Shown one piece after another: positions 1 through 47,941 of a DNA stretch of 47,941 nt. Both the position numbers and the translations under genes were made by a program. The notes under the pieces are model-generated. The model had not been told where the DNA came from. It made no database searches and was given only the letters and a program-made list of their open reading frames with translations. Position 1 is the stretch's first letter; the number at the start of each line of letters is the position of its first letter. The stretch comes from Gemmatimonadota bacterium (GTDB lineage Bacteria > Gemmatimonadota > Gemmatimonadetes > Gemmatimonadales > Gemmatimonadaceae), in the NCBI GenBank assembly GCA_002737115.1, contig NSHR01000031.1:1-47941 (forward strand), read 5' to 3'.

Positions 1-1
1 G

Positions 2-1312
2 AAAAGCGGCGACTATGTCGTGGTCGACAAAGTCTTCCCGAACTCCCCCGCCGAGGGCGGTGGTGTGCAAGAAGGCGACAAGATCATGATCATCGACACG
101 ACCAATGCGCGGGGATTCAATACGCAGCAGGTCCAGAACAAGCTGCTCGGTCCCATCGACACGCCGGTCAGCGTGACCTTCGGCCGGATCGGCGTTGGCC
201 AGCCCATCAAGATGAGCTTCAAGCGCGCCCAGATCACCGTGCCGGCCGTGCCGTACACCCTGATGATCGACGAGCGCACCGGTTACGTCCCGCTCACGCG
301 CTTCTCCGAGCAGACCACCGCGGACATCGCCAACTCAGTGATGGAGCTGGAGAAGAAGGGTGCCAAGGGCATCGTCATTGATCTCCGCGGCAACCCGGGC
401 GGCATTCTCGACGAGGCCTTCGCCATGTCGAACCTGTTCCTGCCGAAGGGCAAGGAACTGCTGTCCGTGCGCGGCCGCGGCGAATTTCAGAAGTTCGTCG
501 CCGAGCGCGATCCGCTTGCGCCCGACGTGCCACTGGTCGTGCTCGTCGACGGCGGCTCCGCCTCGGCGTCCGAGATCGTCGCCGGCGCGCTGCAGGACTA
601 CGACCGCGCGCTGGTGCTCGGCACCACGTCGTTCGGTAAGGGTCTCGTGCAGTCGGTCTACAATCTCGATGGCGGCTACGCCCTCAAGATCACCACCGGC
701 AAGTGGTATACGCCCTCGGGTCGCTCCATTCAGAAGGAGCGCAAGATCAACGCGGACGGCCAGTTCGCCGAAGTGCTCCCCGACTCCATGGAGACCGACT
801 CGGTGCGGAAGGCGCGCCCCACCTTCAAGTCGGCGAGCGGTCGCACGCTATACGGCGGTGGCGCCATCACGCCCGACGTGATCGTGGCGCCAGACACGCT
901 CTCCGGCGCCGAGCAGGCGTTCCGTCGCGCCATCGCCCCGAGCTTCCAGAAGTACTTCAACGAGATCGCTGTGATTGCCGAGGGGCAGAAGGGCAAGGTG
1001 AAGCCCGACTTCACGGTAAACCCGGCGTGGCGTGAAGCGCTGTACCAGAAGCTCGTCGCCGACACGGTCAAGATCGACAAGGCTGTGTGGGATGGCGGCG
1101 CGCCGGATATCGACCGCGCCATCGAAGATCGCGTGGCCAAGGTCGCCTTCGGCGATACACTGGTTCGTCGCCGCAGCCTGAAGGACGACAACCAGCTGCG
1201 TGCCGCGATCGACCTGCTCAAAAAAGCCGCGACTCAGAAGGACGTCTTCACCGCCGCCGGTAGTGCGCCGGCCGTTACCAAGCCCGGGGTCGCCCGCCGC
1301 GGCGGGAAATAA
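2..1312 (+). CDS. S41 family C-terminal processing peptidase, 5' end cut by window
   Basis: The frame is open from the first bases, so the N-terminus lies outside the window; a GTG at 20 is internal. The visible part begins inside a PDZ domain (NSPAEGGGVQEGDKI), which binds substrate C-termini. The S41 core follows: GNPGG, then GGSASASEI with the serine nucleophile, then FGKGLVQ with the general-base lysine, the Ser/Lys dyad of the Ctp/Tsp family. About 436 residues are visible, including a poorly conserved C-terminal tail rich in charged residues. The family cuts periplasmic or secreted proteins near their C-termini. The exact substrate cannot be told. A hairpin and a lipoprotein gene follow on the same strand. 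Confidence 0.93.
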   Translation, partial: KSGDYVVVDKVFPNSPAEGGGVQEGDKIMIIDTTNARGFNTQQVQNKLLGPIDTPVSVTFGRIGVGQPIKMSFKRAQITVPAVPYTLMIDERTGYVPLTRFSEQTTADIANSVMELEKKGAKGIVIDLRGNPGGILDEAFAMSNLFLPKGKELLSVRGRGEFQKFVAERDPLAPDVPLVVLVDGGSASASEIVAGALQDYDRALVLGTTSFGKGLVQSVYNLDGGYALKITTGKWYTPSGRSIQKERKINADGQFAEVLPDSMETDSVRKARPTFKSASGRTLYGGGAITPDVIVAPDTLSGAEQAFRRAIAPSFQKYFNEIAVIAEGQKGKVKPDFTVNPAWREALYQKLVADTVKIDKAVWDGGAPDIDRAIEDRVAKVAFGDTLVRRRSLKDDNQLRAAIDLLKKAATQKDVFTAAGSAPAVTKPGVARRGGK

Positions 1313-1352
1313 CCGTACAGCCCGCTCACTGTCCGTATCTCTACTGAATTGC

Positions 1353-1389
1353 CGCATGGGCTGAACCTCTCTACGGTTCAGCCCATGCG
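1353..1389 (+). promoter_or_regulatory. 15-bp perfect hairpin overlapping a start codon
   Basis: Positions 1353-1367 and 1375-1389 are perfect reverse complements (core ATGGGCTGAACC / GGTTCAGCCCAT) around a 7-nt loop. The right arm contains the ATG (1385-1387) of the next gene. No T-run follows, so this is not a textbook Rho-independent terminator. It could end the protease transcript by another route, or hide the start codon of the downstream lipoprotein. Confidence 0.7.
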
Positions 1390-2464
1390 TATTTTTGCCC
1401 CACTTCCGGTTCTTGTTGCAGCCGCCAGCCTCGCAGCGGCCTGCACCTCAACGTCGCGCTCCAGCGCGGCCACCAATGCCGCCCCGATGGGCGACGTTAT
1501 CGCCCCCGACAGCGGCGAATCGCACATCGCGAACATCCGTCAGCTCACGAATGGCGGCGAGAACGCCGAAGCGTATTTCAGCGCCGACGGCCAGTGGATC
1601 ACTTTCCAGTCCACGCGCGACGGACGCACCTGCGATCAGCAGTATGTGATGCGCCGCGATGGCTCGGGGCTCACCAAGGTGTCGGTCGGTGGCAAGACCA
1701 CGTGTGGATGGTTCCTGCCGGGCAGCCAGCGCCTCTTCTTCGCCTCCACGCACGCCGCCGATAGCGTGTGTCCGGTGAAGCCGGATCCGTCGCAAGGCTA
1801 CGTGTGGGGCATCGATCCGTTCGACATCTACACCGTCGGCCGCGACGGCAAGGATCTCAAGCGTCTCACCAACTACGGTGTGTATACCGCCGAGGGCGTG
1901 CTGTCTCCCGATGGCACGTCCATCGTGTTTACGTCGCTCAAGGACGGCGACCTCGACATCTACACGATGAACATCGACGGCACCAACGTGAAGCGCCTCA
2001 CCACGACCCCGGGCTACGACGGCGGCCCGTGGTGGTCGCCCGACGGCAAGAAAATTGTCTATCGTGCGTGGCACTACACCGATCCGGCCGAGCTCAAGGC
2101 GTACCAGGATCTGCTCGGCAAGCGCATGATCCGCCCGAATCGCATGGAGCTTTTTGTGATGAACGCCGACGGCTCCAACCAGACGCAGATCACCACGCTC
2201 GGCGGTGCCAACTTCGGCCCCTCGTGGACGCCCGATAGCAAGCGCATCATCTTCTCGTCGAATCACGTCAATCCGCGCAGCCGCAATTTCGACTTGTACC
2301 TGGTGGGACTCGATGGAACCGGCCTCGAGCGGATCACCACCAACGGTGATTTCGACGGCTTCCCGATGTTCAGCCCCGACGGCAAGTCGCTGATCTGGGC
2401 CTCGAATCGACACGATGCGAAGCCGGGCGAAACGAACCTGTTCCTCGCCGACTGGAAGAACTGA
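1385..2464 (+). CDS. TolB-like beta-propeller lipoprotein
   Basis: The 359-residue product starts with a signal peptide ending in the lipobox LAAAC (Cys20), so it should be lipid-anchored. The rest is a series of WD40-like PD40 repeats such as SPDGTSIVFTS and DGDLDIYTMNIDGTNVKRLT, each with the F/Y-SPDG-x-I/W-F-S signature of TolB-type propellers. Such proteins act as periplasmic or surface binding scaffolds; no enzyme domain is attached. An in-frame TTG at 1349 would add 12 residues ahead of the signal peptide, which argues for the ATG at 1385. That ATG sits in the 3' arm of a perfect hairpin. It faces the MarR gene across about 77 bases that hold only a weak 6-bp stem. Confidence 0.88.
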   Translation: MRIFAPLPVLVAAASLAAACTSTSRSSAATNAAPMGDVIAPDSGESHIANIRQLTNGGENAEAYFSADGQWITFQSTRDGRTCDQQYVMRRDGSGLTKVSVGGKTTCGWFLPGSQRLFFASTHAADSVCPVKPDPSQGYVWGIDPFDIYTVGRDGKDLKRLTNYGVYTAEGVLSPDGTSIVFTSLKDGDLDIYTMNIDGTNVKRLTTTPGYDGGPWWSPDGKKIVYRAWHYTDPAELKAYQDLLGKRMIRPNRMELFVMNADGSNQTQITTLGGANFGPSWTPDSKRIIFSSNHVNPRSRNFDLYLVGLDGTGLERITTNGDFDGFPMFSPDGKSLIWASNRHDAKPGETNLFLADWKN

Positions 2465-2541
2465 CCGCCTCGGTCTGTCCTCATCGTTACCGTCGCGCTG
2501 ATGTACGGTCAGCGGCGTTCGGGCGTGTTGTGTATCGGTTG

Positions 2542-3051
2542 CTAGTCGGCGGCGGCGTAGCGGCCGAGCGCACGCATCACGTCGGCGGCGGTGGTCTGCT
2601 CGGCGACGGTCAGCCCTTCCATCACCTGCGTTAACAGAGCCGCGTGCTCGGGAAAAATCCGTGCAACGAGTTCCGTGCCAGCCGGTGTGAGTGCCGCATA
2701 GCGGGCGCGGCGATCGGCCTCGCAGGCGCGACGCTCGACCACGCCTTTCGCAATCAGGCGGTCCACCAGGAACGTGATCCCGCCGCTCGACACGAGAATG
2801 CGGCGCTGCACCTCACCCAACAGCATCGGCCCCCGATGGTAGAGCGCCTCGAGGATCCCGAACTCGGCCAAGGTAAGGCCGTGGCGCGCCACGTCGGCCG
2901 ACGCATGGGCCGCAATCGCCGCATGGGCGCGCGACATGATGACCCACAGCCGAAGGGCGGCCGAGGACGCGTCATCAAGGCGCGGCTCGTGCGCTTCAGG
3001 GTTGGGAGGCGTTCCCGAAGCGACAGAATCAGGACGCGTACTGGTTGCCAT
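2542..3051 (-). CDS. MarR family winged-helix transcriptional regulator
   Basis: The 169-residue protein has the MarR layout: an N-terminal dimerisation helix, a winged helix with LAEFGILEALYHRGPMLLGEVQ and a recognition segment SSGGITFLVDRLIAKGVVER, then the wing RRARYAALTPAGTELV and a C-terminal helix. These are usually ligand-responsive repressors of stress or efflux genes. The ATG at 3051 was chosen because GGAGAGG lies just upstream; a longer frame to 3087 adds 12 unlikely residues. It is divergent from the YhaM-type gene with 85 bases between them, so that shared region is the natural place for its operator, though no clear palindrome was recognised there. Confidence 0.9.
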   Translation of the reverse strand: MATSTRPDSVASGTPPNPEAHEPRLDDASSAALRLWVIMSRAHAAIAAHASADVARHGLTLAEFGILEALYHRGPMLLGEVQRRILVSSGGITFLVDRLIAKGVVERRACEADRRARYAALTPAGTELVARIFPEHAALLTQVMEGLTVAEQTTAADVMRALGRYAAAD

Positions 3052-3136
3052 GTCGTAAAGCCTCTCCAACCCGGGCGCGGGGCGCAAGGGCGCCTGCTCA
3101 CCTTCCCTCCGTCACACGGGTGCACGAGCTTTCGGC

Positions 3137-4135
3137 ATGTCGAAATTTGATTTGCGTACCGCCGCCGTGGGCGACCGGGTACAACATGAATTCCTCGTGC
3201 GTGACCGCGCCGAGAAGATGACTAAGGCCGGGATGCCGTTCGTGGTGCTCACGCTCGCCAACAGCTCCGGCAGCATCGAGACAGCGCCGATTTGGTCGGA
3301 GAAGCTGGATTGGTGCCTCGGGGCCGACCGCGGCAAAGTCGTGCAGGTCATCGGTGACATCGGCACGTTTGGTGACAAGGGTGCCGGGAAACGGCAGCTG
3401 ACCCTGTCGGCGCCACTGCGGGTGCTTCCGGCGGACCAATTCGATCCCACCGACTTCCTTCCCCGAATCGACGTGGAAACGGAGCGCGTCTGGGACGCCT
3501 TTGACGATCTCCGCGCCAAGATCACGTCGCCGACGGTGAAGGCGGCGGTGGATTTGTTTTTTGCGGACGACGAATTCCGCGTGCGTTTCGAGCGCACCCC
3601 GGGCGCGGTGAACGGGCACCACTCGCAGCTGGGCGGGCTGCTGTTGCATGTGTTCGAGGTAACGAAGATCGCCAAGACGATTGCCACGACCGTGCGGAAG
3701 GCGAACGCCGACCTGGCGGTCGCTGGCGCGATGTTACATGACATCGGTAAAGTCGAAGCCTATTCCACCTCCCCTGAGGGCTTCGCGCACACGCCCACGG
3801 GCATGCTGCTCGGCCACGTGACCCTCGGCGCGCTGATGTTCGATCGGAAGCTCCGGGACTCGGGCTTGGCCCTCTCTGTCGCGCAGCGCGATGAGCTGCT
3901 GCATTTCATCCTGTCGCACCACGGGGCGCTCGAGTTCGGTAGCCCGGTGCAGCCGATGACCGTGGAGGCTGAGATCGTCCACTGGGCCGACGAGGCGTCG
4001 GCGAAGGCGACGGACATGGTGGACGAATTGGCCGATCCGGAGCTGTTCCCTCCTGGCTCTGATATCGAAGTCTCCGCCAAGCGGTCGTGGCGTCTCGGCC
4101 GGAAATTGTGGCGCCGGCCGGCCCCGTGGGACTAA
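3137..4135 (+). CDS. yhaM: YhaM-type 3'-5' exoribonuclease (OB fold + HD domain)
   Basis: This 332-residue protein matches the plan of YhaM/CBF1: an N-terminal OB-fold nucleic-acid-binding region (about 10-100) and an HD phosphohydrolase domain (about 155-310). Metal-binding motifs are visible: GHHSQLGGLLLH (about 160-171), AMLHDIGK with the HD pair at 201-202, and SHHG near 255. The family trims RNA or single-stranded DNA from the 3' end. The basic C-terminal tail (KRSWRLGRKLWRR) could help bind nucleic acid. No clear Shine-Dalgarno precedes the ATG. The gene is divergent from a MarR regulator. A general HD hydrolase of other function is possible but the two-domain layout makes it less likely. 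Confidence 0.85.
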   Translation: MSKFDLRTAAVGDRVQHEFLVRDRAEKMTKAGMPFVVLTLANSSGSIETAPIWSEKLDWCLGADRGKVVQVIGDIGTFGDKGAGKRQLTLSAPLRVLPADQFDPTDFLPRIDVETERVWDAFDDLRAKITSPTVKAAVDLFFADDEFRVRFERTPGAVNGHHSQLGGLLLHVFEVTKIAKTIATTVRKANADLAVAGAMLHDIGKVEAYSTSPEGFAHTPTGMLLGHVTLGALMFDRKLRDSGLALSVAQRDELLHFILSHHGALEFGSPVQPMTVEAEIVHWADEASAKATDMVDELADPELFPPGSDIEVSAKRSWRLGRKLWRRPAPWD

Positions 4136-4322
4136 ACAGCATCGTCCGACTCGTGCGGTTGTCGCCGTGCATTCCGACGACCAATCCGTCTTATCGCCGG
4201 TAGCCCGTTGATCGTGCACATGAAGTTTTGGCGTCGACGGTGCCAGAGCTCGCAAGGGTGTTTTACATTTTTCTTCGTCGGCCGCTGGATCATGGCCGGC
4301 GCACTTTGCGCGAGGAGGCGAG

Positions 4323-4532
4323 ATGCGTAAGCCACGACCGAACACCTACAACCCAGCGCAGGCGCTGCACCTCATTGCGGCCGACCGTACTGGACTTCCT
4401 CTTAGCTGTCCGTCTTGCGAGGGTCACATTGAACGTGATCCTGTGTTGCATCCACCGGCCCAGAATTCGCACGTCACGCTGACCTGTGCGAGTTGTGGTC
4501 GACTCGCCCGCTACATCTTCGGTGTGAACTGA
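4323..4532 (+). CDS. Small zinc-ribbon-like protein
   Basis: A 69-residue protein with two CxxC pairs, CPSC and CASC, spaced about 30 residues apart, which would form a four-cysteine zinc ribbon. The start is well supported: AGGAGG lies a few bases before the ATG. No known catalytic domain is visible and the family was not recognised. It is transcribed toward a YggX-like gene and ends just before a strong terminator. Such small ribbon proteins may bind nucleic acid or a protein partner, but the role here is unknown. Confidence 0.7.
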   Translation: MRKPRPNTYNPAQALHLIAADRTGLPLSCPSCEGHIERDPVLHPPAQNSHVTLTCASCGRLARYIFGVN

Positions 4533-4553
4533 TATTCGCGCTGTGGTTCTGAG

Positions 4554-4590
4554 AACGCCCCGCTCCGGAGACATCCGGGCGGGGCGTTTC
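4554..4590. terminator. Strong bidirectional Rho-independent terminator
   Basis: AACGCCCCGC (4554-4563) pairs with GCGGGGCGTT (4579-4588); an inner CCGG/CCGG pair can close the loop further. It lies between two convergent genes, the zinc-ribbon gene ending at 4532 and the YggX-like gene ending at 4624, and the symmetric AA...TT ends suit termination in both directions. Confidence 0.85.
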
Positions 4591-4623
4591 GTTGGCGTGG
4601 TGCGAAATTTTCACCACACGATC

Positions 4624-4902
4624 TCACCAGTTGATCGTGCCCTGCTTGGTGGTGTCGACGTCTTCGGCATCACCTTTCTTGAACAGAAAGGCATCCATGT
4701 TGCGCGTGAGGTACGTGCGCGCCTGCGGATCCATCACGTTGAGTCCGTAATGATTGATCAGCATGGTCTGCTGCTTCAACCACTGTCCCCAGCAATCCTT
4801 GCAGATTTCACCCAGGATTCTGGCGCCGACGGCGCCGGGAAACGGCGGACGTTCGAAACCCTCTCTGGTCTGACTACAGCGCGAGCAGGTTACATCAGCC
4901 AT
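4624..4902 (-). CDS. yggX: YggX-like Fe(2+)-trafficking / oxidative damage protection protein with added cysteines
   Basis: Residues from about 18 onward match YggX closely in pattern: PPFPGAVGARI, WGQWLKQQTMLINHYGLN, and ARTYLTRNMDAFLF. YggX in enterobacteria protects Fe-S proteins and handles labile iron. The start ATG at 4902 has GGAG about 10 bases upstream; a longer frame to 4986 looks non-coding. An odd point is the two CxxC pairs: CSRC at the N-terminus and CKDC before the conserved tryptophan. Together they could bind a metal, which classical YggX does not do this way. The product has 92 residues, the usual family size. The 257 bases upstream contain no gene that I can support. Confidence 0.85.
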   Translation of the reverse strand: MADVTCSRCSQTREGFERPPFPGAVGARILGEICKDCWGQWLKQQTMLINHYGLNVMDPQARTYLTRNMDAFLFKKGDAEDVDTTKQGTINW

Positions 4903-5159
4903 GCGTTTACTCCGTGTAGTTCTTCGCCCGCGATAAGCCGACCAATCGGGGAGATGTCTTGTCGCTTGTTGTGCGCGTCGTGACACGTGCCGAAGGCACG
5001 GACAGAAGGGGAAAGCTAGCCCGGCGCGCTAAGCGCGCCAGCCTGTGCGATCCCATCCATTGGTCGGGGAAGGGTAGAGCCACCGGTCTCGGAATCACAT
5101 CGCCGACTTTGCTTTCGGCATGGGCCGAGATCACACGGATCGTCTTCCGGCCGAGTATC

Positions 5160-6839
5160 TCACGCCTCGTGTAACCAGGCGGGGGGAGATGTGGGGGCAC
5201 GCCCGGTCCGTGCCGTTTCCACGCACTCGGCCAACGAGCCAAACCGCACCATGCGCCCCGACAGGCCAGGTGCATAGTGGGCGTACTTGCCGGAATTGGT
5301 CATCATGTTGCGGGCCGTCGGGGGCATCAGCGGTTCGGTGATCGAACACCAACAGATGTCGGGGAACAGCTGCGCGCCAAATGCCTCGAGCCGCGCCAAC
5401 GTACCCTCGGCGCGGGCACGGGCCAGCACGTCTTGCCCCACGGTGATGATGACGTCGGTGCCGGCCGTCCGGTGGCCGACGGCCAGCTCGGCCACTGCGC
5501 GACATTCGGTCAGCGAGAAATGCGGGCTGCCAAAGGCGACCAGATCAATCTGCGGCGGCCCCAGGTTGAGTTCAGCCCACACGCGCGCCAGGTCGGCGCG
5601 GGTGACAGTGACATGGTCGGCGGGTTCCGGAAAGTCCGCTGCCTCGGGCGTGTGGCCCGCGACATGGAGCATCGGCGCGGCCGAGGTGGTGCCAAAGGCG
5701 GCGCACATCGCCTTGAGGTCATCGCGCGAAGGACGGGTCGCCTCCAGTCCGGTCAACAGGGGGATACGGTCCGGTGCCAGCTGGCCGGCGAGATAGCCCA
5801 GCATTGGCCACAGGGCGTCATCATGCCCCAGCGGCAGGTCGATATGAAGCCGGCGGCGGGCGGCGCGGTTGGCGGGTACATAGACGCCGGACAGCGGTGC
5901 GCGCCCGGTCATGGCGATGAAAAGATCGAGATAATCGGGGTGTTTCACCGTGCGCGCCGCTAGCACGGTATTGGCAAAGATCACCGCGTTCGATTCCGAC
6001 CAGCCGATATTCTCGCCCGCCTCTGGCGCGGTCTCCAGCAGGTAGGGCGCGCAGGTAAACGTGGGGCGTGCGCCCATCTTCACATACGCATCGGCTAAGC
6101 GGGCGGCGCGCAGGCCAAAGCTTGGCGGCACCCCTTGCGTGCGCCAATTGCCGTGATCGACCGAGATGGCATTCATGGTGGTGGGGATACAGACGCGCCC
6201 GCCCATTTCGGCCATCGTTTCGGCGAAGCGCAGGTTGGCCGTGTTGGCCAAGATGCAGCCATCGATGTGGCCTTGGGTGACATCGACCAGGGCCGTGGCG
6301 CCCTGCAGCGCGGCCATGGCGCAGATCACCTCCATCGCGATGCGCCGGGCCGGACCATCAGCGCCATCCAGCATGGCGCGATCCTGTGCCGACAGGGTGA
6401 GCGCGGCCGTCGCCGGAGGTTCCAGGGTCAGGGCGACCCCGTCGACGATCAGGGCACCCTCGGTTAACTCGGCGCTGTGTGCCGCCATCACCGTCGCAAA
6501 CGCCTCGGCCTCCATCCGCACCACCGGTACCGGTCGGTCAAACATCCGACCGGCAATCATCGCACCAAGGGTGACCACATCCTCGGCCTCGCGGAACACG
6601 AATGCCGCCGGCGCGATACCATTCAGGGCTAGATCCAGCATGACACCGCTGCCGCTGCACGATCCGCGCGTGGTCGGCATCACCAGCACCTTTCCCGCCA
6701 GCGATTGCCCGCAGAGGGGGTGATGCACGTCGATCACGATGCCGGTGAGCGGATCAACGCCGCCCCAAAAGCTGAGACCGTCTTCGCAGGCCAGCACCGT
6801 GCCAATGGCGCAGCCGGCGATGATCGATTGGCCGGTCAT
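5160..6839 (-). CDS. acnX: Aconitase X, fused type (cis-3-hydroxy-L-proline dehydratase-like)
   Basis: The 559-residue protein joins the two AcnX parts in one chain. The small swivel domain (DUF126) is N-terminal, with [12 protein letters not shown] near residues 54-66. The large DUF521 domain follows, with [58 protein letters not shown] and [11 protein letters not shown], which include the expected Fe-S cysteines. Fused bacterial AcnX proteins dehydrate cis-3-hydroxy-L-proline to a pyrroline carboxylate. No proline racemase, ketimine reductase or transporter gene is adjacent, so the pathway is not shown locally. A 12-codon frame just upstream ends in an ATGA overlap with this ATG; GAGG also lies near it. 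The isolated position suggests transfer or a scattered pathway. Confidence 0.9.
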
Positions 6840-7105
6840 CGGGCGTGCCTCGCGACAACCTTCTCTGCGTTCATCGTGGGCGGCTCGTGATAGCGGACAT
6901 TGGACAAGACCTCTCGTGTCTGGTGGTGTGGTGGGGCGTTGAAGAACCGATCAGACGTCAACCAGCATATAGGCATGGGACATCGCTCGAACGCAAGCAA
7001 TGGGCATGCGCGGCAGGTCCGGCCAACTTTACAGACCGGACCGTCGACAGCACGCTCGCGCGCACCATTCCCGCTACATTGCCCGTCGTCTATGAAACGC
7101 CTGAC

Positions 7106-9235
7106 GTGACCTCGAACCCACGGCGGTCCACGCCGCCGATGTTGGCGGCATTAGCCGTTGCGCTGATCGCCTTCGCCGTGCCGGCGCCGGTGGCGGAGGC
7201 CCAGGCTCAGGGGCAAACGCCGTTGGCGGCACCGGCCCGTGGCAATCAGACGTGGCGGGATGCGCTGGCCGATTCGCTGGTGCGTCGCGCGATCGATCGG
7301 CGCAGCGTGCAACTGGCCGACAGCACGCTGCTGAGCTACACCGCCAGTGCGCACGGCTTCCTGGCGTTTCTGGCGCAGCTGGGCGAAGGCGTGATCATTC
7401 CGCCCAAGGTGGTGCAGAGCGAAGAGCTGCAGCTGTCGATCGCCTGGTGGCAACCGGGGCGTAGTGCGCAGCGACTGGTGGGTCGCCGGGATACCACGTT
7501 GCTGCCGGCCGACGTGGGCTACTATCGCGATCGGTACAGCGTGGTGCTCGACAATCTTCCCGATCGTATCCGACTCGGCGACGGCCAGGACGTGCGCGAC
7601 GTCCCACACCCGCTGGCCGCGCTGGCCCCGCGCATCTACGAGTACGCGATGGGTGCGGTGCTGCGCATTCGTATTCCCGGTCGCGAGATCGTGGTGGACG
7701 AAGTGAAGTTCCGGCCGCGTAACGCCGCGTTGCCGGCGGCCGTCGGATCGGTCTATCTCGATCGCGAAACAGGTGCCGTGGTGCGGTTGTCGATGACGTT
7801 TACACGCGCCGCGATCATCGACAAGCGCATCGAGACGCTGGTGGTGACGCTCGAGAACGGACTGGTGCGCGAGCGATACTGGCTGCCGCGCCGGCAAGAA
7901 GTGGAAGTGTCGCGCGGCAGTACGTGGTTCGACATTCCGGCGCGCGGCATCGTGCGCGGGCGTTGGGAAATCTCGGGGTACACCGTGAACGAGCGCATTG
8001 CGCCGAGCACGATGCTGTTGCCGCGATGGAGTGCCGCACCGCGCGATTCGGCCAATGCGTATCCGTTCACGGGGCGCGTGATTGATGCGTTGCCCCCGGA
8101 GATCCAGATCGCCAGCAGTGAAGAGGTGGTGCGTGCCCGCGTGCAGGCGGAGGCGGCCATTCGCAGTTCGATGTTGTCGCGGCCCGCGACGGCGTCGGTG
8201 ACGGGTCGCGGCATCAGTGATCTGGCGCGCTTCTCTCGCACGGAAGGTCTCGCGATCGGCATGGGCGCGTCGCATCGCAGCAGCATCGGTGTGCAGGTGG
8301 GTGGTCGCGTGCGCTACGGGTTTGCCGATGCGCAGCTCAAGGGGCAGCTGGCGATCGGTCCGGTGCCGGCGTTCGGACGCACGCCACTCATTCAGCTGTT
8401 CGCCGAGCGCGATTACCGCGATCTGGCGTTTGCCGAGCGCGCTGGCGTGACGAACTCGATGGCGGCGGCGCTGTTCGGCAGCGACTACAGCACGCAGGTA
8501 GACACGCGCGCGATTGGCCTACTCTGGCGTCGCAGGCCCACGAGTGCGTTCACGTGGCGATTGGCGTACGAGCGCGATCGACCACTGTCGGTGCAGGCGT
8601 CACCATTATCCGGTCGATTTGCGTCGGCGCTGGCCGCCTGGGAGATCGAAGGCGTGCGCGCCGACGTGCAGGGTACGGGCGGTTGGGTCGGGACCGACGC
8701 ACGCGCGGCGCGCGGGGCTTGGTCGCTGCAGCTGAGCGCCGGTTCGTATGAGCGCAACGAGACGCTGGTGGCCCGCGCGCAGGGGCTGGTGCAGATCACG
8801 AAGCCGTTGGGCGGCGATCGCGCGCTGTTTCTGCAGACCTTCGCCGGCGTGGCCGGTGGGCGCGATCTGCCGCCGCAGTGGCTGATTTTCGCGGGCGGCC
8901 CGTGGTCGGCGCCGGGCTATGACTTCCATGCGTTCGCCTCGCGTGCGATGCTGTCGCAACGCCTCGAGTTCCGGCAGCCGATTCCGGCGCCGTCGATTCC
9001 GCTCAAGCGATGGGGGAAGTCTCCGCCGCATGTCACGCTGGCGCCGTTCGTGCAACTGTTGGCCACCGCCAGCGGCACGCCCGATCGCCCCACCACCGCG
9101 GCGTTGCGTCCTTCAGCCGGCATGGGCGTGCTCTTTTTCTACGATCTCGTGCGGGCCGATGTATCGCGCGGTGTGCGCGACGGACAGTGGCGCTTCGCCA
9201 TCGACATCGATCGCGGCTTCTGGGGGATTCTCTGA
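7106..9235 (+). CDS. Exported outer-membrane beta-barrel protein (BamA/DUF5686-like)
   Basis: From a GTG at 7106 the product has about 709 residues, with an arginine-rich N-region and a hydrophobic signal segment ending in AEA-QA. ATG 7139 would also work but loses the basic N-region; the frame continues upstream to 6845 without looking like protein. The first half is a periplasmic region; the second half shows alternating beta-strand patterns and the segment GGPWSAPGYDFHAF...LSQRLEFRQPI, which resembles the GY...E-x-R-x-P pattern of BamA/D15 barrels. Export or assembly of surface material is a reasonable guess only. It is translationally overlapped by the methyltransferase gene. The 266 bases before it, shared with the divergent acnX, hold a TACATT hexamer near 7075 but no other feature. 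Confidence 0.75.
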   Translation: MTSNPRRSTPPMLAALAVALIAFAVPAPVAEAQAQGQTPLAAPARGNQTWRDALADSLVRRAIDRRSVQLADSTLLSYTASAHGFLAFLAQLGEGVIIPPKVVQSEELQLSIAWWQPGRSAQRLVGRRDTTLLPADVGYYRDRYSVVLDNLPDRIRLGDGQDVRDVPHPLAALAPRIYEYAMGAVLRIRIPGREIVVDEVKFRPRNAALPAAVGSVYLDRETGAVVRLSMTFTRAAIIDKRIETLVVTLENGLVRERYWLPRRQEVEVSRGSTWFDIPARGIVRGRWEISGYTVNERIAPSTMLLPRWSAAPRDSANAYPFTGRVIDALPPEIQIASSEEVVRARVQAEAAIRSSMLSRPATASVTGRGISDLARFSRTEGLAIGMGASHRSSIGVQVGGRVRYGFADAQLKGQLAIGPVPAFGRTPLIQLFAERDYRDLAFAERAGVTNSMAAALFGSDYSTQVDTRAIGLLWRRRPTSAFTWRLAYERDRPLSVQASPLSGRFASALAAWEIEGVRADVQGTGGWVGTDARAARGAWSLQLSAGSYERNETLVARAQGLVQITKPLGGDRALFLQTFAGVAGGRDLPPQWLIFAGGPWSAPGYDFHAFASRAMLSQRLEFRQPIPAPSIPLKRWGKSPPHVTLAPFVQLLATASGTPDRPTTAALRPSAGMGVLFFYDLVRADVSRGVRDGQWRFAIDIDRGFWGIL

Positions 9236-9828
9236 GCGAACGCTACGACGCGGCGTACTTCGACAAGTGGTACCGGCATCCCACGCATCGCGTGAAGACG
9301 GCGGCTGAGCTCGCTCGGCAGGTGTCGTTCGTGTTGCACACGGCCGAGTGGGTGTTAGGGCGACGCGTGCGCACGGTGCTCGACGTGGGCTGTGGCGAGG
9401 GCCACTGGTATCCGGCGCTGCGGGCGCTTCGTCCCCGCGTAGCGTATCAGGGCGTCGATCCGAGCGCGTATGCAGTGCGCAAGTTCGGCGCGCGCCGGCA
9501 TCTGCAGCAGGGTGGCATCGAGGATCTCGGCAGACTCGATCTGCGCGAGCAGTACGATCTGGTGGTGTGCTGCGGCATGCTGAATTATCTGTCGATCCCC
9601 CAGCTCACGAGCGGCATCGCGCAGGTCGCGCAACGCACGGGCGGCATGGCGTATCTCGAGCTGTTCACGAAGGACGATCACTTTGAGGGGGATACCGACT
9701 GGCCGGCGCCCAAGTCGGCGTCATGGTATCGTGGGCTGATGAAGCGGACGGGGCTGTTTCCGGTGGGCATGCAGTGCTACGTGTCGGAAGCGGAGCAATA
9801 CCGGGTCTCTTCGCTGGAACGGCTGTAG
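9232..9828 (+). CDS. Class I SAM-dependent methyltransferase, probable CTG start
   Basis: The 198-residue product has the SAM-binding motif TVLDVGCGEGHW near residues 43-54, an acidic residue after the next strand (YQGVDPSAYA), and the LVVCCGMLNYL motif IV region, so it is a class I Rossmann methyltransferase. Its substrate is unknown. The family-like N-terminus SERYDAAYFDKWY starts at the junction with the upstream barrel gene, where CTGA holds both a CTG codon and the TGA stop; GGGGG lies 5 bases before. The nearest in-frame standard start is GTG at 9187, which would add a basic 15-residue stretch read inside the barrel gene. Coupled translation with the barrel gene is likely. Confidence 0.85.
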   Translation: MSERYDAAYFDKWYRHPTHRVKTAAELARQVSFVLHTAEWVLGRRVRTVLDVGCGEGHWYPALRALRPRVAYQGVDPSAYAVRKFGARRHLQQGGIEDLGRLDLREQYDLVVCCGMLNYLSIPQLTSGIAQVAQRTGGMAYLELFTKDDHFEGDTDWPAPKSASWYRGLMKRTGLFPVGMQCYVSEAEQYRVSSLERL

Positions 9829-9902
9829 ATTCTGCTACATGACTGATTGGATTGCCGTGCCGTGGCTCGTGATGCATACCCGCTAGTCGAACGGCATCCG
9901 TC

Positions 9903-11273
9903 ATGGCTAATCGTCCGCTCATTCTGCTGCACGGGTACAGCGCCGACGGCAGTGCCTTCGGCGCGTGGCGCACGCTGTTGCGCGAGGCGGGATGGAGTGC
10001 GGAGCAGCTGTGTACGGTGAGCTACGAGTCGCTCACCAACGAGGTGTCGGTGCGCGATATCGCCGAGGGCTTCGACAAGGTGCTGCGGCAGCGCGTGGGG
10101 CTGGCCGACGACGAGCCGTTTGATATGATGGTACACTCCGCCGGCATGCTGGTGTTACGCGCGTGGCTGACTCGGCGTGGCATGACCGCACAGCGGCGCG
10201 CGCGCGTGAAGCACGTGATCGCGCTGGCGCCGGCCACGTTCGGGTCGCCGTTGGCGCACAAGGGGCGCAGCTTTCTCGGGGCGCTGGTGAAGGGACGCAA
10301 GCAACTGGGCCCCGACTTTCTCGAAGCGGGCGATCAGGTGCTCGACGCACTCGAGCTGGGTAGTCGGTTCGGCTGGGACCTGTCGCACACCGACTTGTTC
10401 GGCACCGAATGCTTTTACGATTCGAAGCGCACCACGCCGTATGTGTTCGTGTTCTGCGGGGCGCGCGGCTATCGCGGAATGAGCGCGCAGGCGAACAGCC
10501 CTGGCACTGACGGTGCAGTCCGATGGGCCGGCTGCGCCTTGAACAGCCGTAAGGTGGTCCTCGATCTCTCGGCCGATTGCGCAGACACCGCGCGCGTACA
10601 GGCGCTTGATTGGACACAGGACGATGTGCCGATGTATCCGATCGCGAACGTGGATCACGGCAGCATTCTCTCGGCGCCGCCGCCGGCTCTCCAACAGATG
10701 GTGATCGATGCCCTGCGGGTGTCGTCTCGCCCTTCGTATGCTGCGTGGTGTAAACGCGCGGACACAACGGTGCGCAGCACGCGAGAGGCGATGGTGCCGT
10801 GGCAGCAGTTCATTGTGCGGGCGGTGGACGAACGGGGCGATGGGATTCGTGACTGGAATCTGCAGCTGGGTCTCCGCGACGGCGCCACGCTCGAGCCGTT
10901 CACGCAGGACGTGCATGTGTATAGCGGCGATGCCAGCTATCGCAGCTTTCACGTGAATCTTTCACAGTTAAAGGATTCGGCGGTACTGCGCGGGCGGCCG
11001 CTCCGGCTCACGGCGCAATTGTACGCAAGTACGGGCACCCCGCGCGTGCTCTATACCAGCGCGACGGTGGATACCACGGGCGCTGGCGTTGCTGTCGCGG
11101 CGCCGAATCGCGCCGGTACGTGGCACGGGTCACTGGATCTATCGAGTGTGCTGCCGGGTGGTGCCGTGCGATTCTTTCATCCGTTCACGACCACGTTTAT
11201 CGAGGTACGTCTCGATCGCGAGCCGCTTACCGGACCGGGGATGGTGGTGCGCCTTCACGAGCCGGATCAGTAG
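9903..11273 (+). CDS. Alpha/beta hydrolase (lipase/esterase-like) with C-terminal beta domain
   Basis: The 456-residue protein opens with an alpha/beta hydrolase core: LILLHGYSADGSAF forms the oxyanion-hole HG region, MMVHSAGML is the nucleophile elbow, and NVDHGSIL near residue 250 offers the catalytic histidine. The elbow reads V-H-S-A-G, so the first glycine of GxSxG is replaced. The order resembles large lipases that act on esters or lipids. Residues from about 275 to 456 form a second, beta-rich region with no recognised family, possibly for substrate or surface binding. There is no obvious signal peptide. The gap from the methyltransferase is 74 bases and holds only a 15-codon frame. 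Confidence 0.8.
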   Translation: MANRPLILLHGYSADGSAFGAWRTLLREAGWSAEQLCTVSYESLTNEVSVRDIAEGFDKVLRQRVGLADDEPFDMMVHSAGMLVLRAWLTRRGMTAQRRARVKHVIALAPATFGSPLAHKGRSFLGALVKGRKQLGPDFLEAGDQVLDALELGSRFGWDLSHTDLFGTECFYDSKRTTPYVFVFCGARGYRGMSAQANSPGTDGAVRWAGCALNSRKVVLDLSADCADTARVQALDWTQDDVPMYPIANVDHGSILSAPPPALQQMVIDALRVSSRPSYAAWCKRADTTVRSTREAMVPWQQFIVRAVDERGDGIRDWNLQLGLRDGATLEPFTQDVHVYSGDASYRSFHVNLSQLKDSAVLRGRPLRLTAQLYASTGTPRVLYTSATVDTTGAGVAVAAPNRAGTWHGSLDLSSVLPGGAVRFFHPFTTTFIEVRLDREPLTGPGMVVRLHEPDQ

Positions 11274-11305
11274 TCTTTCCGCCATCGTTTTCTACCGACC
11301 TTCTG

Positions 11306-12259
11306 ATGACCTCCGACTGTCTCCGTATCGCCGGCGCGCAAATGGCGCCGATCTGGCTGGACCGTGCCGGCACGCTGGTGAAGGTGATCGCGGCGATTCA
11401 TGCGGCGGCCGACGACGGCGTGCAGCTGCTCGCCTTTCCTGAGGCGTTCGTGCCCGGCTATCCGTGGTGGATCGAGTGGACGGACGGCGCGCGCTTCGAC
11501 TCGTCGGTGCAGAAAGCGTTGCACGCGCATTATCTCGATCAGGCGGTGCAGATCGAGGCGGGACACTTGTTGGATGTGTGCGCGGCTGCGAAGGCGCGGG
11601 CGATCACGGTGGTGCTGGGCATCATCGAGCGACCGCTCGACCGGGGCGGGCACAGCGTGTACGCCAGCGTGGTCACGATCGATTCTGGTGGTGCGCTGGT
11701 GACGGTGCATCGCAAGCTGATGCCCACGTACGAAGAGCGACTGACCTGGTCACCCGGCGACGGCCATGGACTGCGTACGCATCGGGTGGGCGCATTCACA
11801 CTTGGCGCGCTCAACTGCTGGGAAAATTGGATGCCGCTGGCGCGGGCCAGCCTGTACGGGCAGGGCGAAGATCTGCATGTCGCGGTGTGGCCGGGGAGCG
11901 TGCGCAACACCGAGGAGATCACGCGCTTCATGGCGCGCGAGGGCCGGTCGTACGTGATGTCGGTGTCGGGGCTGCTGCGACGCGATCAGGTACCGGAACA
12001 GACGCCGCACTTCGACCTGCTGCAGCGGGTGCTTCCCGAGGTGATGGGCGAAGGCGGCACCTGTATTGCGGGTCCCGATGCGACCTGGCTGGTGGCGCCG
12101 GTGGCGCACGAGGAGCGCATCATTGCCGCCGACGTGCACCACGTGCGGGTACGCGAGGAGCGGCAGAACTTCGACGCGATGGGGCACTACGCGCGTCCCG
12201 ACGTGCTGCAGCTCGAGGTGAACCGGGAGCGGCAGCGCGCGGTGCGGATTCGCGACTAG
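11306..12259 (+). CDS. Nitrilase (carbon-nitrogen hydrolase superfamily)
   Basis: The 317-residue protein carries the full nitrilase catalytic set: Glu46 in FPEAFVPGYP, Lys137 in HRKLMPT and Cys171 in LNCWENWMPLAR. The CWEN-x-MP-x-AR context is that of true nitrilases rather than of amidases or cyanide hydratases, so hydrolysis of a nitrile to acid and ammonia is expected. Length fits the family. ATG 11306 is the start because homology begins there; the frame upstream to 11120 overlaps the lipase gene. It ends 7 bases before the convergent nuclease gene. The substrate could be an aromatic or aliphatic nitrile and cannot be told from the sequence. Confidence 0.92.
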   Translation: MTSDCLRIAGAQMAPIWLDRAGTLVKVIAAIHAAADDGVQLLAFPEAFVPGYPWWIEWTDGARFDSSVQKALHAHYLDQAVQIEAGHLLDVCAAAKARAITVVLGIIERPLDRGGHSVYASVVTIDSGGALVTVHRKLMPTYEERLTWSPGDGHGLRTHRVGAFTLGALNCWENWMPLARASLYGQGEDLHVAVWPGSVRNTEEITRFMAREGRSYVMSVSGLLRRDQVPEQTPHFDLLQRVLPEVMGEGGTCIAGPDATWLVAPVAHEERIIAADVHHVRVREERQNFDAMGHYARPDVLQLEVNRERQRAVRIRD

Positions 12260-12266
12260 GGGACCG

Positions 12267-13409
12267 TCAACGGGCGCTGCATGATCGCTGCTCGAGGACG
12301 CACTGCACGCCGGGCGTGATTAGCGAGAGCAGATCGTAGCCCGTCGAGCGCTGAATTGCATCGACCGTGGTGAGGTACGCCGTGTAGGGTCGGCTGGCGA
12401 TCCCGTTGACATTCGGCATGTTGACCGCGATGACCTGCACGTCGGACGGGTTTGTGATTTGCGCCGGTGTGCGGAGGTCGGGGATGACAACCGCCACCTT
12501 CCACATCGAATCGGGAATCGCGAGCGGGGCACCTGGCATCACACCCAACCCATCGACGCCGGGGCCCGAGCGATTCCGCGTCCAGATGCCGCCGGCGACG
12601 ACGTAGATCTGGCGGCCGCCGGTGAGAAGCGTGCGCAAGAAAGTCTCGAACTCCGCCCATGGACCGCCGTTCATGTCCGGTCGCTGCGGCAACATGTTGG
12701 TGAGAAAGAACGTCGCCGCGTTGTCGCCGTCGGCACTCGTCCAGTCGGCCGACGGGGCGAGATGGCCGCGCGAATACTCGCCCCCGTTGATCCAGTCGTT
12801 GGTCGTGGTGCGGAGCAGGCCGAGTCGCGTGAGCGCGGTGTCGGCAGAAAAACAATTGCATCGTGCCGCCGCGCCCAGATGGCTTGCATCGAGATGCCAC
12901 GCGGCCCAGTTCGCCACGCCGCGGCGCGGATTGAGCGAGAGCGTGTACTGTCGTCGGGCGATGAGCACGTCATCGGTGGAATCGGCGTCGGTGGGCAGTC
13001 CGAGCGCGGTGTTGAAGCCCACGCGCGCCGTCGTTGCCACGGAGGCAATGGCGCTCGTGATGGTGGTGGCTGCCGTCGAACCATCGCTCGCGGTGACGCT
13101 GATGCGCGCGCCGCCTGGGCCGACGGCCGAAATCACTCCGTTGGCATCCACCGCCACGACCGCGGGATCGCTGGTCGTCCACGCCACGCTGCGATTACTT
13201 TGGGCGACCCCTCCGCCGTTGGTGCCGGACACGAACAGCTGCGTTTGGAAGCCCACGGGAAGCGCCGCCGCCCGCGCGCCAATGGCGAGCGTGGCCACGC
13301 CGCCACTGGGCGGTGCGGGCGGCGGGGCGAGTGGCAACGCGTCGGTACCACCAGCGCAGGCGGTACCGATCAGTGCGATCAGCAGCGCCAGGCCGCCGCG
13401 AATGAGCAC
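12267..13409 (-). CDS. Lipoprotein DNA/RNA non-specific endonuclease with Ig-like domain
   Basis: The 380-residue product has a lipobox signal (LIGTAC, Cys18), a proline-rich linker, a bacterial Ig-like (Big2) domain around residues 38-120 (WTTSDPAVVAVDANGVISAVGPG), and a NUC-type nuclease domain around 140-375. The nuclease motifs are SRGHLAPSADW with the catalytic histidine, and FFLTNMLPQ...WAEFE with the metal-binding asparagine. The classic DRGH motif here reads SRGH. NUC enzymes degrade DNA and RNA; an anchored form suggests scavenging of extracellular nucleic acid. Cysteines near CNCF and at the C-terminus could form disulfides. It lies 49 bases downstream of the next gene on the same strand. 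Confidence 0.87.
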   Translation of the reverse strand: MLIRGGLALLIALIGTACAGGTDALPLAPPPAPPSGGVATLAIGARAAALPVGFQTQLFVSGTNGGGVAQSNRSVAWTTSDPAVVAVDANGVISAVGPGGARISVTASDGSTAATTITSAIASVATTARVGFNTALGLPTDADSTDDVLIARRQYTLSLNPRRGVANWAAWHLDASHLGAAARCNCFSADTALTRLGLLRTTTNDWINGGEYSRGHLAPSADWTSADGDNAATFFLTNMLPQRPDMNGGPWAEFETFLRTLLTGGRQIYVVAGGIWTRNRSGPGVDGLGVMPGAPLAIPDSMWKVAVVIPDLRTPAQITNPSDVQVIAVNMPNVNGIASRPYTAYLTTVDAIQRSTGYDLLSLITPGVQCVLEQRSCSAR

Positions 13410-13458
13410 GGATCCCGGGTGGCGCTGCCGGTACGACGGGCCGGCGGATGGTTCGTAG

Positions 13459-13884
13459 CTATTCGACGATCGCCGTCGGCTTTTTGTTCTCGTACTTCAA
13501 CGTGATCTTCGACGCCTTGCAGAGATTCAGCGCTTCCCACTCCACCTCATCCCCGTCGCTGTCCGTCACCTTGAGATCCCAGGAGCAGACGGTCTCCTTC
13601 GTGTCGAACTCGATGTCCACGGTCTCGTTGTTCGGGAGCACGTCCTCTTCCATAATGTCCTCCCCCCAATGATCCTCATGGGTCGGCGACACGTAAACGT
13701 GGGTCACCGTCATTCCCGTCTTGTTGACGAGGGCGAAGTCGAGGGGGCTGGGCGTGGCTGGGCGCGACGGGACGATCATCGTCACGAGGAGGGCTGCAGC
13801 AAAAAGCGTCGTTTTGATCACGGGCGGGATGGATGAAGGGAAGGAAGAACCCACCGCGACGGATGAGTTAGCTAGCTGAAACAT
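13459..13884 (-). CDS. Small exported acidic protein of unknown function
   Basis: The product has up to 141 residues with a hydrophobic export segment (TTLFAAALLVTMIV) and a mature domain of about 95 residues rich in Asp and Glu (VYVSPTHEDHWGEDIMEEDVLPNNETVDIEFD). Two cysteines (TVCSWDL and NLCKAS) could form a disulfide. The pattern of a strand, a VSP-x4-W-x-ED turn and a PNNE-x-V-x-I-x-F strand matches a conserved but uncharacterised small family of exported proteins as I recall it. The ATG at 13884 has GGAGG only one base before it, so a start further in, such as GTG at 13821, is possible. TTGTCG and TAGTTG 17 bases apart lie upstream as a weak promoter candidate. Confidence 0.7.
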   Translation of the reverse strand: MFQLANSSVAVGSSFPSSIPPVIKTTLFAAALLVTMIVPSRPATPSPLDFALVNKTGMTVTHVYVSPTHEDHWGEDIMEEDVLPNNETVDIEFDTKETVCSWDLKVTDSDGDEVEWEALNLCKASKITLKYENKKPTAIVE

Positions 13885-14071
13885 TCCTCCGGAGAGAAAA
13901 AACTCAACTACCGTTCCGGTCTTTCTACGACAACGTGCCGAACCGTTACACTCTATCGGGCAGCGTGGAGCGTCAGTCTAGACCCGAGTCGAGTCCCCAG
14001 CGCGCCCCAAGGCGTCGCCCGCCCCGGTTTGGAGACGTACCTTTTTCCGGAATATGGATCAGTACACGGGC

Positions 14072-15037
14072 TCAGTAGCCCCGTTCGCGGTCGACCGCCC
14101 ACTTTGGCAGCGCCCCGCGCTCGAGTGATTCGAGACACTCCAGAAAGCCGTGTGCCGCGCCATTGATTGTGGTGAGTCCGGAAATGTGCGGCGACACCAG
14201 CACGCGCGGATCGCTCCACAAGGGCGAGTCGACTGGCAGCGGTTCGGTGGCGAATACATCGAGCGCCGCACCGCGCAACCAGCCGTTGTCGAGCGCCTCG
14301 GGCAGCGCGGTTTCCTCGACCACCGAGCCGCGGCCGGCGTTCAAGAGCACCGCGCCCCGACAGCGCGACAGCACGTCGCGCGAGATCAGGCCGCGCGATG
14401 CCGGTGTATCGGGCACGGCCACCACGATCCAGTCAGCGTCCCCCACCAGATTCGCGATTTCGCTCGCCGCGTGCACCGCGTTAAACGCCGCGCTGTCGGC
14501 GGTTCCACTTACAGTCCCGCTGCGCGACACGCCGGTCACGTGCACGCCCAACGCGTGCAGTGCATGCGCGATGGCGCGGCCGATGTCTCCCGTGCCCACC
14601 ACCAGCGCACGCGTCCCCGCCACTTGCGCGATGTCACGGGGCGCCCAACGGCGTTCGCGTTGCGCCTCGGCCAACGCCAGGACCTGCAGTTGTATCGCGA
14701 AGATGCGCGATACCGCCCACTCGGCGATCATGGGGCCGAACGACTCGGGGCTACGCGTGAGCAGGATGGACGGCTCAAGATCGGATGACATCCACGAATC
14801 GACACCGGCACCGGTGCACTGAATCCAGCGCACGTTGCCCATATCCGCGACCGACGGCGGACGCTTGAATCCGATGTACGCCTCGGCCCACGTGAGATCC
14901 TCAGCGGTGATCTCGGTGAATACCTTGCCGCGCAGCTCGAGGTCGGGGCGACGCGCGCGAATGGATTCGGCGATCCCCACGTGGGCGTTGGCGCCGATGG
15001 CGATACGACGCGGAGCGAACGGGAGCGGGAAGGTCAT
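14072..15037 (-). CDS. D-2-hydroxyacid dehydrogenase
   Basis: This 321-residue protein has the NAD-binding glycine motif VVGTGDIGRAIA near residue 145, and the catalytic trio of the family: Arg in NAGRGSVV, Glu in DVFATEPLP and His in VSPHISG. Such enzymes reduce 2-oxoacids to D-2-hydroxyacids, or the reverse. It is the last gene of the eight-gene minus-strand run; its ATG shares one base with the TGA of the DppC gene (TGATG). Its place next to an importer suggests that it processes an oxoacid made from the imported compound. No clear terminator was found in the 187 bases after it. Confidence 0.9.
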   Translation of the reverse strand: MTFPLPFAPRRIAIGANAHVGIAESIRARRPDLELRGKVFTEITAEDLTWAEAYIGFKRPPSVADMGNVRWIQCTGAGVDSWMSSDLEPSILLTRSPESFGPMIAEWAVSRIFAIQLQVLALAEAQRERRWAPRDIAQVAGTRALVVGTGDIGRAIAHALHALGVHVTGVSRSGTVSGTADSAAFNAVHAASEIANLVGDADWIVVAVPDTPASRGLISRDVLSRCRGAVLLNAGRGSVVEETALPEALDNGWLRGAALDVFATEPLPVDSPLWSDPRVLVSPHISGLTTINGAAHGFLECLESLERGALPKWAVDRERGY

Positions 15038-15840
15038 CAGGCGGCCTGACGTTGAGTGGGAGACGAACCGATGGCATCACCCACGGCGTTGCAGGCGAGC
15101 ACCGTGGCAAAGATGAACAGACCGGGGAAGATCGCGAGCCACGGTTCGCTGGTCATCGCCGTTTGCGCTTGGTACAGCATGTTGCCCCAGCTGGCGGTGG
15201 GTGGTTGCACGCCCACGCCGAAGAAGCTCATCGTGCTTTCCAGCAGGATACCGCGACCGATGGCAAGCGTGGTGGCGACCGTAGCGGCGGGAATGATACC
15301 GGGAACGATATGGCGCACGATGACGCCGAACGGATTGGCGCCGATGGCCCGCGCGGCCTGCACGAAATCGAGCGACGACAGCGATTGCACTTCGGCCCGC
15401 ACGACGCGCGCCGTCTCCATCCATCCGGCGGCGGCGACCAGCAGGATCAGCATGGGCACGCCCGGCTGTAAGACGGCGGCGCCGAGCATCAGCAGCGGGA
15501 GGCGCGGAATGGCGAGCATCGCGTCGGTGGCGCGCATGAGCGCGTCGTCGACCCAGCGGCCAGCGTATCCGGCCACCGCGCCGACCGCGACGCCGATAGC
15601 CGCGCTCATGAGTGCCGACAGCACGCCGATGGCGAGCGAAACGCGGGCTCCCACCAGCACACGCGTGAGGACGTCGCGCCCGAGTTCATCGGTGCCGAAC
15701 CAGTGCAGCAACGACGGCGCGGCGCGACGGTTGGCCAAATCGAGTGCATCGGCGGCGAAGGGCGCGAGATACGGGGCCAGCAGCGACGCTACCACGAGCG
15801 TGGCGAGAAAGAGCAAACCACCGCGCGGTCCGGCCTTCAT
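15037..15840 (-). CDS. dppC: ABC importer permease, DppC/OppC type
   Basis: The 267-residue membrane protein shows the DppC pattern: HWFGTDELGRDVLTRVLVGARVSL after the first membrane segment, several hydrophobic helices, and the EAA loop (SLDFVQAARAIGANPFGVIVRHIVP) that docks onto the ABC ATPase. It is the second channel subunit of a peptide/nickel-type importer. Its ATG overlaps the stop of the DppB gene by four bases (ATGA). No ATPase gene is present beside it or anywhere in the window, so the energising subunit must come from elsewhere. Confidence 0.93.
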   Translation of the reverse strand: MKAGPRGGLLFLATLVVASLLAPYLAPFAADALDLANRRAAPSLLHWFGTDELGRDVLTRVLVGARVSLAIGVLSALMSAAIGVAVGAVAGYAGRWVDDALMRATDAMLAIPRLPLLMLGAAVLQPGVPMLILLVAAAGWMETARVVRAEVQSLSSLDFVQAARAIGANPFGVIVRHIVPGIIPAATVATTLAIGRGILLESTMSFFGVGVQPPTASWGNMLYQAQTAMTSEPWLAIFPGLFIFATVLACNAVGDAIGSSPTQRQAA

Positions 15841-16796
15841 GCGGCGCCCCGCGTGCGCGGGTCGATGGACCGCACCGCGATATCAGCCAGCAGATTGAGG
15901 ACCATCACAGCCATGGCCCCGCACATGAGGAAGGCCATGAGGACGGGATAGTCGCGCTTCACGAGCGACTCGGTGAACAGGCTACCCACGCCAGGCCAGG
16001 CGAACACACTTTCGGTGACGACCGCACCCGACGCCATAATGGCGGCATCGAGCAGTACTACGGTAATGAACGGACCAAGCGCATTGGGTAGCGCGTGATG
16101 CCACAGTACGCCGCGCTCGGAGACGCCGCGCACACGCGCCGCATTCATGAACGGTCGGCCAATGGTTTCGCGCATGGCTCGGCGTAAATAGCGCGACCAC
16201 GCGGCCGCTTGCACGGCGGCCAGCACGACTACCGGCAGCACGAGGTGCGCGATCCGATCCGCGAGCGAATTGGCACCGAACGACGCGCGCCCCGACGACG
16301 GCAGCCACCCCAACGTGATCGCGAACACCAGCTGCAGCAGCAAGCCAAACCAGAACACCGGCAGCGAAATGCCCGCCACCGCGACCAACGACGTGACGCG
16401 ATCGAACAGGCGATGCACCGACGCCAGGACGCCTACGGGCAGCGCCACGCAAAGCGCCAGCACGGTGCTCGCGCCAACCAGTTCGAGCGTAGCGGGCACG
16501 CGCTCGAGCACACGGTCGAGCACGGGACGACCGTCGGCAAAACTGTAGCCCCAGTCGCCGCGCACGAACGCCGACAGCCACGACACATACTGCGCCGCGA
16601 GCGGTCGATCGAGTCCCATGGCGGCCCGCAGTCGCTCGATGTCCTGTGGGCGTACATTCGGATTCTCAAGGTACGCCGCCAGCGGACCGCCAGGCACCGC
16701 CTGCAGGAGGGCGAACACCAGTACCGAGATGAGGACCAGCAGCGGTGCACTCTGCAGCACCCGCCGCATGATCATGCCACGCATGGCGCCACGCAT
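15837..16796 (-). CDS. dppB: ABC importer permease, DppB/OppB type
   Basis: The 319-residue membrane protein has the DppB order: an N-terminal membrane helix, a periplasmic loop with GLDRPLAAQYVSWLSAFVRGDWGYSF, then five helices. The EAA loop is RPFMNAARVRGVSERGVLWHHALPNALGPFI. It pairs with the DppC subunit. The ATG at 16796 was chosen because it forms an ATGA overlap with the stop of the solute-binding-protein gene; a frame seven codons longer exists but would overlap more. Together with its neighbours it makes a family-5 importer. Confidence 0.93.
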   Translation of the reverse strand: MRGAMRGMIMRRVLQSAPLLVLISVLVFALLQAVPGGPLAAYLENPNVRPQDIERLRAAMGLDRPLAAQYVSWLSAFVRGDWGYSFADGRPVLDRVLERVPATLELVGASTVLALCVALPVGVLASVHRLFDRVTSLVAVAGISLPVFWFGLLLQLVFAITLGWLPSSGRASFGANSLADRIAHLVLPVVVLAAVQAAAWSRYLRRAMRETIGRPFMNAARVRGVSERGVLWHHALPNALGPFITVVLLDAAIMASGAVVTESVFAWPGVGSLFTESLVKRDYPVLMAFLMCGAMAVMVLNLLADIAVRSIDPRTRGAA

Positions 16797-18436
16797 CACG
16801 GCGTGCCGATCTCCCACTGGTACACGTTCCAGAACGGGCCGGCGTTGGTCGGATTGCCGGTAAAGCCCTTCAGGGACCGCGGCACGGCATCCACCTTGGC
16901 GGTGTTGTAGAGCACAATCTCCGGGGCGAGCGCAGCAATTCGACGCTGCGCGTCACGCAGCAGTGCGTTGCGCTGCGCGACATCGGCGGTGCGATCGGAG
17001 CGATACAGCAGCGCCGACAACTCGGCGTCGTTGACGTAGTTGATGTTGCGGCCGGCCGGCGGCATACGATCGCCGGCAAAGAACAGCGTGAGCTCCGGGT
17101 CGGCGCCCATCTGCCACCAGTGCAGCATGGCGTCGAAATCGCCACTGAACCACACACTGCTAATGGTCGTACCATCAAGCAGCTTCACCGTCATCTCGGC
17201 ACCAACGTCGCGAAACGCCTGCTGCAATGCCTGCGACACGTTTTCGCGAATCGCGAAGCCCGACTGCGTAATGAGCGTAAACGCGAGCCGCTTACCGTTT
17301 TTGATGCGGATGCTATCGGCGCCGGGCACCCAGCCCGCTTCGGTTAGCAGCGCGCGGGCGCGCTCGGGATCGAATCCGTAGGTCGGCACCTGTGGCTCGT
17401 AGGCCGCAGAGAGCGGCTGGATCGGACCGTTCACCACTTCCACTTGGCCGTCGAGAATGGTGCGCACAAGCAGATCGCGATTAACCGCGTGGGCCAGCGC
17501 CTGCCGCACCTTCACCTCGGCGAACGGCGTAAAATGCTTTTGGTTGAGCGTGACATGTTCGTAGCCGTTGCCGACCACGCGATTCATCCGCAGGTCGGGG
17601 ATAGCCTCCAGTTCGCGCACCTTATCCCACGAGACTAGGGCCACCATGTGCACTTCGCCCGACTTGAGGAGGTTGATGCGCGTGGTGGTGTTCGTGAGGA
17701 AGCGGAAGAGCAGCTGCTTGATTTTGGGGTACTGTGGGCCACGCCAGTAGCCTTCAGCGCGCTCGAGCAGGATGTACTCGCCCGTCTTCCACTCCTTCAC
17801 TTTGTACGGGCCGGTGCCGAGTGGCGCGCGATTGTAATCGTTGGCGGTGTTGAGATCGCGCCCCTCGAGCACATGCTTGGGCAGTGTACCGCGCACGAAC
17901 TGGAGCTGGTACGGCGCGTACACCTCCTTATAGTGCACGACGGCCGTGAGCGCGTCGGGCGTATCCACTGAGGCGATGCGGTCAAAGCCATCAACGCTTT
18001 CGGGCTTCCAGTCACCCTTGTTGATGGCATCCACCGTGAACTTCACATCGGCCGACGTATGCGGCACGCCGTCGTGCCACTTCACACCGGGGCGGAGCTT
18101 CCACGTCACGTCCATGCCGCCGTCGGCGCGCACGACCACGCCGCCATTTTCCGTGGTCGGAATCTCGGCGGCCAGCACGGGGATGATCTTCATCGCCTCG
18201 TCATTGGTGACGAGGCCCTCTACCACGCCCGCCTCGATGTCTTCGAGAATGTGCGTGGCGTAGCGGTTCATCGTATCGGGCTCACGGTCGTAGCCCACGA
18301 TGAGCAGCTCATTCGACGGGCCGGTGCGGGACGTCTCCCCGCCGCAGGCCACGAGTGTCGCGACGAGCGCGGCGGCGACGCCAAGCGCCGAGGAACGCGC
18401 CGAGCGGCGGGATAGGCGAACTGACCAACGCATCAT
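16796..18436 (-). CDS. Family 5 extracellular solute-binding lipoprotein
   Basis: The 546-residue protein carries a lipobox (LVAC, Cys31) and the SBP family 5 layout: WKLRPGVKWHDGVPHTSADVKFT near 115-135, GTGPYKVKEWKTGEYILLERAEGYW, and VRQALAHAVNRDLLV. The family binds peptides, nickel or other solutes and feeds DppBC. The WHDG-x-P motif and the length are those of peptide or amino-acid-derivative binders, but the ligand cannot be fixed. The start overlaps the stop of the DUF885 gene by four bases (ATGA). Placement between hydrolases and permeases suggests that the ligand is also the DUF885 substrate. Confidence 0.94.
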   Translation of the reverse strand: MMRWSVRLSRRSARSSALGVAAALVATLVACGGETSRTGPSNELLIVGYDREPDTMNRYATHILEDIEAGVVEGLVTNDEAMKIIPVLAAEIPTTENGGVVVRADGGMDVTWKLRPGVKWHDGVPHTSADVKFTVDAINKGDWKPESVDGFDRIASVDTPDALTAVVHYKEVYAPYQLQFVRGTLPKHVLEGRDLNTANDYNRAPLGTGPYKVKEWKTGEYILLERAEGYWRGPQYPKIKQLLFRFLTNTTTRINLLKSGEVHMVALVSWDKVRELEAIPDLRMNRVVGNGYEHVTLNQKHFTPFAEVKVRQALAHAVNRDLLVRTILDGQVEVVNGPIQPLSAAYEPQVPTYGFDPERARALLTEAGWVPGADSIRIKNGKRLAFTLITQSGFAIRENVSQALQQAFRDVGAEMTVKLLDGTTISSVWFSGDFDAMLHWWQMGADPELTLFFAGDRMPPAGRNINYVNDAELSALLYRSDRTADVAQRNALLRDAQRRIAALAPEIVLYNTAKVDAVPRSLKGFTGNPTNAGPFWNVYQWEIGTP

Positions 18437-20115
18437 GACGTTGCCGTGAGGAGTCGCGCCGCAAGCGCCACAGGGATGGATCCCCGGCTCAACAGCGCAT
18501 CATGAAAGTGCCGCGGCGAGTAGTCCGGTCGCTGGCGCATGGTGTCCCGCAGATCGAGAATGCTCTGCGTGCCCAGCCAGTACATCACGGCGGTGCAGGG
18601 GAACATCGAGTTCTTGGTGGCTTCACCGAGGGCGACTGCCTCCGGCATGCCGACTTCGTGCACGTAGTACGCCACGGCCTCGGCGAAGGTGAACGCGCCG
18701 GTGTGCAAACGGATATCGACGATAGCGCGCGCCAGCATGCGCACGCGACTCTGTTGTTCTGCCGCACGTTCCAGCGGCGTGAGGAATCCGAGTTCGTCGG
18801 CGAGTTCGGTAGCGTAGCAGGCCCACCCCTCCGCCATCGAGCCGCCTAGGAACATGCCGATACGGCTCGCGCAGTCTACCGCGGCGATCTTGCCGAGTCG
18901 TGAGTGCGACCGATGGGTGGCGTGGCCGTTCTGCACGTGGTGGCCGAGCGCGCCGTGATGCACGACGTGATTGAGCGTGATCGTGCTGTGATTCCACGCC
19001 TTCAGTCGGCGCTCACGCTCGTCGGGCGCGATGGTGTCGTCGACGGGTGTTACCAGATACCGGTGCTCGGGGCGGGGTTCGTAGGGTGCCGGCGAGCGAT
19101 AAAACAGAAAGTAGAGTTGCGGTGCGATATCGCGGGCCCACACGGGAATGGGCACGTAACGCAGCGGCCAGTCGGGCCAGCTGACCTGATCGTGCTGCAG
19201 TGCAAGATCCCGGCACGCCTCGAATTGCGACGTAAAGGTGGCGAGATAGTCGGCTTCGGCGGGGCGATCGTCGGCGAGCTTCGCGCCGAGGGCCTCGGGG
19301 GAGCCGGCGACTTCGGTCGCGAGCGCGTGGAAACGCGCCTTGGCCGCGGGCATGTCGCCGAGCACGCGTTGCAGCAATTCGGCAGACGACTGCGCACAGA
19401 AGTGCCCGCGCTGCAGCAGGATGTCGTAGGCCTCAACGCCGATGGCGTAGCCCGACTGCACGTCGTGTGGCAACAGGAAGAGCCAGTGTGCCGCGCGGTC
19501 GAATGCCTGCGCCGCATCCGCCGCCGCTTCGGCGATGGACTGACGTTCCACGCTGTCGATCTGGTGCTCGTCGCACCAAAGACGCAGTGGCCCCCGCAGG
19601 AACGCGGCGAATGCGCGCGCCTCGCGGGTAGCGCGATCGATCCAGATCGCAGGAACCGATTCGGTGAGCGCTGCCGGCATCGCACCAAGGAACGCCGGGA
19701 TGGCGCGGAGTCGTGCCATGATCGCCGCGGTGCAGGACGGCATGGGTTGTGTGGGACGCAGCAAGAGCGAGACGACGCTGAAAATCGCCTCACCGGTCCA
19801 AAGCACGGGATTCCGGTCGTGAAAGAAACGACTCTGCGTTTCGAGTATGCGGAGGTCGATGTTGGCGCGCGCTAACTCGGCGTCGACGGCATCGATATCG
19901 GCGGCGAGGACGTCGTTGCTGCGGTGTGGCGACGCGCTGAACAGCGCGTCGTGCAGCTCGGCCAGCTCGGCCACTTCGGTGTCGCGCGCGTCACGCGACC
20001 AATCGGGGAGACTATGGTCATGCGTGTGTAGTCCCGTGAACGTGGCGTTTACGGGGTGTCGCGCGAAGTAGTGCGACAGAAAGCGGTCGAGTGCGGCCGT
20101 CGTATCGTGGCTCAG
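18433..20115 (-). CDS. DUF885 protein with altered metal motif, CTG start
   Basis: The 560-residue DUF885 protein has the family C-terminal signature EGWACY and the motif HHGALGHH where related proteins have HEAxPGHH, so the motif glutamate is replaced by histidine. Standard starts give only 19974, but the frame before it reads ALDRFLSHYFARHPVNATF, matching the N-terminus of the other DUF885 protein (FVDRYLDGFARRHPSIAAG). From the upstream in-frame TGA to 19974 there is no ATG, GTG or TTG. The CTG at 20115 overlaps the oxidoreductase TGA as CTGA, like its ATGA and GTGA neighbours. No signal peptide is evident, so this copy may be cytoplasmic. DUF885 proteins are regarded as zinc-dependent hydrolases of peptide-like compounds. 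Confidence 0.85.
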   Translation of the reverse strand: MSHDTTAALDRFLSHYFARHPVNATFTGLHTHDHSLPDWSRDARDTEVAELAELHDALFSASPHRSNDVLAADIDAVDAELARANIDLRILETQSRFFHDRNPVLWTGEAIFSVVSLLLRPTQPMPSCTAAIMARLRAIPAFLGAMPAALTESVPAIWIDRATREARAFAAFLRGPLRLWCDEHQIDSVERQSIAEAAADAAQAFDRAAHWLFLLPHDVQSGYAIGVEAYDILLQRGHFCAQSSAELLQRVLGDMPAAKARFHALATEVAGSPEALGAKLADDRPAEADYLATFTSQFEACRDLALQHDQVSWPDWPLRYVPIPVWARDIAPQLYFLFYRSPAPYEPRPEHRYLVTPVDDTIAPDERERRLKAWNHSTITLNHVVHHGALGHHVQNGHATHRSHSRLGKIAAVDCASRIGMFLGGSMAEGWACYATELADELGFLTPLERAAEQQSRVRMLARAIVDIRLHTGAFTFAEAVAYYVHEVGMPEAVALGEATKNSMFPCTAVMYWLGTQSILDLRDTMRQRPDYSPRHFHDALLSRGSIPVALAARLLTATS

Positions 20116-21263
20116 GATGCCGATCCCGCGGTTGAAGTCTGTTCGAGCGGAATGTTCACCCAGCGCCGTTCACGGAACGAGCGTTCGACGGCGTTGATGA
20201 GCTCCTGCACGTGCGCCCCATCTTCAAAATTGCCTTCGTTGCCTTCCACTTCACCGCGGATCTCGGAGATGAACGAGCCGATGAGGTTGGCGTAGAACAG
20301 CGAACGCCACGATTCGCGTGCACTGCCGCCGGCCGGATAGAAGCGCTGCGGAATCTCGAGCTCCTTGAACTCGACCGAGTCGGCCGTCGCACCTTTCAGC
20401 GTTTCGCAAATGCCGTTCTCTTCGACCAGGCGACAGATCAGCGCACCCTTGCTGCCGTACACACGCGCTTCGATGCCGGGATAGTTGCCCACGGTCACGA
20501 AGCTGGTTTGAATGGAGCCGATGCCGCCGTTGTCGAACTCGCCGATAAATATGTCGCCATCGTCGATATTCATGCGCATCATCGTCCCGGTCGCTCGCAC
20601 CACGCGCTCGGGGATGAAATTCTTCATCGTGCCCACCACCGACTTGAAGCGACTGCCCATGAACAGGTGGCCGATGTCCATGATCGGCGCGCCGTAGCCT
20701 TCCAGCGACGACACGTGAATTTCCGTTTGGTCTGCTTCGTGATCGACCTGACGCAACGGCGTTTGCGGATCGAGCCACTGCGAGTTCTGCTCGTAGCCGT
20801 TGAAGATGAACGGCGTGCCGATGTAGCCTTCGTCGATCAGCGCTTTCATGTAGCGCATGGCCGGCGAGTAGCGAAAGGTGAATCCGAGCTTGGTCTTGAG
20901 GCCTTTGCTGGCGGCCAGGGCGGCTGCCCGTCGCGTCTCGGTGAAATCGTACGCCACCGGCTTCTCGCACAGCACATGCTTGCCGGCTTCCAGTGCCGCG
21001 CAGCTCAACGTAAAGTGCGTAGCGCTGGGGGTACAGACGTCGACCACATCGATATCGGTACGCGCGATCAGCTCTTCGTGCGTGGCATACACATTGGGAA
21101 TGTCGAACTGCGCCGCGAACTCGCGGGCACGCTCGACGATGGGATCGGCGATCGCGACGATCGTACAGCGCGGATCGCGCTTCCATCCGGGCAGGTGCGC
21201 GAACTGCGCCCAGGCGCCGGCGCCGAGCACGCCTACACGAACGATGTCGTTGCTGGCGGTCAC
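20112..21263 (-). CDS. Gfo/Idh/MocA family oxidoreductase
   Basis: The 383-residue product starts with a Rossmann fold (VGVLGAGAWAQFAHLPGW) and has the family motif EKPVAYDFTE near residue 100, whose lysine is catalytic, followed by the alpha/beta C-terminal domain (GFTFRYSPAMRYMKALIDEG). These enzymes oxidise or reduce sugars, inositols, amino-sugar or other hydroxyl compounds with NAD(P). It starts with GTG, overlapping the TGA of the preceding DUF885 gene (GTGA), and ends inside the CTGA start of the next. The context suggests a step in breakdown of the imported solute rather than ordinary sugar metabolism. Confidence 0.92.
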   Translation of the reverse strand: MTASNDIVRVGVLGAGAWAQFAHLPGWKRDPRCTIVAIADPIVERAREFAAQFDIPNVYATHEELIARTDIDVVDVCTPSATHFTLSCAALEAGKHVLCEKPVAYDFTETRRAAALAASKGLKTKLGFTFRYSPAMRYMKALIDEGYIGTPFIFNGYEQNSQWLDPQTPLRQVDHEADQTEIHVSSLEGYGAPIMDIGHLFMGSRFKSVVGTMKNFIPERVVRATGTMMRMNIDDGDIFIGEFDNGGIGSIQTSFVTVGNYPGIEARVYGSKGALICRLVEENGICETLKGATADSVEFKELEIPQRFYPAGGSARESWRSLFYANLIGSFISEIRGEVEGNEGNFEDGAHVQELINAVERSFRERRWVNIPLEQTSTAGSAS

Positions 21264-23017
21264 TGAATTACCCGTGAGGTGTCACCCGGCAACAAGAGCT
21301 GCCGGTGCGCCCAGATCGGCGCGATGCCGTTCTTCATGACGCGTTCGTGGAAGTCGCGGAGGTCGAACTTGTCACCCTGGGCCGCCTTTACATCGCGCCG
21401 CAGCGTGAGCATGCCACGCTTGCCCAGGAAGTACCCACCGTAGGTGGGGTCGTAGGTGCCGCGTTCCGCTTCACGCTTGGCGGCGGGAGCGGCCACGTAC
21501 GCCTGTTGCTCGAAGCAGGCCTGCGCCTGGGCGAGTGTCCATTCGCCGGTGTGCAACCGGATGCCCGACAGTAATCGACAGATGCGCGTGAGCGCGTCGC
21601 TGAGCTGCGCGAGTTCGTAGCGCGGATCGCTGTTCATGAAGCCCTGTTCCACGACGAGTTCTTCCGCGTAGTGCGCCCAGCCATCCTGTCCCGACGACGG
21701 CTGCGGAAACGGATTCAGGCCGATCCAAATGCGACGGATCTTGCCTGGCGTGTCGCGCATGTGCACGGCGTGCAGCCAATGACCGGGCATCGCTTCGTGC
21801 GCCGATGTGATGGCGAGCGACGCATAGTTGAAGCGCTCGAGCCATGCGTCCTGCTGCGCGGGCGATTCGAGCGAGTCGGCGTCGGTGATGTAATAGAAAC
21901 TTTGCAACGGCGTCTTCTCGAGCGGAGGCGACGCGTGCATCGACGCGAAGCCCAGCGAAAACGGCTGGGCGGGTTTGACCACCACACGTTCGCCATTGGG
22001 CACCACGGCCAGATTCTTGGTGGAAATGAAGCGCGTGAGCGAATCGACGACAGCCTGTGCGGCCGCGACGACCTCGCCGCGCTTGGGATGATTGCGGCGG
22101 ATCGTGAGCCACGTGGCCTGCGGATCGGCGCCGGGCGCCAATCGCTGCGCCGCGGCGCGGAAGCGCTCTTGTGCCAGCTTGAGTTCGCGCTCACCCAGCG
22201 CGGCCAGGTCGACCAGCGGTACATCGATGAGCTCTTCCGCGCGATAGCGTCGCGCCACGGCGTCACCACCAATCTTCCACTCGCCGTTGGCGGTGGGGAG
22301 CACCGTCTTCTCGAAGTCGGTGGTGTACGCGTCGATGGCTTTAGCCGCGGCCGTCGCGGCGCTCAAGAGTGAATCCATGAGCGGTGTGCCCTTTTCCGTG
22401 ACGAAGGCGACGGACACGTCGGTGGTGAGCATCGTGGACGCACCGCGCATCATGCCGAGTCCGCGTTCGGCGAAGATCCGGGGCGGATTGACGATGTTCG
22501 TGCGCGCCGCCTGAAGCAATGCGGGCACACCGGCGAGCTTGGCGATGATCCGACGCATGCGCACCGGCGCCGCGTCGTTCTCCATCGTCATCAGGTTGTG
22601 TACACCATCCGACAACGCACTGGCGTACGTCATCGGATTCCGCTTCCAGTTCTCCAGCGTTTCCTGTTCGAGCAGCCATCCGTCGATCACGCCGGCCAGA
22701 ATGCGTTTGTCGACGCGTTCGTCGGGGGTGAGTGACGAATCGCTGAACGCCGCGAGCTCGGCGGCTGCCGTCTTGAGCGTGGCGATTTCGGCGGCGATCG
22801 CTTGTGCGGAAAAGTCGTCGAGCCGGTCGTCGTGATTGTGCAAGCCGTTGCCGGCCGCGATCGAGGGATGACGGCGCGCGAAGCCGTCGAGATAGCGGTC
22901 CACGAATGGGGCGAACCCGGCGGTGGCGGGAACGGCGTCCGCGGCCTGTTCGGCGGGGGTGCAAGCGGTGCCGAGCGCGAATAGTGCGAGCGCGGCGAGT
23001 CGGGTTTGGGTTCGCAT
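21260..23017 (-). CDS. DUF885 lipoprotein with intact HEAMPGH motif
   Basis: The 585-residue protein has a lipobox signal (LGTAC, Cys19) and the complete DUF885 plan: FVDRYLDGFARRHPSIAAGNGLHNHDDRLDDFS at the N-terminus, HEAMPGHWLHAVHMR as metal motif, GWAHYAEELVVEQGF, and IRLHTGEWTLAQAQACFEQQ near the end. It is thus the anchored, intact member of the pair encoded in this operon and probably acts outside the inner membrane on the substrate before import. Clear ATG start. It follows the MFS gene after 37 bases, so probably shares its transcript. Confidence 0.9.
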   Translation of the reverse strand: MRTQTRLAALALFALGTACTPAEQAADAVPATAGFAPFVDRYLDGFARRHPSIAAGNGLHNHDDRLDDFSAQAIAAEIATLKTAAAELAAFSDSSLTPDERVDKRILAGVIDGWLLEQETLENWKRNPMTYASALSDGVHNLMTMENDAAPVRMRRIIAKLAGVPALLQAARTNIVNPPRIFAERGLGMMRGASTMLTTDVSVAFVTEKGTPLMDSLLSAATAAAKAIDAYTTDFEKTVLPTANGEWKIGGDAVARRYRAEELIDVPLVDLAALGERELKLAQERFRAAAQRLAPGADPQATWLTIRRNHPKRGEVVAAAQAVVDSLTRFISTKNLAVVPNGERVVVKPAQPFSLGFASMHASPPLEKTPLQSFYYITDADSLESPAQQDAWLERFNYASLAITSAHEAMPGHWLHAVHMRDTPGKIRRIWIGLNPFPQPSSGQDGWAHYAEELVVEQGFMNSDPRYELAQLSDALTRICRLLSGIRLHTGEWTLAQAQACFEQQAYVAAPAAKREAERGTYDPTYGGYFLGKRGMLTLRRDVKAAQGDKFDLRDFHERVMKNGIAPIWAHRQLLLPGDTSRVIQ

Positions 23018-23054
23018 CGGGGCTTAACCTGTGGCTGATCTCCCCCCTTCGCAA

Positions 23055-24308
23055 TCAGGCGGACGGGCGTGATTCGGTCGCGATGGGTAGCGGCTTCACC
23101 GCGAGCGTGAGCACCAGTCCGACGGCCAGCAGCCCAGCCAGCAGCATCAGTGGTTGGTCGTAGATGTGGACGCGCGGTTCGCCCGGGGCCAGCGCCGCGC
23201 GAGCGCGCTCGGAGAGCTGCGTAATGATCACCGGTCCCATAACGGCCGCCACGCTCCACGCAGTGAGCACGGCGCCGTGAATCGCCCCCACGTTGCGCGA
23301 ACCGAACAGGTCGGCCAGGAAGGCCGGCATCGTGGCGAAGCCACCGCCGTACATGGTGAATACGGTGAGGAGGCAGGCCAGGAACGGCCACCACGCACCT
23401 ATCTGCGCAAAGCGCGGTATGGCGAGAAAGAGCGCGAACTGCACCACGAAGAAGATGAGATAGGTGGTGCGTCGGCCCAGGAGGTCCGACGCGCTCGACC
23501 AGAGCAGCCGTCCGCCGGCGTTAAACAGGCTGATCACCGCCACGATGGCGGCGGCCTGCTTGGGCGTGCGGCCGAAGAGGTCCTGCATCATCGGCGAGGC
23601 CTGGGCGAGAATGCCGATCCCGGCGGTGACGTTCACGCAGAGGATGCCCCACAGCAGCAGGAACTGCGGCGTGCGCACCGCCTCGCGTCGCGTGAGGTTC
23701 GCGGTCACCGCCGTGGTCTGGCCGGGTTGGGCTTCCGGGGGCGGTCGCAGTAACTGGGCACCCGCCATCATCAAGGCGAAGTACACACCGCTCAGCACGA
23801 ACAGGGTGCGGGCGACGCCCACCTGCTCGATGAGAAACGCATTCGCGTAGCCGCCGAGAAAGGCGCCGCCACCGAACCCCATGATCGCGAAGCCGGTGGC
23901 CATGCCGAGTCGCTCGGGGAACCACTTCACGAGCGTCCGTACGGGGGCGATGTATCCGATCCCGCACCCGATGCCTCCGAGGATGCCGAGCCCCAGAAAG
24001 AGCAGGAGCGGCTGCTGCCAGAGCAAGCCCACGCCGCCAAGCGCCAAGCCGGCGGCGAAGAACATGGCCGACGTTCTGGCGGCGACCCGTGCGCCGACGC
24101 GCTCCACCCACGGACCCATGGTGGCGGCGCTCAGGCCGAGCAGCACGAGCGCGGCGGTGAACGTGGTGTACGGCGGACTCCCCCACCACGGCTGCGGCGG
24201 GAGCGCAGCGACGATCGGGCGATTGAGTGTGCTCCAGGCGTACACCGAGCCGATGCCCAGATGGACGAGGACGGCACCGAGCGGGATGGTCCATCGAGAT
24301 TTCGACAT
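23055..24308 (-). CDS. MFS transporter, oxalate/formate antiporter (OFA)-like
   Basis: The 417-residue protein has about 12 membrane segments. The N-terminus IPLGAVLVHLGIGSVYAWSTLNRPI and the pattern GIGCGIGYIAPVRTLVKWFPERLGMATGFAIMGFGGGAFLG are typical of the OFA group, which exchanges small carboxylates. The second half has TVFTMYGGGFATMPAFLADLFG, also as in that group. It is the first gene of the minus-strand run and divergent from the cysteine-cluster gene, with 51 bases between the starts; TATATG lies 14 bases before the ATG. In this context it may export or import an organic acid produced by the operon. Confidence 0.87.
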   Translation of the reverse strand: MSKSRWTIPLGAVLVHLGIGSVYAWSTLNRPIVAALPPQPWWGSPPYTTFTAALVLLGLSAATMGPWVERVGARVAARTSAMFFAAGLALGGVGLLWQQPLLLFLGLGILGGIGCGIGYIAPVRTLVKWFPERLGMATGFAIMGFGGGAFLGGYANAFLIEQVGVARTLFVLSGVYFALMMAGAQLLRPPPEAQPGQTTAVTANLTRREAVRTPQFLLLWGILCVNVTAGIGILAQASPMMQDLFGRTPKQAAAIVAVISLFNAGGRLLWSSASDLLGRRTTYLIFFVVQFALFLAIPRFAQIGAWWPFLACLLTVFTMYGGGFATMPAFLADLFGSRNVGAIHGAVLTAWSVAAVMGPVIITQLSERARAALAPGEPRVHIYDQPLMLLAGLLAVGLVLTLAVKPLPIATESRPSA

Positions 24309-24359
24309 ATGGCGGAATCAACCATATATCCGCCCGATCCGTGCCGGGTACTTTGCGGC

Positions 24360-25091
24360 ATGTCTTCGCGCGAAAGTCCGATCGCGGCCCAGCGGGCCCG
24401 GAATGCCCGCCTCACCGCGCAGGCCGAACAGATCGCCCGCGTGGATGGCGCCGAACACGGATTGCCGGAGTTGCCGGTGATCCTGCTGCCGGCGAACTCG
24501 CGTACCACAACCGAGCTCCCCGAGGAGTCGCGCGCCGCGTTTCTGGACAAACTGCGCGGGACGATCACCGCGGCGTTTCTCGACGCGGTCCGGGATACCG
24601 GCGCGCCGATGACCGCCGAGGCCGAGTCGGCCCGCGAGGATGCGGGCTGGGCGCTGCCCGAGTCGATCCCGGCGATGCCGGCTATCATTGGCGCGAGCTG
24701 TGGGACCTGTGGTGGCGAGTGCTGCACCGCCGGCGGGACGCACGGATTTTTGCACGCCGACAGCATCATGCGGGTGCGGACGCAGCTCACCGACGGCGGG
24801 GAGACGGTGACCCCTGAGTCGCTGGAGGCGCGGTACGCGTCGTACCTGCCGGCTCGTCATTACCGTGGTTCGTGCGTGTTTCACACCACGACAGGGTGCA
24901 ATCTGCCGCGTGCGCTGCGCTCGAATCTGTGCAACCGGTATGTGTGCGGCGGTCTGGCCCAGCTCACGCGGGCGCTGGTGTCGTCGCCGCAGACGTCGGC
25001 GTATGTGGCGGCCGCCGATTCGGTACAGCTGCGGCGGCTCGCACTGGTCACGGTGGCTGGATCGCGTCCCATAACGCTCAAGGGCCTTTAG
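24360..25091 (+). CDS. YkgJ-type cysteine-cluster protein
   Basis: The 243-residue protein contains CGTCGGECC (C-x2-C-x3-CC) in mid-protein and a second group CVFHTTTGCNLPRALRSNLC followed by CGG. This is the pattern of the zinc/iron-chelating cysteine cluster family (PF03692, YkgJ type). The N-terminal half is helical with no recognised domain. Function in the family is unclear; metal binding is expected. ATG 24360 follows TACTTT by 5 bases, so the transcript may be leaderless; the frame upstream to 24261 is antisense to the MFS gene. The 151 bases after it hold only the promoter candidate at 25161. Confidence 0.65.
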   Translation: MSSRESPIAAQRARNARLTAQAEQIARVDGAEHGLPELPVILLPANSRTTTELPEESRAAFLDKLRGTITAAFLDAVRDTGAPMTAEAESAREDAGWALPESIPAMPAIIGASCGTCGGECCTAGGTHGFLHADSIMRVRTQLTDGGETVTPESLEARYASYLPARHYRGSCVFHTTTGCNLPRALRSNLCNRYVCGGLAQLTRALVSSPQTSAYVAAADSVQLRRLALVTVAGSRPITLKGL

Positions 25092-25160
25092 CCCCAAATT
25101 AGTGCAGACTCATCCGCAAGACGGCTTATTTAAGGGTGACTGACGGGACGGGCCGGCCGA

Positions 25161-25187
25161 TTGCTGCGAGCCCTCTCCTTCTATACC
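25161..25187 (+). promoter_or_regulatory. Candidate promoter for the DUF305/LVIVD pair
   Basis: TTGCTG (25161-25166) and TATACC (25182-25187) stand 15 bases apart, which is short for a sigma-70 promoter. They lie 56 bases before the DUF305 start. Confidence 0.35.
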
Positions 25188-25242
25188 CTTACCGTCTCCC
25201 CCTTTCCGCCTGCGGCCGGTGTTGAATCACGTGACCAAACCG

Positions 25243-25977
25243 ATGGCCAAGTCCCTTCGCCGTTCGATCCGCCTGGCCGCTTTGAGCGCCGGGATCGTCG
25301 CTATGACGGCCTGCGCCACCTCGCGGTCGGCCTCATCGGCCGGACCTGCGTTTCAAATGGGCGATGCCGGTGCGCTCGTGCGCGCCCGCGCTGACAGCCT
25401 GCGCTATCCGTGGGTCACGGCCGACGTGGACTTCATGAGCGGCATGATCCACCACCACGCGCAGGCGATCACGATTTCCCGGTGGGCGCCGTCGCACGGC
25501 GCGAGCGCGTCGGTGCAGCGGCTCACGGCGCGCATCATCAATGCGCAGACCGACGAGATCACGATCATGCAGACGTGGCTGAAAGACCGCCGTCAGACGG
25601 TGCCGATGGTCGATTCGCTCGGCAACGTGACGATGGGCGGTGCGGGCCACGACATGGCGGCCATGGCCGGCCACGACATGGCGGCGATGGGCGGTATGGC
25701 GATGGGCCAGATGTCGATGCCGGGCATGCTCACCGACGCGCAGCTGAAGGAACTCAACACGGCGCGTGGCACGGAGTTCGACCGGTTGTTTCTGACCTAC
25801 ATGATTCAGCACCACCGGGGCGCCGTGGCGATGGTCAAGACGTTGTTCTCGGCGCAGGGCGCGGGGCAGGATGAAACCGTGTTCAAGTTCGCGAACGATG
25901 TCGAGGTTGATCAGAGCACCGAGATCAAGCGCATGTTCACGATGATGTTGGAGATGGGATTCGCTCCGCCGGCGTAA
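25243..25977 (+). CDS. DUF305 (CopM-like) lipoprotein with Met/His-rich linker
   Basis: The 244-residue lipoprotein (lipobox around MTAC) contains two DUF305 halves: DVDFMSGMIHHHAQAI and FDRLFLTYMIQHHRGAVAMV, whose His and Met residues bind copper or other metals in relatives. Between them lies a Met/His-rich linker with a 24-base tandem repeat (25645-25692) that encodes GHDMAAMA twice, followed by more Met residues (GGMAMGQMSMPGM). The start is ATG 25243; GTG 25231 and TTG 25219 are alternatives. The LVIVD gene follows after 88 bases and probably shares the transcript. A role in periplasmic copper handling is inferred. Confidence 0.9.
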   Translation: MAKSLRRSIRLAALSAGIVAMTACATSRSASSAGPAFQMGDAGALVRARADSLRYPWVTADVDFMSGMIHHHAQAITISRWAPSHGASASVQRLTARIINAQTDEITIMQTWLKDRRQTVPMVDSLGNVTMGGAGHDMAAMAGHDMAAMGGMAMGQMSMPGMLTDAQLKELNTARGTEFDRLFLTYMIQHHRGAVAMVKTLFSAQGAGQDETVFKFANDVEVDQSTEIKRMFTMMLEMGFAPPA

Positions 25978-26001
25978 GGTGAAGCGCCGGTTGGGCGAGC
26001 T

Positions 26002-26025
26002 GTTGAGCGTGATGTTGAGCGTGAT
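26002..26025 (+). repeat. 12-bp direct repeat in a 5' region
   Basis: GTTGAGCGTGAT occurs twice head to tail (26002-26013 and 26014-26025), followed by a partial third copy (GTTG). It lies between the DUF305 gene and the LVIVD gene. It may be a slippage product or an operator; nothing else supports a function. Confidence 0.6.
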
Positions 26026-26065
26026 GTTGTCGGAGTACCACCACCTTTCGAACACAGGAACAGAC

Positions 26066-28048
26066 ATGTCAAAAGCACTTCCGCGTCGTCGCGGGGCGAG
26101 TGTGGTCACGGGGTACGCGGCCATGGCGCTACTGGGCCTCGCGGCCTGCGCCCCGTCCAAGCCCAAGACGGCACCGACGCCGATGAACGATCCGCGTGTC
26201 GGCCTCAAGGCCGGCCTGTTTGACGCCGGCGAAGCGATCTCGAACATGAAGGTCGTGGCGAAGGCGGTCTCACCGCCGGGCTTCCTCGGCATCACGAATT
26301 CCGATCTCGCCTTCACTGGCAAGTACGCGATTCAGGGCAACTACAATGGCCCGGTGATCTGGGACATTTCGAACCCGGCCAAGCCGGTGCTCGTGGTGGC
26401 GTACACCTGCCCTGCCTCGCAGAACGACATCTCGGTGTACAAGAACCTGATGTTCATGTCGGCCGAAGCGAACAACGGCCGCGTGGACTGCAAGCCGGGT
26501 GGCGTGCCGGATCCTGTCAGCAAGGATCGGATACGTGGCGTGCGCGTGTTCGACATCACGAACATCCGCGAGCCGAAGTTGATTGCGAATGTGCAGACGT
26601 GCCGCGGTTCACACACGCACACGGTGCTCGAGGATCCGAAGGACAAGGACAACGTGTACATCTACGTGTCGGGTTCGTCGGGCATCCGTTCGGCCGGCGA
26701 ACTCGCCGGTTGCGCCGACGTGGCGGCGGACGATCCGAACTCGTCGCGCCTGCGCATCGAGATCATCAAGGTGCCGCTCGCCAACCCGGCCTCGGCCGCG
26801 GTGGTTGGTCGTGCCAACATCTTCGCTGGACTGAGCGCCGCGCCGGCGCATGGCCTGTCCGATGCCGACAAGGAAGCGGCGGCGAAGACGCTCGCGACGG
26901 CGAAGGCCGCCGGCGCGTTCATCGCGAAGAACCCGCAGTCGGGCATGGACATGGTGGTGCCGCCGCAGGTGCTTCGTCCGTTGCTGGACAACGCCATGAA
27001 GGCGCGTGGCGGTACGTCGGTGAACGCGGCCGATAGCGCCGCGGTGCGCGGTATGGCGCAGGGTGCGATCAACACGATGTTCGCCGGGGCGGCAGGTGGC
27101 GCGCCGGCGGGTCGTGGTGGCGAGCGTTCGCAGTGCCACGACATCACGGTGTACCCGGCGCTCGGACTGGCGGGTGGCGCCTGTGAAGGACACGGCCTGC
27201 TGATCGACATCAGCAACCCGATCGCGCCGGTGCGTCTCGATGCGGCCGCCGACTCGAACTTCGCCTACTGGCATTCGGCGACGTTCAACAACGACGGCAC
27301 GCAGATGCTGTTCTCCGATGAGTGGGGCGGCGGTTCGTCGCCCAAGTGCCGCGCCGGTGACAAGCCGGAATGGGGCGCCAACGCGATCTTCTCGATCGTG
27401 AACAAGAAGCTCGTGTTCAAGAGCTATTACAAGATTCCGACCGTGCAGTCGTCGAACGAAAACTGCGTGGCGCACAACGGCTCGCTGATCCCGATCCCGG
27501 GCCGCGACGTCATGGTGCAGTCGTGGTATCAGGGCGGCGTCTCGGTGTTCGATTGGACGGACCCGTCGGCGCCGAAGGAAATCGCCTCGTTCGATCGCGG
27601 TCCGGTGGACTCCACCCGCATGGCGATGGGCGGCTCGTGGTCGGTGTACTGGTACAATGGCTCGATCGTGAGCTCGGAAATCGCGCGTGGTCTCGACGTG
27701 GCCGAACTCGTGCCCAGCGAGTTCATCTCGCAGAACGAGATCGATGCGGCGAACACGGTGAAGTGGGATTACCTGAACGCGCAGGGTCAGCCGAAGATCT
27801 CGTGGCCGCCCAGCTTCGCGCTGGCGAAGGCGTTCACGGACCAGCTGGAGCGGAAGGGGTGTGTGGCGCCGGCGAAGATCTCGGAGATCCGCTCGTCGAT
27901 CTCGAGCGCCGAGAAGACGTCGGGTGCGGCGCGCAACGCGACGCTCACCAGGCTGGTGACAGATGTCGAAGCCAGCCGCAGCTGCGACCCGAAAAAGACG
28001 GACCTGCTGAAGAAGGCGCTGCAGGATCTGCAGACGCTGGCGATGTAA
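26066..28048 (+). CDS. LVIVD-repeat beta-propeller lipoprotein
   Basis: The 660-residue lipoprotein (LGLAAC, Cys28) contains LVIVD-type propeller blades such as VRVFDITNIREPKLIANVQTC, LLIDISNPIAPVRLDAAADSNF and VSVFDWTDPSAPKEIASF. A stretch of about 110 residues, rich in Ala and Gly and ending in GAAGGAPAGRGGERS, interrupts the propeller between blades and looks like a helical insert. Many cysteines (CRGSH, CHDIT, CEGHG, CVAHNG) suggest disulfides outside the cytoplasm. The start is ATG 26066 with AGGA before it; the frame back to 25979 is not protein-like. A strong terminator follows. Pairing with DUF305 suggests a shared surface or metal-related role, but the function is unknown. Confidence 0.9.
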   Translation: MSKALPRRRGASVVTGYAAMALLGLAACAPSKPKTAPTPMNDPRVGLKAGLFDAGEAISNMKVVAKAVSPPGFLGITNSDLAFTGKYAIQGNYNGPVIWDISNPAKPVLVVAYTCPASQNDISVYKNLMFMSAEANNGRVDCKPGGVPDPVSKDRIRGVRVFDITNIREPKLIANVQTCRGSHTHTVLEDPKDKDNVYIYVSGSSGIRSAGELAGCADVAADDPNSSRLRIEIIKVPLANPASAAVVGRANIFAGLSAAPAHGLSDADKEAAAKTLATAKAAGAFIAKNPQSGMDMVVPPQVLRPLLDNAMKARGGTSVNAADSAAVRGMAQGAINTMFAGAAGGAPAGRGGERSQCHDITVYPALGLAGGACEGHGLLIDISNPIAPVRLDAAADSNFAYWHSATFNNDGTQMLFSDEWGGGSSPKCRAGDKPEWGANAIFSIVNKKLVFKSYYKIPTVQSSNENCVAHNGSLIPIPGRDVMVQSWYQGGVSVFDWTDPSAPKEIASFDRGPVDSTRMAMGGSWSVYWYNGSIVSSEIARGLDVAELVPSEFISQNEIDAANTVKWDYLNAQGQPKISWPPSFALAKAFTDQLERKGCVAPAKISEIRSSISSAEKTSGAARNATLTRLVTDVEASRSCDPKKTDLLKKALQDLQTLAM

Positions 28049-28072
28049 GCCTGCTCGCCGCGTAAACGAAAT

Positions 28073-28112
28073 AGCCCCCGATCCTGCAGAGGATCGGGGG
28101 CTGTTTTGTTTT
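28073..28112 (+). terminator. Strong Rho-independent terminator
   Basis: AGCCCCCGATCC (28073-28084) and GGATCGGGGGCT (28091-28102) form a perfect 12-bp stem with a 6-base loop, followed by GTTTTGTTTT. It ends the DUF305/LVIVD transcript, 25 bases after the stop codon. Confidence 0.95.
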
Positions 28113-28217
28113 GGCCTCGAGCGGTGTAGCGCGCAGAGGTTCGGCATAAATGCTGGTGACGGTGGTAGCTTTCCTTATCGTTCGCGTTCGACCGAATTCC
28201 ACCTTCAGCCTGTCCCG

Positions 28218-28424
28218 ATGCAAAAGAAACGAGCCGTTGCCCTCCAGCAGGAGTGGGGCGGAAAGCTCTGCGATCATCCCGCTTTTGCCAAGGAATACGA
28301 CTTGGGCGAGCGCACGGGGAATCACATCTGTACGCAGTGCGGCAAGACATTCACGTTTCGCGAGAAGGCTGAGATCGTTGCTGCGCGTCCGGCTGTAGAC
28401 ACGACCGACGACACGACGGAGTAA
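28218..28424 (+). CDS. Small zinc-finger-like protein
   Basis: A 68-residue protein with CDHPAF near the N-terminus and HICTQCGKTFTFREKAE in the middle. One CxxC pair plus the upstream Cys-x-His could hold a single zinc ion. The CTQCGK-x-F pattern is seen in many small bacterial proteins of unknown function. No Shine-Dalgarno was recognised. It ends 22 bases before the YaiI-type gene, which has its own promoter-like hexamer. Function unknown. Confidence 0.65.
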   Translation: MQKKRAVALQQEWGGKLCDHPAFAKEYDLGERTGNHICTQCGKTFTFREKAEIVAARPAVDTTDDTTE

Positions 28425-28446
28425 GCGTCGGCGTGTAGATTGCCGC

Positions 28447-28905
28447 ATGCCGACACTCTGGCTTGACGCCGATGCCGCCCCGCGCGATGTGAAGGAGGTG
28501 TGCTATCGAGCCTGCGATCGTCTCGCGCTCGAGACCATCCTCGTCGCCAATCAGCGGCTCGTACTCCCCGTGGGATACGCCAAGCTCTCCGCGGTGCGCG
28601 TCGATGGCGGCGCTGATGTGGCCGACGCGTACATCGCCTTGCACGCCGTGGCCGGCGATGTCGTGATCACGGCTGATATTCCGCTGGCCGCCATTCTGGT
28701 GCCGAATCACATCTACGTGATCGATCCGCGCGGCGAGCTGTACACCGCGGAGAGCATCGGCGAGCGGCTGTCGGTGCGAAACTTCATGGAAGGGCTGCGC
28801 GGCTCGGGCGTGGAAACCGGTGGGCATGGCACCTATGGCGCGCGCGAGAAACAGCAATTCGCCAATGCCTTGGACCGCGTGCTCGCCAAGGCATTGCGAG
28901 TCTGA
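28447..28905 (+). CDS. yaiI: YaiI/YqxD family protein (DUF188)
   Basis: The 152-residue protein matches the UPF0178 family: LWLDADAAPRDVKEVCYRA at the start, VANQRL, DGGADVADAYIA and DVVITADIPLAA in the middle. The family is predicted to have a PIN-like nuclease fold, with conserved acidic residues seen here in DADA, GGADVAD and TADI, but no activity is established. The ATG at 28447 lies 5 bases after TAGATT, so the message may be leaderless. Confidence 0.93.
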   Translation: MPTLWLDADAAPRDVKEVCYRACDRLALETILVANQRLVLPVGYAKLSAVRVDGGADVADAYIALHAVAGDVVITADIPLAAILVPNHIYVIDPRGELYTAESIGERLSVRNFMEGLRGSGVETGGHGTYGAREKQQFANALDRVLAKALRV

Positions 28906-28921
28906 TTCGCGGCCGTAGAAT
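28894..28921 (+). promoter_or_regulatory. Promoter candidate with -10 box 6 bases before an ATG
   Basis: TTGCGA (28894-28899), a 16-base spacer and TAGAAT (28916-28921) form a good sigma-70-type promoter. The first ATG follows after six bases, at 28928, so transcription would start at or near that ATG. Confidence 0.6.
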
Positions 28922-28927
28922 GAGCGG

Positions 28928-29053
28928 ATGCTGATTTCTCGTGACAACGCAAAGGCGGCGCGCTATGGCGCGTTGGTGACCACGGTGGCGGCGCCCGGGC
29001 GTGGCAATGGTCCGGGTATTCCGCATGGCGCCGTCTTCAGTCGGAGTCGCTGA
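28928..29053 (+). CDS. Possible 41-residue leaderless small protein
   Basis: An ATG six bases after TAGAAT opens a frame of 41 codons (MLISRDNAKAARYGALVTTV...) that ends with TGA one base before the ATG of the pentapeptide gene. Its position makes it either a real small protein, a leader peptide coupled to the next gene, or a chance frame in the 5' region. It has no recognised domain and no membrane segment. Confidence 0.35.
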   Translation: MLISRDNAKAARYGALVTTVAAPGRGNGPGIPHGAVFSRSR

Positions 29054-29054
29054 G

Positions 29055-29627
29055 ATGGCGCAACCTAACTGGGAAGGACAGGACATCTCCGGGCAGACGC
29101 ACACCGGCGTCAAGTTCACCGATCTCGACTGCACCGAAGTGGTGAATCGCGGCGCGGTGTTCACCGACTGCACGTTCATGCGGGCCACGTTCAACTGTTC
29201 GGTGCATACCGACGCGGCGTTTGTGAACTGCACGTTCAACGGCTGCTCGTTCTTCGACGCGCGCTTCACCGAGTGCAAGTTCGTGGGCAGCAATTTCGTG
29301 CGCTGCACCTTCGACCTCATGCAGGTGGTTGGTGGTAACTGGTCGCACGTGGGGCTGTCCGGTGCCGACCTCACGCGGGCGATCGTGCGCGGCACGCGGT
29401 TACGCGAGGCGGACTTCTCTCGCCTGCGCTGTCAGGATGGCTCGATCCGCGATGCGGATCTGTCAGGCGCCGACTTCGCGGGGGCCGACTTCACCGACTG
29501 TGATTTGCGTGGCAGCGACCTCAGTTCGCTCGATCCGGCGGTGGCCCGTCTCAAGGGCGCGATCATCGACATGCAGCAGGCGCTGTCGCTCGTGCAGGCC
29601 ATGGGCCTCGACGTGCGGGCTGACTGA
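29055..29627 (+). CDS. Pentapeptide-repeat protein
   Basis: The 190-residue protein consists almost wholly of five-residue repeats of the A/C-D/N-L/F-x-x type, for example AVFTDCTFMRATFNC, CKFVGSNFVRCTF, and LSGADLTRAIVRGTRLREADF, which fold as a right-handed square helix. Many of the repeats have Cys in place of Ala (DCTF, NCTF, ECKF, RCTF). The size and the mix resemble McbG- and Qnr-like proteins that shield DNA gyrase, but many pentapeptide proteins have other roles. Start ATG 29055 has GGAG about 8 bases upstream, inside the end of the small upstream frame. Ends with a short helix (MQQALSLVQAMGL), perhaps for dimer formation. Confidence 0.88.
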   Translation: MAQPNWEGQDISGQTHTGVKFTDLDCTEVVNRGAVFTDCTFMRATFNCSVHTDAAFVNCTFNGCSFFDARFTECKFVGSNFVRCTFDLMQVVGGNWSHVGLSGADLTRAIVRGTRLREADFSRLRCQDGSIRDADLSGADFAGADFTDCDLRGSDLSSLDPAVARLKGAIIDMQQALSLVQAMGLDVRAD

Positions 29628-29695
29628 CGGGCATCACCTGATGTCCGTCTGGGATCCCCAATGGACGCGGGTCCGATTCGTCGCCACTTTGGCGT

Positions 29696-31447
29696 ATGCC
29701 TCTTTTCACCTTCCTTGCGTGCACCCGGTTCTCCCGGGTGGCCCTCGCCGCCGTGGCGGCGCTCCTGTGCCGTCCCGCCTTTCTCGCCGCCCAGCGTCCG
29801 CCCGCTCAGGGCCCCGTGACGGTCGTCGAAACCAGTCTCGCCGACCTGCGCACTGCGCTCGAGCAGAAGCGGATCACGTCGCGCGAGATCGTGCAGCAGT
29901 ACCTCGCGCGCATCGCGACGTACGAAGACAAACTGAACGCCGTGATCACGGTGAACCCGCAGGCCCTCGCGATCGCCGACTCGCTCGACCGCGAGCGCGC
30001 GGCGGGACGGCTTCGTGGACCACTGCACGGCATCCCGATCGCGCTCAAGGACAACATTCAGACCGTCGAGATGGCGACATCGGGCGGCGCGCTGGCCTTC
30101 GCCGACTTGATGCCGAACTACGACGCGACGGTCACGCGTAACCTCAAGGCGGCCGGTGCGATCATCATCGCCAAGACGCAGCTCACCGAACTCGCCAATT
30201 GGACCGCCAGCGGCATGCCCGGCAACTACACGGGGCTCACCGGCTACGGCATGAATCCATGGGATCCACGGCGCGATCCGCGCGACGGTCTCTTCGACGG
30301 TCGCCCAGTGATGAACACCGGCGGCTCGAGCTCCGGGGTGGGCACCAACGTGAGCTTCTGGGCCGGCAACGTGGGCACGGAAACGTCGGGTTCGATTCTC
30401 AGCCCCGCCCAGCAAAACTTCCTGGTGGGGATCAAGCCCACGGTGGGCCGCGTGAGCCGATATGGCGTGATTCCGATCACGGCCGATCAGGATACCCCGG
30501 GACCGATGACCCGCACCGTGCGCGACGCGGCGATTATGCTGGGCGCGCTGGAAGGCACGGCGCCTGATGCGAACGACGCCGCCACGAAGGCCTGCACCCC
30601 ACCACCGCGCAACGACTACACCTCCTTTCTCGGCGCCGATAAGCTCAAGGGCGCCCGCATCGGGATTCCGCGCGCCTTTTTCTACGAGCCGACCGTTCCG
30701 CCGGCCGGGGGCAGCAGCACGCCGCGCGGTGGGCTCACGGCCGCGCAGCATACGGCGATGGACGAGGTCATCGCGGTGCTCAAGGCACAGGGCGCGGTGA
30801 TTGTGGATCCGGCCGACATTCCCAGTGTGGTGGAACCGGTGCCGGCCAACAACTTCCTGAACTGGAGTCCGTGCAGTGGCCTCGAACAGGCCAAGGGGCG
30901 CGACGCCGATTGTTCGATTGCGTTCAAGTACGGCATGAAGCGCGACTTCAACAGGTGGCTCACGCTCTTGGGCGACCGGGCACCCGTGAAGAATCTGCTC
31001 GGCCTCCGCCAGTGGAACATCGCGCACCAGCGCGCCGGTGCGATCAAGTACGGACAGGCGCTGCTCGACATCTCCGACGAGATGGACGTACAGGCCGACC
31101 GAGCGCGCTACGAGGCCGATCGTCGCAAGGACATCCTGCTGTCGGCCACCAACGGCATCGATGCGGCCATGAAGGCTCACCAACTCGACGCCCTACTCTT
31201 TCCTGGCACCAGCAGCGCCAACATCGGCGCGCGCCCCGGGTATCCGACCATTACCGTTCCGTATGCCCTGCTACCGGTGCCGCCGGGACAGGGCGCGCAG
31301 GCGTTCCCTGAGGGCTTCAACCCCCAGCCCGCCCCGTTCGGCGTGAGTTTCACCGCGTCGGCGTGCGGTGAGCCAACGCTGGTTGGGCTGGCGTACGCGT
31401 TCGAGCAGGCCACCAAGAAGCGCGTGCGTCCGCCGCTCTTTCCGTAA
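29696..31447 (+). CDS. Exported amidase (amidase-signature family)
   Basis: The 583-residue protein has an N-terminal hydrophobic export signal (RVALAAVAALLCRPAFLAAQ) and the Ser-cisSer-Lys triad of the family: Lys118 in IPIALKDN, the serine pair in GGSSSG (about 211-213), and the nucleophile Ser233 in GTETSGSI. Such enzymes hydrolyse amide bonds; the exported form with a long C-terminal half may act on peptides or amidated compounds. CACTTT precedes the ATG by 5 bases. The M20 peptidase gene follows after 20 bases, so the two are likely co-transcribed and may act on the same substrate in sequence. Confidence 0.92.
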   Translation: MPLFTFLACTRFSRVALAAVAALLCRPAFLAAQRPPAQGPVTVVETSLADLRTALEQKRITSREIVQQYLARIATYEDKLNAVITVNPQALAIADSLDRERAAGRLRGPLHGIPIALKDNIQTVEMATSGGALAFADLMPNYDATVTRNLKAAGAIIIAKTQLTELANWTASGMPGNYTGLTGYGMNPWDPRRDPRDGLFDGRPVMNTGGSSSGVGTNVSFWAGNVGTETSGSILSPAQQNFLVGIKPTVGRVSRYGVIPITADQDTPGPMTRTVRDAAIMLGALEGTAPDANDAATKACTPPPRNDYTSFLGADKLKGARIGIPRAFFYEPTVPPAGGSSTPRGGLTAAQHTAMDEVIAVLKAQGAVIVDPADIPSVVEPVPANNFLNWSPCSGLEQAKGRDADCSIAFKYGMKRDFNRWLTLLGDRAPVKNLLGLRQWNIAHQRAGAIKYGQALLDISDEMDVQADRARYEADRRKDILLSATNGIDAAMKAHQLDALLFPGTSSANIGARPGYPTITVPYALLPVPPGQGAQAFPEGFNPQPAPFGVSFTASACGEPTLVGLAYAFEQATKKRVRPPLFP

Positions 31448-31467
31448 CCTTCACCACGCCATCAGCC

Positions 31468-32766
31468 ATGCATCGCTCGTTCGCCCTGCTCGCGCTCACC
31501 TGCGCCGCGTTGTCGTTCTCGTCACCCGTGTCGGCACAGACATACCCGACCAGCTGGAATCCTGAACTCCTCAAGCGCGCCGATGTGAAGTCGGCGATGG
31601 CGATGATCGAGCAGCGCTTCCCGAGTCAGGTCGACGAGTGGATCCGTATTGCCGAAATGCCCGGCAAGTCGCGGCTCGAGCAGCAGCGCGGCGCCTATGT
31701 GAAGTCGGTGTTCGAAAAAGAAGGCCTCACGGTGTCCGTCGATTCCATCGGCAACGTGACCGGCGTGCGCAAGGGCACCGGTGGCGGTCCCACAATCGTG
31801 ATCGCGGCGCACACCGACATTGTTTTCCCGCCCGAAGCGAACACCAAGGTGCGTCGCTCCGGTGATACGCTGTTCGCGCCGGGGGTGGGTGACAACACGG
31901 CATCGGTGGGGAACATGCTCTCCACGTTGCGCGTGATGAACGCTACCAAGTTCACCAGCAAAGGCGACATCATTTTCATCGGCACCGTGCAGGAGGAACT
32001 CGGTCTCAAGGGGATGGCCTATTGGTTGGAGCACAACCCGAAGCCCGACCTACTCATCGTGCCCGATGGCGCGTACGGCAGCGTGTCCTACGGCGCGCTT
32101 GGCATTTACTGGACCAAGTTCGTGTTCACGCATCCCGGTGCGCACACGTTGTCATCGCGTGGTATCCCAACGCCGGTGAAGGCGGTAGCGAAGGCCATCG
32201 ATCGACTGTATCAGCTGCAGTTCGAGGCGCTTCCCAATGGCGCGGTGATGAACATCGGGCAGATCCACGGCGGCAATATTTTCAATGCCGTGCCGCAGGA
32301 GCTGTACTTCACGGTGGACCTGCGCAGCTCGGATCCGGTGCTGCTCGACTCGCTCGATCGCATGATCACGCGCATCACGCAGGAAGTGGCGGCCGAGCAG
32401 AAGGTGGGACTCAAGATCGAGATTGAGCAGAAGAGCGGCGCCGGCGGTACCGAGAAGCAGCTGGAAGGCGCGCGCGCGCATCCCCTTGTGCAGACCGCGG
32501 TCGACATCAATCGTGCACTCGGTATGACCCCAGGTATGTCCGGCGCTTCCGAAGCCGTGGCGACGGGCGCCACCGACGCCAATCCCGGCGTGGTGCGCAA
32601 GATTCCCAGCATCGCCATTGGCGGTTCGAAGGCCAGCGGCGCGCATCAGCTCACCGAGTTCGCGCTGGCCTCGAGCGCGCTGCCATCGACCAAGCTGCTG
32701 TATCTGCTCACCGCCACCTTCGCGGATGGCATCAAGATCGTGCCGCCCGCCAAGATCGTGCCGTGA
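31468..32766 (+). CDS. Exported M20 family metallopeptidase
   Basis: The 432-residue protein has a signal peptide ending in VSAQ and the M20 metal ligands in order: His in VIAAHTDIVF, the bridging Asp in GVGDNTAS, the general-base Glu pair in TVQEELG, an Asp in VPDGAYG, and a late His in KASGAHQLTEF. A dimerisation (lid) domain lies between about 215 and 330. M20 enzymes remove amino acids from peptides or cut N-acyl groups. Its gene lies close behind the amidase gene. Both are exported, so a periplasmic peptide-breakdown pair is likely. Confidence 0.93.
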   Translation: MHRSFALLALTCAALSFSSPVSAQTYPTSWNPELLKRADVKSAMAMIEQRFPSQVDEWIRIAEMPGKSRLEQQRGAYVKSVFEKEGLTVSVDSIGNVTGVRKGTGGGPTIVIAAHTDIVFPPEANTKVRRSGDTLFAPGVGDNTASVGNMLSTLRVMNATKFTSKGDIIFIGTVQEELGLKGMAYWLEHNPKPDLLIVPDGAYGSVSYGALGIYWTKFVFTHPGAHTLSSRGIPTPVKAVAKAIDRLYQLQFEALPNGAVMNIGQIHGGNIFNAVPQELYFTVDLRSSDPVLLDSLDRMITRITQEVAAEQKVGLKIEIEQKSGAGGTEKQLEGARAHPLVQTAVDINRALGMTPGMSGASEAVATGATDANPGVVRKIPSIAIGGSKASGAHQLTEFALASSALPSTKLLYLLTATFADGIKIVPPAKIVP

Positions 32767-32960
32767 TCTAAACGGTTGAAAGCAGCATAATTGTGACGAG
32801 AAACGAGGTGGCGTGACGCGCGCGGAGAGAAACCGCACGCGATTCGACCCTCGCCCGTTGCGCCCCAGCGGTATTCAAGGGATGTTCCAAAGGTGAGGAC
32901 TCGGTTGGACACCCCCGTCCGTCGGCGTTTTGACGTGATGTGTGCGATGTGACGGCGGCG

Positions 32961-32994
32961 ATCTCCTGCGCGCGGCTGCTCTCTTTCAGGAGAT
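32961..32994 (+). promoter_or_regulatory. Hairpin that covers the ribosome-binding site
   Basis: ATCTCCTG (32961-32968) is the exact reverse complement of CAGGAGAT (32987-32994), with an 18-base loop between. The right arm holds the Shine-Dalgarno AGGAG of the next gene, whose GTG start lies at 33001. Folding would hide the ribosome site. The rest of the 234-base gap after the M20 gene shows no gene. Confidence 0.7.
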
Positions 32995-33000
32995 TTGCTT

Positions 33001-33426
33001 GTGACCACCGCTGCTGCCACACCCGCGTCGACGCCGGCGCCGATGCCCATCCCGACGTCGACCGAGTACCACAAGGCGCTGCGACTGCTGTACGTCGCCA
33101 ATACGATTTCTGATGCGCAGTGGAGCATGCTTCGCGCGCATTGCCTGGCCCCTGAGTACACGCTCACGACCGTCGAACTGGCGGAGGCCGCTGGCTTCGA
33201 GAAGCCGGGCGCCGTGAACCTCAACTACGGCCGGTTCGGCGCGAAGTTGGCCGGACGTCTGCTGTACACGGTGCCGCCCAAGGAACCGCAGGCGTCGGTG
33301 TTTGCCACGTTCGCCGAAGGCGGCGCGGAAGCACCGCACACGCGTTGGACGCTGCGCCCCGAGATCGTAGCCGCGGTGAAGCTGTTGAACTGGTTCCCGC
33401 GTCTGGCCAAGCACAAGACGGCGTAA
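33001..33426 (+). CDS. Conserved small protein, function unknown
   Basis: The 141-residue product starts at GTG 33001, placed 7 bases after AGGAGA; a TTG at 32995 is too close to that site. After a Pro/Ala/Thr-rich start comes a helical domain with TTVELAEAAGFEKPGAVNLNYGRFGAKLAGRLLY. This pattern resembles a helix-turn-helix-like segment that I recall at the N-terminus of some HNH-nuclease-associated proteins, but here no nuclease follows. The end is basic (WFPRLAKHKTA). Its ribosome site lies in a hairpin, so translation may be controlled. The role is not known. Confidence 0.65.
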   Translation: MTTAAATPASTPAPMPIPTSTEYHKALRLLYVANTISDAQWSMLRAHCLAPEYTLTTVELAEAAGFEKPGAVNLNYGRFGAKLAGRLLYTVPPKEPQASVFATFAEGGAEAPHTRWTLRPEIVAAVKLLNWFPRLAKHKTA

Positions 33427-33435
33427 GCCGTCTGA

Positions 33436-35781
33436 TTACGCGCCCACGGCGAGCGCGTCTCGAAGCGTCGTCAGCAAGCGATCGGCGGCGTAGGGTTTCG
33501 GCAAGACGTGTGTAATGCCGTGTCCTGCGCCGTATGCGTTGGCGTCGAGCCCGCTGGCGGCAATGATGCGCACCAGCGGATTCATCTTGCGTAGCACGCG
33601 AATCGTGGCCGGTCCGTCCATCACCGGCATCATCATGTCGGTGAGCACAACCGCAATCTCGTCGCCGCGTCGCGCGTAGACCGCGACAGCATCCGAGCCG
33701 TCCACGGCGACCAGTACGCGATAGCCAAACGCTTCCAGTGTCCGCTGCGTGATCTGTCGCACCGCCGGTTCGTCGTCCACGACCAGCACCAGTTCACCGT
33801 CACCCCGGGGAAGCTCGGGCGCGGCCGCGGGCGCGCCGACATCGACTGAGGTTGCGGCGCGCGCCGGAATGTAGACGTCGAACGTCGAGCCACGTTCCGG
33901 TTCGCTGTACACGCGGATGAAGCCGCCGTGGCTCTTCACGATCCCCATCGACGTCGACAGCCCGAGGCCGGTGCCATGGCCGACTCCCTTCGTCGTGAAG
34001 AAGGGGTCGAAGATGCGATCGAGCACGTCAGGCAGGATGCCCGTGCCACTATCCTTAACACGAAGCACGACGTACACCCCGGCGTCCGCGTCGCTATTGA
34101 CGTCGGCATCGTGCGCATCGAGTGTCACGTTCTCGGCGGCCATGATGAGCTGACCGCCGTTGGGCATCGCGTCACGGGCATTCACGCACAAGTTGAGCAG
34201 CACTTGATGCAGTTGCGTTGCATCACCAATGACGCGCCACACGTTGGCTGGCACGACGGTCTGGAGAGCGATGTGCTTGAGGAATGTATCCTTCGCGATC
34301 TTCTGCACCTCGAAGATCAGATTTGCGACGTCGATCTCGAGACGCTGTCCTTTCGCCCCGCGTGCGGAGGAGAGTACTTGCTGGACCATCTCGGACCCTC
34401 GGCGCGTGCTCCCCTCAATCACGCTGATCAGCTCCCGACTCTCTTGGTCGAGAGACGACCTCTTCAGCAGTTCGAGCGACAGCATGATCGGCGTGAGCAC
34501 GTTATTCAGATCGTGCGCGATGCCGCCGGCCAGCGTGCCGATGCTCTCCAGGCGCTGCGCGCGCAGGAGCTGCCGCTCGAGCTGCTTTTGCTTTGAGATG
34601 TCGCGCGCCACTTTCGAAATGCCGATCACGCCACCGTTTGCGTCCCAGATCGGCGACATGGTGAGCGAAACCTCAATGCGTCGTCCGTCCTTGGTGATCC
34701 GGCTCGTCTCAAGGCGCTCCACGCTCTCTCCGCGCGCGACACTCTCCAAGCGCCGTGTCTCTTCTGCCTGTTGATCAGGCGGAGTAATCTGCATGATCGA
34801 GGCGCCAACGATATCCTCGGCCGTATGGCCGAAAATATTCTGGGCGCTGCGGTTCCAGCTCGCGATGATGCCGTTGAGGTGCATGCCCACGATCGCGTCA
34901 CTGGAGGATGCGACAATGCTCGCCAGGCACTCCGTCTCCATCTCGGCCTGCTTGCGGGCGGTGATGTCGAGGATGATGCCGGCCACGCGAATGGGCTCCC
35001 CGCCCTCGTCGACGTACACGTTCCCCCGCGTCCAAAGCCAGTGACGCGATCCGTCGGCCCAGATGACTTGGAACTCGTCGCTAAAGTCTCCGTTCTTGGA
35101 CAGCGCTCGCTTGAAGTTCGCATCCACGCGGTCGCGGTCGGCCGTGTCGATGTGCGCCAGAAACGTGCCGTAGCTCCATCCCGGCAGCTTGGTGTCGTAC
35201 CCGAAGCACTGATCGTACCGCAGCGAGCGATGCAGGACGTTGGTGCGGAGGTCGAGATGCCAGTCGCCGATGCGCGCCGCCTCGAGCGCGAAGTTCAGCC
35301 GTTCTTCGCTCTCACGGGCGAGGTGCTCCGCTTGGCGAAGCGCCGCCGCCTCCAGCGCAGTCCCAGTGATGTCCGCGTGCATTACGACGGCGCCGATGGT
35401 GTTTCCCAACTCGATCGGTGCGACGCGCAACCGAAACCACCGATGCTGATCGGGAGCGTGGCAAGGGTAATCGAGCGAGAACTCGGCTTGGTCACCCCGA
35501 AGCACGGCGCGGATGCCACTCGCTGCGGCGACGGCTTCGTAAGAGAACAGGCCAGTAGCGGCATCACACACCGCCAGATAATTCTGACCGACACCGCTGC
35601 TATGACGCTGCCCGGCGTTGCTCGAACTGAAACGCTGCCACGCCTCGTTGACGTACTGGATCGTTCCGCTCGGATCCAGAACGACGACCTGCGTGGGCAG
35701 GCCGTCGAGTGTCACGGCGGTGAGGCTCTCCGCGAACACGTTGGTGGCTTTGGTGACGCCGTTCCAGACTTCGATCGTCAT
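33436..35781 (-). CDS. PAS hybrid histidine kinase with receiver domain
   Basis: The 781-residue protein has no membrane segment. It shows three PAS/PAC regions (about 20-135, 155-280, 285-405), a HisKA domain with the phospho-acceptor in GGIAHDLNN near 415, an ATPase domain (N-box LNLCVNARDAMPNGG, G1 VKDSGTGI, G2 GTGLGLST), then a receiver domain at about 660-775 with Asp in VVLTDMMMP and Lys in VLPKPY. This is a cytosolic sensor with internal phosphotransfer to a receiver. No response regulator or output gene lies beside it, so the partner is unknown. It follows the broken DUF885 gene after 117 bases, which hold nothing that I recognise. Confidence 0.94.
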   Translation of the reverse strand: MTIEVWNGVTKATNVFAESLTAVTLDGLPTQVVVLDPSGTIQYVNEAWQRFSSSNAGQRHSSGVGQNYLAVCDAATGLFSYEAVAAASGIRAVLRGDQAEFSLDYPCHAPDQHRWFRLRVAPIELGNTIGAVVMHADITGTALEAAALRQAEHLARESEERLNFALEAARIGDWHLDLRTNVLHRSLRYDQCFGYDTKLPGWSYGTFLAHIDTADRDRVDANFKRALSKNGDFSDEFQVIWADGSRHWLWTRGNVYVDEGGEPIRVAGIILDITARKQAEMETECLASIVASSSDAIVGMHLNGIIASWNRSAQNIFGHTAEDIVGASIMQITPPDQQAEETRRLESVARGESVERLETSRITKDGRRIEVSLTMSPIWDANGGVIGISKVARDISKQKQLERQLLRAQRLESIGTLAGGIAHDLNNVLTPIMLSLELLKRSSLDQESRELISVIEGSTRRGSEMVQQVLSSARGAKGQRLEIDVANLIFEVQKIAKDTFLKHIALQTVVPANVWRVIGDATQLHQVLLNLCVNARDAMPNGGQLIMAAENVTLDAHDADVNSDADAGVYVVLRVKDSGTGILPDVLDRIFDPFFTTKGVGHGTGLGLSTSMGIVKSHGGFIRVYSEPERGSTFDVYIPARAATSVDVGAPAAAPELPRGDGELVLVVDDEPAVRQITQRTLEAFGYRVLVAVDGSDAVAVYARRGDEIAVVLTDMMMPVMDGPATIRVLRKMNPLVRIIAASGLDANAYGAGHGITHVLPKPYAADRLLTTLRDALAVGA

Positions 35782-35898
35782 AGTATTCGGCCAAGGCTGC
35801 GGTGTACGACCAACACCAGCACATACCGGCGAACGGTGGCGCCACGCGCTCCCCTACGATGTACTAGGCTCGACCGATCTGGCAAGAACCCGACCGCC

Positions 35899-37638
35899 TT
35901 ACCGGAACGGCAGCGGCCCGCTCCCGTTTCGGAGTTCGCGCACCATCCGGTCGTCGCCGGTGAGTTCCCAATACACCAGCGACACGGGAATCATGCCCAC
36001 CGTGTTCACCTCATCGAAGAAGCGCTTCATGGTGAAGGCGCCGCCAAGCTGCCGCGCGCGCTCGGCCATCGTCTCCTCCATGAGTCGGCCACCCGTGACG
36101 TAGCTGGCGCCGTAGCCCGGTTGACGGAGATACAGGTGTTGCTCGAATCCCAACAGCGGATCGCGACGCATCCACCCGCGCGGCGTCCAGCGCACGTGCA
36201 TGTCGGCCGCCTCAGCCATGGTGAGTGTGTTGGCGTGCGCGTACAGATTGCCAAGGCCGCGCGCGGCGCGTGCCGCCAGCATGGTCCACACGATCTCGCG
36301 TGAGCGCGGCGATTGGTCGTATAAGCCCGCCTGCATCATCCACTCTTCCATCGACGTAGCCATCCCTTCGGCCCGGCTCATCCACACGTTGTACAGCAGC
36401 GGCGTGCGACGGATGGGGCTCGCGTGCGGATGCTCGCGGAACCGGCCGTTGTCCCACCAATGCCAGAGGTGCGTCCACAACGTACGCGGATCGCGGTGCG
36501 TGGCCTGCGAGAAGAAATTGCGCGTGGCCTCGGGCGAGTACGACTGAAAGCGCTCGCGCAACGCGCGCTCCATCCACGGTTCCACCGTCACGATGCCTTT
36601 GTCGCGGAAGAACTACATGTACTTCGGCAGGGCCTCGGCTTGCATCGTCGCGAACTGCGCGGCCGACTTAGCCACCGCCATGGGCGGCAGCGCGGCGTTG
36701 CGTGTTTCCTCGAGGCGCAGTGACGCGTGCGCGCGAGCGAGTTCGCGACGCGTAATCGTGACTTCTTCCTCCCACGATAGCGGTACCAGCAGCACGTTCT
36801 TCAGGAACCACGTGTACTGCGTTGTGCCGATGCCAGACTTGCCCGTCTTTTTGGGCGCTTCGGTGCGGAGCCAGCCGGCAAACGATTCGGTGGCACTCGC
36901 CGCGCCGGCAATCGCGGCCTTGAGCGCGCTGTCGTTTGGGTTAGCAGTGCCCACCAACGTGGCCAGTGTGCCGAGCGCGTCGTGCTGTTCTTCGAACGTC
37001 TTCACGGCGCCCACCCACAAGTCCTTGGCGTTGCCATTGGCCAGATTCACCCGCGCCTGGCGTAGCAAGGTGGGGATCGTGTTCAACTGCGCCGTGAGAC
37101 GGCGTGATTCATCAGCGTTGAGGGCACGCGACTGGTCGAGCACGGTTCGCGGCCACACTGGATACCGCCACAAGCGGACGGCACCATGAATCATGGGGCC
37201 CTCCTCGGCCGGCGTATCGCTTTCTTCGGTGCGCACCGAGGCGTAGTAGGCCGGGTCGCGCGAAAACGGCGTCAGCACGGTGAGGTGATACTGCATGCCG
37301 TTCATTTCGGCGCGCACCAGGTGCCAGTCTACCTGCTCCGGCACGCGCCAGCCGGTGGTATCGATGGCGCGTAGCTTCGCCTGCAAGGCGCGCAGGGCGG
37401 TGAGCCGGCGCGCGTTGGTGGGTGGGGTGTAATCGGGAATCCCGTCGCGGCGCGGCGGCTCCTCGAAGGTGCGCCATTCAGTGAACAGCGACAGCAGCTG
37501 GGGATAGCTACGGCTCGGCGAGGCCGACTGCGCGTGAAGCAGGGGCTGCGGCACCACGAGCAGGGCCATCAGCGCGGCGGTCACGGCGGCGGTCACGGCA
37601 ACGGGGCCCCGGACGGGGCGAAGGCTGAAGAAAGGCAT
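35899..37638 (-). pseudogene. DUF885 gene interrupted by an in-frame TAG
   Basis: From ATG 37638 a DUF885-like exported protein (signal segment VTAAVTAALMALLVV, then about 340 residues) runs to ALPKYM and meets TAG at 36613-36615. In the same frame the next codons read FFRDKGIVTVEPWMER and continue for 230 residues to 35899, as expected for the rest of the family. The total of 579 codons fits full-length DUF885. The usual HExxGH motif is not recognisable in the second part; HWWDNGRFREH and RAEGMATSMEE occupy that zone. It is therefore a diverged copy with one nonsense change, either a young pseudogene or a readthrough case; a sequencing error is also possible. Confidence 0.8.
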
Positions 37639-37719
37639 GTCCAAATGTACGCCTGAATCAATTTCTTGCACGCGACCCGACTGGAGCACGGATTTGACGG
37701 CCTATAAGGCTGGATCGCT

Positions 37720-37834
37720 AACGGCCAGAACACGGATGACACGGATTTCACCGAACCAACACGGATAAGCCAACAGCGCTTTTGCTTATCCGTGTTGATT
37801 CCGTCTCGTCCGCGATATCCGTGTTCTGGCTGTT
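37720..37834. repeat. Nested palindromic intergenic element, copy 1
   Basis: The outer arms 37720-37737 and 37817-37834 pair over 18 bp with one G-U (core CCAGAACACGGAT / ATCCGTGTTCTGG). The inner arms 37757-37770 and 37784-37797 pair perfectly over 14 bp (CAACACGGATAAGC / GCTTATCCGTGTTG) around the loop CAACAGCGCTTTT. The element lies between the DUF5916 stop and the start of the broken DUF885 gene. The second copy at 47103-47222 aligns with it end to end when reversed. Confidence 0.88.
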
Positions 37835-37847
37835 GCTGTTGATGCCA

Positions 37848-40082
37848 CTAAAACGCCACCATGCGCGTGACTTTGATCGCGACGGACCGCTCGTTGCGCA
37901 CGTTCGTGAACGTGTTTTGCCGTTCCGTATACACGAGGAACACATCGCTGAGCGGCGCATAGCGCCATGCTAGACGAGCGTTGGTCACGAAGCTGCGTGA
38001 CTGCGTGTTGTACTGCACGAACGTGCTGCCGAAGAGCGTGGTGGAATACGCGTACTTCACGCGCACGCCGCCGAGGTCGGCGGCAAACGCGCCGCTGGGC
38101 AGCGATACATCGTTGTGCTGATACGTGCCCTCGAAGCTGATATCGTAGCGCGGGCGCCAGGTGAGTCCGCCGCTCAGCGTGGTGTTGGTGCCGTTGTAGA
38201 AGTCACCGACCTGTACGCCGGCGTTGCCGTACACCGGATAGCGCTGGGTGGAGGTGTAGGTGGCTTTGGCGTTGCGGAAATTGTAGCGGCCCACCGGGAT
38301 AGACCGGCCCGGGAACGGTGTGAAGGTGCGATCGAGGCGATCGAACCAGTCGTTCACCTGGAGCTTGAGTTCACCATCAGGCTGAAAGAACACATCCAGT
38401 GCGGCGGTGATCTGATGCGACTGCGCGCTGCCGTCGAAATCGGTGTACAGGTCCGCCTCGACGTACGGATTGAGCTCCTGAATGCCTTTCAGTTTCGGTC
38501 GCGCGTGAAGGCCGGTGGTGGCATACATCTGCTGGAAGCCGCGGCGATTCACGAAGCCGATGCCGGGATCGAAGTGATCCGACACGCGCTTGTACATCGC
38601 GGAGCTGTTCCAGAGTTTTCCGCGATACGCCGCCGATACGCGTCCTGCCGTGCCGTTGGAGCTGGCGGTGTCTGACGCGCTCACGGCGACGTACGAGTTG
38701 ATGATCAGATTGCCCAGCAGGCGGATGTTCGCATCCACACCGTACGAGCGATTGTAGGTGCCGCTGCTGTCGGTGGCCTGACGATTGGCGGCCAGCAGTC
38801 CAATGTCCGAGTTGCCGAAGATGTTTCGGCGCACACGCGCCACGGCGAAGTTCTCGGTCGGTGTGGTGCTCGCGCGTTGCGTTTGCATATCGAGCAGTCC
38901 CACTTCCCATCCACCCACGCGGCCGGTGAGACGACCGCCGCCGGCAATGGGAATGGGCAGGCCGTCTTTCGTGAGCCCGATCTGGCGTGAGTTGAACAAC
39001 GTAAAATCACTCAGCGACGCGCCCATCCGATAATTGCGCTCGGTTACATCACCAAAGGTGAATGAACCAGCGTTTTCGATGAAGAACTCGCGGCGTTCAG
39101 GGAAGAGAATACCGAAGCGCGTGAGGTTCACGACCTGCTGATCTACCTCGACCTGCGAGAAGTCGGTGTTGACCGTGAGATCGAGCGTGAGCGACGGTGT
39201 GACGCCGTACTTAAGATCACCACCGATGTCGGCCTTGCTGCCCAGCAGGCTGCTGGGCACTTGCGCGCCGGCCGAGTTGCGCGCCAGCGCGTAGGGCTTG
39301 ACTTGCAGGTTGCGCCCCTGCTTGAGCCCCGTGATGCCTTCCATCGTGCCGGCCTTCGACATGCGATGCACGCGATACTGGCGCTCGAGGGGCGCCCAGT
39401 ACGACGTTTCGTTCACGCGACGCACCCGACGGATGAAGTTGATCCCCCACGTTTGCGGGTCGCGCGTGGCATCGAAGCGCAGCGTCTTGAGCGGGATCCG
39501 CATTTCGAGCGTCCAGCTTGAGTCGCGTTGCACCGTGCGCACAGTGGAGATGCCGTCCCACGCTTCGACGATTTGGCGCGAGTCATTGAACGTCTGCTCG
39601 TCGCGCACCGCACCCTTCGGGTTGATGAGGAACAGGAAGGAGTTGCGTTTGTCGTTGAACGTGTCGAACACCACGCCGAAGATGTCGCTGTTCGACGATA
39701 CGAAGTCGCGCTCGAGCCCCACCGTGATCGCCCTCTCCGGCTCCGGGTCGTAGTTGACGCTGGCGACGTAGAGATTGGTGGCGTCGTACAGCACCCGCAC
39801 CTCCGTGCGGAAGCGCGCCGGATAGCCGGTGCTCGGCAGCTGCTGCACGAAGTCGGTGAGCACGGGGGCGGCGGCCCAGGCGGCGTCATCGAGCGTGCCG
39901 TCTACGACAATGGGGCTCGGGGCGCGCGCGGCGCGGAAGGACGGTCGGGCCACCGTTTCCGGATTGACCGACACGGCCGCGCGGTTCAGGCCGGGGCCCT
40001 GGGCGTGAGCGGCGGCGGCCAGCAGCATCGCGGCGGCGAGTAGCAGACAAGAAAAACGCCGCGGCGTCGAGTGGTGAGGCAT
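37848..40082 (-). CDS. DUF5916 protein: CBM9-like domain plus outer-membrane barrel
   Basis: The 744-residue protein has a signal peptide ending in AAAHAQ, then a CBM9-like region (about 55-225: PIVVDGTLDDAAWAAAPV, VRVLYDATNLYVASVNYD, SSWTLEMRIPLKTLRF), followed by DUF5916 (NTDFSQVEVDQQVVNLTRFGILFPERREFFIENAGSF) and a long run of beta strands ending in Phe, as outer-membrane barrels do. Binding of a carbohydrate or other polymer at the cell surface is inferred. A palindromic element follows 13 bases after the stop. A start with ATG 40082 leaves 63 bases to the upstream Ada-like gene on the same strand. Confidence 0.9.
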   Translation of the reverse strand: MPHHSTPRRFSCLLLAAAMLLAAAAHAQGPGLNRAAVSVNPETVARPSFRAARAPSPIVVDGTLDDAAWAAAPVLTDFVQQLPSTGYPARFRTEVRVLYDATNLYVASVNYDPEPERAITVGLERDFVSSNSDIFGVVFDTFNDKRNSFLFLINPKGAVRDEQTFNDSRQIVEAWDGISTVRTVQRDSSWTLEMRIPLKTLRFDATRDPQTWGINFIRRVRRVNETSYWAPLERQYRVHRMSKAGTMEGITGLKQGRNLQVKPYALARNSAGAQVPSSLLGSKADIGGDLKYGVTPSLTLDLTVNTDFSQVEVDQQVVNLTRFGILFPERREFFIENAGSFTFGDVTERNYRMGASLSDFTLFNSRQIGLTKDGLPIPIAGGGRLTGRVGGWEVGLLDMQTQRASTTPTENFAVARVRRNIFGNSDIGLLAANRQATDSSGTYNRSYGVDANIRLLGNLIINSYVAVSASDTASSNGTAGRVSAAYRGKLWNSSAMYKRVSDHFDPGIGFVNRRGFQQMYATTGLHARPKLKGIQELNPYVEADLYTDFDGSAQSHQITAALDVFFQPDGELKLQVNDWFDRLDRTFTPFPGRSIPVGRYNFRNAKATYTSTQRYPVYGNAGVQVGDFYNGTNTTLSGGLTWRPRYDISFEGTYQHNDVSLPSGAFAADLGGVRVKYAYSTTLFGSTFVQYNTQSRSFVTNARLAWRYAPLSDVFLVYTERQNTFTNVRNERSVAIKVTRMVAF

Positions 40083-40145
40083 ATCGGTCAGTACGCGGCG
40101 GGTGGGACAGGTGCTGTGATTACAGGCGACGGGCGCCGATGGGCA

Positions 40146-40430
40146 CTACGGACGGGCCGCATGGCCTCCGGCCGCTCTCCACGCCTTGTACTCCACCGGC
40201 ATGCACACCGAGCACGGATGGTATCCGGCGGCCACCGCGGCGGCTTCGTCGGCGAAGAACACCCGCTGCTGCGCGTACAGCGCGCCATTGGCCAGCGCCC
40301 GGCGGGCGAGCTTGCAGTCGAGGCGGCCGTAGCGGCGTTCCTTGCGATAGCCGCCAATCGTGCCTTTGGTGGTGCCGGTGACGCGCGAGCCGTCGGGTCC
40401 GACCAGCATGTAGAGCTTTTCCGTTTCCAT
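40146..40430 (-). CDS. Ada-type zinc-binding domain protein
   Basis: The 94-residue protein has the short Ada metal-binding motif: RYGRLDCKLARRAL, VFFADEAAAVAAGYHPCSVCMP, with three cysteines visible (LDC, PC-SVC). In Ada the cysteine cluster repairs methyl phosphotriesters in DNA; a single small domain like this has no proven role and may bind zinc alone. ATG 40430 was chosen over a longer frame because homology begins there and TAGCTT stands 7 bases upstream with TTCGAC 17 bases before it. Confidence 0.82.
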   Translation of the reverse strand: METEKLYMLVGPDGSRVTGTTKGTIGGYRKERRYGRLDCKLARRALANGALYAQQRVFFADEAAAVAAGYHPCSVCMPVEYKAWRAAGGHAARP

Positions 40431-40437
40431 TGGGGCA

Positions 40438-40466
40438 AAGCTAGCGGGTCGGGTGGGGGGGTCGAA
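40438..40466 (-). promoter_or_regulatory. Promoter candidate, leaderless spacing, Ada-like gene
   Basis: On the minus strand TTCGAC (40466-40461), a 17-base spacer and TAGCTT (40443-40438) precede the ATG at 40430 by 7 bases. This fits a transcript that begins at or near the start codon. Confidence 0.5.
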
Positions 40467-40477
40467 GGAGGGGTGGC

Positions 40478-40506
40478 TTCTCAATAAATCTGTCCATGGT
40501 TATAAT
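40478..40506 (+). promoter_or_regulatory. Promoter of the toxin-antitoxin pair
   Basis: TTCTCA (40478-40483), a 17-base spacer and a perfect TATAAT (40501-40506). The AT-rich patch stands out in this high-GC window. Transcription from about 40513 would give an 18-base leader that includes GGAG before ATG 40531. Confidence 0.65.
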
Positions 40507-40530
40507 ATTATGACCACTTTGGAGACTCTG

Positions 40531-40830
40531 ATGACCAAGCCCCGCGTGTCGGCACCGTCGACATCCCCAATCGCTGCGCCCACGATCTCCGCCAGCGCCT
40601 TCAAGGCGACGTGCCTCGAACTGATGGACGAGATCGTGGCCACCGGCGGCGACGTGATCGTGACCAAGCATGGTCGACCAGTGGTTCGAGTTGGCCCCGC
40701 GACGATCGCCCCAGCGTCGCCGACGGGATTCATGCGCGGCACGATCGTTCGGCACGGTGATCTGATCTCGCCCGATGAAGAAGGGTGGGCGACGACCGAG
40801 ACCGATCCGCTGCGTGCGCGTGCGCGATGA
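40531..40830 (+). CDS. Phd/YefM-type antitoxin
   Basis: The 99-residue protein has the Phd/YefM fold signature: ISASAFKATCLELMDEIVATGGDVIVTKHGRPVVRVGP, a DNA-binding N-terminal domain, then a disordered acidic C-terminus (GDLISPDEEGWATTETDP) that would wrap the toxin. ATG 40531 has GGAG 6 bases before it; ATG 40510 lies only 3 bases from the TATAAT box and is less likely. The stop overlaps the toxin start (ATGA), as in many TA operons, and antitoxins of this type repress their own promoter. Confidence 0.88.
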   Translation: MTKPRVSAPSTSPIAAPTISASAFKATCLELMDEIVATGGDVIVTKHGRPVVRVGPATIAPASPTGFMRGTIVRHGDLISPDEEGWATTETDPLRARAR

Positions 40831-41348
40831 GCGCGGCAAAGAAAACGTCTTCCCGCGTGAAGGAGCCGGCACCGTTCTACGTTGGGAGCCCGGCTCTGTG
40901 GCGTGCCGCCGATTCACCGTTGCGTGACACGCCGCTGCTGCTCGATACCCATGCATGGCTGTGGACGCTGGACGGTACGGCCGGAGCGCTCACCAAGCCA
41001 GCGATCCGGATCATCGATCGGGCGGCGGCCGAGGGACGATTGTTCGTGAGCGATATCTCCTTCTGGGAGGTCGCCATGCTGGTGTCGAAAGGACGTCTCG
41101 AACTGGCAGCCGATCCAACGATCTGGCTACGGCGTGCCGCGTTGGCCCCCGGCATTCAGCTGCTCCCGCTCACGCGCGACGTGCTGATCGAGAGCACACG
41201 ACTGGCCGGCACGCCACATGGTGATCCCGCCGACCGCATGCTCATCGCGCAGGCGCAGCTGATCGGCGCGTCGTTGTTGACCTGTGACAAAGGCATCGTC
41301 GCGTACGCCGCGAGGACACCGGGCGTGCCGGTGTGCGACGCGCGCTGA
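40827..41348 (+). CDS. vapC: PIN-domain toxin, VapC type
   Basis: The 173-residue protein is a PIN ribonuclease with the acidic set visible: Asp40 in LLLDTHAWLW, Glu81 in SFWEVAML, Asp133/Asp136 in HGDPADRMLIAQA and Asp154 in LLTCDKGIV. VapC toxins cut tRNA or other RNA. It has about 35 residues ahead of the PIN core, more than usual for VapC (about 130 residues), but the ATGA overlap with the antitoxin supports this start. The next gene starts 16 bases inside the toxin. Confidence 0.9.
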   Translation: MSAAKKTSSRVKEPAPFYVGSPALWRAADSPLRDTPLLLDTHAWLWTLDGTAGALTKPAIRIIDRAAAEGRLFVSDISFWEVAMLVSKGRLELAADPTIWLRRAALAPGIQLLPLTRDVLIESTRLAGTPHGDPADRMLIAQAQLIGASLLTCDKGIVAYAARTPGVPVCDAR

Positions 41349-42115
41349 TCGACTGGTCACGGCTCGCGCCCGCCGCACCGCTCCTGTCCTCCGTGGCGCT
41401 GCTGGCACTGACGCTGCTGGCCATGCACTGGTCGGCGCAGTCTCTCGCGCGGCAGTCGTCGCAGCTGTTCGGTCGGCGCCTGCAGCTGTACCTGTTCGGG
41501 CTGCCGGGCACGATCGTGCACGAAGGGAGTCACGTGATCGCCTGCGTACTCTTCCGTCATCGCGTGCATCGTGTGAAGTGGTTCGATCCCTCGGCCACGG
41601 ATGGCGCGCTGGGGTCGGTCGAACACTCCTACGATCCGTCCAGCGCGTATCAGCGCGTGGGCACGATCGTGATCGGTCTCGCGCCGCTGCTTGCCGGCGC
41701 GGCTGTGCTGCTGCTGGCGGCGCGGTTGCTGTTGGGGGTACCGCTGGTGCCGCTGGCCGACCTCACGCAGGTGGCAGCGTGGCGCTGGACGCTGTTCGCC
41801 TACGTGAGTCTGTCGGTGGGCGGCTCGATGCACCTGAGTGCGTCGGATGTGCGCGGCACGTGGCGCGGCGTGGTCACGCTGGGCGTGTGGATCGCGGCGG
41901 CGCTGCTGTTGTCGCTGGCCGTGTGGTGGGCGCTGTTGCAGCTCGCGCCTACCGTGTGGCCCGCGCACGTGGCGCCGCTGCTGCGGCAGGCCGCCACCTC
42001 GGTCGCGCGCGCCAGCGATGTGCTATCGGGCGCGCTGCAACTGTCGGTGGTGGTGAACGTGGCGGGGACGGTGCTGCTGTTCGTGGTGCGGCGCCTCGTG
42101 CGCGTGGTGCGGTGA
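41333..42115 (+). CDS. Membrane protein with HEGSH metalloprotease-like motif
   Basis: The 260-residue product has about five to six hydrophobic segments and the motif GTIVHEGSHVIAC at residues 59-71. HEGSH fits the HExxH zinc-ligand pattern, placed at the start of the second membrane segment as in intramembrane proteases of the M50 type. No second metal-ligand motif (for example NPDG) was recognised, so protease activity is only a possibility. It starts at GTG 41333 inside the toxin gene, which suggests coupled translation. It ends 10 bases before the convergent oxidoreductase gene. Confidence 0.65.
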   Translation: MRRALIDWSRLAPAAPLLSSVALLALTLLAMHWSAQSLARQSSQLFGRRLQLYLFGLPGTIVHEGSHVIACVLFRHRVHRVKWFDPSATDGALGSVEHSYDPSSAYQRVGTIVIGLAPLLAGAAVLLLAARLLLGVPLVPLADLTQVAAWRWTLFAYVSLSVGGSMHLSASDVRGTWRGVVTLGVWIAAALLLSLAVWWALLQLAPTVWPAHVAPLLRQAATSVARASDVLSGALQLSVVVNVAGTVLLFVVRRLVRVVR

Positions 42116-42125
42116 CGCCAGCGGC

Positions 42126-43694
42126 TTAGCGCGTGATCCCGAGATCCTGCAACACCCGCTGCGCGGCATTGTGTCCCGCCGCGCCGATCACCGAGCCGGC
42201 CGGGTGGGTGCCCGCGGAGCACGAGTACAAGCCGTCCACCGGCTGACGGTACGGCACGCGGTCGGAAAATCCGAAGGCGTTGTCCACGTGGTGAATGTGC
42301 CCGCGTGTGATGCCGAAGTGCTTTTCGATGGCCGCCGGATGCAGCGGGAAGGTGTCCACCACGAGGTCGCTGGTGCCGGGGGCAAAGCGATCGCACAGCG
42401 ACAGCAGGTGCGACGTGTACGTGTGCTGCGCGGTGTCCCACGACCCTTCGGCCAGCGTGTGCGGCACCCACTGCACAAACAGCGCGCTGTTGTGGTGCCC
42501 GTGCTCATCGCGCAGGGTGGGATCGATGGTGGTGTGGATGTACCACTCGATCGTGGGAAATTGCGGCAGGCGCCCGGCCTGCACGTCCTCGAACCCTTCC
42601 CGCAGCGACCGCATCACGTCGGCTTCGTCGGGGAGCAGGTGAATCGTGGGCCCGAACGCGGCGCCATTGCGCTGCGCAGACTCGGGGAGACAGGTGAACT
42701 TCGGCAGCCCCTTGAGCGCGAGATTGACCTTGAAGGTCGAGCCGGGGCGCGCCATGCCGTCCAGCCGCTCGTTGTACGACTCGGGAAACTCCGAGCGACC
42801 GACGAGGTCACGCATGCGGAACGGATCGGCGTTCACCAGCACCGTGTTGGCCCGAATCACTTCGTCGTTGCCGAGCTGCACGCCCACGGCCACGCCGCGC
42901 TCCACGATGATGGACGCCACCTTCGCGCCCGTGCGGATCACGGCACCATTCGCGCGTGCGCGATCGGCGAGCTGCCGCGTGACGGTGCCCATGCCCCCTT
43001 CCACGATCATCCACGTGCCGTCGCTGCCAGGCAGTCGACACATGTTGTGCACCAGGAAGTTCATCCCCGTGCCCGGCGTATCCCACGTGCCGAACAGTCC
43101 GGAAAAACCATCGGTGACGGCGTACATGGCCTTTAGTAGATCGCTCTTGAAATCGAACCGCTCGAGATACTCGCCCACCGAGCCGCGGCACAGGCGCACG
43201 AACGCGTCGCGCAGGGCGGGACGCACGAACTGGGCGGCGGTTTCCTCGATGGACAGCGGTTCCTGCATCCACGTGGGCGCGATGTCGTCGCGGATCGCTC
43301 CGATTTCATCCTGCAACGCGTCGTTGGCGCGGACGTCGTCGGCCGAAAAGAAGCGCGTGAGCTGATCGCGCGTGGCGTCGCGGTCCGAGCCGAGCATGAG
43401 GTAGCGCCCGTCGGTCGTGGGCAGGAAGTAATGCGGATCGCGGCGCTTGAGCGGCAGCGCGATGCCGGTGGCCTGCATGATTTCCGGGGGCATGACCCCC
43501 AGCAGATACGCGCCGGTGGAGGTGCCGAGTCCCGGCGCCTTGGGGAACGGATATTCGGTGCGGGCGGCACCGCCCACCATGCCATGCTCTTCGAGCACGG
43601 TGACCGACAGGCCCCGCGCGGCCAGCATCACGGCGGCCACGAGGCCGTTATGCCCCGCACCCACGATCACCACGTCTGTCTTTGCGTTGGACAT
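42126..43694 (-). CDS. FAD-dependent oxidoreductase, CrtI/PYROXD2-like
   Basis: The 522-residue protein starts with the dinucleotide motif [22 protein letters not shown] and [15 protein letters not shown], and ends with [25 protein letters not shown], the FAD-contact region of phytoene-desaturase-type enzymes. The length and the [19 protein letters not shown] stretch fit the PYROXD2-like branch rather than true carotenoid desaturases; no carotenoid gene is near. The substrate is unknown. ATG 43694 follows TACCTT by 7 bases. The frame runs on to 44114 but that part is antisense to the permease gene. Confidence 0.88.
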
Positions 43695-43760
43695 GGGCGG
43701 AAAGGTACGCTGTTGGCGAGCACTTTGGACAGCAGCGCTGCCACGCCCCACATTGGGGGT

Positions 43761-45377
43761 ATGATGACTCCATGGCCGCAGTCGTATCTCCCGCTGGGCA
43801 CCCTGCTTCCGTCGGCCTTGGTGGCGGCGGTGCCGGTGATCGTGCTTCTCGCGCTGCTGGGTGTCTGGCACGTGCGGGCGCATCTGGCCGCGGTAGCAGG
43901 GCTCGCGGCGGCGGTGGCGGTGGCCGTGCTGGTGGCGGGGATGCCCACGCCGCTCGCGCTGGCGGCCGTAACCCACGGCGCGCTGTATGGCCTCTTCCCG
44001 ATCGGGTGGATCGTGCTGAACGCGCTGTTCGTGTACGCCATCACCGTGCACACGGGGATGTTCGACGTGGTGCGCGACTCGGTGGTCTCCATCGCTGAAG
44101 ACCGTCGCATTCAAGTGTTGCTCATTGCGTTCTGCTTCGGCGCCTTCGTGGAGGGGACGGCCGGTTTCGGCACACCGGTCGCCATTTCGGCCGCCATGCT
44201 GATCGGGTTGGGCTTCAAGCCGCTGCCGGCCGCCGGCCTGTCGCTGATCGGCAATACGGCGCCGGTGGCGTTCGGCGCGCTCGGCACACCGATCATCGCG
44301 CTCGCCGGCGTGACGCAGTTACCCGTGAACGAACTGAGCGCCATGGTGGGGCGCCAACTGCCGCTGTTCGCGATGCTCATTCCCTTCTGGCTGATCGGGG
44401 TGATGGCCGGCTGGCGCTCCATCCGCGAGGTGTGGCCGGCCTGCCTGGTGGCCGGTGTGAGCTTCGGGGTGACGCAGTTTTATGTGAGTCAGTACTACGG
44501 ACCCACGCTGGTAGACATCAGTGCCTCGCTGGTGTCGATCGCGTCGCTGTTGCTGCTGCTGCGCGTGTGGCGCCCGCGCACGGTGTGGCGCTTTCCGGGG
44601 GAGACGCCACGCGCTGCTGCGGACGCCACGCCGCATCGCACCGCCCACGTGCTGCGCGCGTGGATGCCGTGGGGCATCCTGTCGGTGCTGCTGTTTGTGT
44701 GGGGGCTGCCGGACATGAAGGCGTGGCTGAATGCGCAATCGCTGTTCACATTCCCGGTGCCGCTCCTGCATCAGGCCGTGCTGCGCACACCGCCGGTGGT
44801 GGCGATCGCCAAAGCGGAGGACGCCATCTTCACGCTCAACTGGCTGTCGGCCAGCGGCACGGCGCTGCTGCTCACCGGCGTGCTCTCGGGTGCGCTGCTG
44901 GGGATGAGGCCGCGGGCGCTGCTGCGCTTGTACGGGGAGACGCTGCTGAAGGTGCGACTGTCGCTGGTCACGATTGCCGCGATGATGGCCCTGGGTTTCG
45001 TGACGCGCTACGGCGGACTCGATGCCACGATCGGACTGGCGTTCGCACGCACGGGCGTGCTGTTCGCCTTCTTCTCGCCGTTGCTGGGGTGGCTTGGGGT
45101 GGCGCTCACCGGTAGCGACACCTCCAGCAACGTGTTGTTCGGCAACCTGCAGCAGATCTCGGCCCAGCAGGTTGGCGTGTCGCCGCTGCTGGCTGCCGCC
45201 GCGAACAGCTCAGGGGGCGTGATGGGAAAGATGATCGACGCCCAGAGCATCGTCGTGGCCGGTGTGGCCACGGGGCAGCATGGTCAGGAAGGCGTGATCC
45301 TGCGCTACGTGTTCTGGCACAGTCTCGCCCTGGCGTGTCTGGTGGGCGTCGAGATCTTCGTTATGGCGCACTGGTAG
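43761..45377 (+). CDS. lldP: L-lactate permease
   Basis: The 538-residue membrane protein (12 or more helices) matches the LctP/LldP family: [52 protein letters not shown], and near the end [21 protein letters not shown] and [20 protein letters not shown]. It takes up L- or D-lactate or glycolate with protons. The start could be ATG 43761 or 43764; GGGGG lies just before, and TTGGAC and CACATT (43725-43754, 18 bases apart) form a promoter candidate. Its 3' end overlaps the convergent peroxidase gene by 17 bases. Confidence 0.95.
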
Positions 45378-45867
45378 CAGCCAGCGCCCGCTCGATGTCC
45401 GGAATCATGTCGCTCGGTGCCATGGTGGGATCGAAGCGCTTGATGACTTGTCCATCGCGACCGATCAGGAACTTGGTGAAGTTCCATTTGACCGACGTGG
45501 TGCCCAGCAGGCCGGGCTTCTCGCTCTTCATCCACTGCCAGAGCGGGTCGGTGTCATCGCCATTCACGTTGAGCTTCGACGTGAGCGGGAAGGTGACATC
45601 GAACTTGGTGCTGCAGAACTGCACGATCGTTTCTTCCGTGCCCGGCTCCTGCCCGCCGAACTGATTGCACGGACAGCCGAGCACGGTGAGCCCCTGCGCC
45701 CGGTAGCGGCGGTTCAGTTCTTCGAGGCCGGCATACTGCGGCGTGAGTCCGCACTGACTCGCCACGTTTACCACCAGCGTGACGCCGCCGGCGAGTGACG
45801 ACAGCGGTAGCGCGTCGCCGGTGATCGATGTGACGGTGAAATCGGAGAAGTTTTTCGGCGTGCTCAC
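45361..45867 (-). CDS. Glutathione-peroxidase-family, probable thioredoxin-dependent peroxidase
   Basis: The 168-residue protein has the peroxidatic cysteine in [11 protein letters not shown] (Cys39), the [10 protein letters not shown] loop, and [13 protein letters not shown] with the catalytic Trp and Asn. A further cysteine in [13 protein letters not shown] sits where thioredoxin-dependent members keep the resolving cysteine, so thioredoxin is a likelier donor than glutathione. It reduces peroxides in cytosol or periplasm; no signal peptide is seen. GTG 45867 overlaps the TGA of the DUF2911 gene (GTGA), so the two are coupled. Confidence 0.93.
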
Positions 45868-47033
45868 GGACGCACCGCCGTGGCGGATCCAACCGTGGCG
45901 GTGAAGGGCACGCTCATCACGCTCGGTCCCCACGACATCTCGATTGTACCGCGCGTGGGGTTGATCGCGCGCACCACGATCGTGAACTCTTCCACGTGAC
46001 TCGGCGTGGCCGACATCTGCATCGGTATGCGCGCGAGGTCGTTGGCGGCCGAGTACACGGTGCCCCACTGGCCGACCTGCTTGTTCACGATGAGCCACGT
46101 GCCGGTGCGCGTGTGCTGCACGAACAACGAGTACGCGCCCGGTGGGACGACCACGTCACCCATGGTGAGCGTGCGCGACGTGAACAGGTGTGTGGCGTCG
46201 TTGGCACCGGTGCGCCATATGCTGTCGAACGGCACCAGTGTGCCGCCCCACACACTGCGGTCGCGCACCGACGGACGACCGTAGTCGATGAGCACCATGC
46301 CGCCCTGTCCGAACGCGCCGCGCGCGGTTTCGCGCAGCGACAGGGTGCCGGTGGGCTTCATGCTCTTCGCGATGGCGGCGATGTCGAGGCCGCCGGCGCC
46401 GCGCATGCCCGTGGACTTGTTGGTGGTGAGCGATCCGTCCACCGATTGGAGACGCTGGTTGGCATCGAAGCGCAGCACCATGGCATACGCGCCACCGCGC
46501 AGACGCAACGAGTCGCCGCCGCCGGCTGTGATGCCGGTGAGGCCGAGATTCCCGGTGAGGCCGAGGGCGGGAAGGGAATCAACGGCCGCCTTGCTCTTGG
46601 CGAGCGTGGCGAGCAGTTCCGTGGGGCCGTAGATGAACGTGGGGAAGTTGATCATCGCCTGCGTGGCCGCGAACGCCCGTCGCGGCGTGCTGTCGGCGAA
46701 CACCGTTTCGCGCACGATGGAATCGGCGGTCACGGTGAAGCGCGTGTCGCTGGGCGTGTTCGGCGGCAGCGAGCCGTCGGCGTTGAGGCGCTTGATCGAC
46801 GCCGTCGTGGGGCGCCCGTTCTTGGCCAGCGTGATCATGTATTGGTAGCGCGCCACGGCGGCGCCCGAGCGCTGCACCATCTCGCCGATCATGCCGGTGG
46901 CGGTGCGCGTGTACTGCTCGATGGCCACGGTGTCCTTGCCGAGCCGGTACACGAGCGAGGCTTGCTGGGCGGACAGCGGGGTCGCGGCGAGGAGTGCGGT
47001 GCCGGTGGCGAGCGTGGTGACGAAAAGTCGCAT
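45864..47033 (-). CDS. Exported DUF2911 protein
   Basis: The 389-residue protein has a signal peptide ending in PLSAQQ. The C-terminal half (about 225-385) is DUF2911, with SVWGGTLVPFDSIWRTGANDATHLFTSRTL, VVPPGAYSLFVQHTRTGTWLIVNKQVGQWGT and a final VEEFTI strand. The N-terminal half is beta-rich with no recognised family. DUF2911 proteins are exported, common in Bacteroidetes and Gemmatimonadota, and have no known role. ATG 47033 is the start; the frame extends to 47324 through the palindromic element but that is not coding-like. Confidence 0.9.
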   Translation of the reverse strand: MRLFVTTLATGTALLAATPLSAQQASLVYRLGKDTVAIEQYTRTATGMIGEMVQRSGAAVARYQYMITLAKNGRPTTASIKRLNADGSLPPNTPSDTRFTVTADSIVRETVFADSTPRRAFAATQAMINFPTFIYGPTELLATLAKSKAAVDSLPALGLTGNLGLTGITAGGGDSLRLRGGAYAMVLRFDANQRLQSVDGSLTTNKSTGMRGAGGLDIAAIAKSMKPTGTLSLRETARGAFGQGGMVLIDYGRPSVRDRSVWGGTLVPFDSIWRTGANDATHLFTSRTLTMGDVVVPPGAYSLFVQHTRTGTWLIVNKQVGQWGTVYSAANDLARIPMQMSATPSHVEEFTIVVRAINPTRGTIEMSWGPSVMSVPFTATVGSATAVRP

Positions 47034-47102
47034 GGGTGGGGCTGCGTAGTGGGAAGGGTACTCGCGGGGAAATATGCGACGGACGGGGTCACGGCAACAA
47101 CG

Positions 47103-47222
47103 AACAGCCAGAACACGGAGACCGCGGAAGCGCACCGAAACAACACTGATAAGATAAAAAGCGCTGTTCATCTTATCGGTGTTGTTTCGGTGCTGTTCCG
47201 TGATTTCCGTGTTCTGGCTGTT
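47103..47222. repeat. Nested palindromic intergenic element, copy 2
   Basis: The outer arms 47103-47119 and 47206-47222 are perfect over 17 bp (AACAGCCAGAACACGGA and its complement). The inner arms 47133-47155 and 47170-47192 pair over 23 bp with one G-U. The loop AAAAAGCGCTGTTC is the reverse complement of the loop of copy 1 for 11 or more bases. It lies in the 274-base gap between the divergent DUF2911 gene and the next gene; the remainder of that gap shows nothing else. Confidence 0.9.
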
Positions 47223-47307
47223 GGCGATCTCACCACACAGGGCGGAACCAGCCAGCGCGCACAAGACTTTACCTGATTTCTGAAACCCTTCGAACGCCCG
47301 CCACGCC

Positions 47308-47595
47308 ATGAAATTCGACCCCAACTCCCCGCCGCGCTTTGCCTGGGTGCGCGACGGCGATCACCAAGCCGAGGCCGAGCGGATCATTGCGCGGAACACC
47401 CGTGAGCATGGCGGGGAGTGCACTGGCGAGCCGTCGGTGCTGGTGCGCACGGCCCCGGGCGGCCGGTTCACCATGCTCTCGGCCACCGGTCTCTGGTGGC
47501 TCGAGTACATGGCGGTGCATGACAGCTGGGGCGATCCCACGCGCGACGACGATGACCTGCTGGCGCAGCTGGTCGACACGAAGACGGAGCGGTAG
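47308..47595 (+). CDS. Conserved small protein, function unknown
   Basis: A 95-residue soluble protein (MKFDPNSPPRFAWVRDGDHQAEAER..., ending in an acidic DDDDLLAQLVDTKTER). It has no membrane segment, signal or metal motif that I recognise. Base and codon patterns look coding and no long competing frame exists. It is convergent with the amidohydrolase gene, 20 bases away. Family not recognised. Confidence 0.6.
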   Translation: MKFDPNSPPRFAWVRDGDHQAEAERIIARNTREHGGECTGEPSVLVRTAPGGRFTMLSATGLWWLEYMAVHDSWGDPTRDDDDLLAQLVDTKTER

Positions 47596-47615
47596 CGGGC
47601 AGGGAACGTCCCGGT

Positions 47616-47941
47616 TTACTTGCCGCCGCGTCGCTGCGCGTCGCCCATCTTCTCGATGTCGGCCAGTAACTGCTTCGCGTCGTACACGATGCCGTCCTTG
47701 ATCGTGTACTTCACGCCGCCGTACTGCTCCACCTTGCCGGTGTTGTCGTTGAGGCGGAACCAGCCGGTGCCGTACAGCACCTTGAGATTGGCAAACGGGT
47801 TGGCGTCCACGATCACCAAGTCGGCGAGCATTCCCGGCTCCACTACGCCGAACTCGATCGGCTTGCCCATCGGCTTGAAGAGCGTCTCGGCCGCATGCAG
47901 CGTGCCGGCACGAATCGCTTCGCCCGGGGTGAATCCCGCTT
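47616..47941 (-). CDS. Amidohydrolase C-terminal fragment, cut by window end
   Basis: The frame is open to the window edge, so only the last 108 residues are visible: TPGEAIRAGTLHAAETLF, then GVVEPGMLADLVIVDANPFANLKVLYG, the end of the amidohydrolase barrel and the return of the small beta-sandwich domain. This is the pattern of exported imidazolonepropionase-like amidohydrolases. The metal-binding part lies outside the window. The internal ATG at 47870 is not the start. Confidence 0.9.
   Translation of the reverse strand, partial: AGFTPGEAIRAGTLHAAETLFKPMGKPIEFGVVEPGMLADLVIVDANPFANLKVLYGTGWFRLNDNTGKVEQYGGVKYTIKDGIVYDAKQLLADIEKMGDAQRRGGK

Follow-up and report, generated by a model that had tools for sequence, protein, structure and literature searches.

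Several families of dispersed palindromes are known from the intergenic space of bacterial chromosomes, and the element described here, which occurs in Gemmatimonas, appears closest in anatomy and place to the ERIC-type and TIR-type intergenic palindromes (PMC2229807, PMC3733652). Like ERIC/IRU (127 bp), it is an intergenic, dispersed inverted repeat of similar length that carries no gene of its own. Compared by description, however, ERIC is listed with a target-site duplication (TSD) and TA termini (PMC2229807), whereas the Gemmatimonas element shows no TSD and has arms built on a repeated word. REPs and REPINs are also extragenic palindromes located mainly downstream of genes, between unidirectional or convergent ORFs and sometimes in clusters. 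REPs measure 20-40 bp, bear a GTAG or CGTC tag and lie on either side of RAYT genes (PMC3733652, PMC2817692); most are in fact defined by those tags (PMC3733652). The Gemmatimonas palindrome shares their placement but not their size, tag or RAYT linkage. The terminal inverted repeats (TIRs) of TIRYT elements likewise form families, some of them self-complementary, that can be both dispersed and clustered (PMC3733652), but the Y1 genes examined in the genus have other ends, with GGGGTCAG, which fit the published TIRYT motif GGGGWSAS (PMC3733652). Finally, the Rickettsia palindromic elements (RPE), YPAL and the Caulobacter CIR are dispersed palindromes as well, RPE and YPAL measuring about 100-170 bp; again by description, RPE differs in that it enters genes (PMC2229807).

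The window analysed here, a stretch of 47,941 nucleotides, belongs to a Gemmatimonas-group draft genome (G000; 2.05 Mb in 89 contigs, 57% complete). Its two longest inverted repeats are the palindromes at 37720-37834 (copy 1) and 47103-47222 (copy 2), which the initial annotation had placed correctly. Their predicted folds have z-scores of -9.3 and -12.1, respectively, and in neither case did any of 200 dinucleotide shuffles fold equally well. Both are full-length members of type A, a subtype of 110-120 bp with an apex near AAAAGCGCTTTT. Copy 1 has arms of ~50 bp and the apex CAACAGCGCTTTT; copy 2 lies inverted with respect to it, and each aligns from end to end with the reverse complement of the other (80% identity, E = 1.9e-20), in agreement with the alignment originally reported. 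The arms, AACAGCCAGAACACGGA..., constitute terminal inverted repeats of the kind that defines MITEs. Outside copy 1, positions 37712-37719 (forward strand) hold a section of an outer end (GGCGAGATCGCTAAC...) that recurs at many copies, and a short hexamer tract, (GCAACA)n, occupies the base of its hairpin at 37828-37841 (reverse strand). An Rfam scan of the window returned no match, and the literature searches carried out found no description of a Gemmatimonas palindrome family. The family in freshwater Gemmatimonas is apparently undescribed so far.

The pair had been taken for a two-copy family, a view overturned by a search of the genome and its relatives. Within the 2.05 Mb of the source genome alone there are 9 copies of full length and about 7 that are long-apex, partial or at a contig edge. 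In the genus, the element is abundant in nine of 30 species and several others have diverged forms; a search of 31 genomes belonging to other genera within the same family and order gave no match at E <= 0.001. Among the named records that carry it are Gemmatimonas phototrophica and other MAGs of freshwater Gemmatimonadota. The plasmid and phage collections searched gave no match to the palindrome, and viral contigs gave 4 matches to a degenerate pattern. Matches to Nocardiopsis, Massilia and other organisms outside Gemmatimonadota in the genome scan were rejected as chance hits to the short pattern, because a full-length profile fails to recover them. Besides type A, there are longer-apex subtypes with ~40 or ~110 additional apical bases; the ~110-nt apices (L078, L019, L073, L122 and L083) often contain TTTGATTGAACAACA-like segments and smaller hairpins. 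At L122, a gap of 1.6 kb between facing arms was inspected as a candidate autonomous element and showed no transposase-like ORF; no autonomous parent whose ends match was found. Tandem arrays of 3-7 units also occur, repeating every ~190, 230 or 255 bp, each unit of the long-period arrays bearing a full or split palindrome (L062:5990-7330, period ~190 bp; L078:3716-5499, ~255 bp; L058:171-753, ~230 bp; L094:3537-4500, ~259 bp).

The copies favour sites just past stop codons and are scarce in divergent promoter regions. None of the 81 sites that could be classified from codon-usage gene calls lies inside a gene; 31 are between convergent genes, 44 between tandem genes and 6 between divergent ones, and the distance to neighbouring stop codons clusters at ~10-50 bp. 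Intergenic regions with the element divide into 21 convergent, 35 tandem and 4 divergent, as against 22, 89 and 46, respectively, for regions of the same contigs that lack it (p = 6e-5), divergent regions being depleted (p = 2e-4) and convergent ones enriched (p = 0.001). This preference for tandem or convergent ORFs, mostly downstream of genes, is the one typical of REPs. Copy 1 conforms to it: it lies downstream of a CBM9/DUF5916 gene (37848-40028, reverse strand), 13 bp from the stop codon, and upstream of a DUF885 gene (36613-37689, reverse strand), 30 bp from the start. The latter and the adjacent reverse-strand ORF at 35899-36591 match different parts of DUF885, the match of 35899-36591 falling just under the curated cut-off, which suggests a split or frameshifted gene, either real or due to an assembly error. 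Copy 2, 69 bp from the start of a DUF2911 gene (45864-47033, reverse strand), sits between divergent genes, a rare placement for the family.

What distinguishes the arms is a six-letter word, CRCNGA (N free), that each of them carries about four times. Spacings of 9 and 11 bp dominate, typically in the series 9, 9, 11 bp, which sets the words at intervals of roughly a helical turn, and one arm is the inverted copy of the other. In copy 1, the left-arm array (37731-37765, forward strand) consists of CACGGA at 37731 and 37740, CACCGA at 37749 and CACGGA at 37760, and the right-arm array (37789-37823, reverse strand) of the reverse-complement words, with TCCGTG at 37789-37794 and 37818-37823. Copy 2 has CACGGA at 47114, CGCGGA at 47123, CACCGA at 47133 and CACTGA at 47144 in its left arm (47114-47149, forward strand), and the corresponding right-arm array at 47176-47211 (reverse strand). 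Across 13 ortholog pairs, changes affected 14 of 520 word-core cells (2.7%), 24 of 104 cells at N (23%) and 66 of 669 in other stem columns (9.9%). The rate in word cores is thus ~4 times lower than in the remaining stem columns and ~9 times lower than at N within the same word, although this contrast is partly circular, because the family that served to define the word columns is also the one in which they were tested. Pairing would hardly account for N changing so much faster than the letters next to it. In word-core pairs, no change was two-sided except for 2 cells at the R position.

RNAalifold, applied to 61 type-A copies, assigned a covariation term of 0.06 kcal/mol, with a single pair showing two-sided change. 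When the full structure was imposed on the same copies, 87.7% of cells paired, versus 86.4% after the 3' letters had been reshuffled among partners, and position by position the variable columns pair close to the expectation for independently varying arms. The compensatory stem changes expected of a structured RNA were not found in these comparisons, apart from slightly more covariation than expected at a few spacer pairs (18-20/106-108 and 38/87). Of the pairs that changed in ortholog comparisons, some of which share a copy, 29 remained paired, 68 went from paired to unpaired or the reverse, and 21 had no pairing in either copy, so that substitutions alter pairing status more often than they preserve it, an outcome that the initial annotation itself had named as refuting its view. 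The initial annotation had pointed to a C-G pair at the tip of the inner stem replaced by A-T in the other copy as a sign of selection on folding. The difference is literally true for copies 1 and 2, but most AT-containing combinations in the family are mismatched: AT stands opposite GC in 7 copies and C opposite ATC in 4, while the matched AT-ATC occurs in 3. Selection on folding is therefore not supported, and the feature conserved among the copies is the repeated DNA word.

The explanation that we tentatively favour is that of an old, non-autonomous, ERIC-like dispersed intergenic palindrome, probably shaped by a putative sequence-specific DNA-binding protein. The words would be the contact sites of that protein, which might be a transposase, a nucleoid factor or a termination factor. 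The palindrome would have spread by a copying activity that may now be absent, and it would persist where it is least harmful, in the 3' intergenic space, where the hairpin in its transcript could have a secondary effect on mRNA ends. The covariation excess at spacer pairs, a sign of some coupling of the two arms, counts against this explanation.

Orthologous sites show that the element is old. Most orthologous copies are 90-98% identical, compared with a mean of 79% among copies within the source genome, although some ortholog pairs (81.7% and 80.2%) are no closer than paralogs. Since orthologs are usually more alike than copies of the same genome, many insertions are older than these species, and dispersal as a rule came before them. 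At the copy 1 site, the full element is present in the source genome, G017, G024 and G029. In G014 and G020 a related palindrome with a different apex stands in its place, both of its arms having changed together; G027 retains only a short apical hairpin; deletion of the hairpin has left in G025 a single arm fused directly to the right end, a remnant that would fit deletion by slippage; and G011 and G028 are without the element. In addition, (GCAACA)n tracts flank 68 of 116 hairpin bases, versus 1% of random places, and the length of the tract at the copy 1 site differs between species, from which slippage is seemingly promoted at the hairpin base. None of 58 copies had a direct repeat of at least 4 bp at the chosen boundary (0.12 expected), where old TSDs could be missed because the hexamer tracts blur the true ends.

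Much of this history could also belong to a neutral fossil of an extinct mobile palindrome, in which template switching from one arm to the other has preserved their likeness and the words represent ancestral sequence rather than present selection. Presence and absence, truncation and collapse at orthologous sites fit such a fossil, as do the joint change of both arms in G014 and G020, the slight coupling of arms and the failure of our searches to find a transposase. It is nevertheless difficult to reconcile with the slow change of the word cores, as neutral decay would not spare exact letters, and we regard it as possible but rather doubtful. It has also been considered that the palindrome is an RNA element, that is, a transcribed 3'-UTR hairpin selected for its fold, which would stabilize mRNA ends or block read-through from both sides. 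The very stable fold and the location just past stop codons and between convergent genes, as for REPs (PMC3733652), argue for it. On the other hand, column composition accounts for nearly all of the pairing, the genes on either side of copy 2 are divergent, and intrinsic-terminator prediction flagged neither copy 1 nor copy 2, which also tells against the terminator proposed at the outset. A function as RNA is thus unlikely.

Still less probable is a REP/REPIN or TIR repeat mobilized by a Y1 transposase of the RAYT or TIRYT type. The description as a REP/MITE-like mobile palindrome holds insofar as the element is dispersed, nested, intergenic and MITE/REP-like; a link to RAYT was looked for and not found. 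Palindromic form, dispersal in 3' intergenic space and tandem clusters recall REPs, and of the 30 genomes of the genus 8 encode PF01797 (Y1_Tnp), three of these 8 being rich in the element. However, the search for this domain gave nothing in the 57% complete source genome, and no Y1 gene was found in the closed, element-rich G029, in G021 or in G112. None of the Y1 loci examined has element arms, and word arrays are absent from them save for L184, where one reverse array lies ~190 bp beyond the gene; the Y1 genes of G024 and G025 have ends of their own containing GGGGTCAG. GTAG or CGTC occurs within 15 bp of 4 of 122 ends and CTAC at 10, so that no consistent tag accompanies a unit of 110-120 bp. 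At L178 and L180 the Y1 genes have their own ends, TCAAGGGGTCAGAGTCGTTGAAC. Membership in the REP/RAYT system was rejected on these grounds (no Y1 in a closed element-rich genome, no consistent tag, unrelated Y1 ends), and the transposase may since have been lost from the lineage. L178 (1215-2155) and L180 (1287-2197), Y1 tyrosine transposase genes with perfect inverted ends of 23-24 bp in two congeners, are apparently TIRYT elements in their own right, with an additional palindromic copy next to one end. Finally, chance or an assembly artefact, for which nothing speaks beyond draft-MAG quality, has a negligible probability given the fold z-scores of -9 and -12, and is refuted by the copies present in the independent closed genome G029.

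The words, in turn, may extend beyond the genus. In scattered Gemmatimonadota, arrays of the word with different spacers outnumber matches to a reversed-pattern control by a wide margin (235 versus 4, 116 versus 5 and 40 versus 2), and of the distant arrays sampled several, though not all, form strong palindromes when folded. Many arrays of CRCSGA, some forming strong palindromes, were noted in the distant genomes G079, G112, G122 and G120. In G087 the reversed control pattern is itself very abundant (205 matches), hinting at a separate repeat family there. It is conceivable, if still conjectural, that a phylum-wide class of hairpins shares a word code, with CRCNGA once per approximate helical turn in inverted arms and lineage-specific spacers, that would be read by a putative DNA-binding protein at the 3' ends of genes.

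These observations add an apparently undescribed palindromic repeat family to a little-studied phylum, with at least one closed, element-rich genome devoid of a Y1 transposase. They also show that a hairpin can be near-perfect without being under selection to fold, since here the sequence is conserved but the base pairing is not. Should the words be sites for a protein, the copies would mark out a binding system that spans the chromosome and lies at the ends of genes.
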